Origin: Collimonas sp. OK607 | GTDB taxonomy: Bacteria > Pseudomonadota > Gammaproteobacteria > Burkholderiales > Burkholderiaceae_D | Length of the DNA stretch: 64,000 nt | Reading direction: 5' to 3' | Assembly: GCF_900111995.1 (NCBI RefSeq) | Contig: NZ_FOKF01000027.1 | Coordinates: 1 to 64,000, forward strand | In this document: in pieces, positions 1-64,000 of the stretch | How positions within the stretch are numbered: position 1 is the first letter of the stretch | Layout of the letters: each line of letters begins with the position of its first letter | Made by a program: the position numbers and the translations under genes | Notes under the pieces: generated by a model | Database searches by the model: none | What the model saw: only the letters and a program-made list of their open reading frames with translations | Told to the model about the DNA's origin: nothing

Positions 1-248
1 ACCTGAGAGTCCGGCAACGCCAAGCCGAGATCATCGAGTACTTCACTGATGGACTTGTGACGATATAGCGCCAATGCCACCATTAGCCAGACCACTTGCT
101 CGGCAGGCAGGCGGCGATGGCGGATGCTCGTTGCGTCGGTGCGCTGCACGGCCTGTTCAATCCATTCGACAGGCAAATGCTCTCCTAGCCGACGCCAGTC
201 AGGCGCTTCGAGGTGGTTTGCAAGGAAATGGAGAGTGTCATCGAGCAT
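1..248 (-). CDS. IS4-family transposase, N-terminal fragment (cut by window edge)
   Basis: Translating the minus strand from the ATG at 248 gives an open frame to base 1, beginning MLDDTLHFLANHLEAPDWRR and continuing with LPVEWIEQAV and LPAEQVVWLMVALALYRH. This is the pattern of the IS4 transposase N-terminal domain that precedes the DDE catalytic domain. About 82 residues are visible. The frame opens just after the TAA near 314, so a few upstream non-ATG starts are possible, but ATG 248 is the best choice. No stop or frameshift is seen here. The catalytic part lies outside the window, so activity cannot be assessed. Confidence 0.8.
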   Translation of the reverse strand, partial: MLDDTLHFLANHLEAPDWRRLGEHLPVEWIEQAVQRTDATSIRHRRLPAEQVVWLMVALALYRHKSISEVLDDLGLALPDSQ

Positions 249-287
249 CGACACGCAGGTTAACAGCTGGCCCGAACGTTTACAAGC

Positions 288-328
288 CCAAAATAAAAAT
301 GCCGTCCAGTCTTAACTGAACGGCATTA
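288..328 (-). terminator. Hairpin terminator formed by the IS4-type end, downstream of livJ
   Basis: On the minus strand a 13-base stem (315-327 pairing with 298-310, one mismatch, loop of 4) is followed by TTTTTATTTT. This is a typical intrinsic terminator. It lies 40 bases after the livJ-type stop codon and just before the transposase start. It could therefore end livJ transcription and also shield the transposase from read-through. The outer arm is the IS terminal repeat itself. Confidence 0.75.
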
Positions 329-367
329 CCCGTCAGACGGGGCGTTTCCAGATGCTGCGCGAGACGA

Positions 368-1516
368 TTATTTTGTCACTGTCAGCAAAGTGCGTTTGCC
401 ATCCTTGTAGGTATACAAAGTCAGCGAACCGTCCTTGATGTCGCCCTTAGGGTCGAACGAGATCACGCCCGTCACGCCTTGGTGGTGAATCTTGGCCAGT
501 TCCGGCAAGTATTTTTTCGGATCGGACGACTTGGCTTTTTGCATGGCGTCAACCATTGTCATCAGCGCGTCGTATTCATACGGTGCGTAGATCACGACTT
601 CCTGGTTGAATCTCTTTTGGTACTTGGCCTTGAAGTCTTCCAGCGCTGCCTTGCCTGCATCTGGCACACCGCCAGCTTCGGCGCAGACTACCTGGTCGTC
701 TTTCAAGCCTGCACCGGCCAGCTTGGCCAGTTCAGTGGTGCACAAGCCGTCGCCGCCCATGTATTTGGCTTTGATGCCGAGCTGGTCCATCTGACGCAGC
801 ATCGGGCCGCCGACCGCATCCATGCCGCCGAAGAAAATCAGGTCGGGATTCTTGGCCTTGATCGAGGTCAGAATCGCGTTGAAGTCGGTAGCTTTGTCGG
901 TGGTGAACTGAGTGGCGACGATAGTACCGCCGGCCTTCTTGGCGCTCTTGGCGAACTCTTCCGCAACCCCTTGGCCGTACGCGGTACGGTCATCGATCAC
1001 GGCGATGTTCTTGGCCTTCAGTGTATTGATGGCGTAGCGGCCCAGGGTGCCGCCCAGCTGGCCATCATTGGCCACCACGCGGAACGCGGTGTTGAAGCCT
1101 TGCTGGGTGTACTTAGGATTGGTGGCGGATGGCGAGATTTGCGGAATGCCTGCATCGTAATAGATCTTCGATGCCGGGATGGTCGTGCCGGAATTCATGT
1201 GGCCGATAACACCCTTGACCTTGGCGTCCACCAGCTTCTGCGCAACTGCAGTGCCTTGTTTCGGATCGGATGCATCATCCTCGGAAGCCAATACGAAAGT
1301 AACTTTTTTACCGCCGATCATGGTGCCTTTGGCGTTCAGCTCCTCGATCGCCATCGTGGCGCCGTTTTCATTGTCCTTGCCGATGTGGGCGTTAGGACCT
1401 GTAAGCGGGCTGACTTGACCGATGGTGACGACTTCTTGAGCTGAAACTGGGCCGGCAAAGGCGAAAGCCATTGCAATTGCGCCAGCCAACGGAATCATTT
1501 TGATCTTGTTCTGCAT
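368..1516 (-). CDS. livJ: Branched-chain amino acid ABC transporter periplasmic binding protein (LivJ/LivK type)
   Basis: The 382-residue product is the periplasmic ligand-binding subunit of a Leu/Ile/Val-type ABC importer. Residues 1-26 form a Sec signal peptide (MQNKIKMIPLAGAIAMAFAF, then GPVSA and cleavage before QE). The mature part starts with VVTIGQVSPLTGPNAHIGKD, typical of type I periplasmic binding proteins of the HAAT family, and full length matches the family. An AGGAGG ribosome site sits 7 bases before the ATG. No livFGHM permease genes follow, so it is an orphan binding protein here. It is divergent from the Lrp-type regulator at 1694, which may control it. Exact ligand (branched-chain versus other amino acids) is inferred from family resemblance. 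Confidence 0.85.
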   Translation of the reverse strand: MQNKIKMIPLAGAIAMAFAFAGPVSAQEVVTIGQVSPLTGPNAHIGKDNENGATMAIEELNAKGTMIGGKKVTFVLASEDDASDPKQGTAVAQKLVDAKVKGVIGHMNSGTTIPASKIYYDAGIPQISPSATNPKYTQQGFNTAFRVVANDGQLGGTLGRYAINTLKAKNIAVIDDRTAYGQGVAEEFAKSAKKAGGTIVATQFTTDKATDFNAILTSIKAKNPDLIFFGGMDAVGGPMLRQMDQLGIKAKYMGGDGLCTTELAKLAGAGLKDDQVVCAEAGGVPDAGKAALEDFKAKYQKRFNQEVVIYAPYEYDALMTMVDAMQKAKSSDPKKYLPELAKIHHQGVTGVISFDPKGDIKDGSLTLYTYKDGKRTLLTVTK

Positions 1517-1693
1517 GAATATCCTCCTGAGGATTTAAAATAAAACAATCTAACTACAGTTTTACCGTCCGCTGCTTTTCTATTATTTATTCAGACTGAT
1601 CCGAATAAAGCAACGTTACAACATAAAAAACGCTTCGCATAGCGGTTTTTGCGAATTCTTAAGACAGCTGGCGCACCCCCTAATCTCCATGGC

Positions 1694-2203
1694 ATGAGCA
1701 AACAACACACCCTAGACAAAGTCGATCGAAAACTGCTGAACTTGCTGCAGCGCGACAATCAAATGCCGACCCGCACCCTGGCCGAAAAAGCGCACATTTC
1801 GCAGCCAACCTGCCTGCGCCGCTTGCGTGACTTGCGCGAGGCCGGCATCATCAGCGCCGATGTCTCCCTGGTCGATCCGTTCGCACTCGGTTACGGCATG
1901 CTGGCGTTTCTTGAAATCTCGCTGAACCACCAGTCGGACGAGCACATGCAGGAATTCGAACTGCGCATGAACAAGGAAGCCGAGGTCATGCAATGCTATT
2001 TCGTGTCCGGCGATTACGATTATTTTCTGGTCGTGCACGTGATCGATATGGATGCCTATTATCAGTTTGTGCGCAGGGTCATTTCGGGTTCCGGTAATGT
2101 CCGCCATTTCCAGTCTCGTTTTCCGATGAAGCGCGCCAAGTTCGTTACACGGGTCGCCTTCGACGAGAAGCCGGCAACGGTCGAGGTGCGCATCGCCAAG
2201 TGA
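1694..2203 (+). CDS. Lrp/AsnC-family transcriptional regulator
   Basis: A 169-residue leucine-responsive-type regulator. An N-terminal winged helix-turn-helix covers about residues 8-60 (DRKLLNLLQRDNQMPTRTLA, ISQPTCLRRLRDLREAGII). It is followed by a RAM ligand-binding domain (CYFVSGDYDYFLVV, RFPMKRAKFVTRVAF). I chose the ATG at 1694, starting MSKQHTLDKVD; an upstream in-frame ATG at 1649 would add 15 residues not typical of the family. The gene is divergent from the livJ-type gene and convergent with dadA. Members next to dadA often act as DadR-type activators or repressors of D-amino acid use; that role is inferred from position. Confidence 0.88.
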   Translation: MSKQHTLDKVDRKLLNLLQRDNQMPTRTLAEKAHISQPTCLRRLRDLREAGIISADVSLVDPFALGYGMLAFLEISLNHQSDEHMQEFELRMNKEAEVMQCYFVSGDYDYFLVVHVIDMDAYYQFVRRVISGSGNVRHFQSRFPMKRAKFVTRVAFDEKPATVEVRIAK

Positions 2204-2316
2204 TGCACTCGAACAGTGCGCCGAAACAACAAAAAAGCGGCGCGACTGATTCCCGCAGACACATACGCAAAAACCGCGCCATGTCACAGCCGATCGCCGT
2301 GGATAAAAAACAGATA

Positions 2317-2356
2317 AAAAAAGACCGATGCTGGCGACAGCATCGGTCTTTTTTAT
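2317..2356. terminator. Bidirectional intrinsic terminator between the lrp-type gene and dadA
   Basis: A perfect 11-base-pair stem (GACCGATGCTG 2323-2333, loop GCGA, CAGCATCGGTC 2338-2348) is flanked by an A-run on the left and TTTTTT on the right. It therefore works on both strands and separates two convergent genes. Confidence 0.92.
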
Positions 2357-2395
2357 TGCGTGCTCATTGCCTTGCTACAGCAGGCATGACGGCAA

Positions 2396-3712
2396 TCATG
2401 CCTGCACAGGGCGCGGCAAAATCAACGGTTGGGGTGCCTGTCGCGGCATGCCGGTAAAGGCAAAATCCACCTCCGGCCGGCGGCCCGAGACGATCTCGGC
2501 GATAGCGCGGCCGGAACCGCAACCCATGGTCCAGCCGAGCGTGCCATGGCCGGTATTGAGGAACAGGTTGCTGATTCTGGTCTTGCCGATATACGGCACG
2601 TTGGATGGCGTCATCGGGCGCAGGCCGGTCCAGTAAACCGGATTGTCGTAGTCGCAGCCGTCCGGGAACAGCTCGCGGGTACGACGTGTGATTGCTTCGC
2701 AACGCGTGGTGTTGAGTTCACGCGTGTAGCCGTTCAGTTCGCAGGTGCCGGCCACCCGCAGGCGGTCGCCCAGGCGTGACACCACCAGTTTGTAACCGTC
2801 GTCGGTCAGCGAGACGCTTGGCGCGGCTTCGGAATTGGTAATCTGATAGGTGGCGGAGTAACCTTTGCCCGGATAAATCATCAGCTCGATACCAAGCGGT
2901 TTCAGCAACGGTGTCGAGAAGCTGCCCATGGCAACCACGAAAGCGTCGGCATGCAGTACCTCGTGACGGCCGTCGGCATTGATGACTTCGACTCCGGTGA
3001 TCTTGGCGCCGGCGCCGCTGCCTTCAGTAATCAGGCGGGTGACACTGGTGTTGTACTGGAAATTTACGCCCGCTTCGGCGGCTTTATCGGCCAGGCCCGA
3101 GGTGAATTTATAGACGTCGCCGGATTCATCGGTGGCGGTAAAGTCGCCGCCGACGATTTTGTCGCGGATGCTGGCCAGGGCCGGTTCGATTTTCACCACT
3201 TCATCGGCGCTGATCGAGTCGCGCGGACAGCCCAGGTCGCGCATCAGTTTCGCGGCCGGCAGCGAGATATCGAATTCTTTTTGGTCGGTATAGAAATGCA
3301 GGATGCCGCGGGTCAGGCAATCGTAGTCGACACCGGTGTCGGCGCGTACGGCTTGCAAGGTCTGGCGGCTATATTCGCAGATGGCGACGATCTGGCGGAT
3401 ATTGTCGTTGGTGCGTGCCGGCGTGCATTCACGCAGGAAGTTCAACGCCCATTTCCATTGCAGCCATTCCGGACGAAAGCGATACAGCAACGGCGCATCT
3501 TCCTGCCCCAGCCATTTCAACACCTTCAACGGCGCTTGCGGATTGGCCCAAGGCTCGGCATGCGATACCGAAATCTGGCAACCGTTGGCAAAGCTGGTCT
3601 CCTGCGCCGCACCTGGCTGGCGTTCGATCACTGTCACATCGTGACCTTCCTTGTTCAGGAACCAGGCAGAGCTAGTGCCGATAACGCCGGCGCCCAATAC
3701 AATTACTTTCAT
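2396..3712 (-). CDS. dadA: D-amino acid dehydrogenase small subunit
   Basis: The 438-residue FAD-dependent enzyme oxidatively deaminates D-amino acids, chiefly D-alanine, at the inner membrane and passes electrons to the respiratory chain. The start is MKVIVLGAGVIGTSSAWFL with the GxGxxG dinucleotide-binding motif at residues 7-12. The C-terminal NTGHGTLGWTMGCGSGRA is the conserved FAD-contact region of DadA. I chose ATG 3712, where the N-terminal beta strand starts and a GGAG ribosome site lies just upstream; a longer frame from 3730 adds six unlikely residues. The alanine racemase gene dadX, which often follows dadA, is not adjacent. The neighbouring Lrp-type gene is a likely regulator. Confidence 0.93.
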   Translation of the reverse strand: MKVIVLGAGVIGTSSAWFLNKEGHDVTVIERQPGAAQETSFANGCQISVSHAEPWANPQAPLKVLKWLGQEDAPLLYRFRPEWLQWKWALNFLRECTPARTNDNIRQIVAICEYSRQTLQAVRADTGVDYDCLTRGILHFYTDQKEFDISLPAAKLMRDLGCPRDSISADEVVKIEPALASIRDKIVGGDFTATDESGDVYKFTSGLADKAAEAGVNFQYNTSVTRLITEGSGAGAKITGVEVINADGRHEVLHADAFVVAMGSFSTPLLKPLGIELMIYPGKGYSATYQITNSEAAPSVSLTDDGYKLVVSRLGDRLRVAGTCELNGYTRELNTTRCEAITRRTRELFPDGCDYDNPVYWTGLRPMTPSNVPYIGKTRISNLFLNTGHGTLGWTMGCGSGRAIAEIVSGRRPEVDFAFTGMPRQAPQPLILPRPVQA

Positions 3713-3869
3713 CTCATCTCCAAAAGCCACCGTTTTTAAACAAAATTACCGCTTTTCAATAGCGCTATTGTAAGAAAACATAGATTTTTTAGGCGATCAA
3801 AATGAGATCTATTTTTTTTGCTTTTATCTACGGCATTGCAAATAGTGATTGAAAATCAAAAAAATTACG

Positions 3870-4316
3870 CTAAATGTTTGTTTTTTTTAATTTGACTAAT
3901 TCCAGGCTTACTGCTCGGCAAATCACTTCATCCAGGGTCTGATGCAAGCCACTTCTGATTTGCGCCGCCATGCCTTCCACCGCAGTCTGCAACACGTCCG
4001 CCAGGCCGTCGCGGACCCGCTGCTCGATGACGAAATCGATCCGGTCCTGCAGTTGCTGCAATACTTTTTCCCTGACCTCCGCCTCGAGCCGCTCCCAGTC
4101 GTGCTGGCTCAGCGTGATTTCCCGCTGGGCCGAGGGCAACTCGAAACTGTCTTCATCCTCGATGGCCGATGTCGACGCCGATGGTGATGTCGACGCCGCC
4201 ACTTCAGCGTTGACAATAGCCGCTGGCGGCGTCTCTATAATGTCGGTCAAAGTCGGTAGCGGAACAATGACCTCGGTCAATAAAGGGATATTCGCGTCAA
4301 GCTTGCTGTTGTTCAT
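3870..4316 (-). CDS. Hypothetical protein downstream of holC
   Basis: A 148-residue protein that I do not recognise. The N-terminal half is acidic and rich in Pro/Ala/Ser (LTEVIVPLPTLTDIIETPP) and looks disordered. The C-terminal half (from about residue 75) is strongly helical and amphipathic (WERLEAEVREKVLQQLQDRI, VRDGLADVLQTAVEGMAAQI). No signal peptide or membrane segment is visible. I chose the ATG at 4316 (MNNSKLDANIPLL), 11 bases after holC, with a GAGG ribosome site; starts at 4346 or 4334 would overlap holC. It is probably co-transcribed with holC. Placement next to holC is common in related Burkholderiales, from memory, but no function is known to me. Confidence 0.65.
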   Translation of the reverse strand: MNNSKLDANIPLLTEVIVPLPTLTDIIETPPAAIVNAEVAASTSPSASTSAIEDEDSFELPSAQREITLSQHDWERLEAEVREKVLQQLQDRIDFVIEQRVRDGLADVLQTAVEGMAAQIRSGLHQTLDEVICRAVSLELVKLKKTNI

Positions 4317-4326
4317 CAGATATTCC

Positions 4327-4752
4327 TCAAACATTTTCAGCAACAAAATGGGTCAGCGGATAGCCGCGTTGCTGGTAGAAACGATAGCGCTCGCGCCCGC
4401 CGGCCTTGTCGTCTTCGGCCAGCGAGATGATTTCGAACATTCTTTCGAAGCGGGCGAAATGCTGTGGAGTCCTGCCGGACAGGTTGACCAGGATCTGGTG
4501 ATGCGGCCACTCGGTTTCTTCGTCGGCGGCCAGGATCACCGGGGTTTGTGCCGCCAGCGGATCGCCGGCCCTGACGTGCGGCAGGAAGTCGTGCTCGGAA
4601 AATGTCCAGAGTGCCTGGTCAAGCGTCGCCAGATCCTCGGCATTACTGCTCAATATGACGATCTGGCGTTGTGCCATGCGGGCTTTGCGCACCAGTCGGC
4701 AGGTGTACAGAAATTTGTCCGAGATATTGGTGTGAAAGTCGATTTGCGTCAT
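4327..4752 (-). CDS. holC: DNA polymerase III subunit chi
   Basis: The 141-residue product is the chi subunit of the polymerase III clamp loader, which bridges the holoenzyme to single-stranded-DNA-binding protein. Recognisable parts are the N-terminal MTQIDFHTNISDKFLYTCRL, the central LDQALWTFSEHDFLPH with downstream PVILA, and the C-terminal YRFYQQRGYPLTHF. Length matches the family (about 140-150). The usual upstream neighbour pepA is not present; a DUF4124/glutaredoxin-type gene lies upstream on the same strand instead, 27 bases away. Confidence 0.9.
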   Translation of the reverse strand: MTQIDFHTNISDKFLYTCRLVRKARMAQRQIVILSSNAEDLATLDQALWTFSEHDFLPHVRAGDPLAAQTPVILAADEETEWPHHQILVNLSGRTPQHFARFERMFEIISLAEDDKAGGRERYRFYQQRGYPLTHFVAENV

Positions 4753-4779
4753 GAGTAATGATAGTGGGGCGGCAATGTC

Positions 4780-5394
4780 TTAAAAGCGAAAACCGGGGGG
4801 CGCGTTACCTGCCGCCGGCAATGCGTCGCCGTTGCCGGCAGTGCTGGTAGTATTGGCGGCAGGCGCTGCGGATTTACCCGGGGAGGCGGCGCCAGGTGCG
4901 GCGGCTACCGGAGCAGCATTGCGATAAGTTTTTGGCAAACGATTGCTTTCGGGGTAACCGGCCGCGGTCAGCGCGGTACCCCAGGCGGTGGGCGAGAAGG
5001 TACTTTCCTTGTTGCTGCCAATGGTCAGCACGGGCACCTGGTCGTCCTTCGAGATTTTGTGTAATGCAGCAATGTCTTCATTGCTCTTCACGGTTTTTTC
5101 ACTGAACGGAATGCCGCGTTCGTTCAGCAGTTTGCGGCCATCGTCGCAGGGGATGCATTTTTCCGAGCTATACAGGGTGACAGGATGGTTCTTGACCGCC
5201 AGCGCCAGTTCATATGGCAGGCCGTCGCCGCTGTTGCTACCTTCGCCAGCGACGGCTTTTTGCGGTATCACCTTGCCAGCGGCCGGCGGCGTATCGCTAT
5301 AAGTTACCTTGCCATCCGGGCCGGTGGATTTATACAGTTGTGCCTGTACGCTAGCGGCCGACATCAGTAGAAAAAACGTTGCAGCGAATTTCAT
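4780..5394 (-). CDS. Secreted DUF4124 / glutaredoxin-like protein
   Basis: A 204-residue exported protein. The signal peptide is MKFAATFFLLMSAASVQA, followed by a DUF4124 domain (LYKSTGPDGKVTYSDTPPAA) and then a thioredoxin-fold glutaredoxin-like domain starting at HPVTLYSSEKCIPCDDGRKL. That domain has a CIPC redox pair and the cis-proline region DDQVPVLTIG. The last 45 residues are Ala/Pro-rich and low-complexity. I chose the ATG at 5394 because it begins directly at the signal peptide; ATG 5406 (MRVGMKF) is an alternative. The likely role is periplasmic thiol-disulfide handling, inferred from the domain pair. Confidence 0.75.
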   Translation of the reverse strand: MKFAATFFLLMSAASVQAQLYKSTGPDGKVTYSDTPPAAGKVIPQKAVAGEGSNSGDGLPYELALAVKNHPVTLYSSEKCIPCDDGRKLLNERGIPFSEKTVKSNEDIAALHKISKDDQVPVLTIGSNKESTFSPTAWGTALTAAGYPESNRLPKTYRNAAPVAAAPGAASPGKSAAPAANTTSTAGNGDALPAAGNAPPGFRF

Positions 5395-5467
5395 CCCAAC
5401 CCTCATCCTCTTCCCCTTGTTGTAGTAAGAATCGCCGACTCGCGGCGAAGGTTTTTCCGTGTTGCTA

Positions 5468-7561
5468 CTAACTGCTATGCCGCCATGCCGCCATGCCGCT
5501 ATGCCGCAGCAGGGCGTCGATACTCGGTTCGCGTCCGCGGAATGCCTTGAAAGATTCCAGCGCCGGACGTGAACCGCCGACGGCCAGGATTTCGTCGTGG
5601 AATTTTTTGCCAGTCTCCGCCGACACCACATTCCCACCGTGCGACGCCGCTTCTTCAAACGCACTATACGCATCTGCCGACAATACTTCAGCCCACTTGT
5701 AGCTGTAATAACCGGCAGCGTAGCCGCCGGCGAAAATGTGGCCGAAGGAGTGCTGGAAGCGATTGAACGGCGGTGGGTTGATGACCGCGATCCTGGCGCG
5801 TACCTGATTGATTACGTCTTGCACGCTTTGGCTGCCATACGGATCGTAATCGTCATGCAAGCGCATATCGAACAAGGAAAACTCAACCTGGCGCAGGGTT
5901 TGCAGGCCGGACTGGAAATTCCTGGCGGCGATCATCTTGTCGTACAGCGCACGCGGCAAGGGCTCGCCGCTTTCTGCCTCGGATGTCATGTGCTGCAAGA
6001 CTTCCCATTCCCAGCAAAAGTTTTCCATGAACTGCGAAGGCAATTCGACTGCATCCCACTCGACGCCGGAAATGCCGGATACGCCGATCTCGTCAACCCG
6101 GGTCAGCATGTGATGCAAGCCGTGGCCGAATTCGTGGAACAGGGTGATCACTTCATCATGCGTAAACAAAGCCGGTTTGACGACGCCTTCGATTACCGCC
6201 GGTGCGGTGAAATTACAGGTCAGGTAAGCAATCGGAGTTTGTATTTCACTGCCGACGCGGCGACGGGCGCGTGCATCGTCCATCCATGCGCCGCCACGCT
6301 TGCCGTTTCGGGCATACAGATCGAGATAGAACTGGCCGATCAGCTTGCCGTCTTTTTGGATCCGGAAAAACTTGACGTCCGGATGCCACACCGCAGCCTG
6401 GTCGGCGCTGATGTCGATGGAAAATAATTTTTGCACCAGTTGGAACAAGCCTTCGACCACCACCTGTTCCGGGAAATACTGTTTCACTTCTTGCTCGGAA
6501 AAAGCATAGCGCTGCTCGCGCAGTTTTTCGGCTGCGTAAGCCAGGTCCCAGGCTTCCAGCGAGGCCAGGCCCAGCTGTTCTGCGGCGAAGGCGCGCAGCT
6601 CGGCCAGATCTTGTTCGGCAAACGGCCGTGCGCGCTGGCCCAGGTCTTTCAGGAAATGCATCACTTCGGCAGGCGTTTTTGCCATCTTCGGCACCAGCGA
6701 CAGCTCGGCATAATTCTTGAAGCCCAGCAGTTTCGCTTCTTCATTGCGCAAGCGCAGGATCTCGACAATGTTGGCGCTGTTGTCCCATTCCGGCTTTTCG
6801 CCCAGCTCGGATGCCTTGGTCGCATTGGCGCGGTAGATTTTTTCACGCAAGCCGCGGTTGTCCGCATATTGCAGGATCGGGAAATAAGACGGGAAGTGCA
6901 GCGTAAATTTATACCCGGGCTTGCCATCCTGCTCGGCTGCGGCGCGTGCGGCCTGGCGCACGTCGTCCGGCAATCCTGCCAATTCGGCCTCGTCGCTGAC
7001 AAACAAGCCGTAGGAGTTAGTGGCGTCGAGAATGTTTTCCGAGAACCGGGTGGTGAGGGCTGCGTGTTTTTCCTGGATTTCGGCGAAACGGGTCTTCTTG
7101 GCCGGCGCGAGTTCTGCGCCACCCAGCTTGAAATCGCGCAGTGCGTTGTTGACTATCTTGCGCCGTGCCGCCGACAGATCGGCGAAATCGAGGTTGTTCT
7201 TGATGGCCTTGTACTTATCGAACAAGGCCAGGTTTTGCGCCAGCGCAGTCCAGAACTCGATCAGTTTCGGCTGGTTCTCGTTATACGCGGCACGCAATTC
7301 CGGTGTATCCGCTACCGCATTCAAATGGCTGACAATGCCCCAGGCTCGGCTCAATTTTTCGGTCACGTGCTCCAGCGGGACGACAAAATTGTCCCAGGTG
7401 ACGGCATCGGTCGACGCTTCCAGCAGGGCGACAACGGTATGCGCCTGCTTGAGCAGCGCGGCAATCGCCGGCGTGATGTCGGCCGGCGTTATTTTGTCGA
7501 ACTTGGCGAGGCCGGTAAAGTCGAGCAGGGGATTGCTGGCGTTGATAGCGGTAGATGTCAT
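5468..7561 (-). CDS. prlC: Oligopeptidase A (M3 zinc metallopeptidase)
   Basis: A 697-residue cytoplasmic thimet-type metallopeptidase that degrades short peptides, including cleaved signal peptides. The zinc motif HEFGH is at residues 476-480, followed downstream by the glutamate-bearing GVEWDAVELPSQFMENFCWE. Upstream parts such as NPLLDFTGLAKFDKITPADI are typical of the family. Start ATG 7561 is chosen because the homologous N-terminus begins there; the frame upstream is Arg/His-rich and overlaps folD. The conserved core ends at EPSIDALLRHSG. The last residues (MAAWRHSS) come from an 8-base tandem repeat, so the C-terminus may be variable. folD lies immediately upstream (5-base gap). Confidence 0.93.
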   Translation of the reverse strand: MTSTAINASNPLLDFTGLAKFDKITPADITPAIAALLKQAHTVVALLEASTDAVTWDNFVVPLEHVTEKLSRAWGIVSHLNAVADTPELRAAYNENQPKLIEFWTALAQNLALFDKYKAIKNNLDFADLSAARRKIVNNALRDFKLGGAELAPAKKTRFAEIQEKHAALTTRFSENILDATNSYGLFVSDEAELAGLPDDVRQAARAAAEQDGKPGYKFTLHFPSYFPILQYADNRGLREKIYRANATKASELGEKPEWDNSANIVEILRLRNEEAKLLGFKNYAELSLVPKMAKTPAEVMHFLKDLGQRARPFAEQDLAELRAFAAEQLGLASLEAWDLAYAAEKLREQRYAFSEQEVKQYFPEQVVVEGLFQLVQKLFSIDISADQAAVWHPDVKFFRIQKDGKLIGQFYLDLYARNGKRGGAWMDDARARRRVGSEIQTPIAYLTCNFTAPAVIEGVVKPALFTHDEVITLFHEFGHGLHHMLTRVDEIGVSGISGVEWDAVELPSQFMENFCWEWEVLQHMTSEAESGEPLPRALYDKMIAARNFQSGLQTLRQVEFSLFDMRLHDDYDPYGSQSVQDVINQVRARIAVINPPPFNRFQHSFGHIFAGGYAAGYYSYKWAEVLSADAYSAFEEAASHGGNVVSAETGKKFHDEILAVGGSRPALESFKAFRGREPSIDALLRHSGMAAWRHSS
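5477..5508. repeat. 8-bp tandem repeat (4 copies) at the 3' end of prlC
   Basis: ATGCCG recurs at 5477, 5485, 5493 and 5501, giving four copies of ATGCCGC(C/T) with an 8-base period. The period is not a multiple of three, so gain or loss of one copy would change the reading frame of the last codons of prlC. Confidence 0.85.
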
Positions 7562-7566
7562 TGCAA

Positions 7567-8412
7567 TTACATTCTTTCTGCGGCTTCGATGGTGTTGACC
7601 AACAACATGGTGATGGTCATCGGGCCGACGCCGCCTGGTACCGGGGTGATGTAGCCGGCGACTTCCTTGGCGTTGGCAAAGTCGACGTCGCCGCACAGCT
7701 TGCCGTTATCGTCGCGGTTCATGCCGACGTCGATCACGGCGGCGCCGGGCTTGATCATGTCGGCGGTAACGATATTGCGTTTGCCGGTAGCCACCACCAG
7801 GATATCGGCCATGCGGGTATGCAGCCCGAGATCGCGCGTCTTCGAATTACAGATGGTGACAGTGGCGCCGGCTTGCAACAGCAGCATGGCTTGCGGTTTG
7901 CCGACGATATTCGAGGCGCCGACGACCACTGCATGGGCGCCGCGCACCGGGAAGTTGACCGATTCCAGCATTTTCATCACGCCGTAAGGCGTACACGGGC
8001 GGAACAGCGGCTGGCCAGTCATCAACAGGCCGGCATTGCTGATATGGAAGCCGTCGACGTCTTTTTCCGCGGCGATGGCTTCGATCACTTTGTGGGCATC
8101 GATGTGGGCCGGCAATGGCAATTGCACCAGGATGCCGTTGATCTTCGGATCGTGATTCAAGGCATCGATACGCGCCAGCAGGGCTGCTTCGGTCAGGTCC
8201 GCATCGTATTTCTCCAGCACAGAATACAAGCCGTTGTCTTCGCACGCCTTGACCTTGTTGCGGACATACACCTGCGAAGCCGGGCTGTCGCCGACCAGGA
8301 TCACCGCCAGGCCAGGCTGCTTGCCCTGTGCGGTCAGTGCGGCGGCACGCTTGGCGACATCGGCGCGCAGTTGTTTAGAAAGGAGGTTTCCGTCAATCAG
8401 TTGAGCTGGCAT
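7567..8412 (-). CDS. folD: Bifunctional methylenetetrahydrofolate dehydrogenase / cyclohydrolase
   Basis: The 281-residue enzyme interconverts 5,10-methylene-, methenyl- and 10-formyl-tetrahydrofolate with NADP, supplying one-carbon units. Family hallmarks are all visible: the catalytic region [13 protein letters not shown] with Tyr49 and Lys53, QLPLPAHID, the [10 protein letters not shown] segment, the NADP-binding GASNIVGKP, and the C-terminal [16 protein letters not shown]. Length is normal. It is divergent from gshA (288-base gap) and upstream of prlC on the same strand. Confidence 0.96.
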
Positions 8413-8700
8413 AGTGGTGGCGTGAAAATTGAAAGCAAAGCAGGATTATAAGGGGTGCGCCCCCATAAGTTTGCGCCGACAGCGAGTTCCTTGCGGATTC
8501 TTGTAAATTTGCTGAAGATTGCCTATTTGATAAAATGCAGTGTCGACCAGCGCGCAGCCAGTACGTTGTCGACGCGATTTTCACCTGTCGATTGCGCTCC
8601 GGGCGACATCCAACGCGTTCTTTCATTTTCGGCTATTCTCGCCTTCTACGACCCGAGTTACGGGCAGCAATAACGTCGCGAAACCAAAAATCACGAAATC

Positions 8701-10347
8701 ATGAAATCACCAAAGGCCAAAGAGCCCAAGATGATGAATTTGACAACAAAGGATGCTGAATTGACTGATCATTACACTCGCCGGCTGGCGCTGCTAGGAC
8801 AAGAGCAGCATCGCGGCTTGCTAGGCCAGGGCTTGCGCGGCATCGAGAGAGAGACATTACGGGTTGACGGCAACGGCCGGCTGGCCCTGACGCCGCATCC
8901 GCGCGCGCTGGGCTCGGCGCTGACGCAGCCGCAGATCACAACCGATTATTCGGAATCGCTGCTGGAATTCATTACTCCCGCCGAGCACGACATCGCAACG
9001 GCGCTGGCCGAGCTGGATGTGATCCATCGTTTCGTCTATTCGAAGCTGGGCGATGAATTACTCTGGAGTCAGTCGATGCCGGCCCATCTGCCGGCTGAAG
9101 AGCAGATTCCGATCGCCTGGTACGGCACATCGCACATGGGCATGCTGAAGCACGTTTACCGGCGTGGCCTGGCGCTGCGTTACGGTAAGCGCATGCAATG
9201 CATCGCCGGCATCCATTACAACTATTCGCTGGCGGAAGGGCTGTGGCAGGTTTTGCAGGAGGCTGACGGCGCCAACGGCACGGCAATGCATTTTCAATCG
9301 GAAAGTTATATCGCGACGGTGCGTAATTTCCGTCGTTACAGCTGGCTGCTGATGTATCTGTTTGGTGCATCGCCGGCCCTGTCGACCTGTTTTCTGGACG
9401 GCCGCCAGCATCGCCTGGAGCAACTGGACAAGGATACCTTGTACCTGCCGTACGCCACCAGCCTGCGCATGAGCGACCTCGGTTACACCAGCGAAGCCCA
9501 GGCCCGTCTGACGCCGCAGTTCAACAGTCTCGACAGTTACATCAAGAGCCTGGCGCGGGCGGTCAGCCAGCCTTACCCGCCGTATGAAGCAATCGGCACC
9601 CATCGCGACGGCGAGTGGGTGCAAATCAATACTAATATCCTGCAGATCGAAAACGAGTACTACTCGACGATCCGGCCGAAACGCGTGATCAATTCCGGTG
9701 AACGGCCGATCCAGGCGCTCTCTGCACGCGGCGTGCAATACATCGAAGTGCGCTGCATGGACATAGATCCATTCGAGCCGATGGGCATCAACCTGGAAAC
9801 TTCGCGCTTCCTTGACGCCTTCCTGCTGTTCTGCGCGTTGGACGACAGCCCGTTGACCAGCGATGAGGAAAGTCTGGAAAACACCGAGAATTTCTCGCGT
9901 GCGGTGAAAGAAGGGCGGCGTCCCGGATTGCAATTGCGGCGCGACGGCAATCCGGTCGGCTTGCAAACCTGGGGCAAGGAATTGCTGGAGCGGATCGGCG
10001 CGGCTGCGGCCTTGCTCGACGCCCAACGCAGCGATGGCGCCCATGCCGCATCGCTGGCAAAACAAAGCCTCAAGCTGGATCAGGTTGAACTGACACCTTC
10101 GGCGCAAGTGTTGTCTATCCTGCAGCAGAACAAGGAATCGTTTGCCAGCTTTGCACTGCGCCAAAGCAAGGCGCATGCGGCTTATTTCCTGGCGAATCCT
10201 CCGAGCCTGGAAGAACGTAATTACTTCGAAACTCTGGCCGCCACCTCGCTGTCCGAGCAAGAGAGCCTGGAGCGTAGCCAGACCGGTGACTTCGATACCT
10301 TCGTCGCGGCTTATCGGGCCAGCACCTTGGGCAATATGAGTGTGTAA
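8701..10347 (+). CDS. gshA: Glutamate-cysteine ligase (GshA, gammaproteobacterial type)
   Basis: A 548-residue ATP-dependent ligase that joins glutamate and cysteine, the first step of glutathione synthesis. Typical type-1 GshA signatures are [13 protein letters not shown] near the N-terminus, [53 protein letters not shown] and [13 protein letters not shown]. The full-length core is intact. Start is uncertain: ATG 8701 gives the longest form, while ATG 8731 ([11 protein letters not shown]) lies closer to the conserved region. Downstream are the peroxide-response genes ohrR and ohr, which fit a thiol-stress neighbourhood. Confidence 0.95.
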
Positions 10348-10410
10348 GTAGCGACAAGTCGCCGGGCATAGCTAAATGCAATCCCGGCGATAGTTATAAA
10401 TGCAAACTAG

Positions 10411-10424
10411 ATTGCTTGCAATTT
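10411..10424. promoter_or_regulatory. Candidate OhrR operator upstream of ohrR
   Basis: ATTGCTTGCAAT (10411-10422) is a perfect palindrome apart from the central pair and continues as ATTGCTTGCAATTT. Its reverse complement AAATTGCAAGCAAT matches 12 of 14 bases of a site in front of ohr (10967-10980). A shared palindrome before both ohrR and ohr is what a MarR-type autoregulator would need. Confidence 0.6.
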
Positions 10425-10451
10425 AATTTTGAGCTATGTAATATTCAAGCC

Positions 10452-10937
10452 ATGGAAACCAGCAAACAAACAACCGCAAGCATCCCGTCCGAGTCATTCG
10501 GGCCGGAAAGCCTGCTGCTGGATAACCAGTTGTGCTTTGCGTTGTATTCGGCATCGCTGACCATGACCAAGATTTACAAGCCGCTGTTGCAGAAACTGGG
10601 CCTGACTTATCCGCAGTACCTGGTGCTGCTGACCTTGTGGGAGCGCGACGAACTCACCGTATCGGCCTTGGGAGAGCGCCTGTATCTGGATTCCGGCACC
10701 CTGACGCCGCTACTCAAACGGCTGGAAAGCAGTGGGTTTTTACGCCGCCAACGCGCGTCCCACGACGAACGCCAGGTAATTGTCAGCTTGACCGCCGCGG
10801 GTAAAAATCTGCGTCAGCAAGCCCAGGCAATACCGCAGCAGGTGAGTTGCAGTGCTGAATGTTCGCTAGATGAATTGAATGCCTTGACCAAGGAATTGCA
10901 GCGGTTACGTGCTGCCATGGCAGGTAATATTGCTTGA
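10452..10937 (+). CDS. ohrR: MarR-family organic-hydroperoxide sensor/repressor OhrR
   Basis: A 161-residue winged-helix repressor that senses organic peroxides through an N-terminal reactive cysteine. That cysteine is Cys28 in [15 protein letters not shown], the OhrR signature. The DNA-binding region contains [20 protein letters not shown] followed by [13 protein letters not shown] and the wing [15 protein letters not shown] chose ATG 10452 ([10 protein letters not shown]), since the longer frame from 10416 would run through the likely operator. It is paired with ohr 182 bases downstream. Two further cysteines near the C-terminus (Cys135 and Cys139 region, SCSAEC) could permit 2-Cys regulation; this is inference. 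Confidence 0.9.
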
Positions 10938-10966
10938 AGATAGGGGCATGATTTCGCACTTGATAT

Positions 10967-10980
10967 AAATTGCGAACAAT
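10967..10980. promoter_or_regulatory. Candidate OhrR operator upstream of ohr
   Basis: AAATTGCGAACAAT has the imperfect palindrome ATTGCGAACAAT and matches 12 of 14 bases of the reverse complement of the site before ohrR. It lies in an AT-rich stretch about 140 bases before the ohr start, near likely promoter sequence. Confidence 0.55.
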
Positions 10981-11119
10981 ATAATTGTGTATAAGTTTTG
11001 TCTTGCCTGACGTTTCATTCTTGCGTCATTTTAATGTTGTATCTTTTAATCCGGATCGTCAGTACGGCCGACTGGTCTGATCCAAAGGATTTCCCCAACG
11101 GCCATTAAAGGAAATAATC

Positions 11120-11545
11120 ATGTCAGTTGAAAATATCTTGTATACAGCGCAAGCCACAGCAACCGGTGGCCGTGATGGCCGCGCTGTCTCGTCCGACAAT
11201 GTGCTGGACGTTAAATTGACGACGCCAAAAGAATTGGGCGGCGCCGGTGGTGTCGGCACCAATCCTGAGCAATTGTTTGCAGCCGGCTATTCTGCATGCT
11301 TCATCGGTGCAATGAAATTCGTCGCCGGGCAAGAAAAAATCACTTTGCCAGCTGACGTGGCGATTACCGGCCTGGTCGGCATCGGCGTGATTCCTGGCGG
11401 CTTCGGCATCGCAGTAGAATTGCAAATCTCCTTGCCAGGCATGGATGCCGGCGCAGCTGAAGCGCTGGTCAACAAGGCGCACAAGGTTTGCCCATATTCC
11501 AACGCTACGCGCGGCAATGTCGACGTTACCCTGACTCTGGTGTAA
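11120..11545 (+). CDS. ohr: Organic hydroperoxide resistance peroxidase Ohr
   Basis: The 141-residue thiol peroxidase reduces organic and fatty-acid hydroperoxides in the cytoplasm. Both catalytic cysteines are in place: peroxidatic Cys60 in [13 protein letters not shown] and resolving Cys124 in [12 protein letters not shown]. The N-terminal [19 protein letters not shown] and the central TNPEQLF are characteristic and separate Ohr from OsmC. A GGAAAT ribosome site precedes the ATG. It is expected to be derepressed by OhrR upon peroxide stress, and a strong terminator follows. Confidence 0.96.
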
Positions 11546-11600
11546 TTCTGACAAAACACTTCTGATGTAGCGACAGAGGCGGAAGATACGCCTCATCCCC

Positions 11601-11624
11601 AGCCTGGCTTGCCAGGCTTTTTTT
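11601..11624 (+). terminator. Intrinsic terminator after ohr
   Basis: The stem AGCCTGG/CCAGGCT with a short CTTG loop (11601-11618) is followed by seven T residues. It lies 56 bases after the ohr stop. Confidence 0.88.
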
Positions 11625-11650
11625 CGTCCAGCGTATTAAGAAGTAGCCGT

Positions 11651-11675
11651 GTAGGGTGGGCACCCGTTCCCACGC
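11651..11675. repeat. Copy of dispersed GTAGGGTGGGCAC palindromic repeat
   Basis: GTAGGGTGGGCAC (11651-11663) is followed by CCCGTTCCCACGC, giving an imperfect hairpin. The same 13-mer occurs at 39162-39174 inside a perfect 17-bp hairpin. I recall this motif as a common intergenic repeat in proteobacteria. Confidence 0.6.
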
Positions 11676-11694
11676 GCAACCTGAGCTGCAATCC

Positions 11695-11721
11695 TTAAGA
11701 AACGGCACGCGCTGCCGTTAA
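11695..11721 (+). promoter_or_regulatory. Sigma-28 (FliA) promoter for the MCP gene
   Basis: TTAAGAAA (-35), 11 bases, then GCCGTTAA (-10). Compared with TAAAGTTT-N11-GCCGATAA, the -10 matches 7 of 8 and spacing is exact. It lies about 125 bases before the chemoreceptor start and shares the GCTGCCGTTA core with the flgM and flgK promoters. Confidence 0.6.
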
Positions 11722-11846
11722 CACGATCAGGCAAGCGAATATGCCGCTGGAATTCCGAGTCTCCGGCGAAATTCAAATTCCTGATTTGCCGACCGTGTAC
11801 CAAATGCTCTTGGGCGTAAACGAAACCCCCATCTGAAAAGAAAATC

Positions 11847-13469
11847 ATGACCTGGTTCTATAACTTGAAAATTGCGACCAAACTTCTGCTGTCGTTCGCT
11901 TTGATACTGCTGCTGACTCTGGTATTGGGCGTGACCTCCATCGCTCAGCTTGGTCAGGTCAACGCCACCACCACCGAAATCAATACCAACTGGCTGCCGA
12001 GCGTGCGGGTGCTGCTCACTCTAAAGAGTAACCTGGCGCTGCTGCGCAATATCGAAATGCAGCACGTCATGTCGAACGATGTGAGGGATATGGACAAAAG
12101 CGCCCAGTTCATCAGCGATATCAAAGGCGACCTGCAAAAAAACATGAGCGAATACGCGCCTATGGTTACGGAGCAGGAGCGTGCCGCGTACGATCAGTTA
12201 AAAGAAAAAATCCCGGCGTATCTGGAAATGGACAAGAAGATCGTCGAACTCTCGCGTGCATTCAGAAAAGATGATGCAATAAGCGTTATACGCGGTGAAT
12301 CGCTGGCCGCCATCGTAGAGCTGGATAAGCAGGTTGAACATTTGGTGAAAGTCAATACCGATGGCAGCGCTACCGCTGCCAAAAATGGCGAAGCCATCTA
12401 TAACAAAGCCAGGATATGGACGGCCGGCCTGATGGCCGGCATGGTGGTGTTGGGTTTTGCGTTGGCGTTGTGGATTGCACGGGTAGTTGCGCAACCCCTG
12501 GGATTTGCTGTCGAAGTGGCGCGCCGTGTCGCCGATGGCGACCTGACAGCCAACATCGAAGTCAGGTCGAAGGACGAGACCGGACAGCTGATGCAAGCAT
12601 TGAAAGACATGAATGTGAGCTTGCAAAAGATCGTCGGTGAAGTACGTAACGGCACCGACACGATTGCAACGGCCTCCAGCCAGATTGCAGCGGGCAATCA
12701 AAATCTGTCGCAACGCACCGAAGAGCAAGCCAGTTCGCTGGAGGAAACCGCTGCTTCGATGGAACAACTGACCTCGACCGTCAAGCAAAATGCCGACAAT
12801 GCCAGCCAGGCCAACCAGCTCGCGGTGTCCGCTTCGGAAGTGGCGATCCATGGCGGCGCGGTGGTGACGCAGGTGGTCAGCACCATGGGCGCCATCAATA
12901 CTTCGTCGAAGAAGATCGTCGACATCATCGGCGTTATCGACGGCATCGCCTTTCAAACCAACATCCTGGCGCTGAACGCTGCGGTCGAGGCCGCGCGAGC
13001 GGGGGAGCAGGGCCGCGGTTTTGCCGTGGTAGCAGCAGAGGTGCGCAATCTGGCGCAACGTTCCGCCGCCGCCGCCAAGGAAATCAAATCCCTGATTGAC
13101 GATTCGGTGGAAAAAGTCGGCATCGGCTCGCGTCTGGTGGATCAAGCCGGCAGCACCATGGGCGAAATCGTTGCCAGCGTTCGGCGCGTGACCGACATCA
13201 TGGGCGAAATCACCGCAGCCAGCCAGGAACAGACCTCGGGTATCGACCAGATCAACCAGGCCATCAGCCAGATGGACCAGGTGACACAGCAAAACGCCGC
13301 CTTGGTGGAAGAGGCGGCTGCCGCTGCAGCCAGCCTGCAAGACCAGGCCGGTGCGCTGGCCGAGGTGGTCAGCGGCTTCAAGCTGGAGCGGGTGCAGATC
13401 GCGGCACAAACAAAGAGAGTGATCGATATCACGCCGCATGCGCAAATGCTGCACCGTGCAGCTGCATAG
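11847..13469 (+). CDS. Methyl-accepting chemotaxis protein (4HB periplasmic sensor)
   Basis: A 540-residue chemoreceptor. TM1 is about residues 9-30 ([17 protein letters not shown]). It is followed by a periplasmic four-helix-bundle sensor (4HB_MCP-like, with [20 protein letters not shown]), TM2 near residues 190-210 ([17 protein letters not shown]), a HAMP linker ([20 protein letters not shown]) and the long cytoplasmic coiled coil. The signalling tip [20 protein letters not shown] is intact, with methylation-type [10 protein letters not shown] helices around it. There is no C-terminal CheR-tethering pentapeptide (ends MLHRAAA). A sigma-28-like promoter precedes it and cheR follows 241 bases downstream. 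Ligand unknown. Confidence 0.93.
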
Positions 13470-13683
13470 CAGTAGGCCAGGTATTTGAGCGGCGGCATGC
13501 GCCGATAGCTGGAGAAAGCGGTGTTTCAGGCCGTTGTTCGCAGCATCGCCTTGCCGTTGCGGTGCTTATATTGCACTACAAGTAATTGGACAGGCGGTTG
13601 GCGCCGCGCACCGTTTTCAGCCGACAACGACTGGCAACCATTTTAACCACCCGTCTCATGCGCGTTACATGCATGTTACATGT

Positions 13684-13708
13684 CAAGGCTTACTGAGCAA
13701 GGCTTACT
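13684..13708 (+). repeat. Duplicated 11-mer carrying the cheR ribosome-binding site
   Basis: CAAGGCTTACT occurs at 13684-13694 and again at 13698-13708, a 14-base period directly before the cheR ATG at 13711. Each copy carries an AAGG Shine-Dalgarno-like core; only the second is at working distance (8 bases). Confidence 0.75.
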
Positions 13709-13710
13709 AA

Positions 13711-14592
13711 ATGAGCATCAAGCAGACTGCCCGTCCGGTTGCGACTTCAGCACGGGATTTTTTGCTGACCGATAGCGATTTCTCCCGCGTCCGTGCGCTG
13801 ATTCACCAGCGTGCCGGTATTGCGTTGGGGGAGCAGAAGCGTGAAATGGTTTACAGCCGTCTGTCACGCCGTTTGCGCGAACTTGGCATGAGCGACTTTA
13901 CCTCGTATCTGGCATTGCTGGAATCCGAGAAGGACAGTGCTGAATGGCAATCTTTCACCAATGCCTTGACTACCAATCTGACGGCTTTTTTTCGCGAAGC
14001 ACATCATTTTCCATTGCTGGCCGAGCATATGAAAAATTGCACGACACCGGTGACGGTCTGGTGTTCCGCCGCTTCCACCGGAGAAGAGCCGTACTCGATC
14101 GCGATGACCTTGATTGAAGCGTTGGGCAGTCGCGCCAATACCGCCACGGTCATCGCAACCGACATCGATACCCAGGTCCTGGAAAAAGCGGCGACCGGCG
14201 TCTACACCATGGAGCAGGTCAGCAAATTGCCGTTGGAACGTCTCAGGCGTTTCTTCCTGAAGGGCAGCGGCGTCCGCGAGGGGCAGGTGCGGATACGGCC
14301 GGAAGTGGCCGCCATGGTGCAATTCAGCCAGCTCAACTTGCTGGATACGCAGTGGGGACTGAAAGAACAGTTTGACGCCATTTTCTGTCGCAACGTGATG
14401 ATCTATTTCGACAAGCCGACGCAGAACAAGATCCTGCAGCGGTTTGCGCCGCTGATGAAATCTCATGGCTTGTTGTTTGCCGGGCATTCCGAGAATTTTT
14501 CTTATGCCAGCCAGCCGTTCCGGCTGCGCGGACAAACTGTTTACGAGCTGAACCGTGAGCTGGATTCCCGGCAAACCAAGGGCGGCACATGA
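13711..14592 (+). CDS. cheR: Chemotaxis protein methyltransferase CheR
   Basis: A 293-residue S-adenosylmethionine-dependent glutamate methyltransferase that methylates chemoreceptors. The N-terminal helical domain ([34 protein letters not shown]) precedes the Rossmann methyltransferase domain. Visible there are [30 protein letters not shown] (SAM-binding loop), and [14 protein letters not shown]. Length is normal. It starts the cheR-cheD-cheB operon: its TGA overlaps the cheD ATG (ATGA). Confidence 0.95.
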
Positions 14593-15272
14593 TTTCAGCT
14601 GCGGAAGAGTCGGTGGCGACTCATCATTACTTCGATCGCGAGTTCGACAGCGCGGCGGTCAAGCTATTGCCGAATGAATACTACGTCACGCCGGACGACA
14701 TGATGTTGAGCACGGTGCTCGGCTCTTGCGTGTCTGCCTGCGTGCGCGATAGTACTGCCGGCATCGGCGGCATGAATCATTTCATGCTGCCGGACGACGA
14801 TAGTTCCGGGGGCAGCAGGAACGGTAGCAACGCCACGGCCTCCATGCGCTACGGCGCTTATGCAATGGAAATGTTGCTGAACGAGCTGCTCAAGGCAGGC
14901 GCCCGGCGCGAACGCCTGGAAGCCAAGGTATTCGGCGGCGGTGCGGTGCTGGCCAATATGACGATGCTGAATATCGGCGATCGCAATGCCGATTTTGTGT
15001 TGCGCTATTTGCAGATGGAGCAGGTGCGGGTGGCAGCGCAAGACTTGCGCGGCAATTTACCGCGACGGATCAGCTATTTTCCCAAAAGCGGCAAGGTCCT
15101 GGTGCGCAAGCTGCACCGCATCAACGATGTCGAGCAGATCCAGCGCGATGAGCAGCAACTGGTGCAGACACTGGCACAGCAGCCGGTGCGCAGCAGGGTT
15201 GAATTATTTGATACGACGAATCGTACGGCGACTCGCAAGAAGGTCGTACTACAAGGTGGGGGCAGCGCGTGA
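14589..15272 (+). CDS. cheD: Chemoreceptor glutamine deamidase CheD
   Basis: The 227-residue enzyme deamidates receptor glutamines to glutamates and so sets receptor sensitivity. The catalytic Cys47 ([13 protein letters not shown]) and His64 ([11 protein letters not shown]) are in place. The core continues through [19 protein letters not shown] and [12 protein letters not shown]. The C-terminal tail after about residue 165 is longer than in minimal CheD, as is usual in betaproteobacteria. The ATG overlaps the cheR stop by four bases and its TGA overlaps the cheB start. Confidence 0.94.
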
Positions 15273-16351
15273 ACGATAAAAAAATCAAAGTACTGTGCGT
15301 GGACGATTCAGCGCTGATACGCAGCTTGATGACAGAGATCATCAATAGCCAGCCGGACATGACGGTGGTAGCGACTGCACCTGATCCGTTGGTGGCGCGG
15401 GATCTGATCAAGCAGTTGAATCCGGATGTGCTGACTCTGGACGTCGAAATGCCGCGCATGGATGGTCTCGATTTCCTGGAAAAACTGATGCGGCTGCGGC
15501 CGATGCCGGTGTTGATGGTGTCCTCGCTGACTGAACGTGGTTCGGAAATAACGCTGCGGGCGCTGGAGCTGGGAGCGGTCGATTTCGTCACCAAGCCGCG
15601 CCTCGGCATCCGCGAAGGTTTGCTGGAATATACCGACCTGATTGCCGATAAGATCCGCGCCGCCGCCCGTGCCCGCTTGCAGTCGGCGCGTCGACCCGGC
15701 GTCGATGCAAAGACGGGGACGGGATTGACGCCGATGCTCCACAGCCCATTATTGAGTACTGAAAAACTGATCATCATCGGCGCCTCCACCGGCGGCACCG
15801 AAGCGATCCGCGAAGTATTGCAACCGCTGCCTCCGGATAGTCCCGGCATCATGATCGCGCAGCATATGCCGCCCGGCTTTACCCGGTCGTTTGCGCAGCG
15901 CCTGGATGGTTTGTGCCGAATCACCGTCAAAGAAGCCGAACACGGCGAGCGGGTACTGCCTGGCCATGCCTACATCGCCCCAGGAGGCTTTCATCTGTCG
16001 CTGGCACGCAGCGGCGCCAACTACGTTGCCCATCTGGACCAGGAAGCGGCGGTCAATCGCCATCGGCCATCGATCGATGTGTTGTTCGATTCGGTAGCCA
16101 GGCACGCCGGCAAGAACGCCATCGGCATGATCCTGACCGGCATGGGGCGCGACGGTGCGGCAGGTTTGCTGCGCATGCGCCAGGCCGGCGCCTACACCCT
16201 GGCGCAAGACGAAGCCAGTTGTGTCGTATTCGGCATGCCGCGCGAAGCGATTGAGATGGGCGCGGCTAACGAGGTAGCCGGAATCAGTGAGATGAGCCAG
16301 CGTTTGATGGCGCGTCTGATGTCATACGGCGAACGTTCTAACCGGGTATGA
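15269..16351 (+). CDS. cheB: Chemotaxis response regulator protein-glutamate methylesterase CheB
   Basis: A 360-residue receptor methylesterase/deamidase controlled by phosphorylation. The receiver domain (about 1-120) has the acidic pair in [14 protein letters not shown] and phospho-acceptor Asp58 in [12 protein letters not shown]. The esterase domain starts near residue 168 with [12 protein letters not shown] (Ser173), [16 protein letters not shown] (His) and [15 protein letters not shown] (Asp). The start is GTG at 15269, overlapping the cheD TGA as GTGA, which indicates translational coupling. The cognate kinase CheA is not encoded in this window. Confidence 0.95.
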
Positions 16352-16484
16352 GTGGTGACGGCAGGTCCGACCTGTTCTTTTCCTGCATTTGTGACGTTAT
16401 ATAGAAAGAGCGTCAGGAATTTGTGCAAGTTTCAATTGCTGGCAGGTCCTATTTTTAGTGTGGAGTATTTAGTGCGGAGTAATC

Positions 16485-16883
16485 ATGGTTGATAAAAGTA
16501 TCAAAATTCTGGTCGTGGACGATTTTCCGACCATGCGGCGGATTGTACGAAATCTTTTGAAGGAGCTGGATTTCGTCAATGTCGACGAAGCCGAAGACGG
16601 CGCAGCAGGACTGGCCAAGCTCAAGGATGGCAATTTCGGCTTTGTCGTATCGGACTGGAACATGCCGAACATGGACGGCCTGACCATGTTGCAATCGATC
16701 CGTGCCGATCCTGCCATGGCCAAACTGCCGGTGCTGATGGTAACTGCCGAAGCCAAAAAGGAAAACATCATCGCCGCTGCCCAGGCCGGCGCCAACGGTT
16801 ACGTGGTCAAGCCCTTTACTGCGGCAACTCTGGAGGAGAAGATCACCAAGATATTCGAGAAAATTGCGAAAGAGAGCGCGTGA
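16485..16883 (+). CDS. cheY: Chemotaxis response regulator CheY
   Basis: A 132-residue single-domain receiver that, when phosphorylated, binds FliM/FliN and changes motor rotation. Acidic pocket Asp12-Asp13 ([12 protein letters not shown]), phosphorylation site Asp57 ([12 protein letters not shown]), the conserved Thr/Ala in [11 protein letters not shown] and Lys109 in [14 protein letters not shown] are all present. It lies 133 bases after cheB and its stop is one base from the cheZ start (TGATATG). Confidence 0.96.
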
Positions 16884-16884
16884 T

Positions 16885-17526
16885 ATGAGCCTGCACGCCT
16901 TACAGATGCCGGCCGCCGGAGATTCCGCCGAGCAGCTGGTCAACCGCATCGGGCACCTGACGCGCCTGTTGCGCGAGAGCATGCGAGAGCTAGGCCTGGA
17001 CCAGGAAATCGCCAAAGCAGCGCAAGCAATCCCAGACGCCCGCGACCGTTTGAACTATGTGGCGGCGATGACCGAGCGCGCAGCCGAAAGAGCTCTGAAC
17101 GCAATCGACGTCGCCCAGCCAATCCAGGAAAAACTAAGCAAGCAAGCCAAGACCCTCAATCAGCGTTGGGACGAGTGGTTCGTCAGCCCGGTAGAGCTCG
17201 ACGACGCACGAGTGCTGGTGCTGGACACGCGCAATTATCTGAAAGACGTACCGCAGCAAGCCTCAGCCATCAATGCACAACTGATGGAAATCATGATGGC
17301 ACAGGACTTCCAGGATCTGACTGGGCAGGTAATCAAGAAGATGATGGAAGTCGTGCACGAAATGGAGAAGCAGCTGCTACAGGTATTAATCGACAACACG
17401 CCCCTGGAAAAACGTAGCGACAACAACAGCTTGCTGAATGGTCCGCAAATGAAAGCTGACGAGAATCCAGACGCGGTTTCCGATCAAGAGCAAGTCGATG
17501 ACTTGCTGTCCAGCCTGGGGTTTTAG
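16885..17526 (+). CDS. cheZ: CheY-phosphate phosphatase CheZ
   Basis: A 213-residue helical-hairpin phosphatase that dephosphorylates CheY. The catalytic segment is [19 protein letters not shown], with the conserved Asp and Gln. The C-terminal CheY-docking helix [14 protein letters not shown] closes the protein. I chose the ATG at 16885 ([12 protein letters not shown]), one base after the cheY stop; the frame extends upstream into cheY to 16864. Last gene of the che operon before a repeat-rich spacer. Confidence 0.94.
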
Positions 17527-17637
17527 GAGCCAAGTAGATTAAATAATAATCACAGACCGTCATGGCAACAAGGCTATTGCAGTTGCGGTTGTTTTTGATG
17601 TGGTTTTTGAATTTGAAGTCCGCATTGGGACGCTGCT

Positions 17638-17727
17638 AAATGTGGCGCGTGTCAGTCGGGAATTGTGGGAAGACATGTTTGAGCGCAGCGAGTTGGTCTT
17701 TCCACCCGGCTGATACGCACCACATTT
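17638..17727. repeat. 90-bp imperfect inverted repeat element
   Basis: The left arm AAATGTGGCGCGTGTCAGTC (17638-17657, continuing GGG) pairs with the right arm at 17705-17727 (reverse complement AAATGTGGTGCGTATCAGCC, continuing GGG). That is 20 of 23 positions, and the inner GTGGGAAGAC / GGTCTTTCCAC segments extend the stem. The spacer TTTGAGCGCAGCGAGTTGG resembles a dispersed intergenic repeat known in Burkholderiales and pseudomonads, from memory. Confidence 0.7.
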
Positions 17728-17751
17728 GGGGACCTGACCGAAGGGAGGGCA

Positions 17752-17859
17752 ATGGCTTTGCGGTCGCCTTTCTTTGCTTACTTTCTTTGGCGAAGCAAAG
17801 TGAGTAGCTGCCGGGCTACCCCCGGCATGTATCCACGGAGTAGCTACCGTTTTAGATAA
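17752..17859 (+). CDS. Short repeat-borne reading frame (35 residues), probably not a functional gene
   Basis: An ATG with a strong AGGGAGG site 4-5 bases upstream opens a 35-residue frame starting MALRSPFFAYFLWRSKVSSC and ending in RSSYRFR. Peptides with MALRSPFFAYF-WRSK are, from memory, annotated as tiny hypothetical proteins in many proteobacterial genomes because they lie in a dispersed repeat. The DNA includes the inverted repeat CTTTGCTT...AAGCAAAG. I regard it as part of the repeat rather than a real protein. Confidence 0.3.
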   Translation: MALRSPFFAYFLWRSKVSSCRATPGMYPRSSYRFR

Positions 17860-17902
17860 CGCTGAACCCTCGTCGCATGCAACAACACGTACTCCGTGGG
17901 CC

Positions 17903-17964
17903 GTTAAATGGGGTCAGAGTAATTTTCGCAAAGGGCGCGAAAAAAAACTCTGACCCCATTTAAC
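17903..17964. repeat. Long hairpin with GGGGTCAGAGT core (REP-like)
   Basis: GTTAAATGGGGTCAGAGT (17903-17920) is followed by its exact reverse complement at 17947-17964. The inner TTTTCGC...GCGAAAA extends the stem. The core TGGGGTCAGAGT is, from memory, typical of REP-type palindromes associated with REP-associated tyrosine (TnpA_REP/IS200-like) transposases. No such transposase is in the window. Confidence 0.8.
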
Positions 17965-18106
17965 TACAGCGCCAATGCTGGCAATTCCCGTCGATTGCCC
18001 GAGCAACACTCCGTTCCCCACCCTGTTTGGCCGATTGCATCCCCCCGCTTGCATCAATAATCCACATTGATAGGGCGCAATTCGTCCCTTCTGGTACGGA
18101 GCATGC

Positions 18107-19249
18107 ATGGCGGAAGAAAGCGATCTCGAAAAAACGGAACCCGGTTCTCCACGCCGCCTCGAAAAGGCGCGTGAAGAAGGCCAGGTTGCCCGTTCACGCG
18201 AGTTAAGCACCTTCGTCATGCTCACCACCGGCATCGGCGGCCTGTGGCTAACGGCAGTACCCATGGCCGAACACATCGGCCACGCCCTGCGCAACGGCAT
18301 GCAATTCAAGCGCGCCGCCGCCTTCGATACCTCTTACATGCTAACCCAGGCCGCCGCCGCCGCGCAGGAAGCCCTGCAAGCCCTGCTACCGCTGCTGGGC
18401 ATGATGGCACTGGCAGCACTGACAGCACCGTTAATGCTAGGCGGATGGCTGTTCTCGCCAGACGCAATAGCGCCGAAATTCTCAAAACTCAATCCGGTAG
18501 CCGGCATCGGCCGCATCTTCTCCAGCCAATCCCTGGCCGAGCTAATCAAAGCGTGCACCAAATCGGTACTGGTCGGCGGCATCGCCTACTGGGTCATTTC
18601 CCGTAACCTGGACAATCTGCTCGGCCTGCTGAGCGAGCCGATACATGGCGCCCTGGCGCACACGGTACGGCTAGTGGCCAATTGCTGCGGCCTGATCATC
18701 GCGTCGCTGCTACTGGTGGCAGCCATCGATGTGCCATACCAGCTGTGGACCTATTACCGCAAGCTACGCATGACGCGCGAAGAATTGAAACAGGAACACA
18801 AGGAAAGCGAAGGCGATCCCCATGTCAAAAGCCAGATCCGCCGTCAGCAACAGCAGATGGCGCGGCGTCGCATGATGGCCGAAGTCGCCACTGCCGACGT
18901 AGTCGTCACCAACCCGACCCACTTCGCAGTCGCCCTCAAATATAGCGACAAAGAAATGCGCGCCCCCCGGGTGGTTGCCAAAGGCACCGACCTGGTGGCG
19001 TTGCGGATTCGCGCAATCGGTGCCGAACACAAGATCCCGATGCTGGAAGCGCCACCCTTGACCCGTGCGCTATATCGCCATACCAATCTGGGCGAAGAGA
19101 TTCCGGCCGCCCTGTATACCGCGGTGGCCGAAGTGCTGGCCTGGGTATACCAATTGCAGCGCTGGCGCAGCGAAGGCGGCATTGCACCACGCACGCCAGC
19201 TGATTTACCGGTTCCCGATTCACTTGACACATTAGGAAGCCCGGCATGA
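18107..19249 (+). CDS. flhB: Flagellar type III export protein FlhB (substrate-specificity switch)
   Basis: A 380-residue inner-membrane component of the flagellar export gate. The N-terminus MAEESDLEKTEPGSPRRLEK is typical, followed by four membrane segments between about residues 30 and 210. The cytoplasmic domain contains the autocleavage motif NPTH at residues 269-272, the same numbering as the enteric protein, in TNPTHFAVALKY. Cleavage there switches export from rod/hook to filament substrates in concert with FliK. The stop overlaps the flhA start (ATGA). Confidence 0.96.
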   Translation: MAEESDLEKTEPGSPRRLEKAREEGQVARSRELSTFVMLTTGIGGLWLTAVPMAEHIGHALRNGMQFKRAAAFDTSYMLTQAAAAAQEALQALLPLLGMMALAALTAPLMLGGWLFSPDAIAPKFSKLNPVAGIGRIFSSQSLAELIKACTKSVLVGGIAYWVISRNLDNLLGLLSEPIHGALAHTVRLVANCCGLIIASLLLVAAIDVPYQLWTYYRKLRMTREELKQEHKESEGDPHVKSQIRRQQQQMARRRMMAEVATADVVVTNPTHFAVALKYSDKEMRAPRVVAKGTDLVALRIRAIGAEHKIPMLEAPPLTRALYRHTNLGEEIPAALYTAVAEVLAWVYQLQRWRSEGGIAPRTPADLPVPDSLDTLGSPA

Positions 19250-21351
19250 AGCCCGCAGGTTCAGATTTCTCATTCAGTGCCTTGCCACGCTTAGGCGCGG
19301 CGTTATTGGCAGGCAACAGCATCAAGGGCATGGCAGGCCCGGTGCTGATCATCATGATTCTCGGCATGATGATCCTGCCTTTGCCGCCGTTCCTGCTCGA
19401 TTTGCTGTTCACTTTCAATATCGCACTGTCGGTGATGGTGCTGCTGGTCAGCATGTACACCATGAAAGCACTGGATTTCGCCGCTTTCCCGGCGGTCTTG
19501 TTGTTTTCTACTTTGCTGCGCTTGTCGCTCAATGTGGCTTCCACCCGCGTGGTGCTGCTGGAAGGCCATACCGGGCCGGATGCCGCAGGCAAAGTGATCG
19601 AAGCCTTCGGCCACTTTCTGGTGGGCGGCAATTTCGCCGTCGGTATCGTGGTGTTCGTGATCCTGGTGGTGATCAATTTCATGGTCATTACCAAGGGCGC
19701 CGGACGGATTGCCGAAGTCGGCGCGCGCTTCACGCTGGATGCGATGCCAGGCAAGCAGATGGCGATCGACGCCGATTTGAACGCCGGCCTGATCGGCGAA
19801 GACGTAGCGCGTAAACGCCGCGCCGAAGTCGCCCAGGAAGCGGATTTCTACGGTTCCATGGACGGCGCCAGCAAGTTCGTGCGCGGCGATGCGGTGGCAG
19901 GTTTGCTGATCATGGTGATCAACGTGGTCGGCGGTCTCATCGTCGGCGTCGCTCAGCATGGCCTGGATATTTCGGTGGCGGCCAAGAATTACACTCTGCT
20001 GACCATTGGCGACGGTCTGGTAGCACAGATTCCGGCGCTGGTAATTTCCACTGCCGCCGGCGTGATCGTCTCGCGCGTGACTACCGATGAGGATGTCGGC
20101 CAGCAGTTGATGGGGCAGTTGTTCTCCAATCCGCAAGTGCTGTTCCTGACCGCGGGCATTATCGGCTTGATGGGGCTGGTGCCGGGCATGCCGCACGTGG
20201 CGTTCCTGATTATCTCTGGCGGCCTGGTGTATCTCGGCCGCCGTTTGCTGCAACGTACTGCCGCAGCCGAGTATGCGGCCGCAACGCCGCCGCCGTCTGC
20301 CGCTGCAGCAGAACCAGCCGACGCCAGCTGGGATGACGTGGCGCTGGTAGATCCGCTAGGGCTGGAAGTCGGCTATCGCTTGATTTCATTGGTGGACCGC
20401 AGCCAGGACGGTGAATTGTTGGGACGGATCAAGAGCATACGCAAGAAATTTGCCCAGGACATCGGGTTCCTGGTGCCGGTAGTGCACATCCGCGACAACC
20501 TCGAACTCAAGCCGAACACCTATGTGATTACCCTCAAAGGCGTACAGATCGCCCAAGGCGAAGCATGGCCGGGGCAATGGATGGCGATCAATCCGGGGCA
20601 GGTCAGCGCGACGTTGCCAGGTACCCAGACTGTCGATCCGGCGTTTGGCTTGCCGGCGTTCTGGATCGAAAACCATATGCGGGAGCAGGCGCAGATCTTT
20701 GGCTATACCGTGGTCGACGCCAGCACAGTGATCGCTACTCATCTGAATCATCTGATCCATGCCCATTCGGCCGAACTGCTGGGGCGCCAGGAAGTGCAAC
20801 AACTGCTGGACCGGGTCGGCAAGGACGCGCCGAAGCTGATCGAGGACCTGGTGCCGAAGATGCTGTCGCTGACGACCTTGCAGAAAGTACTGCAAAACTT
20901 GCTGGATGAAGGTGTTTCGATCCGCGACATGCGCACCATTCTCGATGTGCTGCTAGAGCACGGCGCCACAGTCACCGATGCCAATGAGTTGACATCGCTG
21001 GTGCGGCTGGCGCTGGGACGCGCTATCACGCAACAACTATTCCCGGGGACCGGCGAGTTGCAGGTGATTGGTCTCGACAGTTCGCTTGACAGGGTCCTGT
21101 TGCAGGCGTTGACCAACGGCAGCGGCCTGGAGCCGGGCCTGGCCGACAGTTTGTTGACACAAACACAGGTTGCGATTGCGCGCCAGGAACAGTTCGGCTT
21201 GTCGCCGGTGCTGGTTGTGCAACATCCGTTGCGTGTCTTGCTGGCGCGATTCTTACGCCGCAGCTTGCCGCAGCTGAAGGTGCTGTCGCACGCCGAAATT
21301 CCTGATACCCGCACCATCAAAGTAACCGCCACCATCGGAGGCAAGGCTTGA
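19246..21351 (+). CDS. flhA: Flagellar type III export gate protein FlhA
   Basis: A 701-residue export-gate subunit with about eight membrane helices in the first 340 residues. The conserved FHIPEP-type loop reads RIAEVGARFTLDAMPGKQMA and then IDADLNAGLI. The cytoplasmic domain (from about 365) binds chaperone-substrate complexes; PAFWI and TVVDASTVIATHL are typical. Length is as expected. Four-base overlap with flhB upstream; the flhF start overlaps its stop region, indicating coupled expression. Confidence 0.96.
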   Translation: MKPAGSDFSFSALPRLGAALLAGNSIKGMAGPVLIIMILGMMILPLPPFLLDLLFTFNIALSVMVLLVSMYTMKALDFAAFPAVLLFSTLLRLSLNVASTRVVLLEGHTGPDAAGKVIEAFGHFLVGGNFAVGIVVFVILVVINFMVITKGAGRIAEVGARFTLDAMPGKQMAIDADLNAGLIGEDVARKRRAEVAQEADFYGSMDGASKFVRGDAVAGLLIMVINVVGGLIVGVAQHGLDISVAAKNYTLLTIGDGLVAQIPALVISTAAGVIVSRVTTDEDVGQQLMGQLFSNPQVLFLTAGIIGLMGLVPGMPHVAFLIISGGLVYLGRRLLQRTAAAEYAAATPPPSAAAAEPADASWDDVALVDPLGLEVGYRLISLVDRSQDGELLGRIKSIRKKFAQDIGFLVPVVHIRDNLELKPNTYVITLKGVQIAQGEAWPGQWMAINPGQVSATLPGTQTVDPAFGLPAFWIENHMREQAQIFGYTVVDASTVIATHLNHLIHAHSAELLGRQEVQQLLDRVGKDAPKLIEDLVPKMLSLTTLQKVLQNLLDEGVSIRDMRTILDVLLEHGATVTDANELTSLVRLALGRAITQQLFPGTGELQVIGLDSSLDRVLLQALTNGSGLEPGLADSLLTQTQVAIARQEQFGLSPVLVVQHPLRVLLARFLRRSLPQLKVLSHAEIPDTRTIKVTATIGGKA

Positions 21352-23822
21352 ACATGAGTAATCACATCGACAACCGCATCACCATCGTCGCCCCTTCCGG
21401 CCGCGAAGCGCTGCGCCTGGTACGCGAACGGCTGGGAGCGGATGCGATTATCGTTTCCAACCGGGTCACCGCTGCCGGCGCCGAAATCGTCGCCATGCTG
21501 GAAACTGCGCTTGATCAACAGATCGCCTTAACACCGCCAACGGCTGTCGTACCTGTCGCAGCGGCTACCGCAGTATCCGCACCAGTATCTCCACCTGTAT
21601 CCGCGCCAGTATCGGTTGCGGTGCAGCCGGCGCCAGCCACAATCGCGTCCATCGGCAACGACAGCGTCATCAGCGAGATCCATTCGATGCGCGGCATGAT
21701 CGAAGAGCAGTTGGCCGGCCTGGTGTGGAATGACAAACAGCGCCGCGATCCGGTGCGTGGCCATCTGCTGCGCACCTTGCTGGGCGCCGGCTTCAGCGCC
21801 AGCCTGGCGAAGGCGATGCTGGATCATTTGCCGACCGGTCAGAATTTTGCGACAGGCATGGCTTGGGTCAAAGCTGAACTGGCGCGCAATCTGCCATTGA
21901 TGGAAAACGAAGACGCCATGATGGATAACGGTGGCGTCTACGCTTTGATGGGGCCGACCGGCGTCGGGAAAACCACCACTACCGCAAAGCTGGCGGCACG
22001 CTGTGTCATGCGTTTTGGCGCCGACAAGCTGGCGCTGCTGACTACTGACAGTTATCGGATCGGTGCGTTTGAACAGCTGCGCATCTACGGCAAGATCCTT
22101 GGCGTATCGGTGCATGCAGTGAAAGATGCGGCCGATTTGCGACTGGTGCTGGATGACCTGCGCGACAAGCACATGGTATTGATCGATACCGTCGGCAAGA
22201 GCCAGCGCGATCGCAGTGTCTCCGACCAGGTTGCCATGCTGTGCGGCGCCGGCCGGCCTGTCAAGCGCCTGCTGCTGCTGAATGCAGCCAGCCATGGCGA
22301 TACCTTGAACGAAGTAGTGCATGCCTATAAAGACAGCGCCGGCGGCAATCAGCTGGCGGGTTGCATCTTTACAAAAACCGACGAGGCCACCCATCCGGGG
22401 GCATTGCTGGATACCGTGATACGCCATCGGCTGCCGGTGCACTACGTCTCCTGCGGCCAGAAAGTACCGGAAAACCTGATGATCGCCGAGCGTTCCGAGC
22501 TGGTCGACAGCGTGTTCAGAAGCGCCAGCCGGAGTGCCTTGTTCGTACCTGGCGAAGCCGATCTGGGCGAGTTGCCGGCGGCGTTGAGCAATGACACCGA
22601 GCTGGCGGTTGCCGCCGCAACTACGGAGCGCTTGCGCACGCAATGCCAGCAATTGATCCGGGTATTGGCGCATGATGCTGAAGAGCTGGCGGTCAACGCT
22701 GCTGCGCTGACCAACGGCAAGATCGGTTTCGAGGCAAGCAGCGCATTGTGGCGTGACATGGCAGACGACAGCGTCGGCAGCCAAGAGACGAGCCACAAGC
22801 TGTTGATGCAAGCGAATACAGAAATTGAGACTGCTTGCGCTACCTATGTGCTTGCGATCAGTGGCAAGACTGAATTGACTGCCAGCCGCAGCGGCGATGC
22901 CTACACTCTGCAATCCAGCGTAGTGCTGTCAGACCGCGATGGCATGCCGCTGGCGGCACCACATCAATTGTTGTCTACTGCGCGTGCGGCCGACACAGCG
23001 GGCGCCCTGCCAACCCCGGCGCAGCGCCAGCTAGCGTGGATTAGCAAGCAGGATTTCGGCAAGCCTCTGGTACACCTGCTCGACAGAATGCCGGCGTCAG
23101 ATACGATTCAATCCTGGCAAGCTGATGGCCTGCTTTGGCTGACACGAGCGCGCGGCACGACCAGTGTGAAAGACGGCGCCGGCAAGACGACACTCGCAAA
23201 ATTGACTACGCAGCTGACCTTCAGTGCTCCCCAGGAGGTCGTCTACAAAGGCAAACCGGCGCAACAAACGCTGGCAGAGGTTGCTGTCAATTTGCCAGGC
23301 GACGACACAATGCATGGCGCGTACCTGTCCAACTTGCGTTGCGTGGTCTCGCGCATTGCCGATCCACACAACGGCAAGCTGCTTGCCAGCTGGTATTTGC
23401 TGAGCAATGTCGCGTCGTCGGCGACGGCATCGCAACTTGTGGCATGGACTTGCTGGAAACAAGCCGCCGATCCCTATTACAAACTGCTTAAACAGGCCAT
23501 CCAGCAACTTGATGCTTGCACTGAACCAGGTGACGGCCACATGCAGAAGCGGCTGTTGATTGCGGCGCAGGTCAGCACCACCATTTGGCGTTTGGCGCAC
23601 AGGCAGGATGGCTGGGCTGCTGCGGCACGCGCGCTTTTGGCGCAACTGGCGGGGCACCGGATACGTTCCGGCGCTATCACTGTCGCCTCCACGGCGGGGC
23701 TGTTTGAAGGATTCGGCAAATTGATCGCAGTGCTGGATGCGTTGGCGCTGGATGTCGAAAATGCGATTGACGCAACGCCTGCTCCTGCTGCGGCAAGCAG
23801 CGCCGCAGCGTTGCAAGGTTGA
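21348..23822 (+). CDS. flhF: FlhF SRP-type GTPase fused to a transposase-like C-terminal domain
   Basis: An 824-residue protein, nearly twice usual FlhF length (about 380-500). Residues 1-60 match the FlhF N-terminus (SGREALRLVRERLGADAIIV). Residues 195-395 are the SRP-type GTPase: P-loop GPTGVGKTTT 202-211, DTVGKSQRD, and TKTD 342-345. FlhF positions the flagellar basal body. From about residue 400 to 805 a second module reads like an IS4/Tn5-type transposase: GEADLGE (402-408), YVLAISGKTEL (505-510), PLVHLLDRM (Asp579), VVYKGKPAQQTLAEVAV, ASWYLLSNV (Trp682), DPYYKLLK (708-715), KRLLIAA (734). The first catalytic Asp appears replaced by Gly506 and the final Glu by Asp708. Start: TTG 21348 has GGAGG at 6 bases; ATG 21354 at 12 bases is the alternative. 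The frame is uninterrupted. Confidence 0.88.
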   Translation: MNMSNHIDNRITIVAPSGREALRLVRERLGADAIIVSNRVTAAGAEIVAMLETALDQQIALTPPTAVVPVAAATAVSAPVSPPVSAPVSVAVQPAPATIASIGNDSVISEIHSMRGMIEEQLAGLVWNDKQRRDPVRGHLLRTLLGAGFSASLAKAMLDHLPTGQNFATGMAWVKAELARNLPLMENEDAMMDNGGVYALMGPTGVGKTTTTAKLAARCVMRFGADKLALLTTDSYRIGAFEQLRIYGKILGVSVHAVKDAADLRLVLDDLRDKHMVLIDTVGKSQRDRSVSDQVAMLCGAGRPVKRLLLLNAASHGDTLNEVVHAYKDSAGGNQLAGCIFTKTDEATHPGALLDTVIRHRLPVHYVSCGQKVPENLMIAERSELVDSVFRSASRSALFVPGEADLGELPAALSNDTELAVAAATTERLRTQCQQLIRVLAHDAEELAVNAAALTNGKIGFEASSALWRDMADDSVGSQETSHKLLMQANTEIETACATYVLAISGKTELTASRSGDAYTLQSSVVLSDRDGMPLAAPHQLLSTARAADTAGALPTPAQRQLAWISKQDFGKPLVHLLDRMPASDTIQSWQADGLLWLTRARGTTSVKDGAGKTTLAKLTTQLTFSAPQEVVYKGKPAQQTLAEVAVNLPGDDTMHGAYLSNLRCVVSRIADPHNGKLLASWYLLSNVASSATASQLVAWTCWKQAADPYYKLLKQAIQQLDACTEPGDGHMQKRLLIAAQVSTTIWRLAHRQDGWAAAARALLAQLAGHRIRSGAITVASTAGLFEGFGKLIAVLDALALDVENAIDATPAPAAASSAAALQG

Positions 23823-23832
23823 GGTGGCAGCT

Positions 23833-24663
23833 TTGAACAAAGTGGTCAGCGATCAGGCAGACGGTTTGCGCTGCCTGATGGCGCAGCATTCAGGTATGCA
23901 CGCTGCACAAGTCATTGCATTGGTCGGCAGCAGTCCTCGGGTTGGCGTCACGAGTGTGGCGTTGAACCTGGCTGCGGCTCTGGTGCAACAAGGAAAGGAA
24001 GTGTTGTTGCTGGATGAGCAGAGCGGGGCGCAGTCGGCCACTGCGATGTCGGCGGCAGATGCGGCCGGTAGCTGGTCGGAGGTTGTTGTCGGTGGCGTGC
24101 CGCTGTCGGTTGCGGCATCGCGCATGGCTTGCGGCGCGTTGTTGTTGCGAGTGTCCAAAGACGATTCGACTGCAGCTGCAGTCGAGGTGCGCAGCGTGTT
24201 TCAAGGCCAGGTAATCCTGATCGACGCCAGCCTTGATGAAAACGGCGCGTTGTCGCCTTTGGCCGCACAGGCCGACGATGTGGTTGTGGTGTTGCAGCCG
24301 CAGGCGGCATCGATTACCGCGGCTTACACCTGTATCAAGCAATTGCACTATGCGCACGCGTTGCAGCGGTTGAGAATCATGGTCAATCTGGCGGCGGGCA
24401 TGCCGGAAGCGCAGCGCGTATTGAGCAACCTGATCGCTACCGGCAGCCGTTATCTGGGATTGGCGCTGGAATCTGCCGGTTGCGTGGCGGCGGATCCGTA
24501 TCTGGTACGCGCCCAAGGTCTGAAACTGAGCGTGGTAGAGGCATTCCAGACCAGTGTAGCGGCGGTCGATTTCCGTCGCATGGCTGCGCAGCTGCTGCAA
24601 TGGCCCCGAATTGTTGCCACCCCGGTCGCCACTAAAGTTGCAGCCACCGTGAGGGCGCACTGA
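23833..24663 (+). CDS. flhG: FlhG/FleN-type ParA-like flagellar number regulator with degenerate P-loop
   Basis: A 276-residue MinD/ParA-like protein that partners FlhF in limiting flagellar number. The N-terminus MNKVVSDQADGLRCLM is the FlhG activator helix. The region AQVIALVGSSPRVGVTSVAL is where KGGxGKT should be, but both lysines are missing. The Walker B-like strand reads VILIDASLDENG. I chose TTG 23833 as start because GAGG lies 8 bases upstream (overlapping the flhF stop) and it begins exactly at the family N-terminus; GTG 23824 is the alternative. It follows flhF by 10 bases and is followed by fliA. Confidence 0.85.
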   Translation: MNKVVSDQADGLRCLMAQHSGMHAAQVIALVGSSPRVGVTSVALNLAAALVQQGKEVLLLDEQSGAQSATAMSAADAAGSWSEVVVGGVPLSVAASRMACGALLLRVSKDDSTAAAVEVRSVFQGQVILIDASLDENGALSPLAAQADDVVVVLQPQAASITAAYTCIKQLHYAHALQRLRIMVNLAAGMPEAQRVLSNLIATGSRYLGLALESAGCVAADPYLVRAQGLKLSVVEAFQTSVAAVDFRRMAAQLLQWPRIVATPVATKVAATVRAH

Positions 24664-24731
24664 TGAAATCGCGCATTGTTGTTAACCGAAATCTGAACAC
24701 TGTGTGAGTAAGGCAGGAAGAGGAACCCATC

Positions 24732-25475
24732 ATGTATACAGCTCAGGGAAAAATAGATAAATCCGATACGCTGGTGAAGTACGCGCCACTGGTGCGGCGC
24801 CTGGCGTTGCAGCTGATTGCGAAATTGCCGGCCAGCGTGGAACTGGACGACATGATCCAGGCCGGCATGCTGGGTTTGCTGGATGCCGCCAATCGTTATC
24901 AGGATGACCAGGGCGCGCAATTCGAAACCTATGCCAGCCAGCGCATTCGAGGTGCGATGCTGGATGAACTGCGCGCCAACGACTGGTTGTCGCGCGGCTT
25001 GCGGCAATCCTCGCGTAAGGTAGATGCGGCGGTGCAGGCATTGGAGCAGAAACTGTCGCGCTCGCCCACCGAACGTGAAATCGCAGCATCCATGCAACTG
25101 TCTTTGGAAGACTATCAGCATCTGCTGCAGGAAATTCACGGTTCGCAACTGGTGTATTACGAAGACTGCGAAGGCGGCAGCAACGAAAATTCCTTTCTCG
25201 ACCGGCAGAACGGTACTGGCGATCGCTGCAGTGCTAACGATCCACTGCAGCGGATGCTGGATAGCGGCATGCGCCATATGCTGGTGGACGCGATTGGCCT
25301 GATGCCGGAGCGTGAGCGGCTGTTGCTCAGTTTGTATTACGAGCAAGAGATGAATTTGCGTGAAATCGGCGCCGTGCTGGAGGTCAGCCAGTCACGGGTG
25401 TGTCAGCTGCATAGCCAGGCTATCAGCCGCTTACGGGTGCGTTTGAGCGAAGCCAGCTGGAGCGAGGTAGCCTGA
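24732..25475 (+). CDS. fliA: Flagellar sigma factor FliA (sigma-28)
   Basis: The 247-residue RNA polymerase sigma factor directs late flagellar and chemotaxis genes. Region 2 shows YAPLVRRLALQLIAKLPASV, LDDMIQAGMLGLLDA and FETYASQRIRGAMLDELR. Region 3 has SPTEREIAASM, and region 4 has LYYEQEMNLREIGAVLEVSQ with SRVCQLHSQAI. It is antagonised by FlgM (26532-26876). Candidate target promoters are at 11695, 26905, 35806 and 56254. Confidence 0.96.
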   Translation: MYTAQGKIDKSDTLVKYAPLVRRLALQLIAKLPASVELDDMIQAGMLGLLDAANRYQDDQGAQFETYASQRIRGAMLDELRANDWLSRGLRQSSRKVDAAVQALEQKLSRSPTEREIAASMQLSLEDYQHLLQEIHGSQLVYYEDCEGGSNENSFLDRQNGTGDRCSANDPLQRMLDSGMRHMLVDAIGLMPERERLLLSLYYEQEMNLREIGAVLEVSQSRVCQLHSQAISRLRVRLSEASWSEVA

Positions 25476-25476
25476 G

Positions 25477-26028
25477 ATGGCGGTCTCGTCTTACGGCGTA
25501 TCCAGATCGCGCGGATTATTGCGCAATTTATGTGTCGCTGCTTCCTGCTTGCTGGTGTTGCCGGCCGCAAGTGTCTATGGCGGCGACAGGCCAGCGGCGG
25601 CAATCAGTCTGAGCACTTATTTCGAGCGTAACAAAAATTTGGTGGCCGGCCCCGGCGCCATGCAACTTGACAGCGGCGCCATCACCGGTAGCGCCAGTCA
25701 AGTTACCGGTTCCTGGAGCAGTTCCACTTCTGTGCCGGCAATGTTCCGACGTGGCGTGCATTATCAATCGGCCCAGATTGCTCCGGTCGGCGGGGGGATC
25801 AATGCAACCTCGAAAACGCACCGGGTCGGCTGGCAATACAGCTTCCTGACTGCGCCGCCCGCCGGTATCCATGCTTACCTGTGCAATTACGCCAGATGCG
25901 TCGGTCTGACCAGCGTCAGCGGCAGCGGTTTTTCGAATTTTGTATTTGCTTTTGTTATCGACGGCCGAGGCTCCTTGACCCCCGCGTTGCAGGGATCGGC
26001 CAGCCAGGTATTGGTCAGCTACAAATAG
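25477..26028 (+). CDS. flhE: FlhE-like periplasmic flagellar protein
   Basis: A 183-residue exported protein directly after fliA (ATG one base past the fliA stop). An N-terminal signal peptide covers about residues 15-35 (NLCVAASCLLVLPAASVYGG). The C-terminal half matches the FlhE pattern: VGWQYSFLTAPPAGIHAYLC, then NYARCV with the conserved cysteine pair, and GRGSLTPALQGSASQVLVSY. Enteric FlhE, from memory, has WRYQL..PTPSGLRVRLC..SRCV and GGRLIPAL...EVIVNYR, which aligns in order. FlhE has been proposed as a periplasmic regulator or plug of flagellar export. Its usual neighbour is flhA; here it sits after fliA. Confidence 0.72.
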   Translation: MAVSSYGVSRSRGLLRNLCVAASCLLVLPAASVYGGDRPAAAISLSTYFERNKNLVAGPGAMQLDSGAITGSASQVTGSWSSSTSVPAMFRRGVHYQSAQIAPVGGGINATSKTHRVGWQYSFLTAPPAGIHAYLCNYARCVGLTSVSGSGFSNFVFAFVIDGRGSLTPALQGSASQVLVSYK

Positions 26029-26064
26029 AAACCGGGAAGCCCTGCCCGGGCCTGGTGCGGCGCT

Positions 26065-26535
26065 TCAGCCCGATGCCAGGCTATGGCCGTTGCCAAGTCC
26101 GACCTGATGCTTGCCATCTGCGCCGTACAGCGATTGCCCGTGGGCGCGCAGGTAATTGATGGAGCGTCGCACAAAATCCAGATGGGTATGGATCATGATG
26201 CCGTTGCGATGATTGTTGTCGCGGGCCTGGGCGGCGCTTTTCAGCAACGCATGCCACAGCTGTTGCGCATCGCTGCCACTGGCGGTAGCTACTGCGTCGC
26301 CACCTTCGCGCCCTGGTGCAAATCCGACCGCCTGCTGCCGCTGCTCTCGCTCCTGCTCAAGCAGGGTGATACGTTCGGCCAGCTCAGCCTTGCGCTCAGT
26401 GATGAGTGACAATTCCTCAAAACGGCTCTTGATCAGTGCCTCGGCCTCTTGATCCAGCAGGCTGAGGAAACTCTCCATGACGGCCCGTTCCTGGTAGAGG
26501 TGCTTGATCAGGTGCTTGGATAAGGCGCTGCTCAT
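26065..26535 (-). CDS. flgN: FlgN-type flagellar chaperone for FlgK/FlgL
   Basis: A 156-residue, mostly helical type III chaperone. The N-terminal coiled-coil region (LYQERAVMESFLSLLDQEAE, LIKSRFEELSLITERKAELA) and the C-terminal NHRNGIMIHTHLDFVRRSIN are typical of FlgN; the end carries YLRAHGQSLYGADG. It binds hook-junction proteins FlgK and FlgL before export. Its ATG overlaps the flgM stop by four bases (ATGA), the standard flgM-flgN arrangement. Convergent with flhE. Confidence 0.9.
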   Translation of the reverse strand: MSSALSKHLIKHLYQERAVMESFLSLLDQEAEALIKSRFEELSLITERKAELAERITLLEQEREQRQQAVGFAPGREGGDAVATASGSDAQQLWHALLKSAAQARDNNHRNGIMIHTHLDFVRRSINYLRAHGQSLYGADGKHQVGLGNGHSLASG

Positions 26536-26876
26536 GACGGTTTCTTGCCCAGCAGGTCGCGTACCGTATCGAGCAAGCCGTCGGCGATCTTTTCGGGGTT
26601 GATCTGATAGCGGCCTTCGCTGATAGCCTGGCGGATCTCTGCCACCTTGGCCGCATCGAAATCGCCGGCGCCGGGTTGCAATAACTGGGTTTGCAGCTGG
26701 CGCACTTGCGCGGACAGTGAGTTCAGGGCGGCTGGCATAGGCGGACTGGCGCTGTTGGCGTTGCCGGTGGCCGAGGCGTCAGTGGATGCGGCACGGGCCG
26801 CACTATCCTTGCTGGACCCCACGTTGGCTTGATTCGGCACACTACTAAGCGGCTTTGCAGGTTGATCGATTTTCAA
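26532..26876 (-). CDS. flgM: Anti-sigma-28 factor FlgM
   Basis: A 114-residue protein that holds FliA inactive until it is exported through the completed hook. The N-terminal half is disordered and Ser/Ala/Asn-rich; the C-terminal sigma-binding helices are FDAAKVAEIRQAISEGRYQI and NPEKIADGLLDTVRDLLGKK. The start is TTG at 26876 (MKIDQPAKPL): the family begins MKI, and AGAGGAAAC lies at the right distance. A longer ATG form from 26975 would run through the sigma-28-like promoter. Four-base overlap with flgN. Confidence 0.9.
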   Translation of the reverse strand: MKIDQPAKPLSSVPNQANVGSSKDSAARAASTDASATGNANSASPPMPAALNSLSAQVRQLQTQLLQPGAGDFDAAKVAEIRQAISEGRYQINPEKIADGLLDTVRDLLGKKPS

Positions 26877-26904
26877 GATGTTTCCTCTAAGGGATCTGTC
26901 CGGT

Positions 26905-26931
26905 ATAACGGCAGCTGGTATGAGAAGTTTA
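26905..26931 (-). promoter_or_regulatory. Sigma-28 (FliA) promoter for flgM-flgN
   Basis: On the minus strand TAAACTTC, 11 bases, then GCCGTTAT. The -35 starts with the consensus TAAA, spacing is exact and the -10 matches 6 of 8. It lies about 30 bases before the flgM TTG start. Autoregulation of flgM by sigma-28 is the known pattern. Confidence 0.7.
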
Positions 26932-26971
26932 GGGTTATGGCAAAAAATAGAGTTTCTTGCAAGAATTGATG

Positions 26972-27760
26972 TCAATTAGGTAATTCAACCGAGCCGTCGG
27001 GCCGGACCAGGCCGCTCAGCATCTGACCGGCCTGGGTCTTGACCTGGATTGTCGCACCGGCAGCGGCATTGGTCATCGCCCGTCCTTCGGTGCTGACTAC
27101 GAATCCCGAGCCCTGGGATTGTACTTTGACGTTTTGTCCCTGTTGTATCACGGTTGCGCCACGCAGCAGTTCCAGCCGCAGCGGCGCGCCCGAGGCAATC
27201 CGGTTCGAGGCTACCATGCCGCTGGCTTGCCGTGGGTTGGTAATCACGCCGCGAGGCAGGGCGCTGAGATCGCCCTGGCGCAACTGGATATCGGCGGCGC
27301 TCAGAGTGTCGCCGGCGTTGATGGGGCGGCTGGCTACATAATAATCCGCTACTACAGCCACATAGGCGGGAACATAGCGGGTCCACGATGGCGTCGCGAG
27401 ACCGTCGCCGCTGCCAGTGCTGTTGCCATTACAGCGCAAGCCGACCGAGACGCGGCCCCACACCCGGGCGCCGTTGGGCAGGAAGGCTTCGAGCGCATCG
27501 CAGGGGGGCAGGGCGCCTGACATGGGCGTATCGATGCGAATGCTGACCTTGCCTGGCAGGCCGCCGGTCTGGGTCAGCAGGAACTGTTCAATCACGGGTT
27601 TGGCGCTGCCGCTGAGTTCTGCGGCCCGGGCGCATGCGGTATGGCTGCCGATGCTCAATCCTGCGGCTACAAGTAAGGACAGGAAGTGCGAGCAGGTAAT
27701 TTTAGGAATGCGTGCAGAAAGACTCGCAGAACGGCGCCGCCGGAATAAATTCGCATGCAT
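26972..27760 (-). CDS. flgA: Flagellar P-ring assembly chaperone FlgA
   Basis: A 262-residue periplasmic protein needed to assemble FlgI into the P ring. A signal peptide spans about residues 22-47 (FLSLLVAAGLSIGSHTACA). The C-terminal part is an SAF domain: VASRPINAGDTLSAADIQLR, then LPRGVITNPRQASGMVASNR, IASGAPLRLELL and VQSQGSGFVVSTEGRAMTNA. A cysteine pair (PPCDALEAF and LRC) matches FlgA. It lies 96 bases upstream of flgM on the same strand. Confidence 0.92.
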   Translation of the reverse strand: MHANLFRRRRSASLSARIPKITCSHFLSLLVAAGLSIGSHTACARAAELSGSAKPVIEQFLLTQTGGLPGKVSIRIDTPMSGALPPCDALEAFLPNGARVWGRVSVGLRCNGNSTGSGDGLATPSWTRYVPAYVAVVADYYVASRPINAGDTLSAADIQLRQGDLSALPRGVITNPRQASGMVASNRIASGAPLRLELLRGATVIQQGQNVKVQSQGSGFVVSTEGRAMTNAAAGATIQVKTQAGQMLSGLVRPDGSVELPN

Positions 27761-27971
27761 AAAAATCTTCCCTATCCAAAATCCGTTGCGGCCGAATATC
27801 CGCGATCAGATTCTAGACAATAGTCCGGCATCGCCAAGCGCCGAACTGGATAGCGATTCGCGTGTTGTTTGGGCCATTGGATTGAAATCCCATACCTATA
27901 ATGAACTGTGAAAATTTGTCCTGCCGGCGCAAAGATCTGGCGGCCCACGCACAGTGAACTAAGGATATCGA

Positions 27972-28241
27972 ATGGCGAATGTGAACGATTGCAATGAGGA
28001 GTTCCCGGCTACGCTGGCAGGCTTTCTGCGGCAGATGCGTTTGAAGCAAACCGGCGAGAACGGCAAGAGAATGTCGTTGACTGCAATGCACCGCCGTTGC
28101 GGTTTATCAGTACCGGTGCTGAGCAAACTCGAAACCGGCAGGGTAATCGATCCCAGCGGTTCGACTATCAAGCGGATACTCGCCGGCTACCAGCTTAGCT
28201 TCGACGACGTGGCCAGATATTTTCCGAATCCAAAAAGATGA
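27972..28241 (+). CDS. Small XRE-type helix-turn-helix protein between flgA and flgB
   Basis: An 89-residue protein that is mostly one DNA-binding domain. FPATLAGFLRQMRLKQTGEN, then MSLTAMHRRCGLSVPVLSKL, ETGRVIDPSGSTIKRILAGY and LSFDDVARYF fit a Cro/CI-type helix-turn-helix. There is no other domain. It is divergent from flgA (211-base gap) and followed by an AT-rich tandem repeat and flgB. An AAGGATATCGA ribosome site precedes the ATG. I do not recognise it as a known flagellar regulator; position suggests control of flgA or flgB operons, which is inference. Confidence 0.75.
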   Translation: MANVNDCNEEFPATLAGFLRQMRLKQTGENGKRMSLTAMHRRCGLSVPVLSKLETGRVIDPSGSTIKRILAGYQLSFDDVARYFPNPKR

Positions 28242-28250
28242 TGGTGTGTC

Positions 28251-28304
28251 TTTGAATCTCAATTCTGATTCTCAATCTTGATTCTTGATTTTGAATCTTG
28301 AATT
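28251..28304. repeat. AT-rich degenerate tandem repeat upstream of flgB
   Basis: Four imperfect copies, 12-14 bases each, of a TTxTGATTCTCAA-like unit (TTTGAATCTCAA, TTCTGATTCTCAA, TCTTGATTCTTGA, TTTTGAATCTTGAA). They lie between the XRE-type gene and flgB and are a candidate operator array or UP-like element. Confidence 0.65.
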
Positions 28305-28397
28305 AAAGCCCATTAAGCCGCCTGTTCCAGCGATTGCCGCCAGTTGCCGATACCTATAATCGCTTTCATCAAAAGGTCTGTTGAGGGTAGGTACAAG

Positions 28398-28805
28398 ATG
28401 GTCGATAAACTGGATGCAGCACTGCGCTTTCAACAGGAAGCACTGAATTTGCGGGCGCGCCGGCAAGAAGTTTTGTCGTCGAATATCGCGCATGCCGACA
28501 CGCCTAATTACAAGGCACGCGATTTCGATTTCAGCAGCAGCCTGACGCAAGCCATGGCGCAAGGCCGGCAAGCGCAATCGATCAGCATGGCAACCACTTC
28601 CGGGCGCCACATCCAGGGTGAAGCCACAGTCGCCGGCGATCCGGATTTATTGTATCGGGTGCCAACCCAATCCAGCATCGACGGCAACACAGTGGAGATG
28701 GATGTCGAGCGCGTCAATTTTACCGACAACGCTGTGCATTATGAGTCCGGCCTGACCATCATAGGCGCACAAATCAAGTCATTGCTGTCGGCAGTACAGC
28801 AATGA
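28398..28805 (+). CDS. flgB: Flagellar proximal rod protein FlgB
   Basis: A 135-residue rod subunit. The rod-protein N-terminal motif reads LSSNIAHADTPNYKARDFDF; the C-terminal helix ends VHYESGLTIIGAQIKSLLSA. I chose ATG 28398 (MVDKLDAALRFQQEALNLRA), matching the family start, with GAGGGTAGG upstream. First gene of the flgB-flgL run. No confident promoter found; GCCGATAC at 28348-28355 resembles a sigma-28 -10 but lacks a -35. Confidence 0.95.
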   Translation: MVDKLDAALRFQQEALNLRARRQEVLSSNIAHADTPNYKARDFDFSSSLTQAMAQGRQAQSISMATTSGRHIQGEATVAGDPDLLYRVPTQSSIDGNTVEMDVERVNFTDNAVHYESGLTIIGAQIKSLLSAVQQ

Positions 28806-28848
28806 TTAATTATTCAATGACCCGTCTGTAATAGCCAAGGGATCAGGT

Positions 28849-29277
28849 ATGTCATCTTCCAATGTTTCCATGAATATTTTCGACGTTGCAGGTTCCGCCA
28901 TGAGTGCGCAATCGCAACGCATGAACGTCACCGCCAGCAACCTGGCCAATGCCGATAGCGTGTCCGGCCCGGACGGCCAGCCGTATCGCGCCAAGCAGGT
29001 AGTGTTTGCAGTGGCGGCAGGCGATCAGCAAGACGGGTCCGCTGCGGTCGGCGGGGTGCAGGTAACGGGTGTGGTGGAAGACCAGTCGCCCTTGCGGATG
29101 GTGTACAACCCCAAGCATCCACTGGCCGATGCCAGCGGTTACGTCACCATGCCGAACGTCAACGTGGTGGAAGAAATGGTCAACATGATCTCGGCTTCGC
29201 GCTCGTATCAAGCCAACGTGGAAGTACTCAATACCGCCAAGACCATGATGTTGAAAACGCTGACGATTGGTCAGTGA
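28849..29277 (+). CDS. flgC: Flagellar proximal rod protein FlgC
   Basis: A 142-residue rod protein. [20 protein letters not shown] with following [10 protein letters not shown] is the FlgC rod signature; the C-terminus has [20 protein letters not shown] and [20 protein letters not shown]. Start ATG 28849 has AAGGGA upstream; an internal ATG at 28870 (MNIFDVAG) is a weaker alternative. It sits 43 bases after flgB. Confidence 0.95.
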
Positions 29278-29351
29278 GCAGTACAGCATTAAATTCAGAA
29301 TCAATTGATTGAATAATTCGCGGTGTCGCACCGCATCAGGAGAGAACCATC

Positions 29352-30014
29352 ATGGCAGTTTCGGGCGTCACATCAACGGATAACAGTGCGGCAAATGCGC
29401 TGGCGGGAGCGTCGTCCAGCAGTTCGGATCAAGAGCAGCGCTTTCTCAAATTGCTGGTTACTCAATTGAATAACCAGGATCCTCTGAATCCCTTGAGCAA
29501 TTCTGAACTGACTTCCCAGCTGGCGCAGATGAGCACCGTCAGCGGCATCGAAAACCTGAATAGCACGCTGTCATCGCTGGTAGCGCAAACCGGCGCCAGC
29601 CAGACCCTGCAGGCGGCTTCATTGATCGGCCATACGGTATTGACGCCGGGCAGCGAGGTCGCGCTCAAGGACAGCGCCGCGACTTCGTTCGGGATCGACA
29701 TGCAAGGTGGCGCCGATGCGGTCAAGGTCACGATTACAGACGCCGCCGGCAATACGGTACGGACGATTGATGTGGGAGCGCTGCCTCAAGGCACCAAGAC
29801 CTTGTCATGGGACGGCAAGAACGATACCGGTACCGCGATGGGCGATGGCGCATACAAGATCAGCGTGGCCGCGTCTGTTGGCGGCAGCGCAGTCGCCGCC
29901 AACACGCTGACGTACTCGCAAGTTGCGAGCGTGGCGCAGACGGCCAGCGGCGTCACATTGAATCTGGGTGCAGCCGGTACGGTGGCATTGAGCGACGTTA
30001 AGCAATTTCTATAA
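29352..30014 (+). CDS. flgD: Hook-capping scaffold protein FlgD
   Basis: A 220-residue protein that caps the growing hook and is removed on completion. The N-terminal export/cap motif is FLKLLVTQLNNQDPLNPLSN followed by SELTSQLAQMSTVSGIENL. The C-terminal part has the FlgD Ig-like fold (VKVTITDAAGNTVRTIDVGA, GTKTLSWDGKNDTG). A GGAGAG site precedes the ATG. Immediately upstream of flgE, its structural partner. Confidence 0.95.
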   Translation: MAVSGVTSTDNSAANALAGASSSSSDQEQRFLKLLVTQLNNQDPLNPLSNSELTSQLAQMSTVSGIENLNSTLSSLVAQTGASQTLQAASLIGHTVLTPGSEVALKDSAATSFGIDMQGGADAVKVTITDAAGNTVRTIDVGALPQGTKTLSWDGKNDTGTAMGDGAYKISVAASVGGSAVAANTLTYSQVASVAQTASGVTLNLGAAGTVALSDVKQFL

Positions 30015-30092
30015 ATCCGGCTTTTTTCATTATTTTTCCGGCGCTCGGAAACTGAAAAAATTGCTGCAAATTGATTTCAAAAGGAGTTAACC

Positions 30093-31298
30093 ATGGGTTT
30101 TCAACAAGGCGTAAGCGGATTGAATGCAAGTTCCAGCAATCTCGATGTGATCGGCAATAACGTTGCCAACTCGGGTACCGTGGGCTTCAAGGCAGGCAGT
30201 GTATTGTTTGCCGACGTATATGCAGGGTCGCGCGTCGGCCTGGGCACCCAGGTAGCTGGCGTTTCGCAGAATTTCACGCAGGGAGCGGTGCAGACCAGCA
30301 CCCGCGCACTGGATGTGGCTATCACCAATGGCGATGGCTTTTTCCGCCTGGCCAGTCCTTCCGGCGAAGTATCTTATTCGCGCAATGGCCAGTTCAATAT
30401 CGATAAAGACAACTACATCGTCAATTCCGGCGGCCTGCGCCTGACCGGCTACCAGGTTGGCGCTAACGGCAGCATCGCCGGCGGCTCGCCGGCACCGTTG
30501 CAGCTGCCGGCTACCGCAATGACGCCAAATGCGACCACCAAGATTAACGCGCAATACAACATCGATTCACGCAGCACGGTACCGGCAACTGCAACATTCG
30601 ATGCGACCGATTCGACCAGTTTCAATTATCAGAATGCGGTTACCGGTTATGACTCGCTGGGTAATCCGCATGAAATCACGAATTTCTTTGTCAAGACCGC
30701 GGCCAATTCCTGGGACGTCTATCAAACCGTCGACGGCGGCGCCAGCAGCAACATCGGTTCGCTGGTCTTCGATGCGACCGGCACGCTGAAAACGCCAGCC
30801 AACGGCATTATTACGCCTCCTGCTCCGACCACGTTAACCAACGGCGCTAATCCGCTCAACTTCACGATCAACCTGACCGGCACTACGCAGTTCGGCAATG
30901 ACAACGCTGTCGCCAAGCAGACTCAGGACGGTTACACCTCGGGCACTCTGACCGCCTTTGCAATCAATCCAAACGGCACGGTAACCGGCAAATATTCGAA
31001 TGAACAGACCAAGACCCTGGGTCAGATCGTCTTGACTTCGTTTGCCAATCCGGACGGCTTGAAGTCCCAGGGCGGCAACGTGTGGTCGGAAACAGCGGCA
31101 TCGGGCCAGCCTCTGGTCGGTACCGCCGGCGCCGGCACCAAGGTAGGTTCCTTGACATCCGGCGCGCTGGAATCTTCCAACGTCGACCTTACTGCCGAGC
31201 TGGTCAACATGATCATTGCGCAACGGACTTATCAAGCCAATGCGCAAACCGTGAAGACGCAGGATCAGGTCATGCAGACCTTGGTCAGCATGCGTTGA
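30093..31298 (+). CDS. flgE: Flagellar hook protein FlgE
   Basis: The 401-residue subunit of the hook. N-terminus MGFQQGVSGLNASSSNLDVI with GNNVANSGTVGFKAG; C-terminus SNVDLTAELVNMIIAQRTYQ ANAQ, both standard for the axial-protein family. The central hook domain is about residues 90-350. AGGAGT lies upstream. Length is typical. Confidence 0.96.
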   Translation: MGFQQGVSGLNASSSNLDVIGNNVANSGTVGFKAGSVLFADVYAGSRVGLGTQVAGVSQNFTQGAVQTSTRALDVAITNGDGFFRLASPSGEVSYSRNGQFNIDKDNYIVNSGGLRLTGYQVGANGSIAGGSPAPLQLPATAMTPNATTKINAQYNIDSRSTVPATATFDATDSTSFNYQNAVTGYDSLGNPHEITNFFVKTAANSWDVYQTVDGGASSNIGSLVFDATGTLKTPANGIITPPAPTTLTNGANPLNFTINLTGTTQFGNDNAVAKQTQDGYTSGTLTAFAINPNGTVTGKYSNEQTKTLGQIVLTSFANPDGLKSQGGNVWSETAASGQPLVGTAGAGTKVGSLTSGALESSNVDLTAELVNMIIAQRTYQANAQTVKTQDQVMQTLVSMR

Positions 31299-31356
31299 TG
31301 ATGGATTTCGTTAGCGTTAATGCTGGTGCTGCAATCGAAATTATCCAGGAGAAAAC

Positions 31357-32103
31357 ATGGATCGCATGATCTATATCGCCATGAGCGGCGCCAAGCAGGT
31401 CATGGAGCAGCAAGCTTCGGCGGCTAACAATATGGCGAACGTGTCGACTCCCGGGTTCCGGGCTCAGCTGAATAATTTCCGGGCGGTGCCGGTAGTCGGC
31501 CAGGAAGCGGCAACCAGGGCTTTTGTGGTGACATCGACACCAGGCGCCGACATGAGTAACGGGCCCGTGACGGAAACCGGGCGGCCGATGGATGTGGCGG
31601 TGCGCGGCGACGGCTGGCTGGCGGTGCAGACCGCAGACGGCGGCGAGGCGTATACCCGGGTCGGCAATTTGCAGGTTGGCGCCGACGGCCAGTTGATGAC
31701 AATGAGCAAGTTGCCCGTAATCGGCGATGCCGGGCCGATGGCGGTGCCGCCGGGCGCCGCCGTGATGATCTCTGCCGACGGCCTGGTGAGCGCCATCGGC
31801 GCTGGCGATCCGGCCACCAATGTAGCCCAGGTTGGCCGTTTGAAACTGGTCAATCCGGCCGCTGCCGATTTGCAACGCGGCGATGACGGCCTGTTTCGCA
31901 TGCGCGCCGGCGCCGCAACGCCGGATACCGATCCGACGGTGACGCTGCAGACCGGGGCGATCGAAGGCAGCAATGTCAATCCGGTGTCGGCGATGGTCGA
32001 CATGATTGCCAATGCGCGCAGTTTTGAAATGCAGATGAAGGCGGTCAAGAGTGCCGATGAAAATGACCAGCGCGCGAACCAGTTGCTGAGCATGAGCACC
32101 TAA
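31357..32103 (+). CDS. flgF: Flagellar proximal rod protein FlgF
   Basis: A 248-residue rod protein. It starts MDRMIYIAMSGAKQVMEQQA, then NNMANVSTPGFRAQ; the body has MDVAVRGDGWLAVQTADGGE and the C-terminus GSNVNPVSAMVDMIANARSF. These distinguish FlgF from FlgG. An AGGAG site precedes the ATG. 58 bases after flgE. Confidence 0.95.
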   Translation: MDRMIYIAMSGAKQVMEQQASAANNMANVSTPGFRAQLNNFRAVPVVGQEAATRAFVVTSTPGADMSNGPVTETGRPMDVAVRGDGWLAVQTADGGEAYTRVGNLQVGADGQLMTMSKLPVIGDAGPMAVPPGAAVMISADGLVSAIGAGDPATNVAQVGRLKLVNPAAADLQRGDDGLFRMRAGAATPDTDPTVTLQTGAIEGSNVNPVSAMVDMIANARSFEMQMKAVKSADENDQRANQLLSMST

Positions 32104-32171
32104 TTTGCCGTCGTTATTTCACCGCAGTTATTTGACTGCAGTTAGTTTAATTTTTTGACAGGAATTTCACC

Positions 32172-32954
32172 ATGATGCGTTCCCTTTCCATTGCCAAAAG
32201 CGGTCTCGACGCGCAACAGCAGCAGCTCGACGTGATTTCCAATAACCTGGCCAACGTCAGCACTACCGGCTTCAAGCGCAGCCGCGCGGTGTTCGAAGAT
32301 CTGATGTATCAAAACCTGCGCCAGGTAGGCGGCCAGACTTCCGACCAGACCAATCTGCCGTCGGGTTTGCAGATCGGCACCGGGGTACGGCTGGTGGCGA
32401 CCGAACGGATCCATACCCAGGGTAATCCGACCAAGACCGACAATACAAAAGATGTGGCGATCACCGGCGAAGGTTTTTTTCAGGTGCAAATGCCTGATGG
32501 CACCACGGCCTACACACGCGATGGTTCGTTTCAATCAGATTCGACCGGCCAGTTGGTCACCGCCAGCGGTTATCCGGTGCAACCGGCCATCACGATTCCG
32601 CAAAATGCTACCAGCATGACCATCGCCAAGGACGGCACGGTATCGGTAACCCAGGCTGGCAGCACTGCCAGCGTGCAGGTTGGCCAGATCCAGCTGGCGA
32701 CCTTCTTGAATTCGACCGGCCTGCAAAGCAATGGCGAGAACCTGTACACGGAAACCAATGCTTCCGGCACCGCTAACCAAACCACACCGGGCCAGAACGG
32801 CGCCGGCACGCTGAGCCAGGGGTATACCGAATCGTCGAACGTGAATGTGGTGGAAGAACTGGTGAACATGATCCAGACCCAGCGTTCCTACGAAATCAAC
32901 AGCAAGGCAGTCACCACTTCAGACCAGATGTTGCAGCGCCTGACGCAGTTGTGA
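32172..32954 (+). CDS. flgG: Flagellar distal rod protein FlgG
   Basis: A 260-residue distal rod subunit. [48 protein letters not shown] and the C-terminal [20 protein letters not shown] are FlgG signatures. Its stop TGA overlaps the flgH ATG by one base (TGATG). A second ATG (32175) directly follows the first. Confidence 0.96.
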
Positions 32955-33637
32955 TGACGGAGCCGACATTGAAATATTGCGCCAAATTTTTGTTGCTGAT
33001 GGCTGCGTTGCTAGGTGGTTGTGCGCAATTGCCGCGCGAGCCGCTGGTGCAGCAGCCCATGACCGCGCGCGCCGAAGTGCGTCCGGCAGTGGCAGTGAAT
33101 GGCGCCATCTATCAATCCGGCTTCGGCAGCCAGGCTTTATTTGAGGATCGGCGGCCGCGCAATGTCGGCGATATCCTGACCATTATCGTCAGTGAGAACG
33201 TTAACGCCAGCAAGAATTCGGCCGCCAACGCCAGCCGCAACGGCAGCGCCAGTAGCGGCCTGGCGGCGATACCAAAGATTTTCGGTGGCTTGTTCGGTAA
33301 TCTGGATACCGATGCCAAGGCCACCAACGCACTCACCTCCAAAGGCGGCGCCAATGCGGCCAATACCTTTAACGGCGTGATTACCGTTACCGTGACTGAA
33401 GTACTGGGCAACGGCAACCTGATGGTCAGCGGCGAGAAACAGATGATGATCAACCAGGGCACGGAATTCATCCGTTTTTCCGGCGTGGTCAATCCGCGCA
33501 CGGTAAGCGGCAACAACAGCGTGGCCTCGACCCAGGTGGCCGATGCCAGAATCGAATATAGCGCCAAAGGCTATATCGACGAAGCACAAAACATGGGCTG
33601 GCTGCAGCGTTTCTTCCTCAACGTCTTACCGTTCTGA
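32954..33637 (+). CDS. flgH: Flagellar L-ring lipoprotein FlgH
   Basis: The 227-residue outer-membrane L-ring subunit. A lipoprotein signal ends in the lipobox LLGGC ([18 protein letters not shown]). The mature part has [20 protein letters not shown] and the C-terminal [21 protein letters not shown] chose the ATG at 32954, which shares a base with the flgG stop; GTG 32951 is also in frame. Three bases separate it from flgI. Confidence 0.96.
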
Positions 33638-33639
33638 CC

Positions 33640-34791
33640 ATGCGATCACGAATTCAGCGTTTCCTTCAGCAATTTTTGCAACCTGCCGGCTGCAGTCGGG
33701 CCGGCTTGTGTTTGATGCTTTGCATGATGGGCAGTACGCCGGCAGTGCAGGCGGAGCGACTCAAGGAACTGGCCAGCATCCAGGGCGTGCGCGATAACCC
33801 GTTGATCGGCTACGGCCTGATGGTCGGCCTGGATGGCAGCGGCGACCAGACCATGCAAACGCCGTTCACCACGCAAACGTTGAACAACATGCTGTCGCAA
33901 CTCGGCATTTCGATGGCGCCTGGCACCAACATGCAGCTGAAGAACGTGGCTGCAGTGATGGTGACCGCAACCTTGCCATCATTCGCACGACCCGGACAAA
34001 ACATCGATGTCACAGTGTCTTCGATGGGTAACGCCAAGAGCCTGCGCGGCGGCACCTTGCTGATGACGCCGCTCAAGGGCGCCGACGGCACCGTGTATGC
34101 GATCGCCCAGGGCAATATGGTAGTGGGCGGCGCCGGCGCATCGGCCAACGGCAGCAAGGTGCAAATCAATCAGCTCAGCTCCGGCCGGATTCCTGCCGGC
34201 GCTATCGTCGAGCGTGCTGTGACTTCACCGCTGGGTGAGGCAAATACGCTGACCTTGGAATTGAATGTCTCCGATTTCGGCACGGCGCAGAAAGCAGTCG
34301 ATGCGATCAATCGCAGTTTCGGCGCCGGTACCGCCAATGCCCTCGACGGACGGGTGATCCAGGTGGCGGCGCCGGCACAGGCGGAGGCGCGAGTGAGCTT
34401 CCTGGCGCGCATGGAAAATCTCGATATCACGCCGGCGCAGGCTGCTGCGCGGGTAGTCATCAATGCGCGCACCGGTTCGGTGGTAATGAACCAGACTGTG
34501 CGGGTACTGGATTGCGCGGTGGCACATGGCAATTTGTCAGTAGTGATCAACACCCAGCCTGTGATCAGCCAGCCTGGCCCGTTTTCAGGTGGCAGCACGG
34601 TGGTTACGCAGACCTCGCAAATCCAGGTGAACCAGTCCGGCGGCGCCTTGCAGGTAGTCAAGAGCGGTGCTTCACTGGCCGATGTGGTGAAAGGTTTGAA
34701 TTCGCTGGGCGCCAATCCGCAGGATCTGGTCTCGATCCTGCAGGCGATGAAGGCAGCAGGTGCTTTGCGCGCCGAACTTGAAATCATTTGA
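33640..34791 (+). CDS. flgI: Flagellar P-ring protein FlgI
   Basis: A 383-residue periplasmic P-ring subunit that surrounds the rod at the peptidoglycan layer. The signal peptide is residues 1-38 (ends GSTPAVQA). The mature start [33 protein letters not shown] is diagnostic, as are [20 protein letters not shown] and the C-terminal [20 protein letters not shown]. Assembly needs FlgA. Confidence 0.96.
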
Positions 34792-34799
34792 GGTAGCGC

Positions 34800-35777
34800 A
34801 TGAGTGTCTCCTGGCCTGCAGGAACTATCAATAGCAACAACCGCAGCGGCGATCTGGATCAACGCTTCGCGCTGGATGTGCAGGGCGTCGACGCTTTGCG
34901 CCGCACCACCAGGAATTCGCCGCAAGACGGTTTGAAACAGGTTTCGCGCCAGTTTGAAGCGATGTTCATGCAGATGGTGTTGAAAAGCATGCGCGAGGCG
35001 ACACCGTCGGATGGCATGTTCGATAGCCAGCAGGAAAAAATGTATACCTCCATGCTGGATCAGCAACTGGCGCAGAATCTGTCAGGGCGCGGCCTTGGCC
35101 TGGCAGAAGCCATGCAGGCCCAGCTTAGCCGCACCGTCGATCCGGCCCAGCAGCAGCCATCGGCGCTCAGCAAGATGTCGGCGCAACTGCTGGAACAGCA
35201 TCCGGCCCACCCCCCCGCAGCGGCTCCCGCGGCAGCGCCAATACCGAACTCCGGCAATTTGCAGAATCTATCCCTGTACGATGCGGCCGATTATGGTTCC
35301 GGGCGCAATGCCGCCGGTAACTCGCAAGGGTACGTCGACCAGTTCCTGTCCCGCATGACTTCTTCGGCACAGGTCGCCAGCAAGGCCAGCGGCGTGCCGG
35401 CGCAACTGATCCTGGCGCAGGCGGCACTGGAGTCGGGCTGGGGCAAGCGCGAAATCAAGGGCGACGACGGCAGCCGCAGCCATAACCTGTTTGGCATCAA
35501 GGCCAGCAAGGCATGGAAGGGGCCGGTGGTCCAGGCGGTCACGACCGAATACATAGATGGCGTGCCACAGCAGACCAAGGCTTCGTTCCGCGCGTACGCT
35601 TCGTATGACGAAGCATTCACCGACTACGCCCGATTCCTGGCGAGCAATCCGCGCTATGCGCAGGTGCTGGCGACGCGCGATCCGGCCGAGGCCGCACATG
35701 GCTTGCAACGCGCAGGCTACGCCACCGATCCGCAGTATGGCGAGAAGCTGGTGCGCATCATGAAGCAAATTCTCTGA
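34800..35777 (+). CDS. flgJ: Rod-cap / peptidoglycan hydrolase FlgJ (bifunctional)
   Basis: A 325-residue protein. The N-terminal rod-binding domain (about 1-110) has FEAMFMQMVLKSMREATPSD and QNLSGRGLGLAEAM. The C-terminal glucosaminidase domain (about 170-322) has SGVPAQLILAQAALESGWGK with catalytic Glu211, HNLFGIKASKAWKG, and NPRYAQVL. The linker is Pro/Ala-rich. It locally opens peptidoglycan for the rod. The dual-domain form is usual in beta- and gammaproteobacteria. Confidence 0.95.
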   Translation: MSVSWPAGTINSNNRSGDLDQRFALDVQGVDALRRTTRNSPQDGLKQVSRQFEAMFMQMVLKSMREATPSDGMFDSQQEKMYTSMLDQQLAQNLSGRGLGLAEAMQAQLSRTVDPAQQQPSALSKMSAQLLEQHPAHPPAAAPAAAPIPNSGNLQNLSLYDAADYGSGRNAAGNSQGYVDQFLSRMTSSAQVASKASGVPAQLILAQAALESGWGKREIKGDDGSRSHNLFGIKASKAWKGPVVQAVTTEYIDGVPQQTKASFRAYASYDEAFTDYARFLASNPRYAQVLATRDPAEAAHGLQRAGYATDPQYGEKLVRIMKQIL

Positions 35778-35805
35778 TTTCTTTGCATAGAACCGATCAT
35801 TACCC

Positions 35806-35832
35806 TCAAATTTCCCGGGCTGCTGCCGTTAT
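35806..35832 (+). promoter_or_regulatory. Sigma-28 (FliA) promoter for flgK-flgL
   Basis: TCAAATTT, 11 bases, then GCCGTTAT: 6 of 8 in each box with exact spacing. It lies in the 111-base gap before flgK, where flgKL are expected to have their own late promoter. The -10 is identical to the flgM one and is preceded by the same GCT. Confidence 0.65.
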
Positions 35833-35888
35833 ATCTTAAGTGAGCTTGGCGGAGTCGCCGGGCAGTTGCCCTCTTAAAGGACGAATGT

Positions 35889-37862
35889 ATGGCAAACAGC
35901 TTGTTTTTTACCGGGCTCAGCGGGCTCAACGCAGCGCAAGCAGCAATGGTCACTACCGGCCACAACACAGCCAACGTGAATACGCCTGGTTATAGCCGGC
36001 AAACGGTGCAGATAGTGTCGGCTGGCGGCACCTATACCCCTACCGTCGGCTTTTTCGGCAACGGTGCACAAGTAGTTGATGTCAGCCGCAGTTACGATCA
36101 ATTCCTGACATCGCAGCTGAACCAGGCGCAATCCACCAATCAGGCATTGACGACTTACTCTACCCAGATCAATCAGATTAACAATCTGCTGGCCAACCAG
36201 ACCACCGGCCTGGCGCCGATGCTGCAGACCATGTTCAAAGGTGTGCAGGCTGTAGCCAATACACCGGCCGATACGGCGGCACGGCAACAATTGATCAGCT
36301 CAGGCCAGGCGTTGGCGAATCAGTTCCGCACCATGAGCCAGGTGCTGACCGGCCTGAACAGTAATGTCAACGATCAGATTTCCGGTTCTGTCGACCAGAT
36401 CAATACCTACGCGACTCAGATCGCCAGCATCAACAAGCAGATCGCCTTGCTCAGCAACGCCGCCGGCGGTCAGGCTCCGAACGACTTGCTGGATCAGCGT
36501 GACAGCCTGGTGAACGGCTTGGGCCAATTGGTGGCGACCAAGGTGGTGGTGCAGGACGGTGGTCAATACAATGTATTTATCGGCACCGGCCAGACCCTGG
36601 TGTTAGGCGACAAGGCCTCCACCTTGAAGGCGGTTACTTCTGCTGCTGATCCCAGCCGTACTTCAGTGGCCCTGGTCAATGCTGCCGGTGTCGCGGTGGA
36701 ATTGCAAGACAATGTAATCAGCGGCGGATCGATGGGCGGCTTGATGCAATTTCGTAACCAGACCTTGGGCGATGCCCAGAACGCCGTGGGACGGATGGCG
36801 ATCGGCTTGGCCGACACTTTCAATGCCCAGCACAATCTGGGCATAGACTTGAATGGCGCCGCCGGCCAGGATTTTTTTTCGCAAGCCAGTCCGGTTGCAA
36901 TTGCCAATGCGCGCAATACCGGTAACCTAGCGATCACTCCATCGTTCAGCGATACCACTCAACTGACTACCAGCGATTACCGGGTCGACGTTGTCAACGT
37001 CGCCGGCAGTCCGCAATATTCAGTGACGCGTCTGGCTGACAACAAAGTGGTTGGCAGTTATGCAAGCTTGCCAGCAAGTTTCGACGGCGTCTCGCTGCAA
37101 GCTGCCAGCGGCGCGCCGCAAGTCGGCGATTCCTTCCTGGTGCAACCGACGCGTACCGGAGCGCGCGATTTGACAGTGACGGTTACCGATCCTGCCAAGA
37201 TAGCTGCCGCTGCGCCTATCGTCACCGGCAACGCGGCCGGTAATCTGGGCAGCGCCAGCATCAGTGCCGGCAAGGTCGACGCCGCGTATCTGGCGACACC
37301 GCTGACTACGCCGGTGACGCTCAAATACGACAGCACTACCGCGCCGGCCAGCCTCTCGGGCTTTCCTGCCAGTGCCGCAGTCACGGTAACCAATCCGGAT
37401 GGCACGGTGGTCAACTATGGGGCCGGCGCCAGTGTCAGCTATACCGCCGGTGCTTCTTACAGTTTCAATGGCATCACGGCCACTGTCAGCGGTGCGCCGG
37501 CGAACGGCGATACCTTCACCGTCGGACCAAATGCCGGCGGCATTTCGGACGGCAGCAATGCCTTGCTGCTGGGCGCTTTGCAAAACACGAAAACGCTGGC
37601 CGGAGGTACCGCCAGCTATACCGATGCCTATGGTCAGCTGGTCAGCACGATTGGCAATAAAGCCAACCAGCTGACCGTCGCCAATACTGCACAAACCAGC
37701 CTGGCTGGACAAATCAAGGCGGCCCAGCAATCGGTGTCGGGAGTGAATCAAGATGAAGAAACCGCCAACTTGCTGATGTATCAGCAAATGTATCAGGCTA
37801 ATGCCAAGGTGATCCAGACCGCCACGACCATGTTTAACGCGATCCTCGGGATTGCTGGCTGA
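35889..37862 (+). CDS. flgK: Hook-filament junction protein 1 FlgK
   Basis: A 657-residue junction protein. The N-terminus FFTGLSGLNAAQAAMVTTGH NTANVNTPGYSRQ and the C-terminus ETANLLMYQQMYQANAKVIQ are the family ends. The middle third (about 390-560) is a long insertion with Ig-like repeats, making it longer than enteric FlgK (about 550). An AAAGGACGA site precedes the ATG. Chaperone FlgN and a sigma-28-like promoter are encoded in the window. Confidence 0.95.
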   Translation: MANSLFFTGLSGLNAAQAAMVTTGHNTANVNTPGYSRQTVQIVSAGGTYTPTVGFFGNGAQVVDVSRSYDQFLTSQLNQAQSTNQALTTYSTQINQINNLLANQTTGLAPMLQTMFKGVQAVANTPADTAARQQLISSGQALANQFRTMSQVLTGLNSNVNDQISGSVDQINTYATQIASINKQIALLSNAAGGQAPNDLLDQRDSLVNGLGQLVATKVVVQDGGQYNVFIGTGQTLVLGDKASTLKAVTSAADPSRTSVALVNAAGVAVELQDNVISGGSMGGLMQFRNQTLGDAQNAVGRMAIGLADTFNAQHNLGIDLNGAAGQDFFSQASPVAIANARNTGNLAITPSFSDTTQLTTSDYRVDVVNVAGSPQYSVTRLADNKVVGSYASLPASFDGVSLQAASGAPQVGDSFLVQPTRTGARDLTVTVTDPAKIAAAAPIVTGNAAGNLGSASISAGKVDAAYLATPLTTPVTLKYDSTTAPASLSGFPASAAVTVTNPDGTVVNYGAGASVSYTAGASYSFNGITATVSGAPANGDTFTVGPNAGGISDGSNALLLGALQNTKTLAGGTASYTDAYGQLVSTIGNKANQLTVANTAQTSLAGQIKAAQQSVSGVNQDEETANLLMYQQMYQANAKVIQTATTMFNAILGIAG

Positions 37863-37932
37863 TGGATGTTTATGGCGGCCGTATTGGCCGGCAAGATGAG
37901 CTGCAGGATAAATTGTAATTCAGGAGAACCAG

Positions 37933-39144
37933 ATGCGTATCAGTACCCAGTCGTTTTATGATCAAAGCATGGCTTCGATGAGCTCCCAGCAAACAAGTCT
38001 GTTGCGTGTGCAACAGCAGATCGGCTCCGGGACAAAAATCCTGACACCTTCCGACGATCCGCTTGGCGCAACCCGGGCACTGAGCGTATCGCAATCGATT
38101 TCTCTCAACGATCAATATTCGACCAGCCGTGCCCAGGCATCACGCACGTTGGGGCTGGAAGATAATACCCTGCAAAGCGTCACCACGCTTTTGCAAAATA
38201 TCAAAGGCCTGGTGGTGCAAGCGGGTAACGGCTCGATGACCGATGCCGACCGCATGTCGGTAGCCACCAGCTTGCAAAGTAATTACGATCAATTGCTCGG
38301 CTTGGCGAATACCGATGACGGCAACGGCCAGTTTCTGTTCGCCGGTTTTAAAAGCGGTAGTGCGCCCTTCGTGCAACAAGCAGGCGGCAATGTACAGTAT
38401 GTCGGCGATCAAGGTCAGCAACTACTGCAAGTTGACGTTTCGCGGCAGATGGCGGGAACCGATGACGGCCGCAGCATTTTTCAAAGTACGCAAGGCAGCG
38501 CAGGTTACGTCACGACTTCGGCAGCTGCCAATACCGGTGACGGCGTATACGGCGCTACTTCCGTGGTAGATGCTACCAATCCGGATTTCGGCAAGAATTT
38601 CTCGGTCCAATTCACCTCGGCTACCACGTTTACCGTGACCAATTCTGATACGCCACCGGTAGTGACGCCAGGTACTTACACATCCGGCACGCCGATTCAG
38701 TTCGGCGGGTTGCAGATTACCTTGACCGGCGCACCGGCCAGCGGCGACAGTTTTAACGTCAATACCGCAAAGAGCGCCAATCCTGACATGTTTGGCGCAC
38801 TCAAGGATTTGATTGGCGCGCTCAGGACACCGGTCGACAACGGTACTCCTGCGGCCCAGGCGCAATTGCAGAATTCGCTAAGCACAGCCAACGTCAAGCT
38901 ATCCAATTCGCTCGACAACGTGCTGACGGTGCGTTCGTCGGTGGGATCGCGCATGCAAGAGCTTGATACGCTCAACACGAATGGCGATGCCCGCAATTTA
39001 TCGAATAAGAGCTATTTGTCTGACATCCAGGATCTTGACTACACCAGCGCGATTACCGAGTTGTATCAACGGCAGACGGCACTGCAGGCAACGCAGCAGA
39101 CCTTCGTCCAGATTCGGAAAATTTCGCTGCTTAATTACCTCTAA
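37933..39144 (+). CDS. flgL: Hook-filament junction protein 3 FlgL
   Basis: A 403-residue junction protein. MRISTQSFYDQSMASMSSQQ, then IGSGTKILTPSDDPLGATRA, and the C-terminal flagellin-like helix YLSDIQDLDYTSAITELYQR are typical. AGGAGA precedes the ATG. Last gene of the flg run; a perfect hairpin separates it from convergent fliR. Confidence 0.95.
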   Translation: MRISTQSFYDQSMASMSSQQTSLLRVQQQIGSGTKILTPSDDPLGATRALSVSQSISLNDQYSTSRAQASRTLGLEDNTLQSVTTLLQNIKGLVVQAGNGSMTDADRMSVATSLQSNYDQLLGLANTDDGNGQFLFAGFKSGSAPFVQQAGGNVQYVGDQGQQLLQVDVSRQMAGTDDGRSIFQSTQGSAGYVTTSAAANTGDGVYGATSVVDATNPDFGKNFSVQFTSATTFTVTNSDTPPVVTPGTYTSGTPIQFGGLQITLTGAPASGDSFNVNTAKSANPDMFGALKDLIGALRTPVDNGTPAAQAQLQNSLSTANVKLSNSLDNVLTVRSSVGSRMQELDTLNTNGDARNLSNKSYLSDIQDLDYTSAITELYQRQTALQATQQTFVQIRKISLLNYL

Positions 39145-39157
39145 TACCGTTGAGCCG

Positions 39158-39197
39158 GGCCGTAGGGTGGGCACAAAAGCGTGCCCACCCTACGGCC
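39158..39197. repeat. Perfect 17-bp hairpin (GTAGGGTGGGCAC repeat) between flgL and fliR
   Basis: GGCCGTAGGGTGGGCAC (39158-39174), six-base loop, then its exact reverse complement (39181-39197). It lies between convergent flgL and fliR and includes the fliR stop codon (TAG, 39190-39192 minus strand). It has no T-run, so it would act as a barrier or factor-dependent terminator at most. The 13-mer core recurs at 11651. Confidence 0.85.
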
Positions 39198-39984
39198 GCA
39201 ATGCCTGCGCTACATGGAGCATGTTGGCCAGGCCGAGCGCAAATTCCTGTTCCAGAAATGGCCTCAAGTGTGGTATCAACTGTTGCAGCATCATGATACC
39301 GCCCAGCAGAGTCAAAGGAAAGCCGACGGCAAAGATGCTTAGTTGCGGTGAAGCCCGGTTGAGAATGCCCATGGCCAGATTCAACGTCAGCAGGGTGGCT
39401 ACCAGGGGCAGCGCCAGCATCAACCCTGCCGAAATCACATTGGCGCCGGCCAATACCAGGAAATACCAGCCTTCTGCGGCCAGCGGCGCATCGGAAATCG
39501 GTAGAACCTGGAAGCTTTCGACCAGCGTGCTGATGACCATCAGATGGCCGTCCACCGCCAGGAACATCAGCATCGCCAGCATATTCAGCAGACTGGCCAG
39601 CACCATGGTGTTGCCGCCGCTGTTGGGGTCGAAGAACGAGGCGAAGGACAAGCCCATCTGCAAGCCGGCATAATCGCCGGCAGCTTGTACCGCGGCAAAT
39701 ACCAGCCGCATGGAAAATCCCATGGCCGAGCCGATCAGGACTTGCTGGATCAGAATCCACACGCCACCGGCCGAGACCAAGGGTACGGATGGCATGGCGC
39801 CGAGGGTAGGGCCGATGGCAATCGCCAGCAATGCAGCGAGGCCGACCTTGACCTGACGCGCCACTTTTTTCTCGCCGAATATCGGGCTGCTGCTGATCAG
39901 GGCCAGCATCCGGACGAAGGGCCACACAAATGCCACTATCCAGGCACTGAGTTGGGTTGAGGTGACTGACAGGACCGGCGGCAT
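39190..39984 (-). CDS. fliR: Flagellar type III export gate protein FliR
   Basis: A 264-residue membrane protein of the export gate with about six hydrophobic segments. It starts MPPVLSVTSTQLSAWIVAFV; AAGDYAGLQMGLSFASFFDP is the conserved FliR stretch. I chose ATG 39984, which overlaps the fliQ stop by one base (TGATG). The stop codon lies within a palindromic repeat, so the last residues may derive from repeat insertion. Confidence 0.94.
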   Translation of the reverse strand: MPPVLSVTSTQLSAWIVAFVWPFVRMLALISSSPIFGEKKVARQVKVGLAALLAIAIGPTLGAMPSVPLVSAGGVWILIQQVLIGSAMGFSMRLVFAAVQAAGDYAGLQMGLSFASFFDPNSGGNTMVLASLLNMLAMLMFLAVDGHLMVISTLVESFQVLPISDAPLAAEGWYFLVLAGANVISAGLMLALPLVATLLTLNLAMGILNRASPQLSIFAVGFPLTLLGGIMMLQQLIPHLRPFLEQEFALGLANMLHVAQALRP

Positions 39985-40253
39985 CAGCCAACCAGTTGCG
40001 GAATGCTGGAAAACAGCTGGCGCATGTAATCCAGGATGGAGTTCAGCATCCACGGCCCGGCGATGACCATGGTCGCACACACAGCTAATAATTTTGGAAT
40101 GAATGACAGGGTCATTTCATTGATCTGAGTGGCTGCTTGAAACAGACTGATGATCAAACCGCTGATCAAGGCCACCAGCAACAGCGGCGCGCCTAGCAGG
40201 AGAGTCATTTTCATGGCCTGGTAGCCAAGCGCCATTACCGATTCAGGAGTCAT
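39984..40253 (-). CDS. fliQ: Flagellar type III export gate protein FliQ
   Basis: An 89-residue two-helix membrane protein. MTPESVMALGYQAMKMTLLL, then LISGLIISLFQAATQINEMT and LSFIPKLLAV are diagnostic. Nine bases after fliP and overlapping fliR by one base. Confidence 0.96.
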   Translation of the reverse strand: MTPESVMALGYQAMKMTLLLGAPLLLVALISGLIISLFQAATQINEMTLSFIPKLLAVCATMVIAGPWMLNSILDYMRQLFSSIPQLVG

Positions 40254-40262
40254 TTTATCACC

Positions 40263-41054
40263 TCACGTATAGAAACTTTGGGCCAGGGCGCCGATCAGCA
40301 GATTCCACCCATCGACCAGCACGAACAGCATCAGCTTGAACGGTAGCGAGATGGTGGCGGGCGGTACCATCATCATCCCCATCGACATCAAGACGCTGGC
40401 CACCACCAGGTCGACGATCAGGAACGGGATAAAGATGGTGAAGCCGATCTGGAACGCGGTCTTGAGCTCGCTGATGACAAACGCCGGCACCAGTATCCTT
40501 AGCGGAACTTCTTCCGGACCTTGCATCTGCGGAACTTGCGCCAACCTGGCAAACAGGGCCAGGTCGCCTTCCCGGGTCTGCTTCAACATGAACTGCTTGA
40601 ACGGCTGGATCCCGCGGTCGAGCGCTTGTTCGGCGCTGATCTTGTTGTCGGAGAACGGTTTGTAGGCGTCGCTGTAGGCTTTATCGAATACAGGCGACAT
40701 GACGAAAAAGGTCAGGAATAGCGATAGTCCGACCAGGATCTGGTTGGGTGGCGAACTCTGCGCGCCGATGGCGGTACGCAACAGGCCCAGCACGATGATG
40801 ATGCGGGTGAAACTGGTCATCGTCAGCAACAGCGCCGGCAGGAACGAGAGCGAGGTCAGCAGCAGCATGGTCTGGACGCTGAGCGACCAGGTCTGGCTGC
40901 CGCCTGGTCCGGCGGTGCTGGTGATGCCGGGAAGTGCCTGTGCGCCAGCTATTGCCGGCAGCAGGCCAAGAGCCAGAATAAGAGTCGGAAACAGTGCCGG
41001 CAACAGCGCTGACAGCAATTTACCGTGTCGTGCGAGGAGGGAAAGAGGGCGCAT
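40263..41054 (-). CDS. fliP: Flagellar type III export gate protein FliP
   Basis: A 263-residue export-gate protein with a cleavable N-terminal signal segment ([20 protein letters not shown]) and four membrane helices. Typical stretches are [36 protein letters not shown], and [20 protein letters not shown]. It forms the FliPQR pore. Length is normal. Confidence 0.96.
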
Positions 41055-41120
41055 TCTGCCAATCGGTTTGAATAGATGAATAGTTGTGCGGCGTGAGCGC
41101 GGGGTGTCTACGCAGAATCG

Positions 41121-41603
41121 CTACTTGCGCCCCAGCGACTCTCGCAATTTTTGTGCGAAGGCGCTGGCTGCATTAGTGGCTGCGATTGCGCCGCGTGCGA
41201 TCGGTAATTTGACCTCTTCCGCCAATTCTTGTGCCGGCATGGTATGCAGGGATTGAATCTGTCCCGGCGTTACTCCCAGCGCCAGCCAGGTGCCGCCGAT
41301 TTCAACCACCACCACCCTTTCTCGCTGACCGATAGAGGTACTGGCAATCACTTTAACCAGCCGACCGCTATTGTGTTTTTGCAATCCAAGGCGGCGCGCC
41401 ACCCAGGCGCACAGGAAAATCAGCGCAAGTACCACCGCCAGGCCGGAAGCCGCCTGCAGCAAGCCGGTGGCGCCCCATGATGGAGCCGCCGTGGCAGTTA
41501 CTGCGGCAGGCGGTGTAGCGATCATGGCTGAAGCGGGCAGGGCGACAAAAGGTAACAGCGACAGCAGCAGTAGCGTTCGCCGTACCATGAGCAAGGGTTT
41601 CAT
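41121..41603 (-). CDS. fliO: Flagellar export assembly protein FliO
   Basis: A 160-residue bitopic membrane protein. An N-terminal signal-like segment, then a membrane helix near residues 50-68 (ASGLAVVLALIFLCAWVARR). The cytoplasmic SpoA-related part has RLVKVIASTSIGQRERVVVV. FliO helps FliP assemble. The start overlaps the fliN stop by four bases. Confidence 0.9.
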   Translation of the reverse strand: MKPLLMVRRTLLLLSLLPFVALPASAMIATPPAAVTATAAPSWGATGLLQAASGLAVVLALIFLCAWVARRLGLQKHNSGRLVKVIASTSIGQRERVVVVEIGGTWLALGVTPGQIQSLHTMPAQELAEEVKLPIARGAIAATNAASAFAQKLRESLGRK

Positions 41604-42025
41604 CGGTTCAGTTTGTGTATGCGCTCGGACGGCGTGATGATGTCGGTCAGGCGAATCCCGAATTTGTCATTGACCACCACCACTTCGCCCTGGGCGATCA
41701 GGTAGCCGTTGATCAGCACGTCCATCGGCTCGCCGGCCAGGCCATCCAGTTCCACTACCGATCCTTGTGCCAGTTGCAGCAGGTTCTTGATGGTGATCCG
41801 GGTGCGGCCCAGCTCGGCAGTCATCTGCACCGGGATATCCAGGATCATGTCGATATCGGTCTTGGCTACTTCTGCGGGTTCACCGCTGAGCGGCTGAAAT
41901 ACCTTGGCAGCAGCTGAAGCAGGGGCGGCCGGTGCTGGTTGCGACGCAGCGGTCTGGGCGGCGAGCGCGCTGGCCCAGTCGTCGGCGGCTTCGGCGTTTG
42001 GATCCGGCTTGTTTTCGTCACTCAT
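41600..42025 (-). CDS. fliN: Flagellar motor switch protein FliN
   Basis: A 141-residue C-ring protein. The C-terminal SpoA domain (about 60-138) reads ILDIPVQMTAELGRTRITIK, NLLQLAQGSVVELDGLAGEP and LINGYLIAQGEVVVVNDKFG. The first 55 residues are an acidic, Ala/Pro-rich tail. Its start overlaps the fliM stop by eight bases (ATGAGTGA). Confidence 0.95.
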   Translation of the reverse strand: MSDENKPDPNAEAADDWASALAAQTAASQPAPAAPASAAAKVFQPLSGEPAEVAKTDIDMILDIPVQMTAELGRTRITIKNLLQLAQGSVVELDGLAGEPMDVLINGYLIAQGEVVVVNDKFGIRLTDIITPSERIHKLNR

Positions 42026-43037
42026 GTTTATTTCCCTTTAATTCACCTGATTCACCTGAATCACCTTCGCGGTGATTGATCATTTTTTCTACTCGCAACG
42101 CATAGCGGCCGTTGGAAGTACCGTATCCGCATTCCATCACCGGCACGCCGTCTACCTTGGCGATAATCGACTCCGGCATTTCTATCGGCAGCACATCGCC
42201 GACTTTCAGTTTGAGCAGCTGGCCTATGGTCGACGGCAGGGTCTGGAAATCGACTTTCAGCTGGACATCGGCGCTTTGCACCTGTTGCGACAGTTGCTTG
42301 ACCCAGCGCTTGTCAATTTCCACCTCATCCTGAACCGGATTGGAGAGCAAATCGCGTATCGGTTCTATCATCGAATACGGAATGCATATATGCAGGGCGC
42401 CGCCGATTGGTCCGAACTCGATATGGAAAGTGGTGTTAACCACGACTTCATTCGGTGTCGCGATGTTGGCGAACTTGGTATGCATCTCCGAGCGCACGTG
42501 TTCGAATTCGAGCGGGTAAATCGGATTCCAGGCGCTGCCATAGCTTTCCAGCGCCAGGTTCAACAGTCGAGTGATGATGCGTTGTTCGGTCGGGGTAAAG
42601 TCGCGCCCCTCGACCCGCATGTGGAAACGACCATCGCCGCCGAACAGATTGTCGACTACCAGGAACACCAGGTTCGGATCGAACACGAACAGCGCCGTGC
42701 CGCGCAACGGTTTCATGTGCAGCAGGTTGATGTTTGCCGGCACCGGCAGATGGCGGATGAATTCGCTGTATTTCTGGACGTGCACCGCGCCTACCGAAAT
42801 GTCGGCGCTGCGGCGCATGAAATTGAAGAGTGAGCTGCGCAGTTGGCGCGCAAATCGCTCGTTGATGATTTCCAGCGTATGCATGCGGCCGCGCACGATA
42901 CGTTCCTGGGTCCCAAGGTTGTAGGCTTGCACACCTTCCGTGCTCGGGGCCGGCGCGGCGGCTGCATCGGCCTCGCCGGTGACGCCTTGCAGTAATGCAT
43001 CTACTTCGTCCTGAGACAGTAGCTGTTCATAAGCCAT
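42018..43037 (-). CDS. fliM: Flagellar motor switch protein FliM
   Basis: A 339-residue C-ring protein. The N-terminal CheY-binding peptide is LLSQDEVDALLQGV. The middle CheC-like domain has LHMKPLRGTALFVFDPNLVF and LFGGDGR; the C-terminal SpoA domain has LLKLKVGDVLPIEMPESI. A CheY-P docking target for the CheY at 16485. It follows fliL by 15 bases. Confidence 0.96.
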   Translation of the reverse strand: MAYEQLLSQDEVDALLQGVTGEADAAAAPAPSTEGVQAYNLGTQERIVRGRMHTLEIINERFARQLRSSLFNFMRRSADISVGAVHVQKYSEFIRHLPVPANINLLHMKPLRGTALFVFDPNLVFLVVDNLFGGDGRFHMRVEGRDFTPTEQRIITRLLNLALESYGSAWNPIYPLEFEHVRSEMHTKFANIATPNEVVVNTTFHIEFGPIGGALHICIPYSMIEPIRDLLSNPVQDEVEIDKRWVKQLSQQVQSADVQLKVDFQTLPSTIGQLLKLKVGDVLPIEMPESIIAKVDGVPVMECGYGTSNGRYALRVEKMINHREGDSGESGELKGNKHE

Positions 43038-43052
43038 AGCTGGATCTCGGTT

Positions 43053-43526
43053 TCACTGCACCACGAAGGCGGTAAACAACACATTGGTGATGTGTTGCGG
43101 CGGCTGGCTGCTGGCCAGGGGCTTGTTCAATGCCTTAAGGATTTCTGCGGCAAGCAGGTTCTTGTCGTCGGCGGTAATCAGGGTATTCGGATCGCGGTTC
43201 GACAATAGGCTGAGAATCCGGCTGCGCGTCTCAGGCAAGTACTGGACAATCTGCGCCTGGGTTTTGGCGTCCGCCACTTTCAAGGTCAGGCCGATATGCA
43301 GGAACCGATCGCGGTCTTCCGCCTGCAGGTTGACCGTAAACGGATCGAGGGCGACAAAAATCGGTGTTTCCGGGATTGGCGCCGCGACTGTCTTGACGGC
43401 TGGTTGCATACGGGTGAAATAATAAGCCGCTCCGGCCGCAACCAAGGCCGCGGTCAGGACGATCAAGATCAATCCAAGCTTGTTTTTTTTAGGTGCTGCT
43501 ACTGCGTTGTCGGTGATGGTTGCCAT
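43053..43526 (-). CDS. fliL: Flagellar stator-associated membrane protein FliL
   Basis: A 157-residue single-pass membrane protein. The membrane helix is residues 18-40 (LGLILIVLTAALVAAGAAYY). The periplasmic stomatin-like domain has FVALDPFTVNLQAEDRDRFL and LPETRSRILSLLSNRDPNTL. I chose ATG 43526 (MATITDNAVAAPKKNK); the upstream extension to 43685 overlaps fliK and is not FliL-like. It modulates stator output. Confidence 0.93.
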   Translation of the reverse strand: MATITDNAVAAPKKNKLGLILIVLTAALVAAGAAYYFTRMQPAVKTVAAPIPETPIFVALDPFTVNLQAEDRDRFLHIGLTLKVADAKTQAQIVQYLPETRSRILSLLSNRDPNTLITADDKNLLAAEILKALNKPLASSQPPQHITNVLFTAFVVQ

Positions 43527-43653
43527 GGTTTTTCCTGCATCAGATTTCAGCGTCCATTCTTTGCCAAAAGGGCGTCGAACCATCTGCTGATATAAAGGGA
43601 GAAAGCGCTTCAGATCCTGCATTTGTTGCGCCGCGAAGTTCTGTTTTTTTCTG

Positions 43654-45015
43654 TTAGGCAAAAATGTCGACCTTGCCGTTGCCATTCCGGCTAACCGGAA
43701 CAGCGCTACGTCCGACGTTGCCGCTCAACTCGCCTGCGGCCATGCCGGCCTGGGATTGGTGATTGGAACCCCTATGACCGCTCTGGCTTTGGGCAAATGC
43801 ACTTTGCTGCCGTTGTTGCGGTTGCTGGGCGTCTGCGCTGACGGAGGTGTTGCCCAGGTTGATACCGCTCTCAGCCAGACTGTTGCGCAGCTGTGGCAGG
43901 GCCGCTTCAAGTGCCGCCCGCACCGATTGATGGGCCGAGACAAACATGGCTTGCGCCTGGTTGTCATTGATGGTCAACGTAACTTTCAGCGGGCCCAGGT
44001 CTGGCGGGTTGAGGTGCAGCTCAGCGCTCTGGTTGTTGGTGTTACCCATCCAGATAACTTGTTTACCGAGTGCGGTACCCCAGCCGTCGCTGCCCACCAC
44101 AGGGGATAGAGCCAGCTTGACCTGGGGTGGCGCTGAGCTAGCTGTCGCCGCTGTCGTTTGGGCATGCGCCATGGCTGGATTGATCTGAGCTGTCATATCC
44201 AGATTCGGCTGGCCGGAGTTGCCGGCGGCCGCCTTGGCTGCCGTGACGCCGTTCACACTGGCGGCGGCCGCAACGTCGGTCTTCCCGGCGTCGACCTTGG
44301 CTGCGGTTTGACTATCCTGGCGTCCCGGTTTTCCCAATTTTTCGTGTTTGCCGTCATCATGTGCCGCTTGCTGTCCGGCGGCGCCGCCTGCAGCCATCTG
44401 GTTGATGGTCTGCTGCGGATTCTGTGTCAGCGTGGTGTACTCGCCACTACCTGGCTCTTGGCTCGCCAGACCACTCTGTTTAGATGATGTTGCACCGGCC
44501 GGACTAGCGTGAGCTGCCAATTGACCCGCGGCGGGCAGAGCCGCTTCAGCGAGGGGAGTGCTTTTATCGCCTGTTTCCGCGTCCGCTATGGTGGTCGCAG
44601 CGGGCGCACCGGATTTGCTGCCGGCCGCGGCGATTGCCGCATTTAGCCGGATCTCCGCGGCTGATTGCGGTTGGCTGTCACTGCCGGATTGAGCATTGAC
44701 CTCGATTGCTTTGGCGCTGGTCGGCGGCAATGCCAGGAACGCTAACGCCGGCACTGCGACCGGATCTTGCTGATGCCCGCTGTCCTGGCCGGTATTGGCG
44801 CTGCCGTTGGCCGGGCGACGTGCTGCCGGGCGATCGGCTGGCTTGGCGCTGTTTGCGGCGTTGTCGGCCGACTTGTCGGAACCCGCGAGCGAACGGTCCA
44901 GTACCTTGCCGAAATGATCGGCGTCGGGCTGCTGTGCATTCGCGCTGCTACCGGCCTTGTTTGCGGAAGGCGCCGCTTGCAGGGCAGCGGTGCCGGATGA
45001 AACTATTAGAGACAT
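43654..45015 (-). CDS. fliK: Flagellar hook-length control protein FliK
   Basis: A 453-residue secreted molecular ruler. Residues 1-310 are Ala/Gln/Ser/Lys-rich and disordered. The C-terminal Flg_hook domain (about 315-405) has KQVIWMGNTNNQSAELHLNP PDLGPLKVTLTINDNQAQAM and VRAALEAALPQLRNSLAESG. It interacts with FlhB to switch export specificity. A second FliK-like protein is at 57537. Confidence 0.93.
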   Translation of the reverse strand: MSLIVSSGTAALQAAPSANKAGSSANAQQPDADHFGKVLDRSLAGSDKSADNAANSAKPADRPAARRPANGSANTGQDSGHQQDPVAVPALAFLALPPTSAKAIEVNAQSGSDSQPQSAAEIRLNAAIAAAGSKSGAPAATTIADAETGDKSTPLAEAALPAAGQLAAHASPAGATSSKQSGLASQEPGSGEYTTLTQNPQQTINQMAAGGAAGQQAAHDDGKHEKLGKPGRQDSQTAAKVDAGKTDVAAAASVNGVTAAKAAAGNSGQPNLDMTAQINPAMAHAQTTAATASSAPPQVKLALSPVVGSDGWGTALGKQVIWMGNTNNQSAELHLNPPDLGPLKVTLTINDNQAQAMFVSAHQSVRAALEAALPQLRNSLAESGINLGNTSVSADAQQPQQRQQSAFAQSQSGHRGSNHQSQAGMAAGELSGNVGRSAVPVSRNGNGKVDIFA

Positions 45016-45032
45016 GACGATTCCTTGATGAA

Positions 45033-45491
45033 TTATTCTGCTGCTGCGGAGAGCATGCGTAGCCGGAATTGCCGGGCAGCGTGTTCGTCGCTGGCGTGCT
45101 GCTCGCGTTTATTGGCTAGCTGTGCCTGTTGTTCCTTGACCCGTGCGGCCAGCGTGTCGAACGAACTCAGGCGGCGCTTGTTCTGCTGCCAGTCGGTGCG
45201 CCCGCGCGCCAGCCTCGAATCGGCCTGGGCGGCGACCGCGCGTTGCTGTTCGATAGCACCGTCCAGAGTGCCGATGAAGTGCTGGAAATTGCGCCAGCGT
45301 GACGACGACACCCCATCCTGCATCTGGGTTTGCAGCTGATCGTAGTATTCCTGGCGATAGCGGATCAGCATCTCCAGCTTTTCCGCCGCGCTGATCTGCG
45401 TGCGCTGCAACTGTCCCAGGCGACGGGTTGCTTCGTCGGTCTTGTTCTGGGCCAGTTCAATCAACATGGCGAGCGGTAATGTATTTGACAT
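45033..45491 (-). CDS. fliJ: Flagellar export chaperone/stalk protein FliJ
   Basis: A 152-residue coiled-coil protein. LAMLIELAQNKTDEATRRLG, RQEYYDQLQTQMQDGVSSSR and the WRNFQHFIGTLDGAIEQQRA stretch are typical FliJ. It forms the central stalk in the FliI ATPase ring. 17 bases upstream of fliK and 108 bases after fliI. Confidence 0.93.
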   Translation of the reverse strand: MSNTLPLAMLIELAQNKTDEATRRLGQLQRTQISAAEKLEMLIRYRQEYYDQLQTQMQDGVSSSRWRNFQHFIGTLDGAIEQQRAVAAQADSRLARGRTDWQQNKRRLSSFDTLAARVKEQQAQLANKREQHASDEHAARQFRLRMLSAAAE

Positions 45492-45599
45492 GATTTCCTC
45501 TCAAACCTGGGGGATCTCTCCGTTTGTCTTCATTGCGGCGTATCTGTAAGTTAACGGCAACCCTAATAAAAAATGTAGAAGCGGCTAGAGCCGTTGCGT

Positions 45600-47066
45600 T
45601 TAATTCCCATGATCCGCTTGAAACAATTGCTCCAGTTGCGTAATCGCTTCTATATAGTCGGCACGCTCGGCCATTCCCTGCTGCAAAAATGCTTCGATCT
45701 TCGGGTACAGCGCAATCGCTTTATCCAACTGCAAGTCATGCCCCGGGGCATAAGCGCCGACACTGATCAGATCGCGGTTGCGTTGATAGCGCGACAACAT
45801 TTGCTTGAAACGTCGCACGGCATCGAACTGGGCCGGTTCGATCAGCGAAGTCATGGCGCGGCTGATCGAGGCTTCGATATCGATCGCCGGGTAGTGGCCT
45901 GATTCGGCCAGGCTGCGCGAGAGCACCACGTGGCCGTCCAGGATCGCGCGCGCGGCATCGGCAATCGGGTCTTGCTGATCGTCGCCTTCGGTCAGTACGG
46001 TATAGAAGGCGGTAATCGCGCCGCCTTTGCCTGAGGCGTCGCGTGCGCCATTGCCGGCACGTTCCACCAGCGCCGGCAGTTTGGCGAATACCGACGGCGG
46101 ATAACCTTTAGTGGCCGGCGGTTCGCCCACCGCCAGGGCGATTTCGCGTTGCGCCATGGCGTATCGCGTGAGCGAGTCCATGATCAGCAAGACATCTTTG
46201 CCTTGGTCGCGAAAATATTCGGCCAGCGAGGTGGCATAGGCGGCGCCCTGCAAGCGCAATAGCGGCGAAGTATCGGCCGGAGCGGCGACTACGACCGCCC
46301 GCGCCAGTCCTTCCACGCCTAAGGTGTTTTCGATGAAATCCTTGACTTCGCGGCCGCGTTCGCCGATCAGGCCGACGATGATCACTTCGGCGCTGGTATA
46401 GCGCGCCATCATGCCAAGCAGTACGCTTTTGCCGACCCCGGAACCGGCAAACAATCCCATGCGCTGGCCGCGGCCGACTGTCAGCAGGGCGTTGATGGCG
46501 CGCACACCGACATCCAGCACGCTGTCGATAGGCGCGCGCGCCAATGGGTTGATGGGGGCTGCGGATAGCGGCACTTCGCGGCTGAAATCCAATGGGCCGA
46601 GGCCATCCAGCGGCCGGCCTGCGGCATCGACGACCCGCCCCAGCATGCCTTCACCGACCGGCAGACGCTTGCTGCCGGGTTCAGCCGGCGGGTTGCCGGT
46701 ACCAGCGCTGTTGGAAGACGATGCGGCTGCTTCGAGCGGATACACGCGTGCCCCGGGTAATAATCCCGCGACTTCGGTTTGCGGCATCAGGAACAGGCGG
46801 TCGCCGGCAAAACCGACTACTTCGGCCTCCGTCGTGCGTTGCGCGTATCCCGGCGGCAGTTCAATCAGGCAATCGCTACCCACCGGCAGCCGTAAACCGA
46901 CAGCTTCCAGCACCAGGCCGACCGCACGGGTCAGACGGCCGTAAGTACGGATCGGAATGCTACGGCCGACGCTGATGCTGGCGTTGCCAAGCACGTTGTG
47001 CCAGGCTTGCAGATGGCGGTTGTTTGCCGGCTGGCCGTCGCCGGACGGATGCCGGACGTCAGTCAT
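45600..47066 (-). CDS. fliI: Flagellum-specific ATPase FliI
   Basis: A 488-residue F1-beta-like hexameric ATPase that energises export. Walker A GSGVGKS is at residues 208-214 ([17 protein letters not shown]); [20 protein letters not shown] is the Walker B region, and [17 protein letters not shown] is typical. A Ser/Gly/Pro-rich insertion (about 113-133) enlarges the N-terminal domain. Eight-base overlap with fliH (ATGACTGA). Confidence 0.96.
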
Positions 47067-47835
47067 GGGACGCTATTGTTACGCTGGCCTGGCTACGGCC
47101 AAGTGCAGCCGCTACGCGTTGCCAACGGGTTTCCATGGTGGCGTCCAGTTCGCCGCTGCTGGCTTGTACCCGGCAGCCGCCGCGGGTGATGGTTGGATCG
47201 CTGCGTAACAGCCAGCCGGCAGCTTGCAGATCTTCTGCCAGATACTGCTGCACCAGCGCCATATCGTCGGCATGCATCAGCAGACGCGGGGTGCCGCTCA
47301 ATGCCGGCTCGGTTTGCAATAACTCCCTTACCGCGGCCAGGATCAGCTGCGGTTCAACCGTCAGCGCCTGGCGCACTACCTGGCGCGCAATATCCAGCGC
47401 CAGAGTCAATAAATCGTCGGCCAGTTCTTTTTCCGCCAGGCGCAGTGCGCCGGGCATGGCCAGGCTTAGTGCACGCAAGCCTTCAGCTTCGTTGCGTGCA
47501 ATCTCCAGGCCGGCGGCATAACCTTCTTGCCAGCCTTCGGCATGGCCTTGCTGGCGGCCTTCGCTGGCGCCGGCCTGTTGCGCGTCCTGGCGCAGACGCT
47601 GCAATTCGGCTTCGTCTATCAGCAGTTTCGGTTCCAGCACTGCCAGCATCGGCTCGGCCGCGAGCGCTGGCGCCGACGTCTCTGCCGCCGAGCGGTCTGC
47701 CGGTTGCTGCACATCTCCCATCTCCCACCGTTGCCAGGCGCTCATCGGCGGTTTTGGCAGATGTGCAGGATTTGCAGCCGCCGGCGTTTTGCGGCGGGAA
47801 GACAACTTGCCGTAGCCTTGATCGAGATCAGACAT
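47059..47835 (-). CDS. fliH: Flagellar ATPase regulator FliH
   Basis: A 258-residue peripheral-stalk protein. A disordered N-terminus is followed by the helical [20 protein letters not shown] region with repeated Gly-x3-Gly spacing typical of FliH. The C-terminal domain has [20 protein letters not shown] and [20 protein letters not shown]. It tethers FliI to the C ring. Eight-base overlaps with fliG and fliI. Confidence 0.94.
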
Positions 47836-48826
47836 AGGCGTCGCTGCCCTGTCCGCCGATCACGATTTCGCCAGAATCGGCCAGACGCCGTACGATCTGC
47901 AGGATACTCTTTTGCTCGCTCTCGACTTGCGAAACCCTGACCGGGCCGCGCACTTCCAGATCCTCGCGCAGCATTTCGGCAGCGCGTTGCGACATGTTGC
48001 GCAGGAATTTCTCGCGCAACTCCGGGGCTGCGCCCTTGAGGGCGACGATCAGCGATTCCGATTCGACTTCCTTGAGCAACAGCTGGATGCCGCGGTCTTC
48101 GATTTCCAGCAGATTCTCGAACAAGAACATTTCGTCGATAATTCGTTGCGCCAGGTCGCCGTCGTGTTCGCGCACGTGCTGGATCACGCTTTCTTCTTGC
48201 GTACTGCTCATCAGGTTGAGAATCTCGGCCGCGGCTCTGACGCCACCCAGGCGGCTACGCTTGACGCCCTGGCCGGACAACAGGCCGGTCAGCACTTCGG
48301 TCAGTTCGGCGAGCGCCGCCGGTTGCACGCCGCCGAAGGTGGCGACCCGCAGGATCACGTCATGCCGCAAACGCTCGGTGAACAATTCCAGCACCTCGGA
48401 TGCCTTGCTGCGATCCAGGTGCACCAGCAAGGTGGCGATGATCTGCGGATGTTCGTCGCGGATCAGCTCTGCCACCTCGTTGGCTTCCAGCCAGTTCAGC
48501 GTATCGATGCCGTTGGTGGAATTGTTGCCGGATTCGAGAATGTCTTCGATCAGGCTGGCGGCGCGATCGCTGCCCAGCGCCTTGTTCAGCACCGCCCGGA
48601 TATAGCTGCCGGAATCCAGGTTGAGCGCAGAGAACTGCTCGGTTTCAAGCCGGAATTCATCCATGACTTCGGCAATCTGTTCGCGTGTTACCTGGCGCAG
48701 CTTGGACATCGCCAAGCCGAGCTTTTGAACCTCTTGCGGGGCCAGGTGCTGGAACACGGCAGCGGCGCCGTCCTCGCCCAGCGACATTAGCAGGATTGCG
48801 CTTTTTCTGATTCCGTCGTCATTCAT
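47828..48826 (-). CDS. fliG: Flagellar motor switch protein FliG
   Basis: A 332-residue rotor protein. KSAILLMSLGEDGAAAVFQH begins the FliF-binding domain. The middle domain has EHPQIIATLLVHLDRSKASE, and the C-terminal torque domain has MFLFENLLEIEDRGIQLLLK with charged residues REKFLRNMSQRAAEMLRED. Eight-base overlaps with fliF (ATGAATGA) and fliH (ATGTCTGA). Confidence 0.96.
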   Translation of the reverse strand: MNDDGIRKSAILLMSLGEDGAAAVFQHLAPQEVQKLGLAMSKLRQVTREQIAEVMDEFRLETEQFSALNLDSGSYIRAVLNKALGSDRAASLIEDILESGNNSTNGIDTLNWLEANEVAELIRDEHPQIIATLLVHLDRSKASEVLELFTERLRHDVILRVATFGGVQPAALAELTEVLTGLLSGQGVKRSRLGGVRAAAEILNLMSSTQEESVIQHVREHDGDLAQRIIDEMFLFENLLEIEDRGIQLLLKEVESESLIVALKGAAPELREKFLRNMSQRAAEMLREDLEVRGPVRVSQVESEQKSILQIVRRLADSGEIVIGGQGSDAYV

Positions 48827-50528
48827 CGTTGCCCATCCAGTTCTTGATTACCATGGCGACCAGGCGTGGATCTTTCTCGGCCATGCTTTGTGCGTGCTGC
48901 ATATTCTCTTGATGGCGGTCGGCCTGGCGTTGTTTTGCTTCTTCGCTCAACTTGATTTGTTCTGGCGACTGCGCATCCGCTGCTTTGGCGGGTGCTTCGG
49001 TGGTTGCGGACCCGGCAGCCGGCGCCCCTTGCAAATGCTTGCGCAGCAGCGGACGGACCAGGCCGAACCACAGCCACAGGCCAAGGATGCCGAGCAGCAG
49101 ATACTTGCCTGCGCTTTTGGCCAGTTCGATGTTGTCGGGCTGGCGCCAGACTGGCAGCTCCGGTTCCGGCGCATCGCCGGCAAACTGGCTGTTCACCACA
49201 TTCAGCGAATCACCGCGGTCGACGCTGTAGCCCATTGCCTGCTTGACCAGGTTTTTCACCTGCTCCAGCTCGGCCGCCGGCAGTGCCTGCGTGACCACCT
49301 TACCCTGAGCATTGGTGGCGCCGCGGTAGTTCACTACCACCGCTACCGACAGGCGTTTGATGGCGCCGGCGCTCTGCTGCACATGGCTGATCGATTTATC
49401 CACTTCATAGTTAGTGGTGACGTCGCGGCGAACGTTGCTGGAGCCGCCGCTGCGAGGTGCACTGTTAGCGGCATTGGCGGCGTTTGCAACACTGGCCGGA
49501 TTGGCTTGTCCATTGGCCGGGGAAGCCGGGGCGGTGTTAAGGGGCGCAGTCGGATTGGCCGGCGGCTGATTCGACAAGGCGCCGGGAACGCCACCCGCCG
49601 GACTTGCCCCTTGCTGATTGGCGTCGCTCGACTGCTGGCTGCGGATGGCGGCCTTGGTCGGATCCTGGTTCGGCGTGTATTTTTCGTCGGTATGCTCGAC
49701 CGTTGAGAAATCGATGTCTGCAGCAACTTGCGCACGCACATTGCTGGCGCCGACTATCGGTTGCAGGATGGCTTCGATCCGGCGGATATAAGTCTGCTCG
49801 ATTTCCTGCGCATATTTCAACTGGGTCGCATCCAGGCCGCGATTGCCGGTGGCCGGCGTCGACAGCAGATTTCCGCTCTGATCGACGATCGTGACATTCT
49901 TGGCATTCAGTTCCGGCACGCTGCTAGATACCAGGTGCGCGATGGCGCTTACCTGGCCGTCATCGATGGAACGTCCCCGATGCAAGGTGAGGATGACCGA
50001 TGCGCTGGGTTTTTGCTGGTCGCGCACAAATAGCGAAGGTTTGGGCAGCGCCAGATGGATACGCGCCGCTTCGACTGCTGAAATCGATTCTATCGAACGG
50101 GCCAGTTCACCTTCCAGCGCGCGCTGGTAGTTGACCTGCTCGGCAAACTGGCTGACGCCGAATTTCTGATTATCCATCAGTTCGAAACCGACCGATCCGC
50201 CCTTAGGCAGGCCTTGCGACGCCAGCCGCAAACGCGCTTCATGGACCTGTTCGGATGCGACCAATACCGCACCGCCGCCTTCGGCGAATTTATACGGGAT
50301 ATTCATTTGCTGCAGCGAGGCGATGATAGCGCCACCATCACGATCTGACAGATTGCTGTACAGGACACGATAATCGGGAGCCCGGCTCCAGAGCCAGAAA
50401 GCGGCTATGGCCGCTACCGCGAGCGAGGCGCCGACGATCAGTGGTAGTTTTGGATTGGTGCGCACTTGCTCCAGCAGCGTCGGTTTCTTGTCGCCAGCGA
50501 GGTTGGCGCCCGTTGCGGCTGCGTTCAT
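48819..50528 (-). CDS. fliF: Flagellar MS-ring protein FliF
   Basis: A 569-residue MS-ring subunit. TM1 is near residues 30-50 (LPLIVGASLAVAAIAAFWLW); the ring-building RBM domains include YRVLYSNLSDRDGGAIIASL and LEGELARSIESISAVEAARI. A disordered segment (about 300-360, Asn/Ala/Pro-rich) precedes RBM3. TM2 is near residue 470 (YLLLGILGLWLWFGLVRPLL). The C-terminal MVIKNWMGNDE is the FliG-binding tail. First gene of fliF-R. Confidence 0.96.
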   Translation of the reverse strand: MNAAATGANLAGDKKPTLLEQVRTNPKLPLIVGASLAVAAIAAFWLWSRAPDYRVLYSNLSDRDGGAIIASLQQMNIPYKFAEGGGAVLVASEQVHEARLRLASQGLPKGGSVGFELMDNQKFGVSQFAEQVNYQRALEGELARSIESISAVEAARIHLALPKPSLFVRDQQKPSASVILTLHRGRSIDDGQVSAIAHLVSSSVPELNAKNVTIVDQSGNLLSTPATGNRGLDATQLKYAQEIEQTYIRRIEAILQPIVGASNVRAQVAADIDFSTVEHTDEKYTPNQDPTKAAIRSQQSSDANQQGASPAGGVPGALSNQPPANPTAPLNTAPASPANGQANPASVANAANAANSAPRSGGSSNVRRDVTTNYEVDKSISHVQQSAGAIKRLSVAVVVNYRGATNAQGKVVTQALPAAELEQVKNLVKQAMGYSVDRGDSLNVVNSQFAGDAPEPELPVWRQPDNIELAKSAGKYLLLGILGLWLWFGLVRPLLRKHLQGAPAAGSATTEAPAKAADAQSPEQIKLSEEAKQRQADRHQENMQHAQSMAEKDPRLVAMVIKNWMGNDE

Positions 50529-50878
50529 GCAGCCACCTCGGATGAAGTCTGGCTGTGTTGGTTACTGCTGTTCACTATGCGCTTCTGTGTATCGGACATA
50601 CAGCAAGCTTTCCTTAGAATGGATAACAGATGTCAACAAAGGTAAATCGGATAATCCAAGGCAGCCTGTGTCGACGCTAATGATTGTCAACGGCCAGGCC
50701 GTTTTTCGATCGCTCGAATAGCTGCGCTTTTTCCCATCATTTGCCGCTATGCAAAAAAATCATTGCTGTTACGCTGGTTGGCAACAGCTAGCATTTATCG
50801 TCAGATCCAGGCGGCACATAGGCCTGTCCCGTGGACGACGATGAGAATTCAGAAAAATCAGGTAGGAGAGGATGGAAT
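50529..50878. other. Divergent intergenic region fliF/fliE
   Basis: A 350-base region between two divergent early flagellar genes, so it should carry both promoters. I see no sigma-28 or sigma-54 match. A small hairpin with T-run (AACGG..CCGTTTTT, 50689-50706) is present but no gene lies upstream of it on the plus strand. The fliE ribosome site GGTAGGAGAGGATGG is clear at its right end. Confidence 0.5.
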
Positions 50879-51196
50879 ATGGCGATAGCAGCGATCGAAT
50901 CGGTATTACAGCAATTAACTGCGACGGCGCAAATCGCCGGCGGCGGGGCGGCGGCCAGTAATGGCATAGCCGGCGGCGGCTTTGCCGACGAAATGAAAAA
51001 AACGCTGGAACGCATCAGCACCGGCCAGCAGCACGCGGCCGGCCAGGCCGAGGCATTCGAGCTGGGTAAGCCCGGCGTATCCCTGAATGACGTGATGATC
51101 GATTTACAAAAGGCGAATGTCGGTTTTCAGATGGGCCTGCAAGTGCGTAACAAGGTAGTTGCGGCTTATCAGGAAATTATGAATATGCCAGCCTGA
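50879..51196 (+). CDS. fliE: MS-ring/rod adaptor FliE
   Basis: A 105-residue protein linking the MS ring to the rod. The C-terminal signature is SLNDVMIDLQKANVGFQMGL with QVRNKVVAAYQEIMNMPA. I chose ATG 50879 (MAIAAIESVLQQLTATAQI), preceded by GGAGAGG; the longer frame from 50831 is acidic and not FliE-like. A decayed second copy of its C-terminus lies at 56430-56561. Confidence 0.95.
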   Translation: MAIAAIESVLQQLTATAQIAGGGAAASNGIAGGGFADEMKKTLERISTGQQHAAGQAEAFELGKPGVSLNDVMIDLQKANVGFQMGLQVRNKVVAAYQEIMNMPA

Positions 51197-51344
51197 AAGT
51201 CGTTTCTGGAGCAAGCATGTATAAAACAGGGCGATAGTCTTACTGTGTCATAAAGTAAATTATGTGTGTAGTGTGTATACCGTTGAACTATCTATAACGA
51301 CAGGAGACGGGAATCACGAATTTGGCTGAGTTGGATATCACCTT

Positions 51345-51745
51345 GAGCACCTCGGCGAGGCATTGAGTCATATGGATCGCAAGGCAGGTTTTAAAAATGA
51401 CTGCTAAGGACTTATGCTTCCGATTGCCCGCAAGAGCGTCGAGCCGTTACATGTGCGCGCCAGACATCAATCCCTCCATAATGGCGGAGTCGGCGTGGTA
51501 GGACAGCGTCGTACCGGCATCGGTGGGTGATCACGTCAAACCATTGCTGGTCACCGATACCGGGCATTATTGGATCATCGGAGACACCGGTTTCCCCAAG
51601 AAAGGCAAACATTCGGTAGGCGTGGTGCGTCAGTACTGCGGTCAACCTGGTAAGCAGGACAACTGCCAGGTTGCCGTCACTTGTCGCTCGCCACCGAGTC
51701 GGGTAGTGTGTAGATCGCTTATCAACGAAAGGTGTCACACCGCTC
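51345..51745 (+). pseudogene. IS701-family transposase remnant (N-terminal part, frameshifted)
   Basis: Translated fragments appear in order but in different frames: LGEALSHMDRKAGFKNDC, a stop, GLMLPIARKSVEPL (51404-51450), RARHQSLH, MAESAW (then a stop), and HYWIIGDTGFPKKGKHSVGV with RQYCGQPGKQDNCQVAV (51562-51675). This is the N-terminal third of an IS701-type transposase, where the last block normally reads DDTGF.KKG.HSVGVARQYCG. Here the first Asp is Gly. Frameshifts, stops and the missing 3' part show it is dead. It lies between fliE and fliT. The 51197-51344 stretch before it shows nothing I can name. Confidence 0.78.
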
Positions 51746-51762
51746 ATGACGGCATATGAAGC

Positions 51763-52089
51763 TTATTGATCGTAAGCCTGATTGATATCCTGCTGACGCC
51801 TGAGGTTGCCCATCAAGGTGCTTAGCCGTGCGAACTGTGGTGTCACCAGATCGCGAATCTCCGCATCGTCGGCAAGTATTCTGCGCAACAACTGCTGTTT
51901 TTGCGCCAGTTGTGATGCATCGAGCGCAGCCACAGGAGTGATTTCCTTCAGGCGTTCGACGCAGGAGCGAACCTGCGTTTCCAGCGTCATCATGCCATCC
52001 CAGTCGCCCACCCGCGCCAGCTCCAGCATGCGTCCGGTTAACGGTGCGATTTGTTCGTAACAGTCCATCAGCTCGTGTTGATATCCCAT
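51763..52089 (-). CDS. fliT: Flagellar chaperone FliT (copy 1)
   Basis: A 108-residue helical chaperone for FliD and, in enterics, a modulator of FlhDC. It starts MGYQHELMDCYEQIAPLTGR, continues SCVERLKEI and ends GNLRRQQDINQAYDQ. A GGAGAG site precedes it. It aligns without gaps to the second FliT at 57195 (about 65 percent identical by eye). Downstream of fliS, separated by a MITE. Confidence 0.88.
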   Translation of the reverse strand: MGYQHELMDCYEQIAPLTGRMLELARVGDWDGMMTLETQVRSCVERLKEITPVAALDASQLAQKQQLLRRILADDAEIRDLVTPQFARLSTLMGNLRRQQDINQAYDQ

Positions 52090-52164
52090 ATCACTCTCCT
52101 ATCTACAAATGCCTTGAAGCGCTCGCCACAGCGGTGTCCGGTTCCCGGACGGTCTTGTGACTGC

Positions 52165-52246
52165 TAATACCGTTCAGTCAGGGATAGTTGCGTATCGAAG
52201 GAAGTCAGCGCCTCAGCATAGAAATTGCCTTAACTGAACGGAATTA
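52165..52246. mobile_element. 82-bp MITE with IS4-type ends inserted at the fliS 3' end
   Basis: The ends TAATACCGTTCAGTCAGG (plus from 52165) and TAATTCCGTTCAGTTAAG (minus from 52246) are inverted repeats, 16 of 19 matching. They resemble the IS4-type end at 328. The flanking 11-mers CTTGTGACTGC (52154-52164) and CTGGTGACGGC (52247-52257) match at 9 of 11, as expected for an eroded IS4-type target duplication. It has no coding capacity and its right end supplies the fliS TAA stop. Confidence 0.8.
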
Positions 52247-52660
52247 CTGGTGACGGCCCACTTCGCGCCATGCGGAAGCTATGCTTTCCAGCAGCCGGTC
52301 CGCCTCATCCAGCAAGGCCGGATCGTTGCGCAGGTTGGCCTGCAGCAGGCGCTGACCGATGTAATCGTATAGCGCCGACAGATTGGCCACCAGTTCGCAG
52401 CCGGCCGGATCGTTGGCATCGGCGTCCAGAGCGGCTTTCAAACCGTTATCAACAATATTTATAACCTTCGAGATGGCATTCCCCTTGGCCGCAATCTCAC
52501 CCTGCGCCATATGATGCCGAGCCATGCTGATGGCGGTTTTGGCGCCGTCGAACAGCATCAGCATCAATTGCTGCTGCGAAGCGTTCATCACGCTGGTTTC
52601 GAGTCCTAGCCGGCCATAAGCCTTAGCACCGGCGTTGGATGATGCGTAGGGGGCGTACAT
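52244..52660 (-). CDS. fliS: Flagellin export chaperone FliS
   Basis: A 138-residue four-helix chaperone that binds the FliC C-terminus. MYAPYASSNAGAKAYGRLGL, ASQQQLMLMLFDGAKTAISM, ISKVINIVDNGLKAAL and LYDYIGQRLLQANLRND are standard. Length is normal. The stop codon TAA lies in the inverted repeat of an inserted MITE, so the final residues may differ from the ancestral protein. A truncated second copy lies at 57014. Confidence 0.94.
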   Translation of the reverse strand: MYAPYASSNAGAKAYGRLGLETSVMNASQQQLMLMLFDGAKTAISMARHHMAQGEIAAKGNAISKVINIVDNGLKAALDADANDPAGCELVANLSALYDYIGQRLLQANLRNDPALLDEADRLLESIASAWREVGRHQ

Positions 52661-52674
52661 AATGGTTTCTGCCT

Positions 52675-54120
52675 TTATGAAGTTGTAGCGGGGGCGAATT
52701 GCGCTGTCAAATAAGCACTGGTCGTCTTCATCGAACTCATCAATACATCGAGCTGATTAAACTGCAGCTTATAGCGCGCAATCGTGTCATCGGCCACGCT
52801 TTGCGCACTCTTGATCTGCGTCGCCAGCGACTTCAGTGTGTTATTCACGCCAGCGGTCGCAGATTGCAGGGCTCCGCCCGTGTTAATGAAACCGGTGATC
52901 AGCGTCGACATTTGCGAACCGAGGCCGGTGCTGCCGGTGGCACTGGAAAACAGATTCTGGACACCGCTCATGTTGCTGTTCAATGCCGCCGTCAATTTGG
53001 TCGAATCGATTGCCAGCGTGCCATCGGTCTGGAATGATACGCCGATATTCGACAACATCGTCAGGTTGCCGCCAGCCTGCGGCGTGTTCAACTGTGAACG
53101 GATACGCGTCTGAATGTTGCGTAGTGTTGCATCGCCGGTCAGAGCTGACTGGGTGTTTGCAGCCACGTTAAAGGAGCTCAGGTTATTCTCTATGCTCACC
53201 GAATTGTTATAAGTCTTCACAAAATTTGAGATCGCCGTCTGCACGTCGGCGGTGTTGTTCGCCAGTGTCAGCGTACTGCTGCCGATCGCGGTCAAGGTCA
53301 TGGTGGTGCCTTGCACTGCTTCCGCGACGGTATTGCTAGCGCTGCTGACAGCGATTCCGTTGACCGTCAGTTTGGCATCTTGTCCGACCACGGTTTGCTG
53401 CATATTCTGGGTCGCCGCCGGGTCATTTGCCAGCAGATTCGACACTGCCGCATCGCCGCTGACCGTAATACTCATGCTTGATTTCACGCCAGTGGCGTTG
53501 GACGTCAATACCAGTCGATCCGGTGTACTGCTGCCATCATTGACGATCGTTGCCGTAACGCCCATCGCGGCGTTGCCATTGATGGCATCGCGGATACCGG
53601 CCAGTGTGTTATTCGAAGAATCGATCGTGATCGAGGTGGCGGGACGTGTGGCATCTGCGGTAAACGTCGCACCGGAATAAGTGCCGGTGCCGGCATTCAG
53701 CGTCCCGCCGGAAATCGCGCCGAACTGTAACGTGACCGTAGTAGGGGCACCGCTGCCAATCGCGGTAGTGGTGCTGGCAACGCCAGTTGCCACCAGCGAC
53801 TGCGCTTGCGTCAGTTGCGTCACATTCACCGCATAAGTACCGCTCTTGGCCGTGGCAGTGGCGCTAGCCGCCAACACGCCGGTGGCGCTGGAGCTCGCCG
53901 TCACGCTTTGGAACAGGGATACCGAGCCGAGCGCCGCCGCAGCAGCCTGCAATCCACTCAATGCGCTTTGCAGCGTGCCATAGGCCGATAGCTTGGCATT
54001 GTAGCTGCTTTGCTGATTCGTCAGCATTGTTACCGGTACCTGTTCAGACGTCGTCAGACCGGCCAGCAAAGTATTCAAATCAAGTCCAGAGCCAACACCC
54101 AGGCTAGAAACCGTTGTCAT
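52675..54120 (-). CDS. fliD: Flagellar filament cap protein FliD
   Basis: A 481-residue cap protein. The N-terminal domain has SLGVGSGLDLNTLLAGLTTS and the C-terminal coiled coil has AQSVADDTIARYKLQFNQLD with VLMSSMKTTSAYLTAQF. The centre is Thr/Ser/Ala-rich. I chose ATG 54120 (MTTVSSLGVGSGL). It is 14 bases upstream of fliS. A decayed C-terminal copy is at 56650-56993. Confidence 0.94.
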   Translation of the reverse strand: MTTVSSLGVGSGLDLNTLLAGLTTSEQVPVTMLTNQQSSYNAKLSAYGTLQSALSGLQAAAAALGSVSLFQSVTASSSATGVLAASATATAKSGTYAVNVTQLTQAQSLVATGVASTTTAIGSGAPTTVTLQFGAISGGTLNAGTGTYSGATFTADATRPATSITIDSSNNTLAGIRDAINGNAAMGVTATIVNDGSSTPDRLVLTSNATGVKSSMSITVSGDAAVSNLLANDPAATQNMQQTVVGQDAKLTVNGIAVSSASNTVAEAVQGTTMTLTAIGSSTLTLANNTADVQTAISNFVKTYNNSVSIENNLSSFNVAANTQSALTGDATLRNIQTRIRSQLNTPQAGGNLTMLSNIGVSFQTDGTLAIDSTKLTAALNSNMSGVQNLFSSATGSTGLGSQMSTLITGFINTGGALQSATAGVNNTLKSLATQIKSAQSVADDTIARYKLQFNQLDVLMSSMKTTSAYLTAQFAPATTS

Positions 54121-54459
54121 ATCAGATCCTATCAATTTCAGTTAATCGTGACTCAGCGATGCTCCATGCGGAACTGCATTAGCAAGGCCTTGAGAAACTA
54201 TTTTCACTATCAGCACAGCCTTCATCTGCTCGGGATTGACGGTAGTCACATTCTTTGTTTTTTTTCATCCACGCTATCGGTACTGCCTGCCGCGACAGGC
54301 ACGACGCTTGAAGTTGAAACGACATGCTTGCTTTCCCGTAAAAACCGCTGTCCGCTCACGCCTGTATTCCAATGCGCATTTTCGAAGTCGCATTGTCCAG
54401 GCATGACTGGACAGCCTTAGTTACGTCAATTCACTACGCCCACTCGATCGGCACGCCGG
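54121..54459. other. Intergenic region fliC/fliD
   Basis: This non-coding stretch (about 340 bases, up to the fliC terminator) presumably holds the fliD promoter. The minus strand has ACCGATAG near 54267-54274, similar to a sigma-28 -10 but without a recognisable -35. Nothing else identified. Confidence 0.4.
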
Positions 54460-54488
54460 AAAAAATGGGCCGCCGCACGGGCAGCCCA
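54460..54488 (-). terminator. Intrinsic terminator of fliC
   Basis: On the minus strand TGGGCTGCC, loop CGTGC, GGCGGCCCA (8 of 9 paired) is followed by six T residues (54465-54460). It lies about 46 bases after the fliC stop; a second hairpin (CACAAACG/CGTTTGTG, 54493-54518) sits between. Confidence 0.8.
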
Positions 54489-54534
54489 CCGCCACAAACG
54501 CATGTAGCAGCCGTTTGTGCCGTCGTCTATAAGC

Positions 54535-56160
54535 TTATTGCAGCAGCGACAGAACGCCTTGAGTCGATTGGTTAGCCTTCGCCAACACCGAAGTTCCTGC
54601 CTGTTGCAAGATCTGCGCACGTGTCATGTTCGACACTTCAGTTGCATAGTCTGCATCTTGAATACGCGAACGGGAAGAAGACAGGTTGGTGATCGTGGAG
54701 CCAAGGTTGGAAATCACCGAGTCAAATCGGTTTTGTACCGCACCCAGCGAGCCGCGCAATTTATCTACCTTTGACAAAGCTTCGTCCAACGCCTTCAAAG
54801 GGTCAACAGTTACCGTGGCGTTGCTAACAGTCTTGGTGGTGAGTTTGCCAGGATTGGCCGTATCGGTATAAACCACGTTGGCAGATGCATCAGTCACAAC
54901 GCCATTGCTATTCAGATTGACTGTCTCGAGGGCGGTCTTTGTCAATCCGCTTGCACCGATAAAAGCACCAGTCAATGCTCCGCCAGCAGTCGCTGTGTAT
55001 GTAGTAGCGCCCGTACCATCGACGTCGACAGTGCCACCGTTAGTTTTGAGGTCGGCGGCAACCGCGGTAGACGAAGCTGCTTCACCAGCCACGGTAAAGT
55101 TGGCGCCGGCCGAAGTGTAGGTAGCGCCAGTGGCACCGATCTTGATCGTATCACCAGATTGCATACCCGTTGCAGCAGCAGTCAGATTCGTGACGGTAGC
55201 AGCGACGGAAGCCGTTCCTGTCTTGGTCAGGTTCTTGGTTGCATCCAGGTACAGTGCAGAACCATCGGAAGCGTCTGTCAGGGCACCCTTGCTATCGATA
55301 TTGACATTTGTGGACTTGCCGCCAATGGTGACAGTAGCAGTTACACTGCCGCCAGCGGGGGGAGTCAGTGAGGCGTTCGTGTTAGCAAGTGTGCGAGCAG
55401 AGTCGGCGACAGAATAGCTCTGGTTCGCAGCGTTATAGGTGTAAGTTTGCGTACCGACGGCGACTGTACCCTTATCTTGAATGGCAGCCAGAGCGTTGTC
55501 TGAAGTGGCGCCATTAGCGGCTGCAGTCAATGTGCGGCTGTAAGCAGTGACGCCATTAGTCGTTGCGCCGGCAGCAAACCCTGCGATCAACAAATCGGTA
55601 GAGGCTGCCCCTTTATTTGGCGAGCCAGTGCCGTCCACATTGAAGCCGGTCAAACCCAGCGTCTTCGAACTGATTTCGGATAAGCCAATCGAAATAGTTT
55701 CTCCATCATTGGCACCGACCTGCACGCTGAGCGTCTTGGCCGATGAAGAAAGTACTTTCACGCCATTGAAATCGGTTTGTGCCGAAGTACGGTCGATTTC
55801 ACCAAGGCGTTGGGTAATTTCAGCCTGAATCGAGGCCTTGTCAGCAGCGGAGTTACTGCCATTGGCCGCTTGCACTGTCAGTTCACGGACGCGTTGCAAG
55901 TTGTTGTTGATTTCGTTCAGCGCGCCTTCGGTGGTTTGCGCCAGCGAGATGCCGTCGTTAGCATTACGTTGTGCCGTCGTCAAACCCGTAATACTGGCGG
56001 TGAAGCGATTGGCGATGGCCTGACCCGCAGCATCGTCCTTGGCGCTGTTGATACGCAGGCCGGAAGACAAGCGCCCGATCGCACTGCTTAACGCAGATTG
56101 CGATTTGGTCAGGTTGTTTTGTGCAACTAACGAGAGGATATTGGTATTAATGACTGACAT
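54535..56160 (-). CDS. fliC: Flagellin FliC
   Basis: A 541-residue filament subunit. The conserved D0/D1 N-terminus reads MSVINTNILSLVAQNNLTKS, LSSGLRINSAKDDAAGQAIA and the C-terminus LGAVQNRFDSVISNLGSTIT ending TQGVLSLLQ. The middle (about 180-440) is a Thr/Ala/Gly-rich variable domain, surface-exposed in the filament. AGGGG precedes the ATG. A sigma-28 promoter lies about 95 bases upstream and a terminator follows. Its chaperone is FliS. Confidence 0.97.
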   Translation of the reverse strand: MSVINTNILSLVAQNNLTKSQSALSSAIGRLSSGLRINSAKDDAAGQAIANRFTASITGLTTAQRNANDGISLAQTTEGALNEINNNLQRVRELTVQAANGSNSAADKASIQAEITQRLGEIDRTSAQTDFNGVKVLSSSAKTLSVQVGANDGETISIGLSEISSKTLGLTGFNVDGTGSPNKGAASTDLLIAGFAAGATTNGVTAYSRTLTAAANGATSDNALAAIQDKGTVAVGTQTYTYNAANQSYSVADSARTLANTNASLTPPAGGSVTATVTIGGKSTNVNIDSKGALTDASDGSALYLDATKNLTKTGTASVAATVTNLTAAATGMQSGDTIKIGATGATYTSAGANFTVAGEAASSTAVAADLKTNGGTVDVDGTGATTYTATAGGALTGAFIGASGLTKTALETVNLNSNGVVTDASANVVYTDTANPGKLTTKTVSNATVTVDPLKALDEALSKVDKLRGSLGAVQNRFDSVISNLGSTITNLSSSRSRIQDADYATEVSNMTRAQILQQAGTSVLAKANQSTQGVLSLLQ

Positions 56161-56253
56161 GTTGTGACCCCTGTAACTAAAATTGTTGGATGTCGGCTAA
56201 GTCGCCGTAACGTTTGCCCACCCTTACCGGGATGAAAGCCACCGTTAGTCATG

Positions 56254-56281
56254 TTATCGACAGCGACATCGGAAACATTTA
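56254..56281 (-). promoter_or_regulatory. Sigma-28 (FliA) promoter for fliC
   Basis: On the minus strand TAAATGTT, 12 bases, then GTCGATAA (7 of 8 to GCCGATAA). The -35 begins with consensus TAAA; spacing is one base longer than ideal. GCT directly precedes the -10, as at the other three sites. Confidence 0.72.
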
Positions 56282-56429
56282 GGGTTACGTGAAAATAAAT
56301 GTTCCTGAATTAACTTTAAACCGAATTGCAGGTGCTCTAAGGTTTGCTCCAGGTCATGCAGAGCTTGCTTCAAGCTCGGGGAAGTCCCTTGCTGGGGCCG
56401 CAGCGAAAGCAGTCTTTGAGCAGCTTCCA

Positions 56430-56561
56430 GGCCGGTAAATTGAAAATTTCTTGATACGCTGCCACCAGCTTGTTACGCACCTGCAAATCCATTTGAAAGC
56501 CGACACCCGCTTTTTGCAAATCGACCATCACGTCATTCAGCAACATGCCAAGCTTCAAAGC
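56430..56561 (-). pseudogene. Decayed second fliE (C-terminal fragment)
   Basis: The minus strand reads ALKLGM followed by [38 protein letters not shown]. This aligns with the last 44 residues of FliE (50879-51196), with a two-residue deletion at GKPGVS. There is no FliE N-terminus; upstream codons are unrelated. The frame extends past the normal C-terminus. It is diverged from the intact copy, so not a recent duplicate. Confidence 0.85.
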
Positions 56562-56649
56562 GTACCAGCTATCAATGCAATGCAAAGCGACAACTGCTGC
56601 CAAAAAACCTGGCTATTCAACGGATCGAAATTCAGGCTGATAATTGACA

Positions 56650-56993
56650 ATCGTTAAGATCGCCAAATTGACGACGGCACTGAGTACGAATCTGAGCGGC
56701 ATTCAAAACTTGTTTTCCAGCGCTACGGGGACTACCGGCATCGGTGCGCAGATGTCGACCTTGCTTACCACCGGTATCACCGGCAGCGGCCTGTCGAAAA
56801 CGGCGACAGACGGTTTGAATAGCAACTAAAGACACTGGCTACGCAAATGACCAGCATCCAGGCGTCGATCAGTGCGACGATCACAAGTTATGCAATGTAA
56901 TTCACGGAGCTCGGCGGGCTGGTTGCCAGCATGAGCCAGACCAGCAGCTACCTGCCCCAGCAATTTGCGACAATCAACGATACTTCCAAGTAA
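56650..56993 (+). pseudogene. Decayed second fliD (C-terminal fragment, frameshifted)
   Basis: The plus strand reads AKLTTALSTNLSGIQNLFSS ATGTTGIGAQMSTLL, matching FliD KLTAALNSNMSGVQNLFSSA. After GLNSN a frameshift near 56827 leads to LKTLATQMTSIQASISATIT, then an in-frame TAA, then SMSQTSSYLPQQF, which matches FliD SMKTTSAYLTAQF. Only the last quarter of FliD remains. It abuts the fliE fragment, which points the other way, so a deletion joined them. Confidence 0.87.
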
Positions 56994-57013
56994 GATAATT
57001 AAAATAACGGTTT

Positions 57014-57193
57014 ATGTACACATCATCTGCACCTAATCAAGCCATTAGTCCGGGCGCTCGGGCCTACGCACGGATCGGCATCGAAAGCGCTGAAATTCTG
57101 GTCGAAGGCAATGCCATATCGAAAGCCATCAACATCGTCGATAACGGCCTCAAAGCCAGCCTGGATGCTACCGATCTTTCGACAAGGGGATGA
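57014..57193 (+). pseudogene. Truncated second fliS (59-residue in-frame remnant)
   Basis: A clean ATG-to-TGA frame encodes MYTSSAPNQAISPGARAYAR IGIESAEILVEGNAISKAIN and ends LSTRG. It matches the FliS N-terminus, then jumps about 33 residues in frame to the ISKVINIVDNGLKAALDA region, and lacks the last 55 residues. The four-helix fold cannot form, so it is probably non-functional as a chaperone. Its stop is one base before the fliT2 ATG and it may persist as a coupling leader. Confidence 0.82.
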
Positions 57194-57194
57194 T

Positions 57195-57521
57195 ATGGCG
57201 TCTCAACATAATGTGATGGATTGCTACGAGCAACTCGCGCCGCTCACTAGTCGCATGCTGGAACTGGCGCGCGCCAGCGACTGGGACGGCCTGGTACTGC
57301 TGGAACAGCAGTTTCTGTCTTGTGTCGAGCGTTTGAAAGAGATTGAACTGACGGCGCCTCTGGGGCCGTCGCAACTGGTACGCAAGCATGACTTGCTGAC
57401 TCTGATCCTGGCCGCCGATGCAGAAATCCGCGATATCGTTACTCCGGAACTGGCGCAACTGAGCAGGTTGCTGGGCAATCTGCATCGTCAGCAACACCTC
57501 AACCATGCTTATGGTCAGTAA
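57195..57521 (+). CDS. Second FliT-type chaperone (copy 2)
   Basis: A 108-residue intact FliT paralogue: MASQHNVMDCYEQLAPLTSR MLELARASDWDG, SCVERLKEI, and GNLHRQQHLNHAYGQ. It is colinear with copy 1 (51763-52089, minus strand) without gaps. AAGGGG precedes the ATG within the end of the fliS remnant. Followed by the FliK-like gene at 57537. It could serve a different client or simply be the ancestral copy; which one is functional cannot be told from sequence. Confidence 0.86.
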   Translation: MASQHNVMDCYEQLAPLTSRMLELARASDWDGLVLLEQQFLSCVERLKEIELTAPLGPSQLVRKHDLLTLILAADAEIRDIVTPELAQLSRLLGNLHRQQHLNHAYGQ

Positions 57522-57536
57522 TTTCGGCTATGTGCC

Positions 57537-58538
57537 ATGAGTGGCGGCACGCCCCTGATTGACAAGGTGTTGGCGACGGCGCCGATGCAACGTTCTGATC
57601 TGGTGCCGTTGAAAGGGCAGCTCGCCATCTATGCGCCGGATGCGACTACCGATATCGAAGCGATTGCGAACGATACCCGTCTGCCGTCGCGCGCGGCAGT
57701 CGACCGCCAGCTCGGCGTCGACCTTGGCCAGCCGGTGCAGCCTGGCGTCGCCCGGCTGGCGCCGGGTGTTGCTGACGGCGCCAGCTTGAGCGCAGCTGCG
57801 CGGGTCATCAGTGAGTTGCTGGGTAGCGCGCCAGCCAAGGGCGAGCCGGTACGTGGCAGCGCACCCTTGTGGCCGGCAACCGCTGCACAGGAACCGGAGC
57901 CGCAACAACTGTCCGCCGCTCTGGCGCGCAGTGTGGCGGACAGCGGCTTATTTTACGAATCCCATCTGTTGCAATTTTTCAGCGGCCAGCGTTCGTTGGC
58001 CCAGCTGCTGCAAGAACCGCAAGCACACCTGAGGCTGCAGTTAGCGGCCGCCGAGACACCTGCCACTGCCTCCAGTCCCGTCACCAGCCACGTTGCAGCA
58101 AGCATAGCGGCGGATGCAATTCCCCTGGTGCGTCAACAGCTTGAGCTGCTGGCGCTGTCGCAATTCCGTTGGAGCGGTGAGGCCTGGCCGGGTGCCGGCA
58201 TGGAATGGGAGGTCACGGAGCAGGGGCGGCGCCAGCAAGGCGGTGCAGACAGTAACAATCCGCATAGCACCCCGCCCACCTGGAGTACCCGCGTGAGCAT
58301 GACGTTGCCCCGGCTCGGCAGTATCGAACTACGTCTGAGTCTGGTGAACGATCGCTGGCGTGCAGATCTTGGCGCTGCCGAGGTAGCCACGATGAATGCC
58401 ATGCGCGCCGACAGCGGACAGTTGCGGCAGCGATTTTCGGCGGCTGGCTTGCCCCTAGGCGGCTTGGAAGTGGCGCAATTGCCACAAGCGGCAACCGAAG
58501 ACGAATCGGATAAAAAAAATGTCAACAAAAGTAAATAA
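57537..58538 (+). CDS. FliK-like (Flg_hook-type) protein
   Basis: A 333-residue protein. A variable N-terminal half (GQLAIYAPDATTDIEAIAND, LGVDLGQPVQPGVARLAPGV) precedes a C-terminal part resembling the FliK Flg_hook domain: WSTRVSMTLPRLGSIELRLS with LVNDRWRADLGAAEVATMNA and LRQRFSAAGLPLGGLEVAQL. In related Oxalobacteraceae a gene of this kind follows fliT and precedes a short FlhB-like gene, from memory. The tail is charged (DESDKKNVNKSK). Function may be secondary export control; confidence in the family is moderate. Confidence 0.65.
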   Translation: MSGGTPLIDKVLATAPMQRSDLVPLKGQLAIYAPDATTDIEAIANDTRLPSRAAVDRQLGVDLGQPVQPGVARLAPGVADGASLSAAARVISELLGSAPAKGEPVRGSAPLWPATAAQEPEPQQLSAALARSVADSGLFYESHLLQFFSGQRSLAQLLQEPQAHLRLQLAAAETPATASSPVTSHVAASIAADAIPLVRQQLELLALSQFRWSGEAWPGAGMEWEVTEQGRRQQGGADSNNPHSTPPTWSTRVSMTLPRLGSIELRLSLVNDRWRADLGAAEVATMNAMRADSGQLRQRFSAAGLPLGGLEVAQLPQAATEDESDKKNVNKSK

Positions 58539-58654
58539 TTGTATTAGAGTAATGTTCGTTGTCTGGGGGACACATCCCCGGGTGATACATTTTCCTTGCG
58601 TTTGGCAAGCTGGAGCACTGCAAATGCATCGCGTTGACGAGCCGGTGGGCCGCT

Positions 58655-58942
58655 ATGGAAACTGAGGGTTCAAGCCGTAAAAGCGTGATAGCGTTATCGC
58701 ATGCCAGCCCGGACCAGGCGTCGGTGGTTGTGGCAAAGGGTTATGGCGCGGTGGCAGATGCGATTGTGCAGCGGGCGCGTGAAAACGGCTTGTATGTACA
58801 TGCCTCACCCGATCTGGTGAAGCTGTTGATGCACGTTGACCTGGACCAGCAGATTCCGCCGCAACTTTATCTGGCGGTGGCTGAATTACTGGCGTGGATA
58901 TATAGCTTGGAAAATGATTCGACGCAGCCGGAGCCCGCTTGA
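58655..58942 (+). CDS. Short FlhB-like cytoplasmic protein (EscU/YscU/HrcU switch family, FhlB type)
   Basis: A 95-residue protein resembling the FlhB cytoplasmic domain after the cleavage site: VVVAKGYGAVADAIVQRARE, then GLYVHASPDLVKLLM and QQIPPQLYLAVAELLAWIYS. It lacks membrane segments and the NPTH motif. Such solitary FhlB proteins can substitute for the cleaved FlhB fragment in some systems. Start ATG 58655 chosen; TTG 58634 in frame. It follows the FliK-like gene. Confidence 0.78.
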   Translation: METEGSSRKSVIALSHASPDQASVVVAKGYGAVADAIVQRARENGLYVHASPDLVKLLMHVDLDQQIPPQLYLAVAELLAWIYSLENDSTQPEPA

Positions 58943-59120
58943 ATCTTGCAAGATTGACGACAGCTCGAAGACAAGTATTATCTATTTAATATGAATGGGC
59001 GACATTGCAACAAAATGTGCGCATATTGTAGGTAAAGTTGTTTCTGTCGCATTGTGCAGACATAATTGCCGATCGATAATATTCGGTTTTCGATTGTGAA
59101 ATGAGATTGTTCAAAGAATC

Positions 59121-59774
59121 ATGGATATGAACGCTGCGTCGCCGATTCGGGTATTGATCGCTGATGATCATCGCATTGTCAGGCGTGGGTTGCAGCATAT
59201 CCTGAATGCCAGCCCCGGTATCACCGTGATCGGCGAGGCTAGCGACTATAACGGCATCATCGATATCCTGAGAGAGCAGCAGTGCGATGTCCTGTTGCTG
59301 GATATTTCCATGCCGGGCAAAGACGGCATTGAAATCCTGCATTTGCTCAAAAGGCGCGAACCTGGGCTGCGCATCATGGTGCTAAGCAGTCACAGTCCGG
59401 AACAATTTGCCGTACGTGCCCTGAAGGCGGGTGCGGCCTCCTACCTGACCAAAGACGGCGCTCCCGATGAACTGGTGGAAGCGGTGAGGGTAGTCGCGCG
59501 CGGTCGTAAATACATCAGCAAAGGCTTGGCCGAATCACTGGCGAATCACGTCATTGAAGAAGACATGCTGATGCCACATGAACAATTGTCGAACCGGGAG
59601 TTTCAGACTGTGCGGATGATCGCCTCGGGCCAGACCCGCGCCGAAATTGCAAAAAGTCTTTCCATCAGCCCCAAGACCGTGAGTGTCTATCGTTCGCGCG
59701 TACTTGAAAAAATGGGGGTAAGCACTAACGCCGAGCTGACCCATTACGCCATCGAGCACGGTCTACTCGAATAA
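59121..59774 (+). CDS. NarL/LuxR-family two-component response regulator
   Basis: A 217-residue regulator. The receiver domain has Asp15-Asp16 (VLIADDHRIVRRG) and phosphorylation site Asp61 (LLLDISMPGKDG), with TKDG as the conserved Lys segment. The LuxR-type helix-turn-helix (about 150-212) has LSNREFQTVRMIASGQTRAE IAKSLSISPKTVSVYRSRVL. The partner kinase is not adjacent; the histidine kinase at 62376 is a possible one. It may link flagellar or chemotaxis control with an unknown signal. Confidence 0.9.
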   Translation: MDMNAASPIRVLIADDHRIVRRGLQHILNASPGITVIGEASDYNGIIDILREQQCDVLLLDISMPGKDGIEILHLLKRREPGLRIMVLSSHSPEQFAVRALKAGAASYLTKDGAPDELVEAVRVVARGRKYISKGLAESLANHVIEEDMLMPHEQLSNREFQTVRMIASGQTRAEIAKSLSISPKTVSVYRSRVLEKMGVSTNAELTHYAIEHGLLE

Positions 59775-59828
59775 GCCTGCAGATTTCCTCCCACGAGCGG
59801 GATGATCACCCGTCCAAGCCTTGAATAG

Positions 59829-59849
59829 AGGGCTGTTTCAAGCCCTTTT
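59829..59849 (+). terminator. Weak intrinsic terminator after the response regulator
   Basis: AGGGCT, six-base loop, AGCCCT followed by TTTT, 55 bases after the stop. Short stem, so only moderately convincing. Confidence 0.5.
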
Positions 59850-59980
59850 CCCACCATCGATAGCGTTTGCTCCTGTTTATATTGAGTCACTTAACCTGCT
59901 GCACCAAACCAGACTTTTAAGCTGGATTTCGCCGTTCGATACGACAGCAGGTGCATTTCAATTTATCAAGGATCAAGTTC

Positions 59981-60496
59981 ATGACGCTTGCCGCTCAAAC
60001 GCCGACTCAGATGCGCCGTTCCGCCGTTCAAAATGAAGTCGCCGGCCACGAATTCCTTACCTTTACCTTGGGTAAGGAAGAGTACGGGATCGACATCCTC
60101 AAAGTGCAGGAACTGCGCGGTTACGACAACGTTACCCAAATTGCGAACGCACCTGATTTCCTGAAAGGGGTGGTCAATCTGCGTGGGGTCATTACGCCCA
60201 TCATCGACATGCGCATCAAGTTCAAACTGGATGCTTCCAGCTATGACCAGTTTACCGTGGTCGTGATCCTGCATCTGGGGCAGCGCACGGTAGGCATGGT
60301 GGTGGACGGCGTGTCCGACGTGATTACCCTGTCCAGCCAGCAAATCAAGCCGGCGCCGGAAATGGGGACAGTCCTCAACACGGATTATCTGATCGGCCTG
60401 GGGACGCTCGACGACCGCATGCTGATTTTGCTGGATATCGACAAATTGATGTCGAGCGATGAAATCGGGTTGATTGACAAGCTAACAACAAACTGA
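59981..60496 (+). CDS. cheW: Chemotaxis adaptor protein CheW
   Basis: A 171-residue scaffold linking receptors to Che[47 protein letters not shown] and [20 protein letters not shown] are diagnostic. I chose ATG 59981 ([13 protein letters not shown]), with AAGGA 8 bases upstream; the frame extends to 59951. It is 46 bases before the receptor at 60543, likely one transcription unit. Confidence 0.95.
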
Positions 60497-60542
60497 CCAC
60501 CTGACAGCCGCACCGGCCAAGTGGTTGAAACTGGAGTGAGAC

Positions 60543-62234
60543 ATGCAGTTTACAAATACCAGAATAGGGATCCGGCTGGCAGTCGGTTTTACGTCCATCT
60601 TGTTACTGGTAGTGGCAATTACAGGAATAGGTATCTGGCGCTTGCAGCAAACTGGCGCCGCTGTCGAGACCATGGTGTCGCAATCCCTGGTGCGTGAAAG
60701 ACTAGCCGGGGACTGGCAGGATGCGGTAGCGGTCAATGCGGTGCGTACGATGGCGGTAGTGCGTAGTGACGATAGTAAAATCCAGAAAATTTTTCAGTCG
60801 GAAATGAACGCAACCTCGGAGCGCGCCTCCGAATTGCAAACCAAGCTACACGGACTGTCTGACGACAAGGGCCGGCAGGAATTGGCCGAAATAGCCGCTG
60901 CCCGCGCCGCCTACACCGAAATGCGGGATACCGTGCTGACTACGCGGCTGTACGGCAGCGCAGAAAGCGCTACAGCCATGATAGAGAAGGATCTGGATCC
61001 GGCGCGCAAGGCGTACATGGACAAGTTGCAGAAGTTCGTCGATGCGCAACGCCAGGCAATTGATGCCGGTGCGCTCGACATTGCCGCCAACTATCGCTCC
61101 GGCAGGATGTTGCTGGTCACGTTTGGTGTCCTGGCAATCGTGCTCGGAGCATTGTTTGGGTGGCGCTTGACCGCCGGCATCGTCAAGCCGCTGCATGATG
61201 CTGTCGCCGTGGCGCAGCGCGTGGCGCAAGGTGACCTTGGTGCCAGTGTCGAAGTAAAAAGCCGAGATGAAACCGGGCAGCTGCTGCAGGGTATTAAAGA
61301 GATGATTTTCTCCTTGCGGGACACGGTAAGCCGGGTGCGCAACGGTACGGAAAATATCGTCACAGCCTCGCGTCAGATCGCCGCCGGCAACCTGGATTTG
61401 TCTAGCCGTACCGAAGAACAGGCCGCCAGCCTGGAGCAAACCGCGGCTTCGATGGAGCAACTGACCTCGACCGTCAGGCAAAATGCCGACAATGCGCGAC
61501 AGGCCAGCCAACTAGCTGAAAACGCGGCTACGGTGGCCGTGGGCGGTGGCCAGATAGTGTCTGACGTGGTTGCCACCATGGCCTTGATCAAGGGTAGCTC
61601 GCACCAGATCAGCGACATCATCGGCGTTATCGACAGTATTGCCTTTCAGACAAATATATTGGCACTGAATGCCGCCGTGGAAGCAGCGCGTGCCGGTGAG
61701 CAGGGCCGTGGTTTTGCGGTGGTGGCAGCCGAGGTGCGCAATCTGGCCAAGCGTTCGGCAGTGGCCGCCAAAGATATCAAGCTGTTGATCGGGGCATCGG
61801 TCGACAGGGTTGACGCTGGCAGCAAGCAGGTCGACGCAGCGGGCGCCGCGATGAGCGAGATTGTTGCTTCGATCCGGCGCGTGGTCGACATCATGGCCGA
61901 AATTGCTGCAGCCAGCGAGGAGCAGAGCAGCGGCATCGAACAAGTCAACCAGGCAGTGGGGCAAATGGATCAGGCCACGCAACAGAATGCCGCGCTGGTA
62001 GAGCAGGCAGCGGCGGCAGCGCACAGTTTGCAGGAGCAGGCCGGGGAACTGCTGCAAGCCGTCAGTATCTTCCGCCTGGAAGCGGAAGCCGGGCGATCAT
62101 ATCGATCGCATTCAGCCATGCCGAAACAGCACGATTCGGCGAAATCGCCTGCATCTTTCGATTTGGCGGAAAAGCATGCTGCCGATGAGCAGCCGATGTC
62201 GATGTCGGCGCCAATGCTGGCAAGTGTAAATTGA
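60543..62234 (+). CDS. Methyl-accepting chemotaxis protein (second)
   Basis: A 563-residue receptor. TM1 is about residues 12-32 ([19 protein letters not shown]), followed by a 4HB-type sensor (residues 33-190) with [22 protein letters not shown]2 is about 191-210 ([18 protein letters not shown]), then HAMP and the signalling hairpin with [20 protein letters not shown]. Its cytoplasmic region is nearly identical to that of the receptor at 11847. The C-terminal tail (about 520-563) is extended, His/Ser/Met-rich. Co-located with cheW; ligand unknown. Confidence 0.94.
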
Positions 62235-62375
62235 TCAGCGGCCAGCTTCGACGATGCGGGATAATAGCGGGTACGTTTAAGTTACTCCGGTGCTAAAACC
62301 ACAATCACCGACATGCTGCGCCTATTGTGACGGTAATATCTGTCACAGTTCCCAATTGATTGTATGCTCATCGTA

Positions 62376-64000
62376 ATGCAAAGATTTACCTCTGCCTGGC
62401 GTCGCCTGCTAGCCGTTTCAAAGACGGACAACCTGTTTTGCGGCCCGCGTTTCATGCGCCTTGTCTACGCGATCGTCGTAATTGCCATTCTTATCATTGG
62501 CTACGTCTGGCTGTACGCCGGTTATCAAATCGGTTCCGACTATGAACGCGACGTTAAAACCATCCAGCTTAGCCACACCATCGTGGTACGCGATTTTTCC
62601 CAGCGTTTGCTACGATCGATAGATGAGCGCGATCGCTTGCTAAAACTGGTTCGCAGCGACTACCAGAATGCCGGTGGAAAAATCGACCTGCAGCGCTACA
62701 CCGCGATATTTGGCGGTTTATACACGCAGTTGACGATAGTTGACCAGGCTGGGCGCCTGGTGACCTCAACCCGAAATACGATCGGTTCCGATTGGAGCGG
62801 CAATGAATTGTATATCGCCCATCGCGACCATCTGGACGATTCGTTGCGCTTTTCCCGACCGCGCAGATTGCTCGGCAGCGATCAATGGGTGATGCATATA
62901 GCGCGCCGTATCTTCTCTGACAAGGGAGATTTCACCGGCATCGTGGAGCTGGAATTCGCAGTAGATCGCCTACCGGCGCTGTATGCGAATCTGGACCGGA
63001 TTCGTGCCGGCCAGCAGCAGGTAGTCGGCACCGATGGCATCGCTTCCGAGGCGTCGCATCTAAACGAAAGAATGATCTTGCGCCGGATTGATGAAACGAT
63101 CATGGAACTGGACAATAGCGAACTTGACAAGGATCAGCTGTTCACCGGTCAAAAAGCGTCTGACGACCAGCATTCGTGGGTGTCGCGCAAACTGGCGCCT
63201 TACCCGCTTCTGTTGTCGGTGAAACTGCCTGATCCGGAGCCGTTGCCGGGACAGGAAGACTCCAAGCTGATGGGGTACGTCATGTACGCCTGCGTGCCGA
63301 CCTTATTGATCTTGTTATTGATTACACTGACCTACCGGACCATCAGGCGACAATATGAGGTAGTAAGAAAATACGATGCCATGCGGCGCAGCGCGAGCGA
63401 ATCCAACAAGCGGAAATCGCGCTTTCTGGCGACCGTGGTGCACGAACTGCGCACCCCCCTGAGCGGCGTCCACGGTTATTCCGAGCTGGTGCGAGATACC
63501 AGCAGCGATCCGCAGAGTCGCGAGTTCGGCGACCTGATTCATCAAAGCGCGATCTATTTGCATGGTTTGTTGAATACTTTGTTCGACCTGGCACGTATCG
63601 AAACCGGCAGGGTAGTGATATTCCACGAGAATATCGATACGCTGAGCTATTTCGAATACGTCGGCTCCATGCATAAAATCAACGCCGACAAGAAGGGCCT
63701 GAGTTTCCAGATGCGGCTGGCGCCGGACTTGCCACGCAATTTCCTGTGCGATCGGGTCAGGTTGTCGCAAATTCTCAATAACATGCTCGATAACGCTGTC
63801 AAATTTACCGTGACCGGCGGTGTTACGATAGAGGTGACCACACGCATGAATAAACTCAAGATCAAAGTGCTGGATACCGGTCCCGGCATCGCCAAAGGAG
63901 AACTGAAACATTTGTTCGAATTTTTCTATCAAGCTGAATCGGTGCGCGCCGGCCGTAGCCGCGGCTTGGGTCTGGGTTTGTCGCTGGCCAAGGAGTTTAC
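62376..64000 (+). CDS. Sensor histidine kinase, N-terminal and catalytic part (runs off the window)
   Basis: An open frame from ATG 62376 to the window end (541 codons, no stop). TM1 is near residues 27-50 (LVYAIVVIAILIIGYVWLYA). A periplasmic Cache-like sensor follows (TQLTIVDQAGRLVTSTRNTI, IARRIFSDKGDFTGIVELEF). TM2 is near residue 305 (YVMYACVPTLLILLLITLTY). The HisKA motif is FLATVVHELRTPLSGVHGYS. The ATPase N-box is ILNNMLDNAVKFT, with DTGPGIAKGE and LGLGLSLAKEF. ATG 62364 is an alternative start. A receiver or Hpt domain may follow outside the window. Confidence 0.9.
   Translation, partial: MQRFTSAWRRLLAVSKTDNLFCGPRFMRLVYAIVVIAILIIGYVWLYAGYQIGSDYERDVKTIQLSHTIVVRDFSQRLLRSIDERDRLLKLVRSDYQNAGGKIDLQRYTAIFGGLYTQLTIVDQAGRLVTSTRNTIGSDWSGNELYIAHRDHLDDSLRFSRPRRLLGSDQWVMHIARRIFSDKGDFTGIVELEFAVDRLPALYANLDRIRAGQQQVVGTDGIASEASHLNERMILRRIDETIMELDNSELDKDQLFTGQKASDDQHSWVSRKLAPYPLLLSVKLPDPEPLPGQEDSKLMGYVMYACVPTLLILLLITLTYRTIRRQYEVVRKYDAMRRSASESNKRKSRFLATVVHELRTPLSGVHGYSELVRDTSSDPQSREFGDLIHQSAIYLHGLLNTLFDLARIETGRVVIFHENIDTLSYFEYVGSMHKINADKKGLSFQMRLAPDLPRNFLCDRVRLSQILNNMLDNAVKFTVTGGVTIEVTTRMNKLKIKVLDTGPGIAKGELKHLFEFFYQAESVRAGRSRGLGLGLSLAKEF

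Follow-up and report, generated by a model that had tools for sequence, protein, structure and literature searches.

FlhF is the protein thought to decide the site of flagellar building, and in known cases it acts at the membrane. Most known examples of transposases recruited to host functions, such as RAG1 and SETMAR, are eukaryotic. The dimer interface of the Tn5 transposase is formed by its C-terminal part, and Inh, a naturally truncated and inactive Tn5 protein, acts by pairing. The FlhF of other bacteria has a B-N-G layout and works as a GTP-dependent dimer, and DQAxxLR is the FlhF-activating motif of FlhG, according to PMC12826062.

In the present study, an flhF lineage of soil and water bacteria is described that carries a domesticated transposase of the IS4/Tn5 type at its C terminus, with the catalytic triad lost, a predicted Tn5 fold, and purifying selection acting on the added part. 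Here a GTPase at the core of bacterial cell architecture has incorporated a transposase, and the flagellar lineage concerned spans several families. A literature search, which covered titles and abstract openings and few subscription journals, found no paper naming a transposase module of FlhF, and no usable source on the flagellation of Collimonas was found in the literature.

The fused flhF gene and its neighbourhood

The window, i.e., the whole stretch of 64,000 nucleotides of Collimonas sp. OK607 that was analysed, has cheB, cheY, cheZ, flhB, and flhA upstream of flhF, and flhG, fliA, and flhE downstream, followed by flgN, flgM, and flgA on the other strand. The features are as follows.

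18107..19249, + strand: flhB (TIGR00328, 406.8 bits)
19246..21351, + strand: flhA, directly upstream of flhF (TIGR01398, 906.6 bits; cut-off 772.1)
21348..23822, + strand: flhF with the transposase-derived module, 824 codons, TTG start, in-frame ATG at 21354
21630..22532, + strand: FlhF NG/GTPase part, about residues 95-395 (SRP54 GTPase, E 1.1e-33)
22554..23762, + strand: transposase-derived module of Tn5/IS4 type, catalytically dead as judged from its residues, about residues 403-805
23833..24663, + strand: flhG, likely start TTG 23833, motif DQADGLR, Walker A without Lys
24732..25475, + strand: fliA (sigma 28; NF005413, 302 bits)
25477..26028, + strand: flhE (NF047946, E 1.8e-14, 53.6 bits, below the cut-off of 150)

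The frame at 21348-23822 is open over all of its 824 codons, as first annotated. At 21348, the TTG shares bases with the flhA stop (TTGA); of 11 fused genes inspected for it, ten retain this TTG, and the start pattern failed in the eleventh (L012). Because the next methionine lies at least 43 codons further on in three of the ten genes with TTG, TTG 21348 is the likely start and ATG 21354 is not. Residues 1-395 were correctly recognised as FlhF by the first-pass annotation; they match TIGR03499 with 250.8 bits (cut-off 174.15) as well as the SRP54 GTPase family, and contain the motifs GPTGVGKTTTT (G1), DSYRIGA (G2), DTVG (G3), and TKTDE (G4). The SRP-type motifs G1-G4 are intact in all 25 long FlhFs. 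The distance from the P-loop to the protein end is 603-672 residues in long FlhFs versus 205-288 in short FlhFs; this motif-based comparison missed six of the 82 FlhF loci, all six of which are included in the NG-part tree discussed below. The model NF011312 (PRK14723, 768 positions) matches the window protein at E 1e-262 (residues 13-799, model positions 6-766), with a score of 874 bits that lies below its cut-off of 951.

The likely ribosome site of flhG, GAGGTGG (23821-23827, by eye), overlaps the flhF stop at 23820-23822, in agreement with the earlier reading. The window FlhG retains the DQAxxLR motif, and its Walker A motif reads SSPRVGVTS, which has no lysine; the product has no Pfam or NCBIfam match at 1e-5. 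Many FlhGs of the order show like losses, whether the neighbouring FlhF is long or short. Downstream of flhF, 21 of the 25 long-FlhF loci have the FlhG activator motif. The location of flhF is between flhA and flhG-fliA, with the exception of four loci of family f4 (L212, L213, L214, and L132), where flhG, fliA, and flhE were not found behind flhF. We also note that in the f4 loci flgN lies on the other strand next to flhF, either directly or, in L213, after two small open frames.

Relationship of the C-terminal module to transposases

The residues behind the GTPase part, which most searches used as a query of their own, had been read as a complete transposase domain of the IS4/Tn5 type. The homology was recovered by sequence and profile searches, while "complete" has to be withdrawn in that no Pfam DNA-binding or dimerisation domain scores. 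A Pfam search of the window module at E 1 gave no match, including PF14706 (DNA-binding) and PF02281 (dimerisation). The same search of 12 aligned modules returned no transposase family, neither of these two domains, and five scattered weak matches in one member each. The NCBIfam model IS4_3 matches six of the 12 modules with a best E of 6.1e-8, and the window module at E 0.011. Searching 72,556 plasmid records with the fused protein (tblastn) matched annotated transposase genes of Methylotuvimicrobium (E 8e-19, 33%), Acinetobacter (6e-18), and Aeromonas/Citrobacter (3e-13); in the reverse direction, one such plasmid transposase finds the window gene at E 1e-21. Three plasmid transposases match the C-terminal half of NF011312 at E 3.5e-32, 1.4e-21, and 5.2e-27, and their best matches to transposase models are weaker (1.5e-17, 7.4e-19, and 1.1e-22, respectively). 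Positions about 416-767 of NF011312 are transposase-derived, and the transposase matches fall below its cut-off; partial matches to this model can mislead annotation.

Comparison of the modules with the nearest transposases by hhalign yielded E 2.6e-43 over 372 columns, and with the IS4_3 group E 3.4e-7 at a probability of 93%. The controls reached a maximum probability of 0.77% in 20 column shuffles and 0.09% with the reversed alignment. The E of 2.6e-43 against these shuffled and reversed controls indicates that the resemblance to transposases is not due to chance. Tn5 was not found among PDB chains by phmmer with a single module sequence (best E 2.2) or by a 12-row module profile (best E 0.76), and a first scan of genome contigs with a single module sequence found no relative. 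The contig scan with the module alignment A1 recovered 12 loci, every one of which is an FlhF fusion, from Collimonas, Herminiimonas, Polaromonas, Rhodoferax, and one unclassified Burkholderiales.

Structures were predicted as single chains for the window module and for a distant module that is 25% identical to it (pLDDT 84.5, pTM 0.85). As anticipated from the sequence motifs, an RNase H-like Tn5 fold is predicted for both. The top six Foldseek matches of each model are all Tn5, and the best match by Z is Tn5 Inh (1b7e) in both cases, with values of 23.9 for the window module and 22.3 for the distant module. The structural alignment to Tn5 starts near chain residues 4-7 and extends to residue 472 (window) or 469 (distant), so that both Tn5 ends are spanned despite the lack of a Pfam end-domain match. 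AlphaFold2 may know Tn5 from its training, but the sequence evidence is independent of it.

Loss of the catalytic residues and search for transposon ends

The positions assigned at first pass to the three catalytic residues are borne out by an alignment of 25 modules and 16 transposases, to which the following counts refer.

22863..22865, + strand: Gly506, aligned with the first catalytic Asp; Asp present in none of the 25 fusions and 10 of 16 transposases
23082..23084, + strand: Asp579, aligned with the second catalytic Asp and retained; Asp present in 11 of 25 fusions and all 16 transposases
23469..23471, + strand: Asp708, aligned with the catalytic Glu; Glu present in 10 of 25 fusions and all 16 transposases

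The first column is occupied by Gly in 22 of the 25 modules, and the free transposases without Asp in this column are gapped, truncated, or different there. Retention of the second Asp and replacement of the third acidic residue by Asp were described correctly for the window; neither is general, since the former is kept in just 11 fusions and Glu still stands in ten. All three residues of the D-D-E triad occur together in none of the fusions. Judged from these residues, the module is a catalytically dead transposase. Y-R-E-K is the name of the signature around the last acidic residue of IS4/Tn5-type transposases. These places read T-K-D-K in the window and Y-R-E-K in all 16 free transposases, which were selected with a pattern demanding part of Y-R-E-K.

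As in the initial inspection, no convincing insertion-sequence ends are present. A single imperfect inverted pair of 15 matches in 16 bases (22694-22709 and 23798-23813) scores above the maximum of 14 obtained both in 20 shuffles and in 38 other window pairs; the score is 16 versus 15 at 20 bases, and falls within the shuffles at 24 bases (17 versus 18). The right copy is situated at the module end. The pair is doubtful as transposon ends because the left copy is inside the transposase-homologous part, because the 24-base score is within the shuffles, and because the pair is not conserved, the search in eight other Collimonas genes reaching only 12-14 of 16. The module occupies one place in the window genome at E 0.001, and the same flhF position in relatives, whereas IS4/Tn5-type transposases are mobile and mostly multicopy.

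Possible function of the module

The reading that we favour, with a probability of roughly 0.5, is that a domesticated, catalytically dead transposase on flhF acts as a protein platform rather than an enzyme. The module would be a dimerisation and docking platform; the role of a "flagellar regulator", as originally suggested, is putative. Because the C-terminal part of Tn5 dimerises, Inh acts by pairing, and FlhF itself dimerises in a GTP-dependent manner, a dead transposase placed after the G domain would bring two GTPases together; it would also add a docking surface. FlhF paired or docked in this manner would have a changed timing of dimerisation and a changed recruitment target, which would shift where and how many flagella start. 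That PF02281, the Pfam dimerisation domain, does not score argues against a platform. The state of FlhG would fit an altered switch, in that four f4 loci are without the flhG motif and the window FlhG is without the Walker A lysine, but this argument is weak because FlhGs beside short FlhFs are often degenerate too. The module is a single deletable piece, and the effect of its deletion on flagellar place and number is measurable.

It is possible, but on balance unlikely, that the module still binds DNA without cutting it, so that it would anchor FlhF to the nucleoid or a site on the chromosome, or would make FlhF a regulator of flagellar gene transcription. Trp468 and Arg469, located before the first catalytic residue, are each conserved in at least 22 of the 25 modules and align by eye with WRFF of transposase L140, and the alignment of both models to near the Tn5 start (chain residues 4-7) points in the same direction. 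On the other side, the modules have net charges of -7 to +7 and a median pI of 7.9 versus 9.2 for the free transposases (Mann-Whitney p 1.8e-4, a guide only, as the rows are related and not independent), two of which, L098 and L138, have a net charge as low as the modules. This lowering of positive charge relative to most free transposases argues for weakened DNA binding. The lack of a PF14706 match at E 1 and the membrane site at which FlhF acts in known cases also count against DNA binding.

Distribution and lineage of the fusion

The long form of FlhF was found in the length survey and is not confined to Oxalobacteraceae. At least 12 of 294 genomes of the window's family have a whole-length NF011312 match, among matches listed to E about 5e-149; these are nine Collimonas, Herminiimonas sp. 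CN, and two of another genus. In the order, at least seven are long among the 196 of 300 genomes that match the model at E 1e-40 (matches listed to E about 4e-118). The class sample has 118 of 234 genomes matching NF011312 at E 1e-40, all of which except the window (117, two of them from the window's order) reach no further than position 489 of the 768. In the plasmid collection, the match extends through residue 749 in four Cupriavidus records (2.5-2.8 Mb), and the one of these read whole, the C. metallidurans CH34 megaplasmid, has a fusion frame of 828 residues. The match to the plasmid-borne flhF of Burkholderia glumae is limited to residues 97-412.

Among 15 Collimonas genomes, all nine that bear FlhF carry the fusion. 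FlhF, FlhC, and flagellar FlhA over the cut-off are absent from the other six (G001, G002, G005, G006, G011, and G014, one of 1.7 Mb), two of which keep FlhA/SctV-like relatives below the cut-off. The genus may have lost its flagella on more than one occasion.

The FlhF, module, and first FlhA trees were obtained by quick searches, and the FlhA tree with E. coli by a careful search. The NG-part tree of 82 rows places all 25 long FlhFs, along with three short FlhFs of family f31, whose designation here as "Burkholderia-type" is an inferred naming, on one side of a branch with a support of 98. The other short FlhFs, many from the window's own family, lie outside that branch. The same split is observed in the FlhA tree, in which 19 long and one short stand together with a support of 99; this tree comprises 67 of the 82 rows, FlhA not having been caught in 15 (among them L105, L148-L152, L154, and L155). 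In the module tree, which uses 12 of the 16 transposases, the modules are on one side of the 12 free transposases in a branch with a support of 91 that is not starred.

As far as these trees can tell, a single fusion in the ancestor of one Burkholderiales flagellar-cluster lineage is most likely, the cluster having moved between families. The well-supported branches of the careful FlhA tree force two changes, for which one fusion and one loss, in the Burkholderia-type branch, is the simplest history; two gains are possible. Several independent fusions of related transposases to flhF are improbable in our estimation: long and short forms do both occur within the FlhF clade, and the module branch is not starred, but the modules stand together against the free transposases (support 91), and two changes suffice for each of the FlhF and FlhA trees. 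We also note a mixture within genus g13, in which Herminiimonas sp. CN (L208) has a long-FlhF cluster and three others (L166-L168) have the short type; this suggests replacement of the whole flagellar locus.

Selection on the module

The module has a median dN/dS (Nei-Gojobori) of 0.222 (0.158-0.342) in 36 Collimonas pairs, where the NG part has 0.056, and of 0.252 in 15 Polaromonas/Rhodoferax pairs, where the NG part has 0.098. The Collimonas median of 0.22 denotes purifying selection, in keeping with the domestication proposed at first pass. The module is constrained, less so than the GTPase part. Its rate of evolution is about four times that of the NG domain (0.22 versus 0.056), and it may do little, which counts against a platform.

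The faster evolution would also suit a tolerated passenger, i.e., a transposase that was inserted at the 3' end, is read in frame, and is drifting, and so would its absence from Burkholderia-type members of the same lineage. We assign this explanation a low probability in view of the dN/dS of 0.16-0.34 in each of the 36 Collimonas pairs, the about 400 module codons that are open in all 25 distinct genes across several families, and the fold that is predicted to be intact in the far-diverged module. An assembly or sequencing artefact joining two genes, or a fresh insertion (already discounted in the first-pass annotation), has next to no probability, since the imperfect, non-conserved 16-base pair near the module is set against the same fusion in separate records of Collimonas, Herminiimonas, Polaromonas, Rhodoferax, and Cupriavidus, and this conservation across genera refutes it.

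Relation to the enteric flagellar cluster

In PMC8042155, whose main text does not mention FlhF, the enteric flagellum is traced to a cluster of Burkholderiaceae, with Bordetella, Cupriavidus, and Burkholderia. According to PMC11247099, flhE was recruited to the flagellar operon in a Burkholderiaceae ancestor, and flhF and flhG are sometimes situated between flhA and flhE. PMC12826062 states that flhF and flhG were either not transferred or soon lost in the enteric cluster.

In the careful tree, the FlhA of E. coli K-12 is placed inside the long lineage, in a group of 21 rows (19 long, one short, and E. coli) with a support of 100/99, on a branch that is long within that tree. The gene order is cheY-cheZ-flhB-flhA-flhE in E. 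coli, with flhE directly after flhA, and cheY-cheZ-flhB-flhA-flhF-flhG-fliA-flhE in the window, whose flhE is 29% identical to that of E. coli (tblastn, E 1e-8). A search for flhE by tblastn at 1e-3, for which two diverged queries were used, recovered the gene from the window and from four of the eight long-lineage loci examined (L208, L209, L211, and L217); it was not detected in L210, three f4 loci, any of seven short-lineage loci, or either of two short f31 loci. The E. coli flagellar genes appear, from these comparisons, to come from the same branch as the fused flhF. The placement of E. coli FlhA, the gene order, and flhE fit PMC8042155 and PMC11247099.

The fusion offers a way into the question of how FlhF and FlhG became dispensable to the enteric flagellar cluster. 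A more speculative and rather doubtful scenario is that, in one Burkholderiales lineage, capture of a Tn5-like transposase reprogrammed the polar-placement GTPase FlhF so that flagella were no longer tied to the pole and FlhG was less needed, and that E. coli and Salmonella inherited the cluster and then lost flhF and flhG. If this were true, the peritrichous flagella of the best-studied bacteria would trace to a locus with a transposon-altered pole switch. According to PMC7064773, Bordetella bronchiseptica carries a predicted FlhF despite its peritrichous flagella.

Comparison with known systems

The FlhF of other bacteria has the FlhF model, the G1-G4 motifs, and the order flhA-flhF-flhG-fliA in common with the window. 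Ordinary FlhF stops about 220 residues past the P-loop, whereas the fused FlhFs continue for 603-672 residues. NF011312 already covers the long form, including that of the window, under the name "flagellar biosynthesis regulator FlhF" only, with no mention of a transposase, and databases file the fused protein simply as FlhF.

The closest free relatives found are the IS4-type plasmid transposases L138-L140 (Methylotuvimicrobium, Acinetobacter, Aeromonas, Citrobacter, and Serratia), which are about 23-33% identical to the modules. The catalytic residues are present in the free transposases L140 and L169, while L139 has Asn at the first position and L138 is without the region of the first catalytic residue. 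These transposases are free-standing, in contrast to the module, which is fused behind a GTPase. Tn5 transposase and its inhibitor Inh (PDB 1mus and 1b7e) share 13-17% identity with the module in the structural alignment. Unlike Tn5, the module has neither the D-D-E triad nor convincing transposon ends, and it is carried as the C-terminal part of a GTPase.
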